DNA from: Coriobacteriales bacterium
GTDB taxonomy: Bacteria; Actinomycetota; Coriobacteriia; Coriobacteriales; UBA8131
Length of the DNA stretch: 8,050 nucleotides
Assembly (NCBI GenBank): GCA_031254255.1
Contig: JAIRUT010000148.1
Span: forward strand, 1 to 8,050
Direction: 5' to 3'
The notes under the pieces were generated by a model. It had not been told where the DNA came from. It ran no database searches and worked only from the letters and a program-made list of their open reading frames with translations. Within the stretch, counting starts at the first letter, position 1, and each line of letters begins with the position of its first letter. The translations under genes and the position numbers were made by a program. This document shows, piece after piece, positions 1-8,050 of this stretch.

Positions 1-25
1 TAGACAGAGAACCGTCCCCTGTCTA
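1..25. repeat. REP-like palindrome at the window edge
   Basis: A perfect 7-base inverted repeat, TAGACAG (1-7) and CTGTCTA (19-25), encloses the core AGAACCGTCCC. Read on the minus strand it is the GGGGACGGTTCTCTGTC type of sequence that I recall flanking IS200-like Y1 (REP-associated) transposase genes in many bacteria. No transposase can be recognised in the adjoining 900 bases, so the partner gene would lie to the left of the window, or has decayed, or this is a lone dispersed copy. The palindrome is seen directly; the family assignment is from memory. Confidence 0.5.
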
Positions 26-942
26 TCCTCTTTCTTACCGTCGCTTTATTCATGTCTTTCTTGCCCCCTTACTGGGTCTTATCCCTTGGGGTGTCTTTCC
101 CCTCGGGATAGGTTTAATCCGGCATCCAGGCCCCATGCCCGATGCCGACTGCCTGTGTACACCATCCGGTAGAGCTCCCTGATCCTCCGTTGATCGTTTC
201 GTTTCAAGCCGTTATAGCGTAAAGATTCTTCACCACGCTCATATTGACGGGATGGAAATGGATGTGATGCTTGCTCAGCATGACAGTACTGAGTGGGATT
301 TTTCCTCATGTGCAGCAACCGGTGGTGATGGGCGCGCAAGCGTCACCCTGCCTGACGACATGATTGAATTCCTCGATAGGTGATCGTTCCAGCAAACATA
401 AGTGCCGCCGACGATATCAGCTGATTCAGCCATAATTGCCCCCTGTTAAACTCGTCCCTTGCACGAATATGCAACCTGCATCACCTGCCATACCTAAACA
501 TCACCCAAAATGCCAACCCATGCAACAGCAGCAGGTTATATACAGGTCTTATCCGTATGCATGCATAATAGTGCAGCCAAAACAGACACTTGTCAAGCCC
601 TGACTCACTCTTGCTGCCAGATCATAATGCTGCGCAATGCCTGTATCAGAGTTGTCCGAAAGGGACACACAAGCATCAGGCCCTAAGGTATTTCCCCCAA
701 GTCTGATGCCAAAGGATTCCAATGTTCAGAGTGTTGATAGGCTGAAATGTTCACATAAGCCCTGAATGCTGGCTTACTGCCACCAAAGGCCGGTGCTATC
801 GCATCCAATCCTCCCTGTATGCCTTGGCTTGGCGATCCCCACTCCACTGGTACACTACCGCATTGATCCATAGGCGCCATTCAGAGTCGGCAAACCCGGC
901 AAATCCAACCTGAAAATCCATCCGAGTGCTATGCAGCATTAT
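26..942. other. Gene-poor stretch, no supportable coding region
   Basis: Open frames here are short, lack convincing ribosome binding sites, and give translations with no recognisable domain. The longest, on the minus strand at 79-339 (86 codons) and 683-880 (65 codons), look like chance or decayed frames. Small structures seen are the palindrome TATGCATGCATA (556-567), a hairpin TGTCC-GAAAG-GGACA near 654-668, and a separated inverted repeat GCATCAG/CTGATGC (673-679 and 703-709). None is followed by a T run, so none is called a terminator. The REP-like repeat at the left edge suggests this may be the remains of old mobile DNA, but nothing in the sequence proves that. Confidence 0.5.
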
Positions 943-1368
943 TTACGCGCTGAAAACCGCTGAGAAATTCCACATTACGCCAAACTTGTCAAAAACAACC
1001 CCTGCGCACGGGCTGTAGAATGTCTCGGCAAGTTCCATGCCAACGCGACCCTCTTCTGCTAGAACTGTGAAGGCGTGTTTTGTGATGTCGGCATCCGCTT
1101 CAACTGCTATGGAGACGCGCTCCGATTCGGGTACGTTCGCCGGAGGCTGCTGCGGGCCGCAGTCTGACATACGGATGTAGTTCTCACCAAACTTCAATGT
1201 CGCCTGCACGACCTTGTCCTGATAGTCCTCCGGAATGACAAACATCGGGTTTGGTGGCATATCGGAAAAGCGCATCAATTCCAAAACATCAGTCTTAAAT
1301 GCCCGTTTATACAGCTCCATAGCCTCGTTGCAATCTCCGTTGAATGTGATGTACGGTCTGATTTCCAT
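943..1368 (-). CDS. VOC family (PhnB/glyoxalase-like) protein
   Basis: A complete 141-residue protein of the PhnB-like branch of the vicinal oxygen chelate superfamily. The opening MEIRPYITFNGDCNEAMELY, the central RMSDCGP (about residues 66-72) and the closing segment with SPCAGVVFDKFGVMWNF (about 118-134) are typical of small cytosolic proteins often mislabelled '3-demethylubiquinone-9 3-methyltransferase'. They form a paired beta-alpha-beta-beta-beta fold, usually as dimers. The substrate is unknown, so no reaction is assigned. The ATG start is supported by the ribosome binding site AGGAGG (complement of 1373-1378), four bases upstream. A weak promoter may lie at 1430-1403 on the minus strand (TGGCAA, 16 bases, TAAAAT). 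The gene stands alone and points away from the methyltransferase gene; no functional link to its neighbours is visible. No terminator was seen downstream. Confidence 0.9.
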   Translation of the reverse strand: MEIRPYITFNGDCNEAMELYKRAFKTDVLELMRFSDMPPNPMFVIPEDYQDKVVQATLKFGENYIRMSDCGPQQPPANVPESERVSIAVEADADITKHAFTVLAEEGRVGMELAETFYSPCAGVVFDKFGVMWNFSAVFSA

Positions 1369-1380
1369 GATGCCTCCTAC

Positions 1381-1622
1381 TGATGCCTCGTTGAATGTAA
1401 TTATTTTAGTTTATTTTTGGTCGATTGCCATTCATTTTACATAAGCAGGAATATCACCTTCGGTGTTTTTTGGGAAATGAATCTCACATAACGCGCTCTC
1501 TCAGACAGGAAGGACTATGGAAGCGACATGAGTGTTCTCATGGGAATGGTGAGTAGACACATCTTGAGTTGCATAACCATAGCCGCTAAAACCACTTACA
1601 GCACCACCTATCATCTGAGAGG
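1381..1622. other. Intergenic region with one perfect palindrome
   Basis: This is the spacer between the divergent VOC gene and the methyltransferase gene. It holds the inverted repeat CATGAG-TGTT-CTCATG at 1527-1542, which could be a protein-binding site or a small hairpin. A four-pair hairpin followed by six Ts (CACC-TTC-GGTG, 1455-1471) is too short to call a terminator. A 34-codon frame at 1528-1632 has a GGAAG element in front of it but no recognisable product. Confidence 0.35.
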
Positions 1623-1651
1623 TATAATTTAAAGTGTAAGCAAGTTAGGAG
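1623..1651 (+). promoter_or_regulatory. -10 element and ribosome binding site of the methyltransferase gene
   Basis: A consensus TATAAT lies at 1623-1628 and AGGAG at 1647-1651, four bases before the ATG at 1656. The implied leader is only about 20 bases. No good -35 hexamer is seen 16-18 bases upstream of the -10, so the promoter is either weak or activator-dependent, or the -10 match is fortuitous. Confidence 0.45.
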
Positions 1652-1655
1652 CGCA

Positions 1656-3302
1656 ATGAACAAGAGTAACAATGGGGTAGTTTTCACCAAGGAATGGATA
1701 GTCGAGCTGATGCTGGACTGCTGCGGATACACTTCTGACAAAAATCTTGCTGCCAGCCTAATTATTGAGCCTTCCTGTGGACAAGGTGCGTTCCTGATTC
1801 CCATTGTGAGAAGACTTATTGCTTCTACAAAAAAGTACAGCTGCAATATAGCTGATTTATACGACTCTATCAGAGCTTTTGAGTTGGATGAGCAGCATAT
1901 CAAAGAGTGCTGGACCATGTTATTCCAATTGCTGATCAATGAGGGTATAGACATTCAGACAGCAGAAAAACTTCTTGACTGTTGGCTTGTAAATAGTGAT
2001 TTTCTGCTTTGCGAGACATTCCGCAAAGCTGATTATGTCATTGGAAATCCACCTTACATCCGTGGTACAGAAATCGATCGTGTTTTGCGAGAGAAGTATA
2101 TCCGCGCCTGTAAAACTATGACAGCTGGTACAGACATATATGTTGGCTTCATCGAGACCGGGCTCAGATATCTGAAACCAAATGGAGTGCTTAATTTCAT
2201 TTGTGCAGACCGTTGGATGCATAACGCCTATGGTAAGAAGTTGAGAAAGCTGGTTTCTGAGAACTACTCAGTAGATATAATTTTGAAGATGCCCGATGTG
2301 GACGCGTTTAACACCGAAGTCTCCGCTTATCCGGCTATTATACAAATCAGCAAGACTCCTCAAAGCATTGCAGCCAGTGCAAGCATGACTGAATTATTTA
2401 CAGAGGAGTCAGTACCTGAGTTAATTGATTGGTTGCATAATGGTGCAGGCAATTCGTGTCTCAAACAGACCTTTTCGGGGTATTGGCACAAGTCATGGTT
2501 CAGGACAGATGATGTTTGGCCGGTAACCTCTCCAGATGTAATCACTTTGCTGGAAAAACTAAACTCCCAATATCATCCACTGCAAAACAAGACTACAGAA
2601 ACTCAAGTTGGAATAGGTGTTGCTACGGGCAGAGATGATGTTTTCATCCTACACGATCCCACGCTAGTTGAGAAATGCCTTTTACTTCCACTTGTAACAT
2701 CGGCGCAAACTCGAAGTGGAAGGATCGAGGGCGAAAAAGTCTGGCTTTTCAACCCTTGGGATAACTCTGGAAATCTGATTGATATTGAGCAATACCCACT
2801 GGCAAGGAAATATCTTGAAAGTCATCAAGAGTCTCTGCGCTCTCGTCATGTAGCAAAAAAAAGTTGCGAAAAAAGTTGGTACCGAACGATTGACAAAGTT
2901 TACCCCGGTTTGGTCAATATGCCCAAACTGCTCATTCAGGATATGAAATCATACATTCAGCCCATTTTGGATAAAGGAGATTACTATCCACATCATAATC
3001 TATATTGGATAACCTCTGAACAGTGGGATCTGGAAGTTCTTGGTGGTTTGCTAATTTCAGATGTAGCTAGAATGACAGTTGGAGCTTACTGTGTAAAAAT
3101 GCGCGGAGGAACACTCAGGCTTCAAGCACAATATCTTCGTAAAATCAGACTTCCCGAACCTAGTGCGATAGATTTCAAACTTCAAGCTGAACTTGTTGAT
3201 GCATTCAGAAACGATGATAGGAGTAAAGCATCAGAAGCCGCAATGCAAGCATACGACTTGAAGGGATTTCTGCATGAAAAACATAGAATATGCTCTTGTT
3301 AA
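1656..3302 (+). CDS. Adenine-N6 DNA methyltransferase, XhoI/PaeR7I type
   Basis: A 548-residue class I methyltransferase that should transfer a methyl group from S-adenosylmethionine to adenine N6. Visible motifs are the SAM-binding motif I (EPSCGQGAF, residues 38-46), the catalytic NPPY (131-134, within DYVIGNPPYIRG), and the GIGVATG segment (about 319-325) that opens the C-terminal target-recognition half in Eco57I/TaqI-like enzymes. The length agrees with M.PaeR7I-type enzymes of roughly 500-550 residues. The downstream endonuclease remnant is of the XhoI/PaeR7I family, which suggests the target CTCGAG with the adenine methylated; this specificity is inferred from the partner. The start is supported by AGGAG four bases upstream. 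The gene ends inside the endonuclease gene (29-base overlap), as expected for a co-transcribed pair. It is clearly more AT-rich than the nickel operon, in keeping with horizontal acquisition. No frame break or motif loss was seen, so it is probably active without its endonuclease. Confidence 0.9.
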   Translation: MNKSNNGVVFTKEWIVELMLDCCGYTSDKNLAASLIIEPSCGQGAFLIPIVRRLIASTKKYSCNIADLYDSIRAFELDEQHIKECWTMLFQLLINEGIDIQTAEKLLDCWLVNSDFLLCETFRKADYVIGNPPYIRGTEIDRVLREKYIRACKTMTAGTDIYVGFIETGLRYLKPNGVLNFICADRWMHNAYGKKLRKLVSENYSVDIILKMPDVDAFNTEVSAYPAIIQISKTPQSIAASASMTELFTEESVPELIDWLHNGAGNSCLKQTFSGYWHKSWFRTDDVWPVTSPDVITLLEKLNSQYHPLQNKTTETQVGIGVATGRDDVFILHDPTLVEKCLLLPLVTSAQTRSGRIEGEKVWLFNPWDNSGNLIDIEQYPLARKYLESHQESLRSRHVAKKSCEKSWYRTIDKVYPGLVNMPKLLIQDMKSYIQPILDKGDYYPHHNLYWITSEQWDLEVLGGLLISDVARMTVGAYCVKMRGGTLRLQAQYLRKIRLPEPSAIDFKLQAELVDAFRNDDRSKASEAAMQAYDLKGFLHEKHRICSC

Positions 3303-3808
3303 TATTATCGATTCAAGAAAAGCTGCCGCCGAAAAACAGAACGAATCAGGAACAACAGATACTGGATGTTGTCGTCCATGAGTCAAGACTGATTGCTGCT
3401 GTTGAACTTAAAACCATCTGGGGATCATATAGAAACAATTTGAACAATAGGGCTGAAGAAGCTATAGGCTCTGCGACGGATCTTGCGAAAGCGTTGCAAT
3501 CGGGGCTACTGGGTTCATCTTTTCCTTGGCTTGGCTATGTATTCATCATCAAAGATGATGCGGCAATCCACAGGACAAATCGTTTCAGGGAGCCACATTT
3601 TCCAGTCGACGAAGTGTTCAGGGACGCAACATATCTCAAACGGTTCGAGGTCTTATGCAGCAGATTGGTCACCGAGCGTTTGTACGATAATGTTTGGTAT
3701 GTTTGTCTAAATGACGATAGTGGAGAGTATTTAGAGCCAAATGCCGGGATGACATGGAGTAAGTTTGAAGCAGCAATAAGGGGTAAGGTACTTGAGGAGC
3801 TTGCATAA
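3274..3808 (+). pseudogene. XhoI/PaeR7I-family type II restriction endonuclease, internally deleted and frameshifted
   Basis: The true start is the ATG at 3274, with AAGGGA at 3261-3266 in front. It gives a 35-codon frame whose segment SRKAAAEKQNESGTTDTG (residues 14-31) resembles the XhoI/PaeR7I N-terminal region, then stops at 3379-3381. From about 3362 the family similarity resumes in another frame: the catalytic aspartate in DVVVHESR (from 3365), ELK at 3404-3412 (the E-x-K of the PD-(D/E)xK nuclease core), then NNLNNRAEEAIGSATDL, then EPHFPV and YLKRFEVLCSRLV, ending at 3808. About 31 plus 147 family residues remain, against about 245 in XhoI or PaeR7I. Some 65-70 codons are therefore missing at 3361-3366, and the deletion is not a multiple of three. 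The missing part should include the stretch between the N-terminal helix and the catalytic aspartate. The C-terminal half could be read from ATG 3290, but that start lacks a ribosome binding site and the product would be incomplete. An active enzyme is very unlikely. Confidence 0.85.
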
Positions 3809-4040
3809 GAAAAATAGTCATAGATGCAGGCAGTTCAGCCATAGACGTTTATCAAAAAGTATTCTTTCTCTTTTCTTTTCATCCGCAGTGCAAAGCGGAA
3901 GTGCGGACGTTTTCTGGATTTATTTTGGCTGGCAACTTAACCGGCAATCAGTGGATTCTGCTTGATTCAGCCTCTTTACTGACTCGATCTGCGAGCAGAA
4001 TTGCAGTAAACAAACTGGCATTCCCGAGCAACGCGGCATC
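3809..4040. other. Intergenic region between the endonuclease remnant and the nickel operon
   Basis: No gene is seen in these 232 bases. There is a pyrimidine-rich run near 3861-3880, and a loose inverted repeat TCCGCA/TGCGGA (3882-3887 and 3902-3907) followed only by CGTTTTC. This could be a poor terminator for the restriction-modification transcript but is not convincing. The region probably contains the junction between the AT-richer module and the host-like operon. Confidence 0.5.
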
Positions 4041-4049
4041 TGCTATAGT
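4041..4049 (+). promoter_or_regulatory. Extended -10 promoter of the nickel operon
   Basis: TGCTATAGT is an extended -10 element: TG, one base, then TATAGT, which matches TATAAT at five of six positions (4044-4049). An extended -10 needs little -35 support, and none is obvious near 4021-4026. Transcription would start at about 4055-4057, inside the palindrome at 4048-4074. Repressor binding there would block polymerase directly. Confidence 0.6.
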
Positions 4050-4074
4050 GTTACGAAATAAAAATTCGTAACAC
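4048..4074. promoter_or_regulatory. NikR-type operator (GTGTTAC-N13-GTAACAC)
   Basis: A perfect inverted repeat: GTGTTACGAA (4048-4057), seven bases, TTCGTAACAC (4065-4074). The outer half-sites are GTGTTAC and GTAACAC separated by exactly 13 bases. That is the site I recall for Geobacter uraniireducens NikR and for predicted NikR regulons of Deltaproteobacteria; E. coli NikR instead uses GTATGA-N16-TCATAC. NikR is a nickel-dependent ribbon-helix-helix repressor. The position overlaps the -10 and the expected transcription start of an operon that looks like a nickel transporter on independent grounds, so site and genes support each other. The repressor gene is not in the window. Confidence 0.85.
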
Positions 4075-4107
4075 CTTTTGACTGTAACCTAAGGAAGTTC
4101 AACAAAC

Positions 4108-4115
4108 AGGAAGGG
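4108..4115 (+). promoter_or_regulatory. Ribosome binding site that selects the TTG start of nikA
   Basis: AGGAAGGG stands three to five bases, depending on alignment, before TTG 4119. The in-frame ATG at 4173 has only TTCGG upstream. The good match favours TTG 4119. The leader from the predicted transcription start is about 60 bases. Confidence 0.6.
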
Positions 4116-4118
4116 ACA

Positions 4119-5825
4119 TTGTCTGTGGGCATTATCATCAAGAGGTCGGGGCTATCGCTTGAGTTTTCGGCAATGCGCTTCCTTGCCAGCATTCTTCTAA
4201 TAAGCGTGTCTCTCGTTTGCATATCCCTCGCATCTATCTCCCTTAGTTCTTGCTCGTCAAGCGACAGCGCAAAAGCCACGACCTCGGCATCGTCTCAGGT
4301 GACCGTGGTCATGGATACGGCCAGCGAGCCTGCGGCGGGCTTTGATCCCATGGTCAATTGGGGCACCGGCGAGCATGTCCATGAGCCTCTGATCCAAAGC
4401 ACGCTGATCACCACCGACACCGACATGAACTTCGTCAATGACCTGGCCACTAGCTATGAATGTAGTGCTGATGGCCTGCAGTGGACTTTCACAATCCGCA
4501 ATGATGTCAAGTTCACCGACGGTGTACCGCTAACAGCCAAGGATGTCGCCTTCACCATTAATGGCATTATTGCCTCCGCGGCATCTGAAACCGACCTGAG
4601 TTCGGTGGAAAAAGCTGAGGCGCTGGATGACACGACAGTTGTCATCACCATGAAGAAGCCGAACAATGCCCTTCTCTATACCTTGGCGGTGATCGGTATC
4701 GTGCCTGAACATGCCTACGGACCGGACTACGGCGAGCATCCGATCGGTAGCGGCCGCTACATGCTGGAACAGTGGGATCGCGGGCAGCAGGTGATCCTTG
4801 TAGCTAATCCGGACTACTATGGCGAGGCACCCAAGATGCAGCGCGTCGTCATTGCCTTCATGGGGGAAGACGCGGCCCTCGCAGCAGCGAAATCCGGGCA
4901 GGCCGACATCGTCTACACTTCGGCTACCTACAGCAACCAGCAGATCAAAGGCTACAGCCTGCTTGCCGCCAAGTCGGTGGACAGCAGGGGAATCTCACTC
5001 CCGACCACACTGCCGGGTGGCACTATCACCAACAACAGCGGCACGGAATATGCTGTGGGCAATGCCGTGACCAGCGACATCGCAATCCGGCAGGCGATCA
5101 ACCTGGCAATCGACCGTGAGAATATGATCGACAACGTACTTAATGGCTACGGCTCCGTGGCCTACAGCGTCTGCGACGGTATGCCCTGGGCCTCTGCGGA
5201 TATGAAAGTCGGGCTGGACCGGGACAAAGCGCGCGTTGTTCTGGAAGATGCCGGGTGGTCACTCGGCGCTGATGTCATTTATACAAAAGATGGACTTCGG
5301 GCTTCTTTCGATCTCTGGTATCCGTCCTCTGATTCGGTCAGGCAGGCCTTGGCCAACGAGTTCTCCAACCAGATGAAGGAAATCGGCCTTGAGGTCGTGC
5401 CCCGGGGCGGCAGTTGGGACGACATCTATCCGAACTCCTATTCCAGCCCGGTGCTCTGGGGCTGGGGATCAAACTCGCCTTCTGAGCTGTATTCCCTTTA
5501 CTACTCCAGTGGTACCAGCAACTTCGCGCAGTATCTGAGCAGCAGTATTGATGGCTATTTGGACGCAGCCTTGGCAACGCCGGATATCGCTGATTCCTAT
5601 GTGCTCTGGCAAAAAGCGCAGTGGGATGGCAGCACTGGCGTGGCTCCGCAGGGAGCAGCCACTTGGGCGTGGCTGGTCTCGGTCGACCATCTCTACTTTT
5701 ACAATGACAACTTGGTTGTGGCCAAGCAGAAACTGCATCCACACGGATACGGCTGGTCTTTGCTAAACAATGTTGATCAGTGGACTTGGCGAAATGGTGA
5801 TAATGCTGATGGAGCCAGCGAGTGA
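4119..5825 (+). CDS. nikA: Nickel ABC transporter substrate-binding lipoprotein (NikA-like, SBP_bac_5)
   Basis: This is the extracytoplasmic receptor of the transporter, expected to capture nickel (probably as a small-molecule chelate) and deliver it to NikBC. The 568-residue product starts with a signal peptide (hydrophobic core about residues 20-42) ending in the lipobox LSSC, so Cys45 should be lipidated and anchor the protein outside the membrane. Family 5 solute-binding landmarks follow: LATSYECSADGLQWTFTIR (109-127), FTDGVPLTAKDVAFT (132-146), GSGRYMLEQW (210-219), IRQAINLAIDR (323-333). Histidines in GEHVHEP (84-90) and HPHG (540-543) are possible metal or chelate ligands, but this is a guess. 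The TTG start is preferred because of its ribosome binding site; ATG 4173 (Met19) would give a shorter but still workable signal peptide. Family 5 also contains oligopeptide receptors. The nickel assignment rests mainly on the upstream NikR-type site, the relatives I recall ending in HPHG, and the His-rich gene downstream. Confidence 0.85.
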   Translation: MSVGIIIKRSGLSLEFSAMRFLASILLISVSLVCISLASISLSSCSSSDSAKATTSASSQVTVVMDTASEPAAGFDPMVNWGTGEHVHEPLIQSTLITTDTDMNFVNDLATSYECSADGLQWTFTIRNDVKFTDGVPLTAKDVAFTINGIIASAASETDLSSVEKAEALDDTTVVITMKKPNNALLYTLAVIGIVPEHAYGPDYGEHPIGSGRYMLEQWDRGQQVILVANPDYYGEAPKMQRVVIAFMGEDAALAAAKSGQADIVYTSATYSNQQIKGYSLLAAKSVDSRGISLPTTLPGGTITNNSGTEYAVGNAVTSDIAIRQAINLAIDRENMIDNVLNGYGSVAYSVCDGMPWASADMKVGLDRDKARVVLEDAGWSLGADVIYTKDGLRASFDLWYPSSDSVRQALANEFSNQMKEIGLEVVPRGGSWDDIYPNSYSSPVLWGWGSNSPSELYSLYYSSGTSNFAQYLSSSIDGYLDAALATPDIADSYVLWQKAQWDGSTGVAPQGAATWAWLVSVDHLYFYNDNLVVAKQKLHPHGYGWSLLNNVDQWTWRNGDNADGASE

Positions 5826-5830
5826 TCCCA

Positions 5831-5856
5831 GCGTAGGCGGGGGACCCTGCCTACGC
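5831..5856 (+). other. Strong intercistronic hairpin between nikA and nikB
   Basis: GCGTAGGC (5831-5838) and GCCTACGC (5849-5856) are perfect complements, with further G-C and G-U pairs possible inside the ten-base interior. It begins five bases after the nikA stop codon. It lacks a T run, so it is not a normal intrinsic terminator. By analogy with hairpins after binding-protein genes in other ABC operons, it may protect the nikA part of the message from 3' decay, giving more receptor than permease. Confidence 0.7.
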
Positions 5857-5887
5857 CATTTCTGAAAGGATCTGAAGGAATACTTGA

Positions 5888-6955
5888 TTGATACGCTTCA
5901 TTACAAACAACATCGCTAAGTGCCTGCTTCTGCTGGTCGCGATAAGCATCATTGTCTTTATTCTCGTCAGCGTCTCACCAGTGGATCCGGTTCAAGCTAA
6001 TGCCGGACAGACCGCTTACTTGAACATGAGCGAAGCCAAACGCGCTCAACTGGCCGAATACTGGGGTGTGAACACGCCCATCTGGGAGCGTTATGCAAAT
6101 TGGGCGAAAGATTTCATCCATGGCGACATGGGCACATCGCTCAGATACAATGCCCCGGTCAGTGAGGTTATCGCTACAAGAGCCTTGAACTCCCTGGCCC
6201 TGATGGCCTCGGCATGGGTAATCAGCGGCCTGCTCGGCTTTATTTCCGGCATTGCAGCCGGCATGAACCGCGGTCGCTTGATTGACAAGCTGGTCAAGGG
6301 TTACTGTTTCGTGCTTGCCTCGTCACCGACTTTTTGGGTTGCTTTGATATTCCTGATGATTTTCTCTGTATCCTTGGACTGGTTTCCCATTGGATTCTCC
6401 GTGCCGCTGGGAGTGTCAGCCGCCAATGTCACCATCTTTGATCACCTCCGGCACCTGATCCTGCCAGCAATCACGCTTTCTGTAGTGGGCGTGGCCAACA
6501 TCGCCTTGCACACCCGCGAAAAGACCATCGATGTGATCGAAAGCGACTACTTCCGCTTTGCCTTGGCTCGGGGGGAAAGGCCCTGGCGAGCACTCAGGAA
6601 GCACGGGCTGCGCAACCTGATGATGCCGGCCCTAACCCTTCAGTTTGCCGCAATCGCTGAGATATTTGGAGGAGCGGTGCTGGTGGAACAGGTATTCTCC
6701 TATCCCGGCCTCGGCCAAGCGGCAGTGACAGCCGGGCTTGGGGGAGACGTGGCCTTGCTCGCTGGTATCGCCGTGATATCGGCCTTGTTCGTGTTCACCG
6801 GAAACCTCATCGCCAACATCCTTTACGGTGTGGTCGACCCACGCATTCGCGGGGCGCGAAAGATGTTGGGAGCAAGTGGAGCTGTGGGTGCTGCTAGAGA
6901 TACTGGGGATACCGGGAGTACCGATGGCATAGATAAGGAGCAGGCAGGTGGATAA
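5888..6955 (+). CDS. nikB: Nickel ABC transporter permease NikB
   Basis: A 355-residue inner-membrane permease of the DppB/OppB/NikB family (BPD_transp_1), one of two channel subunits. Features in order: an N-terminal membrane helix (about residues 11-30) followed by SPVDPVQANAGQ, as usual in this family; an extracytoplasmic stretch with WGVNTPIWERYANW and GDMGTSLRYNAPV; further helices near 103-125, 139-162, 190-205 and 250-268; the EAA-like cytoplasmic loop that contacts the ATPase (about 226-245, ALARGERPWRALRKHGL); the hallmark VEQVFSYPGLGQA (266-278); and the terminal DPRIRG (317-322). The start is TTG 5888, eight bases after AAGGA (5875-5879); no ATG serves better. An unusual Gly/Ala/Asp/Thr-rich tail of about 33 residues follows DPRIRG and ends in the overlap with nikC, suggesting translational coupling. 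Confidence 0.9.
   Translation: MIRFITNNIAKCLLLLVAISIIVFILVSVSPVDPVQANAGQTAYLNMSEAKRAQLAEYWGVNTPIWERYANWAKDFIHGDMGTSLRYNAPVSEVIATRALNSLALMASAWVISGLLGFISGIAAGMNRGRLIDKLVKGYCFVLASSPTFWVALIFLMIFSVSLDWFPIGFSVPLGVSAANVTIFDHLRHLILPAITLSVVGVANIALHTREKTIDVIESDYFRFALARGERPWRALRKHGLRNLMMPALTLQFAAIAEIFGGAVLVEQVFSYPGLGQAAVTAGLGGDVALLAGIAVISALFVFTGNLIANILYGVVDPRIRGARKMLGASGAVGAARDTGDTGSTDGIDKEQAGG
6935..6940 (+). promoter_or_regulatory. Ribosome binding site of nikC inside nikB
   Basis: AAGGAG lies seven bases before GTG 6948 and within the last codons of nikB. It fixes GTG 6948 as the nikC start and explains the 8-base overlap of the two genes. Confidence 0.75.
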
Positions 6956-7802
6956 GGTCCTGTTCCATGCAGCTAAAATGCGGCTCTTTAACAACCGCTT
7001 GCAAACCATGATCATCATGATGGTTGCCTTGGCCATCTTGGCCGCCGTTGTCATCAGTGGCATGCTGGTGATGGGCAATGCCCAAACCACCGATTTTGCG
7101 AGTAAGAATCTCGCCCCCAGTTTCGCGCACCCCTTCGGCACCGACTGGATGGGTCGCGACATGTTCATCAGGACTCTCTCCGGGCTGGCCATGAGCATGT
7201 TTGTCGGTCTGCTGGCAGCAACAGTGTCCTCCCTGATTGCGGTCGGGCTGGGCATGGCTGCTGCACTCGGCGGCAAACGGATGGATGCCGTGATCACTTG
7301 GCTCATCGACCTCTTAATGGGTCTTCCTCACATCATCCTGCTTATACTTATCGCCTTTGCCATTGGTAAAGGCTTTTGGGGCGTAACCATTGGTGTTGCT
7401 GTAACGCACTGGCCAAACCTCGCCCGTGTGATCCGCGCCGAGGTTTTGCAATGCAAACAAAGCAACTACATTGCCCATGCCGAAAAACTGGGAACCTCCA
7501 AGCTAAAGATCGCCTGGCGCCACATCACTCCCTATATCATTCCGCAGCTATTAGTCGGATTCGTGCTGCTATTTCCACATGCCATACTCCACGAAGCAGC
7601 AATAACCTTTCTCGGCTTTGGCCTGCCACCAGAACAGCCCGCCATCGGAATCATCCTGAGCGAGGCCATGGGACACCTCTCCACTGGCATGTGGTGGCTC
7701 GCGCTTTTCCCAGGTATCGCACTTGTCGCCATTGTATTGCTTTTTGATCTCGCCGGATCAAGCCTGCGTAGGCTCATCGACCCCCACAGGTCGCAGGACT
7801 AG
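6948..7802 (+). CDS. nikC: Nickel ABC transporter permease NikC
   Basis: A 284-residue second channel subunit, of the DppC/OppC/NikC family. Landmarks in order: a first membrane helix (about residues 20-42); HPFGTDWMGRDMFIR (61-75), the GTDxxGRD signature of this family; helices near 78-106 and 127-153; THWPNLARVIRAEVL (153-167); the EAA-like loop AEKLGTSKLKIAWRHITP (178-195), which docks with the ATPase; FLGFGLPP (221-228); and the closing LIDPH (276-280). The paired histidine and tryptophan of THWP are, from memory, common in nickel-type NikC proteins. The GTG start is backed by AAGGAG at 6935-6940, and the first bases overlap the nikB stop. The length is normal for the family and no defect was seen. 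It should pair with NikB in the cytoplasmic membrane. Confidence 0.9.
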   Translation: MDKVLFHAAKMRLFNNRLQTMIIMMVALAILAAVVISGMLVMGNAQTTDFASKNLAPSFAHPFGTDWMGRDMFIRTLSGLAMSMFVGLLAATVSSLIAVGLGMAAALGGKRMDAVITWLIDLLMGLPHIILLILIAFAIGKGFWGVTIGVAVTHWPNLARVIRAEVLQCKQSNYIAHAEKLGTSKLKIAWRHITPYIIPQLLVGFVLLFPHAILHEAAITFLGFGLPPEQPAIGIILSEAMGHLSTGMWWLALFPGIALVAIVLLFDLAGSSLRRLIDPHRSQD

Positions 7803-7812
7803 AGGTCGGGAC

Positions 7813-8050
7813 ATGAACAAGCAAAATGGGAAAACTGCGGATGCGGGCAGAGAGAAGAAGGCCGTGGGGTTTGGCACTGATGAAGAGCATACTCACGATG
7901 AAGGGCACGCCGAGGACTACAAGCAGCATATCCATACGGATCATACCCATGCTCAATACGATAGGCACACCATAGATCCACCACACTACCACGCCCACGA
8001 CGATGGGCAAATTTATGGGCACACCACGGGAGAGCACCATGATCCCCGTG
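7813..8050 (+). CDS. Start of a His-rich protein, probably the operon's ATPase or another nickel-handling protein (cut by the window)
   Basis: The frame opens with ATG 7813, six bases after GAGGT (7802-7806), and runs off the window after 79 complete codons. Residues 1-25 are polar and charged. Residues 26-76 hold 14 histidines, with HTH, HIH, HTDHTH, HYHAH and HH, interspersed with many Asp and Glu, so this is almost certainly a metal-binding segment. There is no signal peptide or membrane helix so far, which points to the cytoplasm. Ten bases separate it from the nikC stop, and the operon still lacks its ATP-binding subunit. A NikD/NikE ATPase with an N-terminal His-rich extension is therefore the leading inference. 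No Walker motif is reached inside the window. Alternatives are a HypB- or CobW-like GTPase or a small Hpn-like nickel-storage protein. The metal-binding character is well supported; the enzyme identity is not. Confidence 0.7.
   Translation, partial: MNKQNGKTADAGREKKAVGFGTDEEHTHDEGHAEDYKQHIHTDHTHAQYDRHTIDPPHYHAHDDGQIYGHTTGEHHDPR

Follow-up and report, generated by a model that had tools for sequence, protein, structure and literature searches.

Gene organisation of the locus

The window analysed, 8,050 bases in length, was a complete contig (C37) of a fragmentary genome assembly (849,686 bases in 163 contigs, 51% complete). Because the window is the whole contig, the open reading frame starting at position 7813 runs off the assembly edge at position 8050. 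Genes for a substrate-binding protein, two permeases and a histidine-rich reading frame followed one another in this order (Table 1). The ATG of the histidine-rich frame lay 10 bases past the nikC stop codon and was preceded by AGAGG. Two adjacent ATPase genes were located on contig C15 of the window's genome. A substrate-binding protein, two permeases and two ATPases constitute a NikABCDE/YntABCDE-type set, which is contiguous in relatives, where NikE was read in 17 of 31 rows, and distributed over two contigs here; we infer that the parts on the window and on C15 belong to one operon.

Table 1. Features of the importer locus in the window (contig C37).
Feature	Position	Strand	Assignment
NikR-type operator GTGTTAC-N13-GTAACAC	4048..4074	.	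Exact match, NikR consensus
Substrate-binding protein (family 5), YntA-like	4119..5825	+	Pfam SBP_bac_5, 264 bits
NikB-like permease	5888..6955	+	Pfam BPD_transp_1; Opp4B, Opp2B and nikB models below cut-off
NikC-like permease	6948..7802	+	Pfam BPD_transp_1; Opp4C, Opp2C and nikC models below cut-off
Likely ribosome-binding site AGAGG	7801..7805	+	Read from sequence
His-rich N-terminal head of NikD-type ATPase, cut at contig end	7813..8050	+	Remainder very probably on C15 (L125, minus strand from contig end)

None of the components reached the NCBIfam equivalog cut-offs: nikA scored 150.5 bits (cut-off 393), nikB 177.3 (447), nikC 161.7 (358.45) and, for the ATPase on C15, nikD 159.3 (318.7). 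Since all nik scores were below cut-off, we refer to a Ynt-like importer of nickel type and not to a NikABCDE equivalog.

Translation of 7813-8049 yielded 79 residues with 14 histidines, all within residues 26-76, and 16 Asp/Glu, which bears out the preliminary description of fourteen histidines in 51 residues interspersed with acidic ones. At least 14 histidines in 79 residues had a probability of 4e-10, with the four other open reading frames of the window as the reference (34 His in 1,755 residues). Eight of the histidine codons were CAC and six were CAT.

Beside the importer, a gene for an Eco57I-type N6-adenine methylase (1656-3302) overlapped a gene encoding 172 amino acids (3290-3808); the two could form a restriction-modification pair. 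A VOC-family protein resembling YjdN, scoring below the cut-off, was encoded at 943-1368. At the Rfam gathering threshold no match was found in the window, and eight relatives gave three tRNAs only.

A fixed histidine pattern in relatives

Loci were fetched with the NikC sequence of the window, 80 of them from named genomes, together with matches from 26 of 33 genomes of the family. In the Coriobacteriia orthologues that make up most of one clade, nikC was followed by a gene in which a His-rich head and an ABC ATPase form one protein. With 30 loci lined up at ABC strand 1 and numbered backwards from it, histidine occupied positions -17, -16, -14, -12, -6 and -1 in all 30, and positions -23 and -2 in 29 each. 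The other conserved positions were Ser -8 (30 loci) and Gly -3 (29 loci). Every fixed histidine column used both CAT and CAC, and most of the residues between these columns varied. No linker separated the eight-histidine pattern from the ABC core.

In a class-wide draw of 296 genomes, 93 had a match to the ATPase at E 1e-60, and 90 of these genomes belong to the same taxonomic order as the window. Heads were read in 92 genomes, a fragment in G029 being left out. The pattern HHxHxHx5Hx3H was present in 77 of them and present with one position changed in six (five at -2, one at -17); it was missing in eight, and the remaining one was the window's own, cut head. Outside the searched pattern, the 77 holders had histidine at -23 in 76 cases and at -1 in all 77. 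Four of the eight genomes lacking the pattern had distant importers (L245-L248; 46-52% identical to the query, three from other orders). The other four had nearer orthologues (L240, L244, L249 and L250; 55-63% identical), in which the absence is read as loss.

The head was found on NikD; NikE had none in the 17 of 31 rows with a readable LSGGE frame, the other 14 being unreadable. Among the best 120 of 5,116 homologues of the ATPase on C15, a set of the most similar sequences and not a fair sample, 114 heads could be parsed, and all contained at least nine histidines (median 11); the six unparsed cases included the fragment of the window genome itself. A plasmid search with P0010 returned six records, all with less than 60% identity, and the five displayed began to match at residue 27-31, where the head is largely or wholly over. 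Scanning whole genomes for HHxHxH[AG] at the DNA level lacked the specificity to be useful. One locus (L035, 5373-7334) contained a 654-codon frame with both LSGGM and LSGGE, in which NikD and NikE are seemingly fused and the His head is retained.

The probable remainder of the gene on contig C15

The window's genome was searched with the Anaerotardibacter muris ATPase (L033) as the query. A single clear orthologue, sharing 64% identity, lay at the extreme end of contig C15 (5,220 bases). Its open frame of 282 codons starts QSLDSRHDSGHHLLQIAELSI, contains a Walker A motif and LSGGM, and matched Pfam ABC_tran (4.7e-27). A NikE-like ATPase of 203 residues followed downstream. Of the NCBIfam models, nikD fitted the former ATPase best and a NikE model the latter, neither score reaching its cut-off. 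The 282-codon frame keeps Ser -8, His -6, Gly -3, His -2 and His -1; at the contig edge it has Gln at -12, a position otherwise invariantly histidine, and Ser at -11. If C37 and C15 abut, the reading frame is preserved, as would happen by chance in one case in three; a gap between them is possible.

On the strength of gene order, of reading frame and of the partial motif that C15 retains, we regard the window frame and the C15 ATPase as one gene, the rest of which very probably starts at the C15 edge as a NikD-type ABC ATPase. It is very improbable that the two are separate genes and that the window encodes a short His-rich protein of its own: the contig ends share zero bases and the fixed motif is complete on neither, but both breaks fall where relatives have one and the same operon gene, C15 opens in frame inside the motif (SRHxxGHHLLQ), and the runner-up by E-value has 31% identity, albeit in an assembly that covers only half of the genome. 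The position assigned to the ATPase in the preliminary description is thus very probably occupied by an ABC ATPase. The HypB or CobW GTPase that it had named as the alternative finds no counterpart, as the C15 half is ABC_tran with no such GTPase domain and HypB is a separate gene (G000:C130); an oligopeptide/dipeptide transporter C-terminal domain, which it had suggested looking for, gave no Pfam match in the C15 half or in L033. A gene for a DUF3048 protein (L112, 3-821) is convergent to both ATPase genes on C15.

The fixed pattern was absent from the 79 visible residues of the window, where the best score was reached by 1,595 of 5,000 shuffles; the idea that the head in the window repeats the fixed motif in tandem was rejected on the same count. 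These residues would represent the variable outer part of the head, and the fixed pattern of the relatives would span the contig break. The window genome's own fixed motif, cut by the break, seems to deviate from that of the relatives; either its head deviates or the contig edge may be poorly assembled.

In the AlphaFold2 model the ABC fold was confident (mean pLDDT 88.1), with DppD and OppD as the nearest structures, and the head was unordered and of low confidence (block means 39, 49 and 53). Among the 60 of 562 matches to solved structures that were examined, none covered the head, the best stretch beginning at a residue numbered at least 50.

Phylogeny and the C-terminal Cys tail

In a tree of 90 rows built from NikC and the NikD core, a quick reconstruction with long-branch warnings, 31 of the 32 His rows, including the window, formed a clade (SH-aLRT 100), and L019 was placed separately; starred branches leave a single origin of the His heads possible. 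The tree omits L013, L020, L024, L044 and L050 (no readable Walker A), six duplicates and eight of 11 paralogue rows. One row of the clade, L053, derives from a metagenome-assembled genome titled Propionibacterium. Outside the clade, the 55 fetched orthologues had zero to two histidines before the core, L019 excepted, and a His head was absent from the ATPase start in the fetched Firmicutes orthologues and in paralogous importers of the same family. Conservation of the histidine segment among orthologues, raised in the preliminary description, thus holds within the order, whereas the fetched orthologues outside it (mostly Firmicutes) showed no enrichment.

The clade also differed at the other end of the protein. 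A C-terminal Cys tail was present in 0 of 27 His-clade sequences and in 47 of 54 other orthologues, frames left open by contig ends and L019 not being counted. In L019 (G010), whose NikD is Firmicutes-like, a Cys tail and a differently spaced His-rich head occur together, a combination that hints at a second, independent origin of the head. Clade-specific columns in the ATPase core contained no histidine; the filter retained one column of Met, two of Asp and one of Glu.

Evidence for nickel as the substrate

The operator-like sequence before the operon was a perfect match to the NikR consensus that a passage of PMC545781 gives for delta-proteobacteria, and it was found in 0 of 200 shuffles. 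Allowing at most one mismatch, 29 such sites were present in 23 of the 33 family genomes; a backward control pattern gave eight, one each in eight genomes. A site lay 2.7-3.1 kb before nikC in 13 of the 16 family genomes with a nikC orthologue (at least 53% identity). Of the exceptions, G018 and G019 had a NikR-type site on another contig and G010 had none. In the product of the genome's own NikR gene (C118), a ribbon-helix-helix and the nickel domain NikR_C (103.8 bits, cut-off 22) both exceeded their Pfam thresholds; with the NCBIfam nikR model the product scored 112.5 bits (cut-off 175.45). Matches to this model, all below cut-off, were found in 26 of the 33 family genomes.

For the substrate-binding protein, the best solved matches were 3ry3, a putative solute-binding protein (E 1e-105), and 4ofl, the nickel-binding YntA (E 2.4e-105). 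YntABCDE is named as a distant nickel importer in a passage of PMC2667541. The NikR operator, the NikR gene and the YntA-like binding protein support the prediction that the operon encodes a nickel importer, and the operator upholds the earlier proposal that the placement of the gene ties it to nickel handling.

In G004, a second perfect NikR-type site (C21:15807-15833, L165) was located about 2 kb before a full-length gene for the large subunit of a [NiFe] hydrogenase.

Predicted role of the histidine-rich head

Our tentative preference, held at somewhat less than an even chance, is that the head binds cytoplasmic nickel and brakes further import by the NikD-type ATPase. Its outer, variable part would collect Ni(II) leaving the permease; the inner, fixed cluster would bind Ni(II) and shift the ATP-binding domain, and ATP hydrolysis would slow when cytoplasmic nickel is plentiful (trans-inhibition). 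Such a brake would add a fast layer of control beneath the slower one expected from NikR, which is predicted to repress this operon. It is preferred, with capture and hand-off of nickel close behind, because the fixed spacing and the direct contact with the ABC core suggest a defined site and not a loose store, and because substrate-sensing ATPase domains stop import in MetNI and ModABC. In these two importers, as described in part of PMC10710835, the sensors are fused to the ATPase, and the head would likewise put a sensor of the imported substrate there. The known regulatory domains are C-terminal, however, whereas the head is a short N-terminal histidine segment for which inhibition is a prediction. 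Further points against the brake are the four orthologues without the pattern, the Gln at -12 on C15, the visible residues without a fixed pattern, the low-confidence, unordered head in the AlphaFold2 model and the unmet NCBIfam nik cut-offs.

It is possible, if doubtful, that the head is instead a tethered nickel buffer at the cytoplasmic exit, passing Ni(II) to HypA/HypB for [NiFe] hydrogenase. At the importer it would then play the part ascribed to the His-rich tail of rhizobial HypB; according to a passage of PMC7055735, that tail is thought to store nickel and such tails bind several Ni(II). HypB was present in 29 of the 33 family genomes, and all 33 had [NiFe]-hydrogenase family matches, with only one short, weak match in G008. 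A His-rich tail was found in none of the 30 HypB genes read, out of 31 above cut-off (at most three His per 20 residues), so among the importer and HypB genes read in this nickel pathway, the sole His-rich segment found is that on the importer ATPase.

A full-length hydrogenase match was missing in two of the four motif losses and in eight of 42 motif holders, a difference in the direction expected of hand-off but within chance (Fisher P = 0.2). HypB was present in 50 of the 50 genomes checked for motif loss, and an association of motif loss with loss of hydrogenase or HypB was thus unsupported. A buffer would have no need of fixed spacing or of linker-free contact with the ABC core, and eight genomes hold the motif without a full-length hydrogenase match. 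Two of the losses retain full-length [NiFe] hydrogenase and HypB, which also indicates that the pattern is not indispensable.

An improbable third reading is that the cluster permanently holds zinc or nickel and fixes NikD to its partner or to the permease, with no sensing. Eight fixed histidines immediately before strand 1 would suit such a site and, given the missing Cys tail in the His clade, one metal site may have replaced another; on the other hand, the outer part is variable yet His-bearing, and four losses are tolerated.

Comparison with known systems

The locus resembles YntABCDE and NikABCDE in its family-5 substrate-binding protein, two permeases, NikD- and NikE-type ATPases and NikR-type operator. 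It differs in that all parts fall below the NCBIfam nik cut-offs and in the His-rich head on NikD, which the fetched orthologues outside the clade lack, L019 excepted. His-rich segments in the nickel pathway are shared with the tails of HypB, UreE and SlyD and with Hpn. In those proteins the histidines are irregularly spaced. The carriers are soluble proteins, as a passage of PMC7055735 indicates for HypB and UreE, whereas here a transporter ATPase carries histidines at fixed intervals. If the proposed brake acts on the importer protein itself, it has a counterpart in the control of the NiuBDE nickel transporter by SlyD; there a separate chaperone touches the permease, whereas here the head is fused. 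That case is presented, in part of PMC7840056, as an exception among bacterial metal importers, whose regulation had long been described as mainly transcriptional. In the titles, abstract openings and selected passages of the open-licence literature covered, we found no His-rich NikD and no His-rich trans-inhibited importer.

If real, a conserved fixed-spacing histidine site on the ATPase would allow the control of a nickel importer at the protein level to be probed directly. It would also provide a simple sequence marker across an order in which most of the checked genomes have a [NiFe] hydrogenase. A more far-reaching reading, which we consider unlikely, is that a nickel valve became part of the importer motor in one order of Coriobacteriia: an N-terminal eight-histidine module would have replaced the C-terminal Cys tail, sensing cytoplasmic nickel and shutting the transporter. 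The importer would then be the first for nickel to carry a fused brake that senses its substrate, and the L019 lineage may have invented the device again.

The NikC proteins of the His clade have a short N-terminal stretch of their own (window positions 6948-7000). A histidine is conserved there in 25 of 29 aligned rows, and the alignment is gapped at this place in 48 of the 55 rows outside the clade. Lying near the head, this histidine might serve as an additional ligand.
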